Below are positions 1-6,367 of a stretch of DNA of 6,367 nt, piece by piece; position 1 is the first letter of the stretch; each line of letters opens with the position of its first letter. Source of the stretch: JBFLYE01 sp040756715 [NCBI: bacterium] (GTDB lineage: Bacteria > UBA9089 > UBA9088); the NCBI GenBank assembly GCA_040756715.1, contig JBFLYE010000098.1:1-6367 (forward strand). The letters run 5' to 3'. Below the pieces are notes generated by a model that saw only the letters and a program-made list of their open reading frames with translations, was not told where the DNA came from and searched no databases. The position numbers were made by a program, and so were the translations under genes.

Positions 1-647
1 TCCCAAATATTTCCAGAAAATACAAGGTTGTTGTAAAAAGGAGTTTCATATCCTAGCTCAAAATTTAACCTTTCCCTTTTCTCCTGTCTATTCTCATATG
101 GAAGAAAAACCTCCTCATTAAGAAAGGAAAATGGAACGGTAATTCTTGCTTCATTAAAGGCCATACCTAAAAGAAGATCTATTTTATCCTTATTTTGCGA
201 ATGAAAATCATTTTTGTTTTGCCAGGAAAACCCTCCCCTTCTTTCCCTTTCTACTTCAAGAGAACCTGCAAGTTTTTCCTTCTCCTTTGCAAAGAGGATA
301 GAGCTTGAAAGGAAATTATAATTTCCAATAGATATTTTTATCCGTGGAAGGCTTTCCTCTTTCAAGAATTGGGGAAATATCTCTTTTATTTTAAACCCCT
401 CCTCCTTTTTTATATCAAGCCTTATCTTCTCCTTTTCTTTTTCTATTGTTTTTGGCTTTGGAACCTTCATTAAAGGAAATGAGAGCTCTACCTCGGCTGG
501 TTCCTCCTTCCATTCAAAAGAGGATTTATCAGAACCTGTAATTATTAGCTCTGATGGAGAAATTGTGGTTGTTCCCTCCTCTGCATAAAGAGCAGCAAAG
601 CAGCCTACTACTAACACCAGAGCACCAGAATAGAATAAAATTTTCAT
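1..647 (-). CDS. Exported, probably outer-membrane-associated protein, N-terminal part (runs off left edge)
   Basis: An open frame of 215 codons starts with ATG at 647 and has no stop before the window edge, so the C-terminus is missing. The start [20 protein letters not shown] is a signal peptide: one Lys, then a hydrophobic core. Cleavage could be by signal peptidase I after ALYA (about residue 22) or by lipoprotein signal peptidase at the VVGC box (Cys16); the sequence does not decide. A Glu/Lys-rich stretch follows at about residues 66-85, then segments of alternating hydrophobic and polar residues with aromatic ends (e.g. LNFELGYETPFYNNLVFSG near the edge), the pattern of beta-barrel strands. 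Its ATG overlaps the TGA of the upstream leuB-type gene (ATGA), so it should be co-transcribed and translationally coupled. I do not recognise the family; an outer-membrane beta-barrel or a periplasmic protein is inference. Confidence 0.7.
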   Translation of the reverse strand, partial: MKILFYSGALVLVVGCFAALYAEEGTTTISPSELIITGSDKSSFEWKEEPAEVELSFPLMKVPKPKTIEKEKEKIRLDIKKEEGFKIKEIFPQFLKEESLPRIKISIGNYNFLSSSILFAKEKEKLAGSLEVERERRGGFSWQNKNDFHSQNKDKIDLLLGMAFNEARITVPFSFLNEEVFLPYENRQEKRERLNFELGYETPFYNNLVFSGNIW

Positions 648-1693
648 ATTGCCTCTGAGATAAGGTCTCCTATTTCTGATGTGGAAAGACCCATCTTACC
701 TGCAGACATATCCTTTATTTTTCCCGATGCCAAAACAAGAGCAACAGCATTTTCAATCCTTTTAGCTGCCTCAATTTCATTTAAATTTTCAAGAAGCATT
801 CCCATAGCCAGAATAGCCGCAATAGGGTTTGCAATGCTTCTCTTCGCATATTTTGGGGCAGAACCATGTATTGGCTCAAACATAGAAACACCATCTGGGT
901 TTATATTTCCACCCGCGGCAACACCCATTCCACCTTGAATTATAGCACCCAAATCCGTGATTATATCCCCAAATAGATTGCAGGTTACAACCGTATCAAA
1001 CCATTCTGGATTCTTGATCATCCACATACACATAGCATCTATATATGCATGGTCTCGCTCTACATCGGGGAATTCACCACCTATTTCTTTAAAGATTTTT
1101 TTCCATAATCCATGTCCAAAGACAAGGACATTTGATTTATCAACCAATGTAAGCTTTTTTCTCCTAATTCTGGAAAGATTATAGGCATATCTAATACACC
1201 TTTCAATCCCTTTTCTTGTGTAGACCATATTTTCAATGGCAACCTCATCCCTTAAAACACCACCCATTCCAGCATAAACACACTCTGTATTTTCACGGAC
1301 AACAACAAAGTCTATATCCTTTGGCTCCTTGTCCTTAAGAGGTGTATTTACCCCTTGATACAGCTTTACTGGCCTTAAATTTATGTATTGGTCAAGCCCA
1401 AATCTTATTTTAAGCAGAAGCCCCTTTTCTAATATTCCAGGAGGGACATCCGGATGTCCAATCGCACCAAGAAATATTGCAGAAAGCCCTTTTAATTCCT
1501 CAATAATTCCTTCGGGAAGAACCTCTTTTTTTGAAAGGTAATATTCGCCACCAAAGGGGTATTCAATAATCTCATACTTAATCTTGCAAGAAGATGCAAC
1601 CGCCCCCAAAACTTTCAATGCCTCTTTACAGACCTCAGGGCCTATGCCATCACCAGGAATTACCCCTATCCTGTAAGCCATCGCCTGTGGCAT
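644..1693 (-). CDS. leuB: 3-isopropylmalate dehydrogenase-type NAD(P)-dependent decarboxylating dehydrogenase
   Basis: Member of the isocitrate/isopropylmalate dehydrogenase family; probably oxidises and decarboxylates 3-isopropylmalate in leucine synthesis, in the cytoplasm as a dimer. Numbered from the chosen start (349 aa, usual length): GVIPGDGIG at 10-18, substrate arginines in LLLKIRF (about 94-100), NLRP (106-109) and RENTE (133-137), catalytic Lys in VDKSNV (about 186), metal-binding Asp in YIDAM and NLFGDIITD (about 240-247), and the cofactor loop HGSAPKYA (276-283). Lys281-Tyr282 sit where NAD-specific enzymes usually have Asp-Ile. Starts: TTG at 1702 has AAGG almost touching it; ATG at 1693 has AAGG about 10 nt upstream and is chosen; ATG at 1681 is also possible. 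It overlaps the rpmB end. ilvN next door supports leuB, but isocitrate or homoisocitrate dehydrogenase is not excluded. Confidence 0.85.
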
Positions 1694-1848
1694 TTTGTGC
1701 AAACCTTAAGCTTAAGGCTTGTTCCCTGTATTACCCTTCTTGTAGGATGAAGATTTGGCATCTGCCTTTTCTTTGTCTTTCTATTTGAATGGGAAACAGA
1801 ATTTCCCACCAAAGGCTTTTTTCCGCAAAGATCACATACTCTACTCAT
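1666..1848 (-). CDS. rpmB: Large ribosomal subunit protein bL28 (zinc-ribbon type)
   Basis: The 60-aa product [20 protein letters not shown]... is bL28, a structural protein of the 50S subunit. The family N-terminus (S-x-x-C-x-x-C-G-K-x-P), the G-N-x-V-S-H-S-x-R-K-T-K-R core and the KVCTKC C-terminal pair are clear. Cys5/Cys8 and Cys50/Cys53 form a complete four-Cys zinc site, so this is the zinc-binding form and not a Cys-free paralog. The last 28 nt overlap the following leuB-type gene in another frame; the product ends a few residues after the second Cys pair, shorter than many L28s. It is the first gene of the minus-strand operon. No Shine-Dalgarno sequence precedes its ATG, and the -10 box lies only 10 nt upstream, so a nearly leaderless mRNA is expected. 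Confidence 0.93.
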
Positions 1849-1858
1849 TTTTTGAGAA

Positions 1859-1888
1859 AGTATAGCTTAAAAAAGGTCTTTTTGTAAA
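1859..1888 (-). promoter_or_regulatory. Promoter of the rpmB-leuB operon
   Basis: On the minus strand, TTTACA (1883-1888) is followed after 18 nt by TATACT (1859-1864); each box matches five of six consensus bases. The rpmB ATG begins 10 nt after the -10 box, which leaves a leader of only about 3-5 nt. It lies back to back with the ilvN promoter. Confidence 0.6.
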
Positions 1889-1915
1889 GAATTTTTTGTA
1901 TGTTTTAAATGGTTG

Positions 1916-1945
1916 TTGCAAATTCATTGCCTTTTAACTTATACT
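1916..1945 (+). promoter_or_regulatory. Promoter of ilvN and the downstream tRNA genes
   Basis: TTGCAA (1916-1921), an 18-nt spacer, then TATACT (1940-1945) on the plus strand. Transcription would start near 1952, giving a leader of about 30 nt to the ilvN ATG at 1982. No Shine-Dalgarno sequence is visible in it. A short inverted repeat, ATTAG/CTAAT (1947-1951 and 1960-1964), lies at the expected start point and could be an operator; that is a weak inference. No leader peptide or attenuator is visible. Confidence 0.5.
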
Positions 1946-1981
1946 AATTAGGTTAATAGCTAATCACTAAAATAAATTACA

Positions 1982-2452
1982 ATGAGACACATAATTTCTG
2001 TTTTGGTTGAAAATAAGTTTGGGGTATTGGCAAGGATTGCAGGGCTATTCTCTGGAAGGGGTTATAATATTGATTCCTTGTGTGTAGCGCCGACAGATGA
2101 CCCAACCCTCTCAAGGATGACGATTGTAACCCATGGAGAGGATAAGATAATTGAGCAAATTGAGAAGCAATTAAATAAGCTTATTAATACCTTAAAGGTT
2201 TCCGACCTTACCCATAAAGAGCATGTTGAGCGGGAGCTTGTCCTTATTAAGGTAAAGGGAGAAAAGAGAACCGAGATTATGGAGATAATTGATATTTTCA
2301 GGGCAAAGATTGTTGATGTGGGAACAAAGAGTTTAACCATTGAGACCACAGGCGATGAGGGAAAGATTAGTGCCTTTATTGAGCTGCTTAATCCTTATGG
2401 GATAATTGAGGTTGTAAGGACAGGAAAGATTGCCGTGGTAAGGGGCGAATAG
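1982..2452 (+). CDS. ilvN: Acetolactate synthase, small (regulatory) subunit
   Basis: The 156-aa protein activates the catalytic acetolactate synthase subunit (IlvB/IlvI) and gives valine feedback inhibition at the first common step of valine, leucine and isoleucine synthesis. The N-terminal ACT domain (about 2-76) has the family motifs [28 protein letters not shown] and LSRMTIV. Asn11 and Gly14, tied to valine binding in E. coli IlvH, are kept, so feedback control is probably intact. The C-terminal domain (about 82-155) has RELVLIKV and the closing TGKIAVVRG. Length is normal. The catalytic subunit, usually just upstream, is not in this window. The last codons GGC GAA TAG are also the start of the tRNA-Val gene. 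leuB on the other side of the promoter region fits a branched-chain amino acid locus. ilvH is an equivalent symbol. Confidence 0.95.
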
Positions 2453-2514
2453 CTCAGCGGGAGAGCGCCTGCCTTACACGCAGGAAGTCGTAGGTTCAAA
2501 TCCTGCTTCGCCCA
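2443..2514 (+). tRNA. tRNA-Val (anticodon UAC)
   Basis: A complete 72-nt cloverleaf. The acceptor stem GGGCGAA/TTCGCCC pairs in all seven positions, the D stem is GCTC/GAGC, the anticodon stem CCTGC/GCAGG carries loop CTTACAC with anticodon TAC (Val, reads GUA), and the T stem GTAGG/CCTGC has loop TTCAAAT. Discriminator is A (2514); CCA is not encoded. The first ten nucleotides lie inside ilvN, and U8-A9-G10 is the ilvN stop codon, so the tRNA must be cut out of the ilvN message unless it has a promoter within ilvN. It is followed by a non-coding element ending in a copy of its 3' end. Confidence 0.97.
2497..2514 (+). repeat. 18-bp direct repeat, copy 1 (3' end of tRNA-Val)
   Basis: CAAATCCTGCTTCGCCCA runs from tRNA position C56 to the discriminator base and recurs exactly at 2675-2692, 178 bp downstream. 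It marks the left border of element 1. Confidence 0.95.
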
Positions 2515-2692
2515 ATGGAAGAGAAAAGCCAGAAAGAAAGATTTAGCGTAAAGAGATGCTTAATATGGGAAACAAGAGGCAGGATTTGAAGGGAGCACCG
2601 CGATGCGACCTTATGGGAGCATCAATAGCGGTGCGGGTGGCCGACCCTCAACGAACGAAGTGAGTGGAGGGCGCCAAATCCTGCTTCGCCCA
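2515..2692 (+). mobile_element. Element 1: short structured insert behind tRNA-Val, bounded by copies of the tRNA 3' end
   Basis: A 178-bp stretch without a convincing gene (only a 24-codon frame from ATG 2515). Left to right: an A/G-rich linker (2515-2575); an inverted copy of the tRNA-Val T-arm, GCAGGATTTGAA (2579-2590); a hairpin GCACCGC/GCGGTGC (2595-2601 with 2628-2634) holding an inner GATGC/GCATC stem; a second hairpin (2645-2652 with 2664-2671, one mismatch) with loop GAACGAAGTGA; and the exact 18-nt copy of the tRNA 3' end (2675-2692). The inverted and direct copies form a closing stem 2576-2588/2675-2687 of 13 bp with one G-U. It could be a small non-autonomous integrative element or a structured RNA; 'mobile element' is inference from the duplicated tRNA end. 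Element 2 has the same plan. Confidence 0.5.
2675..2692 (+). repeat. 18-bp direct repeat, copy 2 of the tRNA-Val 3' end
   Basis: Identical to 2497-2514. Upstream bases differ (GCGC here, GGTT in the tRNA), so the duplication begins exactly at the T-loop C56; downstream bases also differ (TAGAT against ATGGA). It looks like an attachment-site half. Confidence 0.93.
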
Positions 2693-2731
2693 TAGATAAC
2701 TTAAAGCTCATCACTTCAAATTTTATTATAT

Positions 2732-2806
2732 GGGGTGGTGGTGTAGCCAGGTTAACACATCAGGCTGTCAATCTGAAGATCGCGGGTTCAAATCCCGTTC
2801 ACCCCG
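2732..2806 (+). tRNA. tRNA-Asp (anticodon GUC)
   Basis: A complete 75-nt cloverleaf. The acceptor stem GGGGTGG/TCACCCC pairs with one G-U, the D stem is GTGT/ACAC, the anticodon stem TCAGG/TCTGA has loop CTGTCAA with anticodon GTC (Asp), the variable loop is AGATC, and the T stem GCGGG/CCCGT has loop TTCAAAT. Discriminator is G (2806), as expected for tRNA-Asp; CCA is not encoded. No promoter at a workable distance is visible, so it is probably read through from ilvN and tRNA-Val across element 1. Confidence 0.97.
2789..2806 (+). repeat. 18-bp direct repeat, copy 1 (3' end of tRNA-Asp)
   Basis: CAAATCCCGTTCACCCCG runs from tRNA position C56 to the discriminator and recurs exactly at 2995-3012, 206 bp downstream. 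The boundaries are the same tRNA positions as in the tRNA-Val repeat. Confidence 0.95.
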
Positions 2807-2933
2807 GTGTAGAAAAAATTGAAGAGGGAAAAAGAATATGATTGTAAGAAGAATTATGGAGTGGAGAAAGGGATTTGAAGCCAGCCGAACGCCGAGCAAG
2901 TGCGAGGATGAAGTGAGGCTGGCCGCGAACAAG

Positions 2934-2986
2934 AGATTTTGTTAGGCTATGAGGGAGCAAAGCGACCGAAGAGCCTTAGAAAATCT
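2934..2986 (+). other. Strong hairpin inside element 2
   Basis: Arms AGATTTTGTTAGGCT and AGCCTTAGAAAATCT pair in 13 of 15 positions around a 23-nt purine-rich loop containing GGGAGCAAAGCGACC. No T-run follows it, so it is not an ordinary terminator. Confidence 0.7.
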
Positions 2987-2994
2987 GAAGTTCA

Positions 2995-3012
2995 CAAATC
3001 CCGTTCACCCCG
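2995..3012 (+). repeat. 18-bp direct repeat, copy 2 of the tRNA-Asp 3' end
   Basis: Identical to 2789-2806. It marks the right border of element 2; the possible methyltransferase remnant begins immediately after it. Confidence 0.93.
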
Positions 3013-3030
3013 TTAACTCTGAAAACTAGG

Positions 3031-3159
3031 ATGGAAGATAGACAAAGAAGTACATACTGCGATTTGGCGATAAAACGATTAAAACAAGAAGCAAAAATTA
3101 ACCAAACGGCTTTGTTTTATGAAGAAAAAAAGAAAAACAATCAAGGATTGGTTAATTGA
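3031..3159 (+). pseudogene. Possible C-terminal remnant of a DNA methyltransferase
   Basis: A 42-codon frame from ATG 3031 ends at TGA 3157-3159; the same frame stays open upstream to a TGA at 2986-2988. The middle, STYCDLAIKRLKQE, followed by a tail with NQTALFYEE, resembles the last helix and tail of N4-cytosine/N6-adenine DNA methyltransferases (often YCE-A-RL near the C-terminus, then a short tail ending LF). All catalytic motifs are absent, so at best it is a fragment cut off near the right border of element 2. It overlaps the start of the next gene by 41 nt in another frame, as adjacent methyltransferase and endonuclease genes often do. The match is short; a chance frame is the alternative. 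Confidence 0.35.
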
Positions 3160-3391
3160 ATATTTTAAAGCCCACCCAAAAGAGGATATGCCACATGGCC
3201 CTGTGGTTGATTGGGTAGAAGCACGATATAAACAGCTTTACAACAAAAAACCAAGGGATACTTGGAGGTCAATTAGAAATCTGCACGAAAGCGGATTTTT
3301 AATAAAGGTTAAAAAGGGAATTTATCGTTATGACCCCGAAGCAGCCAAACAACGAGAATATATTAACAACCATATTCTCTGGAAAAGATAA
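3119..3391 (+). CDS. Winged-helix protein resembling the N-terminus of an HNH-type endonuclease, probably truncated
   Basis: A 90-aa basic protein. Residues about 7-72 (TIKDWLIEYFKAHPKEDMPH, then VVDWVEARY, PRDTWRSIRNLHESGFLIKV and KKGIYRYDPE) look like a winged-helix DNA-binding domain: a helix, a PHGPVVDWV segment, a recognition helix RSIRNLHESG and a beta wing ending GIYRYDP. From memory this domain precedes an HNH nuclease domain in some restriction-type endonucleases. Here the frame ends about 18 residues after the domain, so no nuclease motif is present. It stops 3 nt before murB, which suggests the rest was deleted when murB was joined or the fragment arrived. No Shine-Dalgarno sequence precedes the ATG. 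It may be a remnant or a free-standing DNA-binding protein. Confidence 0.6.
   Translation: MKKKRKTIKDWLIEYFKAHPKEDMPHGPVVDWVEARYKQLYNKKPRDTWRSIRNLHESGFLIKVKKGIYRYDPEAAKQREYINNHILWKR
3354..3379 (+). other. Perfect 8-bp inverted repeat just upstream of murB
   Basis: GAGAATAT (3354-3361) and ATATTCTC (3372-3379) flank a 10-nt spacer and end 15 nt before the murB ATG, inside the last codons of the 90-aa gene. It may be an operator or a 5'-leader hairpin for murB. No T-run follows it, so it is not a terminator. Confidence 0.45.
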
Positions 3392-3394
3392 ACA

Positions 3395-4246
3395 ATGGAT
3401 AGTCTAATTAAAGAAAACATCCCTATGAGAGAATACACCTCCCTAAAGGTGGGAGGAAGGGCAAGGTGGTTTGCAACCCCATCAAATAAAGAAGAATTAA
3501 AAAAGGTTTTGCAATTTGCAAAGGAGAAAGATATTCCCATTTTTCTTCTGGGCGGTGGAACAAATACATTGATAAAGGATGAGGGTGTTAGGGGGATGGT
3601 AATAAAATTGGATGGTGATTTTAAAAATATAGAGAGACAAGGCATAGAAGTTAAAGCTGGCAGTGGAGCTTCCCTTCCCTCCCTTATAAGCTATTGCCAG
3701 GGTTTTTCCCTTTCTGGATTAGAAAACCTTGCTGGAATTCCTGGTGCAGTGGGTGGTGCTATCTTTGGAAATGCCGGTGCCTTTGGAACACAAATTGGAG
3801 ATTATGTCAAGTCCGTTGTTGTTATGGACAGGGATGGAAATGAAAGGAGGGTAAGGGATATAAACTTTTTCTATCGGGGAAGCAGCTTAAAAGACACAAT
3901 AATCCTTGAAGCCTTGTTTTCTCTAAAAGAAGATGCGCGGTGGAGGATTGATGAAAAAATAGCAAGCGTTTTAAGTAAAAGAAGGGAAACCCAGCCTATT
4001 TCAAAGCAAACAGCAGGCTGTATATTCAAGAATCCGGAGGGAAAATTTGCCGGAGAGCTTATTGAAAAGGCAGGATTGAAGGGAAGGTCTATAAAAGATG
4101 CAATTGTTTCCCTAAAGCATGCAAACTTTATTGAAAATAGAGGCCAGGCAAAGGCAGAAGATATTCTCCAATTGATAAGATTTATAAAAAGAAGGGTTTG
4201 GGAGCTTTATGGAGTTATGCTCTATGAGGAGATTGTTATAATATGA
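3395..4246 (+). CDS. murB: UDP-N-acetylmuramate dehydrogenase (UDP-N-acetylenolpyruvoylglucosamine reductase)
   Basis: MurB reduces UDP-GlcNAc-enolpyruvate to UDP-MurNAc with NADPH and FAD, the second committed step of peptidoglycan synthesis, in the cytoplasm. The 283-aa protein has YTSLKVGG (14-21), the FAD loop LLGGGTNTLI (51-60), GLENLAGIPGAVGGAIFGNA (108-127), FFYRGS with Arg161, AGCIFKNP (207-214), KHANF (241-245) and a C-terminal GVMLYEEI with Glu279. The proton-donor position, Ser229 in E. coli, is Cys209, a known variant in shorter MurBs. The length and motif set fit the short type II enzymes. The start is 3 nt after the winged-helix gene with no clear Shine-Dalgarno sequence. Its stop overlaps the ABC ATPase start (ATGA). 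murC and ddl, common neighbours elsewhere, are absent here. Confidence 0.96.
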   Translation: MDSLIKENIPMREYTSLKVGGRARWFATPSNKEELKKVLQFAKEKDIPIFLLGGGTNTLIKDEGVRGMVIKLDGDFKNIERQGIEVKAGSGASLPSLISYCQGFSLSGLENLAGIPGAVGGAIFGNAGAFGTQIGDYVKSVVVMDRDGNERRVRDINFFYRGSSLKDTIILEALFSLKEDARWRIDEKIASVLSKRRETQPISKQTAGCIFKNPEGKFAGELIEKAGLKGRSIKDAIVSLKHANFIENRGQAKAEDILQLIRFIKRRVWELYGVMLYEEIVII

Positions 4247-5157
4247 ATCCTTTGCTTTCCATAAAAAATCTTAATGTTTCTTACGGAAAAACCCATGTGG
4301 TAAGAAATGCAGGCCTTAATATCCTTGAGAAGGAAACCGTTGGTCTTATCGGAGAGAGTGGCTCGGGAAAGACAACCATTGCCCTATCTATAATGGGGCT
4401 TCTTCCAAAGGATGCGAATGCATCGGGAGAAATTAGCTACAAAGAAAAAAACCTCTTCCTTTTGAAAGAGAAGGAAATTAACAAAATAAGGGGATGCGAG
4501 ATAGGTATTATCTTTCAAGACCCTGTCTCCTCCCTTGACCCATTATTTCCCATTAAAGAGCAGATAAAAGAGACAATAATTAGCCATTTAGACATCTCAA
4601 AAAAGGAGGTAGAAGAAAGAATAGAAGGGCTTCTTAAGAAGGTTGGAATACAAAAGATAAGGCTAAATGAATATCCCCATTCATTTTCAGGTGGGATGTG
4701 TCAGAGGATAATGATTGCCCAGGCAATCTCGGGAAATCCAAAGCTTCTCATTGCCGATGAGCCAACATCTTCACTTGATACAACAATTCAGGCACAAATA
4801 ATGAACCTCTTGCACAATCTTAAAGAAGAACTTGAAATTGCCATCCTTCTCATTACCCATGACCTTTCCATAATTGCCCAAATGGCAGATTATGTCTATG
4901 TTATATATTCTGGAGAAATCATTGAATCAGCTTCCTGCCTTGAAATATTTGACAATCCTTTCCATCCATATACAAAAGCCCTTATTGATAGCATCCCGAA
5001 AAAGGGAAAACCTTTTTCTTCTATAAGTGATATGGAAATTTTGGAGAATAAACCCTGTAGGTTCTATTCAAGGTGCAAAGAGAAAACCAGCCTTTGTGAA
5101 AAGGAAGCCCCAGAAATAAAGAAAATGGGAAATCATTATGTAAGGTGCCATAAATAA
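4243..5157 (+). CDS. Oligopeptide/dipeptide ABC transporter ATP-binding protein (OppD/DppD type)
   Basis: This is an ATPase subunit of a peptide-type ABC importer on the inner face of the cytoplasmic membrane. In order: Walker A GESGSGKTT (37-45), Q-loop FQDP (91-94), signature FSGGMCQRI (148-156, with Cys where the family usually has Arg), Walker B LLIADEP (168-174), D-loop SSLD and H-loop Thr205-His206-Asp207. The C-terminal Opp/Dpp extension (about 232-304) contains NPFHPYTKALIDSIP and four Cys (272, 278, 285, 302), the pattern that binds an iron-sulfur cluster in DppD-type proteins. At 304 aa it is slightly short. A GAGGAGA ribosome site lies 10 nt before the ATG, inside murB; the ATGA overlap implies coupling. 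No permease, binding protein or OppF partner follows, so these lie elsewhere or the role is unclear. Substrates could also be nickel or sugars. Confidence 0.92.
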   Translation: MNPLLSIKNLNVSYGKTHVVRNAGLNILEKETVGLIGESGSGKTTIALSIMGLLPKDANASGEISYKEKNLFLLKEKEINKIRGCEIGIIFQDPVSSLDPLFPIKEQIKETIISHLDISKKEVEERIEGLLKKVGIQKIRLNEYPHSFSGGMCQRIMIAQAISGNPKLLIADEPTSSLDTTIQAQIMNLLHNLKEELEIAILLITHDLSIIAQMADYVYVIYSGEIIESASCLEIFDNPFHPYTKALIDSIPKKGKPFSSISDMEILENKPCRFYSRCKEKTSLCEKEAPEIKKMGNHYVRCHK

Positions 5158-5173
5158 GGATTTAGGATTTAGG
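5158..5173 (+). repeat. Short tandem repeat GGATTTA
   Basis: GGATTTA occurs twice in tandem and is followed by GG, directly after the ABC ATPase stop codon. A simple intergenic repeat of unknown role. Confidence 0.6.
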
Positions 5174-5180
5174 TATCTAC

Positions 5181-5233
5181 TGCATTGGAACATTAAAAGT
5201 TAAATAATGTCTTTTTGCTTTAATGCAATTTTT
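5181..5233 (+). terminator. Weak AT-rich terminator-like structure between the ABC ATPase gene and mutM
   Basis: Two nested inverted repeats: ACATTA/TAATGT (5190-5195 and 5205-5210), followed one base later by TTTTT, and TGCATT/AATGCA (5181-5186 and 5222-5227), followed by ATTTTT. Position fits the end of the murB operon. The stems are AT-rich, so termination would be weak. Confidence 0.35.
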
Positions 5234-5247
5234 CATAATACAACTTC

Positions 5248-5276
5248 TTGCAAAAAAAGAAATAATTTGATATAAA
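5248..5276 (+). promoter_or_regulatory. mutM promoter
   Basis: TTGCAA (5248-5253), a 17-nt spacer, then TATAAA (5271-5276). The same -35 hexamer occurs before ilvN. The mutM ATG starts 8 nt after the -10 box, so transcription would begin within a base or two of the start codon and the mRNA should be leaderless. Confidence 0.6.
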
Positions 5277-5284
5277 ATTTACCA

Positions 5285-6085
5285 ATGCCTGAATTGCCAG
5301 AGGTAGAGACCATAAAGAGGGAATTAGAAAAGGTAGTCTTGGGTAAAGAAATAGTAGAGATTATCGTCAATAACCCTAAGGTTATCAAGGAGCCTCAAAA
5401 AGAGGAATTTATAAGAAGCCTAAAGAATACTGCGATAAAAAATGTTTTAAGGAAGGGCAAGCTTCTAATTTTAGAATTATCCTCTAATAAATTTTTAACC
5501 ATTCATCTAAAATTAACTGGCCAGCTTATCTATCCAGGAAATGCTAAAGAAGCAAGGGTAAGCTTTAAATTGGGCGATGGTAAGATATTGGATTTTAATG
5601 ACCGAAGGCTTTTGGGTGAAATAAGGATGATAGATGATTGGCGTAAATTTAAGTTTATTGAGGAATTGGGAAAAGAACCATTTGATTTAAGCTTAGAGCA
5701 ATTTAAAGAAATGCTTTCTAAAAAGAAAATCAAAATAAAACCCCTGCTTATGGACCAGACATTTATCTCAGGCATTGGCAATCTTTATGCGACAGAAGCC
5801 CTCTTTCGGGCTAAAATACATCCCGAAAGGATTGCCCAAACCCTTTCGGAAAAGGAGAAAGAGGCATTATTTAAAGAAATACTTGAGGTATTAAACGAGG
5901 CAATAGAATATAAGGGCTCATCGGTAGACCAATATTTGCAATTATCGGGAAAGCCCGGTGAATATGTAAAATATCACAAGGTCTATGGTCGGGAAAACAA
6001 CCCCTGCCCTGTTTGCCAAACACCAATTAAACGAATTACCTTGCAAGGCAGGGGAACCTATTTCTGCCCCAATTGTCAGAGCTGA
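5285..6085 (+). CDS. mutM: Formamidopyrimidine-DNA glycosylase (Fpg/MutM)
   Basis: A bifunctional base-excision repair enzyme that removes 8-oxoguanine and formamidopyrimidines and cuts the abasic site by beta,delta-elimination. The 266-aa protein starts PELPEVET, with Pro2 as Schiff-base nucleophile and Glu3 beside it. Lys59 (in RKGKLLIL) matches the conserved Lys57 of E. coli; His74 is in the HLKLTGQL strand; the helix-two-turn-helix has ISGIGNLYATEALF (161-174) with Asn166; the zinc finger has Cys241, Cys244, Cys261 and Cys264 with the DNA-contacting Arg256 in QGRGTYFCP. All catalytic residues are present. The intercalating Phe of the usual DxRxFG loop is Leu110 here (DRRLLG), and the HLGMSG-type Met is Leu. 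The start is fixed by the need for Pro2. It has its own promoter and no Shine-Dalgarno sequence. Confidence 0.97.
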   Translation: MPELPEVETIKRELEKVVLGKEIVEIIVNNPKVIKEPQKEEFIRSLKNTAIKNVLRKGKLLILELSSNKFLTIHLKLTGQLIYPGNAKEARVSFKLGDGKILDFNDRRLLGEIRMIDDWRKFKFIEELGKEPFDLSLEQFKEMLSKKKIKIKPLLMDQTFISGIGNLYATEALFRAKIHPERIAQTLSEKEKEALFKEILEVLNEAIEYKGSSVDQYLQLSGKPGEYVKYHKVYGRENNPCPVCQTPIKRITLQGRGTYFCPNCQS

Positions 6086-6156
6086 AAATCAATTGAATTT
6101 CAAGTAAGAAAATTATCTCTTAAGGAATTTGTAAAAATGGCGAATAAATAGGTAGA

Positions 6157-6263
6157 ATGGCAAAATTTCTTAAGGATGAGGATAGGGACAAATTAAAAGG
6201 TCTTATGAGAAGACAAAAGAAAAGAAGTTAGCAGACCGTATTATAGTATCTTCCATTACTTAG
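6157..6263 (+). pseudogene. Possible frameshifted N-terminal remnant of an IS630-type transposase
   Basis: A 24-codon frame, MAKFLKDEDRDKLKGLMRRQ followed by KKRS and TAG (6229-6231), has AGG five bases before the ATG. A one-base frame change near 6227 continues as LADRIIVSSIT to TAG 6261-6263. Joined, the pattern FLxxEDRxxLKxLxRxxKxRxxADRIxxV resembles the start of IS630-family transposases. No helix-turn-helix or DDE catalytic part follows. The resemblance is short and from memory; a small basic peptide or chance frame is possible. Confidence 0.3.
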
Positions 6264-6317
6264 TGCAAAAATAGATAGGGTTGTGTTTATCTGTTAAAAA
6301 TTCATCCACCTTTTAAG

Positions 6318-6350
6318 AAATTTTGAATTCTAAATTTTGAATTTTGAATT
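6318..6350. repeat. AT-rich short repeats (TTTTGAATT)
   Basis: TTTTGAATT occurs three times: at 6321-6329, 6335-6343 and 6342-6350, the last two overlapping by two bases. AAATTTTGAATT precedes or includes two of these. It is low-complexity intergenic sequence with no assigned role. Confidence 0.65.
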
Positions 6351-6367
6351 GAAAAAGGTTAAGTTTT

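Follow-up and report, generated by a model that had tools for sequence, protein, structure and literature searches.

The elements that follow tRNA-Val and tRNA-Asp in the 6,367-nucleotide stretch of DNA analysed here (the window) are a variant of a known, poorly understood kind of repeat that has the layout of E. coli RtT and is here spread over many tRNAs. The window is one contig of a 1.55-Mb draft genome (G000; assembly 96% complete) of an uncultivated bacterium. When up to 450 nt downstream of all 37 tRNA genes of this genome were read, 14 of the genes proved to precede an element that ends with a copy of the 3' end of that same tRNA. The initial annotation had proposed a family of minimal elements, each copying the end of its tRNA, and such a family indeed exists, in this genome as well as in its relatives and some distant bacteria. 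It had overlooked the inverted arm with which nearly every element begins, the three-way junction that the family conserves and the known case at E. coli tyrT.

At tRNA-Val(UAC) (2443-2514, plus strand, as are tRNA-Asp and all parts of both elements; called by ARAGORN, Rfam tRNA 73.4 bits), nucleotides 2497-2514 recur exactly at 2675-2692, with a start-to-start spacing of 178. At tRNA-Asp(GUC) (2731-2807; ARAGORN, Rfam tRNA 65.1 bits), 2789-2806 recur at 2995-3012, with a spacing of 206. Our analysis confirmed the coordinates and spacing of these two exact 18-mers, which had already been noted as running from C56 to base 73 of their own tRNA (numbering taken from the T-loop TTC). Both elements follow a common plan of tRNA, spacer, inverted arm, hairpins and direct copy, although their body sequences differ. 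The Val spacer (2515-2575), unconserved in the family but also present at tRNA-Val(CAC) in this genome, leads to a left arm that is an inverted copy of the tRNA-Val T-arm (2576-2590, from inverted repeats). A body of predicted GC-rich hairpins (2591-2674; for example 2595-2601 with 2628-2634) comes next, weakly matched at 28 bits by R1, a covariance model that we built from 12 elements, and the direct copy of positions 56-73 at 2675-2692 closes the element. In the Asp element, an equally unconserved spacer (2808-2862) precedes a left arm, likewise recognized from inverted repeats, that comprises the inverted T-arm and part of the acceptor strand (2863-2882). Alignment and structure of the elements place there a P2 hairpin (2880-2923; tip motif GA-GC-AAGT-GC-GA) and a P3 hairpin (2927-2993; GAAC..GATTTTGTTAGGC..GCCTTAGAAAATC..GTTC, tip motif GA-GC-AAA-GC-GA), followed by the exact direct copy of positions 56-73 (2995-3012), which pairs with the left arm as P1. 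Both elements folded more stably than shuffled sequences (z -3.2 for Val, -4.5 for Asp). Directly after the Asp element, a 90-aa open reading frame (3119-3391) weakly resembles AbiEi_4, with a match that falls short of the cut-off (E 0.038).

Behind nine tRNA genes of the genome, namely Gly-UCC, Val-UAC, His, Gly-CCC, Glu-UUC, Val-GAC, Ala-CGC, Asp and Leu-UAA, the last 18 nt of the tRNA recur exactly at a distance of 132-188 nt. The copies are imperfect at Trp and Leu-GAG (17/18), Val-CAC (16) and Met (contig C206; 15), and the Tyr copy has one inserted base. Pro-UGG has an element that lost its right end and is without a copy, and Gln-UUG (contig C35, tRNA at 4471-4542) is followed by a decayed remnant and, separately, by an 11-nt duplication of its acceptor end starting 7 nt past the tRNA. 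We scored such copies by comparing the last 20 nt of each tRNA with the 330 nt downstream, with downstream tRNAs masked. A score of at least 12 arose in 1 of 360 control comparisons that used a different tRNA from that genome, against 12 of 37 real pairs in the own genome; 15 of 37 reached at least 11, including the different, 11-nt duplication at Gln-UUG. Scores of at least 12 were also reached at 9 of 42 tRNAs in G001 (same genus), 6 of 37 in G002 (same family), 12 of 31 examined tRNAs in the rumen genome G041 and 2 of 10 in G042; for the same-order genomes G003 (1 of 1) and G004 (2 of 5), the loci had been chosen for holding an element. The tRNAs scored were 37 of 37 in the window's own genome, 42 of 43 in G001, 37 of 37 in G002, 31 of 38 in G041 and 10 of 17 in G042, and at least 200 nt of downstream sequence was available for 36, 41, 31, 29 and 9 of these, respectively; G000-G004 are all draft assemblies.

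Searches with R1 agreed with this distribution, giving 15 matches in the own genome, 17 in G001, 11 in G002, 1 in G003 and 3 in G004, and none in G005, G006, G009, G014 and G018. Single weak matches in G007 (Cys) and G008 (Val-GAC) are elements behind a tRNA with exact copies. All 14 sense-strand matches in the own genome sit behind a tRNA; antisense matches, which lie on other elements, account for 1 of the 15 there and 2 of the 17 in G001. In a random sample of 89 tRNA loci, three scored at least 17 (one in G001, one at locus L244) against a control maximum of 9, so that the feature is rare in such a sample and the class is scattered rather than universal. We excluded L244 (Lys, G026), as its left arm by eye resembles part of an antisense tRNA. 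A scan of genome contigs for the P3 pattern yielded 80 stretches, and a tRNA-copy scan of these and of six viral stretches covered 30 tRNAs. Own copies appeared there in G002, G004 and loci L167 and L182, the plan in the latter two lying at the tRNA and not at the pattern match; rows for L114, L197 and one for L149 merely reflected neighbouring tRNAs and were discarded. The window element had no match among phage records.

The initial annotation had called for a comparison of loci with and without an element in relatives, and both states occur. At Gly-UCC, Gly-CCC and Leu-UAA the element is absent in G001, and the sequence that there comes right after the tRNA corresponds to the one that lies past the right-hand copy in the own genome; the comparison at Glu-UUC agrees, with extra differences. 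For Asp of the window, a local alignment matches the sequence past 3012 to the flank of the element-free tRNA-Asp in G001 at a score of 44 (at most 31 in 200 shuffles), and the left spacer reaches 17 against the same flank, that is, no alignment. The second 3'-end copy therefore adjoins the flank that directly follows the tRNA in the empty site, so that the added unit consists of positions 56-73, spacer, inverted arm and body, with the tRNA left intact. At Gly-UCC, 34 nt of spacer are also duplicated in the own genome, but not in G001. Clear synteny between the two genomes was not found at Val-GAC.

Repeats that run from C56, within the T-loop, as far as base 73, together with empty sites of this form, fit tyrosine-integrase elements of the IME or CIME type, which share with ours a direct repeat from T-loop to 3' end and a restored tRNA. 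The elements might accordingly be remnants of such classical elements after crossover in the T-loop. We consider this improbable, since own copies stand at 14 different tRNA genes of one genome and the inverted arms follow the tRNA. In contrast to integrase elements, ours are gene-less, measure roughly 80-170 bp from arm to copy and have arms that differ per tRNA. Neither the elements nor the own genome revealed a dedicated integrase; the two tyrosine recombinase matches of this genome are of Xer type: one exceeds the XerD cut-off, the other is nearest to XerC without reaching the cut-off of that model, and both also pass the XerA model. Of tyrosine recombinases, Y1 transposases, reverse transcriptases and Cas1, only tyrosine recombinases occurred in all of G000-G004, G007, G008 and G041, and they occurred in every control genome too. 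Gene-bearing or far versions were not seen: among 394 tRNA occurrences in the loci analysed the best extra-tRNA copy lay no more than 356 nt downstream, in a scan that took one best copy per tRNA and strand, included many short flanks and could miss a far copy beside a near one. The repeat counted from C56 varies from 18 to more than 50 nt across elements, which neither a fixed att core nor a fixed-stagger transposase predicts. The initial annotation had argued that one fixed attP cannot serve different tRNAs each with its own copy, and this part of its reading stands, as does the minimal-element family, of which filled and empty sites exist in relatives. The integrase acting in trans for which it suggested looking is not supported: the tyrosine recombinases of the own genome are all of Xer type, and neither a Y1 transposase nor a reverse transcriptase was matched there.

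Arms and bodies behave differently with respect to the tRNA. In 30 elements from four genomes, the nine-base left arm matched its own tRNA at 8.1 of 9 positions and other tRNAs of the same genome at 6.5, and none of 2000 permutations reached the observed sum; these counts retain one row (G002 Lys) for which the wrong arm was used. Body identity between genomes, in contrast, was no higher for one and the same tRNA (0.597, n=12) than for different tRNAs (0.595, n=252). Between the own genome and G001, spacer and arm were 0.975 identical at Tyr, 0.79 at Leu-GAG and 0.77 at Ala-CGC, with bodies at 0.593, 0.62 and 0.69, respectively. Thus, bodies and arms have had separate histories. An exception is Leu-UAA, whose bodies in the own genome and G002 are 0.874 identical, as plain descent predicts. 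Bodies that are 88-92% identical are common to unrelated tRNAs of one genome, and those at Tyr and Gly-UCC of the own genome differ at 1 of 117 bases with different arms, a likeness that local gene conversion can explain because both lie in one tRNA cluster. We dropped the idea that bodies follow the genome, as identity within the same genome (0.635, n=142) barely exceeds that between genomes and the own genome has long and short bodies. By eye, a truncated second unit of the other body type comes after the direct copy behind Tyr and Val-GAC of the own genome.

A direct copy that is target-derived and of variable length would also arise from transposon-like insertion with a long target-site duplication, driven by Cas1-type (casposase) or reverse-transcriptase machinery that favours tRNA ends. 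Casposons do prefer such ends, where they create target-site duplications, and Cas1 and reverse transcriptase matches occur in both G001 and G002. Constant terminal inverted repeats and a casposase would be expected of them; the arms described here instead follow the target, and duplication leaves the inverted arm unexplained. Neither Cas1 nor reverse transcriptase was matched in the incomplete assemblies of G003, G004, G008, G041 and G042, and the own genome, itself a draft, gave no reverse transcriptase match and only partial matches to Cas1. We give this explanation little credence. In G002 (contig C109, 1657-3183), a single 881-aa frame of the RT-Cas1 fusion type contains adjacent matches to Cas1 and reverse transcriptase. 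The elements also recall the REP/RAYT palindromes, which are small, dispersed, gene-less hairpin repeats, but a Y1 transposase was not matched in any of G000-G004 and, unlike dispersed repeats, the 14 sense matches to R1 are all tied to tRNAs. Likeness to an integron attC was rejected: GTTAGGC resembles the core-site motif, but its partner GCCTTAG stands, by eye, in the wrong order.

The alignment supports a three-way junction of helices P1, P2 and P3, where P1 is formed by the inverted arm and the direct copy. Standard pairs filled 92.4% of the alignment cells of 12 elements, compared with 83.9% in shuffles and 25-54% with slid partners; P1 was 97.5% paired over the same 12. Sixteen pairs changed on both sides, and this covariation shows that the sequence maintains the junction, with its inverted arm paired to the direct copy. 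The hairpin tips carry a loop bordered on either side by two paired bases and, outside these, by GA. In P3 both GA steps are the same in all 12 elements, and 11 of 12 conform strictly to GA-SS-loop-SS-GA at the level of sequence. The sense fold was more stable than the antisense fold in 32 of 35 elements, a set made of the best 37 by score of 52 aligned matches minus duplicates. G-U pairs outnumbered A-C mismatches 22 to 12 without one non-pairing column pair, and stood at 22 to 32 with it; this modest excess leaves both an RNA and a single-stranded DNA reading of the junction viable.

In E. coli K-12, one unit of the same layout lies between tyrT and tyrV and three more lie past tyrV; the Rfam RtT model (RF00391) matches all four at 132.9-137.5 bits. 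The closing stem of this model pairs GGGGAAGGAU, the inverted arm, with AUCCUUCCCC from the copy; the model ends at the CCA of the copy, as does the annotated rttR RNA. Strain NZ_CP148282.1 has no unit at tyrT/tyrV, and there the flank TCTCAAGCATTACC directly follows the CCA of tyrT; in K-12 the element intervenes and the same flank lies past the copy, which resolves the empty site at base level. RtT sequence is present in 4695 of 5426 E. coli genomes, at 1-14 places each (median 3), and RF00391 matched 27 of 143 Gammaproteobacteria genomes at E<=0.001, 7 of them above the gathering score. Thirty Gammaproteobacteria loci were returned and all were analysed. An upstream tRNA was present at 28 of them (16 Ser, 8 Gln, 3 Tyr and 1 Glu, two rows having one tRNA in common, in G164), and 24 of the 28 copied the end of that tRNA (score of at least 12), mostly over 18-19 nt with CCA. 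The control with other tRNAs reached the same score in 55 of 436 comparisons, a rate raised by 3' ends that different Ser tRNAs have in common. E. coli RtT matched one phage record, labelled Salmonella, and 28 plasmid records; among the ten matches listed, three were chromosome-sized.

The likeness of the window elements to RtT extends from the layout to tandem copies and to empty sites of the same form. The features compared were a position downstream of a tRNA with a copy of its own 3' end, a closing stem of inverted arm and copy, and a tandem GA motif (by sequence); each is present. The tandem GA motif of RtT is described in the accessible part of one report (PMC7657543). The window elements nevertheless differ from RtT in body sequence and in starting their copy at C56 without CCA, the RtT copy beginning at about A58 and including it. 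They also stand at 14 tRNA genes of one genome, compared with the four units at tyrT/tyrV in K-12, the only region of that genome looked at. RF00391 found nothing at E<=1 in window positions 2000-3500 or in 17 genomes including the own one, so that the window elements work like RtT without being filed as its members; direct membership in RF00391 is not supported. To our knowledge, and as our literature search also shows, the tyrT repeats of E. coli have been regarded as peculiar to one operon, although a few other tRNAs have been noted to have Rfam matches nearby. The literature within reach of that search, which lacked most subscription papers, does not describe RtT or such repeats as a class that follows tRNAs.

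A conserved, covarying fold raises the question of whether the elements are immobile, functional tRNA-linked RNAs under selection that arose by local duplication of the 3' part of a tRNA and whose bodies became alike through gene conversion. The resemblance of spacer and arm at the orthologous Tyr, Leu-GAG and Ala-CGC genes of the own genome and G001 would suit this, as would the detection of RtT RNAs by Northern blotting in a member of the Pasteurellaceae, according to the available part of that study (PMC4986893). We nonetheless hold it to be a minority possibility. The presence of the element varies between species at many tRNAs, and the 88-92% identical bodies at unrelated tRNAs of one genome run against immobility. 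In the rumen genome G041, furthermore, a terminator-like hairpin with a T-run lies between tRNA and element, and again after the copy, in 7 of 12 elements, making a read-through RNA unlikely in that genome; in several of these the two terminator-like stretches are near-identical. The G041 elements include more than one body type, and one (Met) is without an inverted arm.

The explanation that we favour, with some confidence, is that the elements are tRNA-anchored, gene-less, structured repeats of RtT layout that are probably added and re-armed by host processes and, in the own genome, perhaps read through as RNA. Units would multiply in tandem by recombination between 3'-end copies, and bodies could be exchanged by recombination as well. 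The arms may be rewritten from the tRNA as host replication or repair copies at the T-arm hairpin, a step that would need no dedicated enzyme. No element was seen to move. In the own genome, the element might be transcribed together with its tRNA and the transcript processed at the second 3' end, by analogy with the annotated RttR RNA of E. coli. As for what such an RNA may do, the best lead, also by analogy, is the role in the stringent response that reports suggest among RtT RNA functions, as far as the accessible text of PMC4986893 goes.

A broader proposition is more tentative, and we put it forward as a possibility that is rather less probable than not: that these repeats form a bacterial class present in several distant groups, with E. 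coli RtT as one branch, that is enzyme-less, has its arms rewritten from the target tRNA by copying at the T-arm hairpin, and can place one body behind almost any tRNA. With the RtT layout behind 14 tRNA genes of an uncultivated bacterium, copies after 12 of the 31 examined tRNAs of a rumen bacterium and RtT matches behind Ser, Gln, Tyr and Glu tRNAs, RtT becomes a general class with a testable rule, namely that arms track the tRNA and bodies do not. The question that this raises is how a gene-less element acquires arms made from its own target. On the practical side, where RtT matches stand behind other tRNAs, "processed from tyrT transcript", as the E. coli annotation puts it, would be misleading.

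Several minor observations were made along the way. In several G041 inverted arms, GAGA or TCTC stands in place of the T-loop TCGA, much as it does in E. coli RtT (GGATGAGAA); it looks as though the core of the target had been spoiled. At locus L025 (G036), tRNA-Glu (1490-1565) is followed by a 24-nt copy of the tRNA end within a repeat extending 73 nt past the tRNA, and by a GA-GC-loop-GC-GA hairpin; an inverted arm is not clear there. Short sequences of the GCGAAGCG type were seen by eye just upstream of tRNA-Phe (C39), tRNA-Cys (C49) and tRNA-Tyr (C176) of the own genome. Finally, the accessible part of a Salmonella study (PMC2658671) reports a 175-bp VNTR within rtT RNA as well as one of 220 bp at a tRNA-Gly, and the latter may be another such array.
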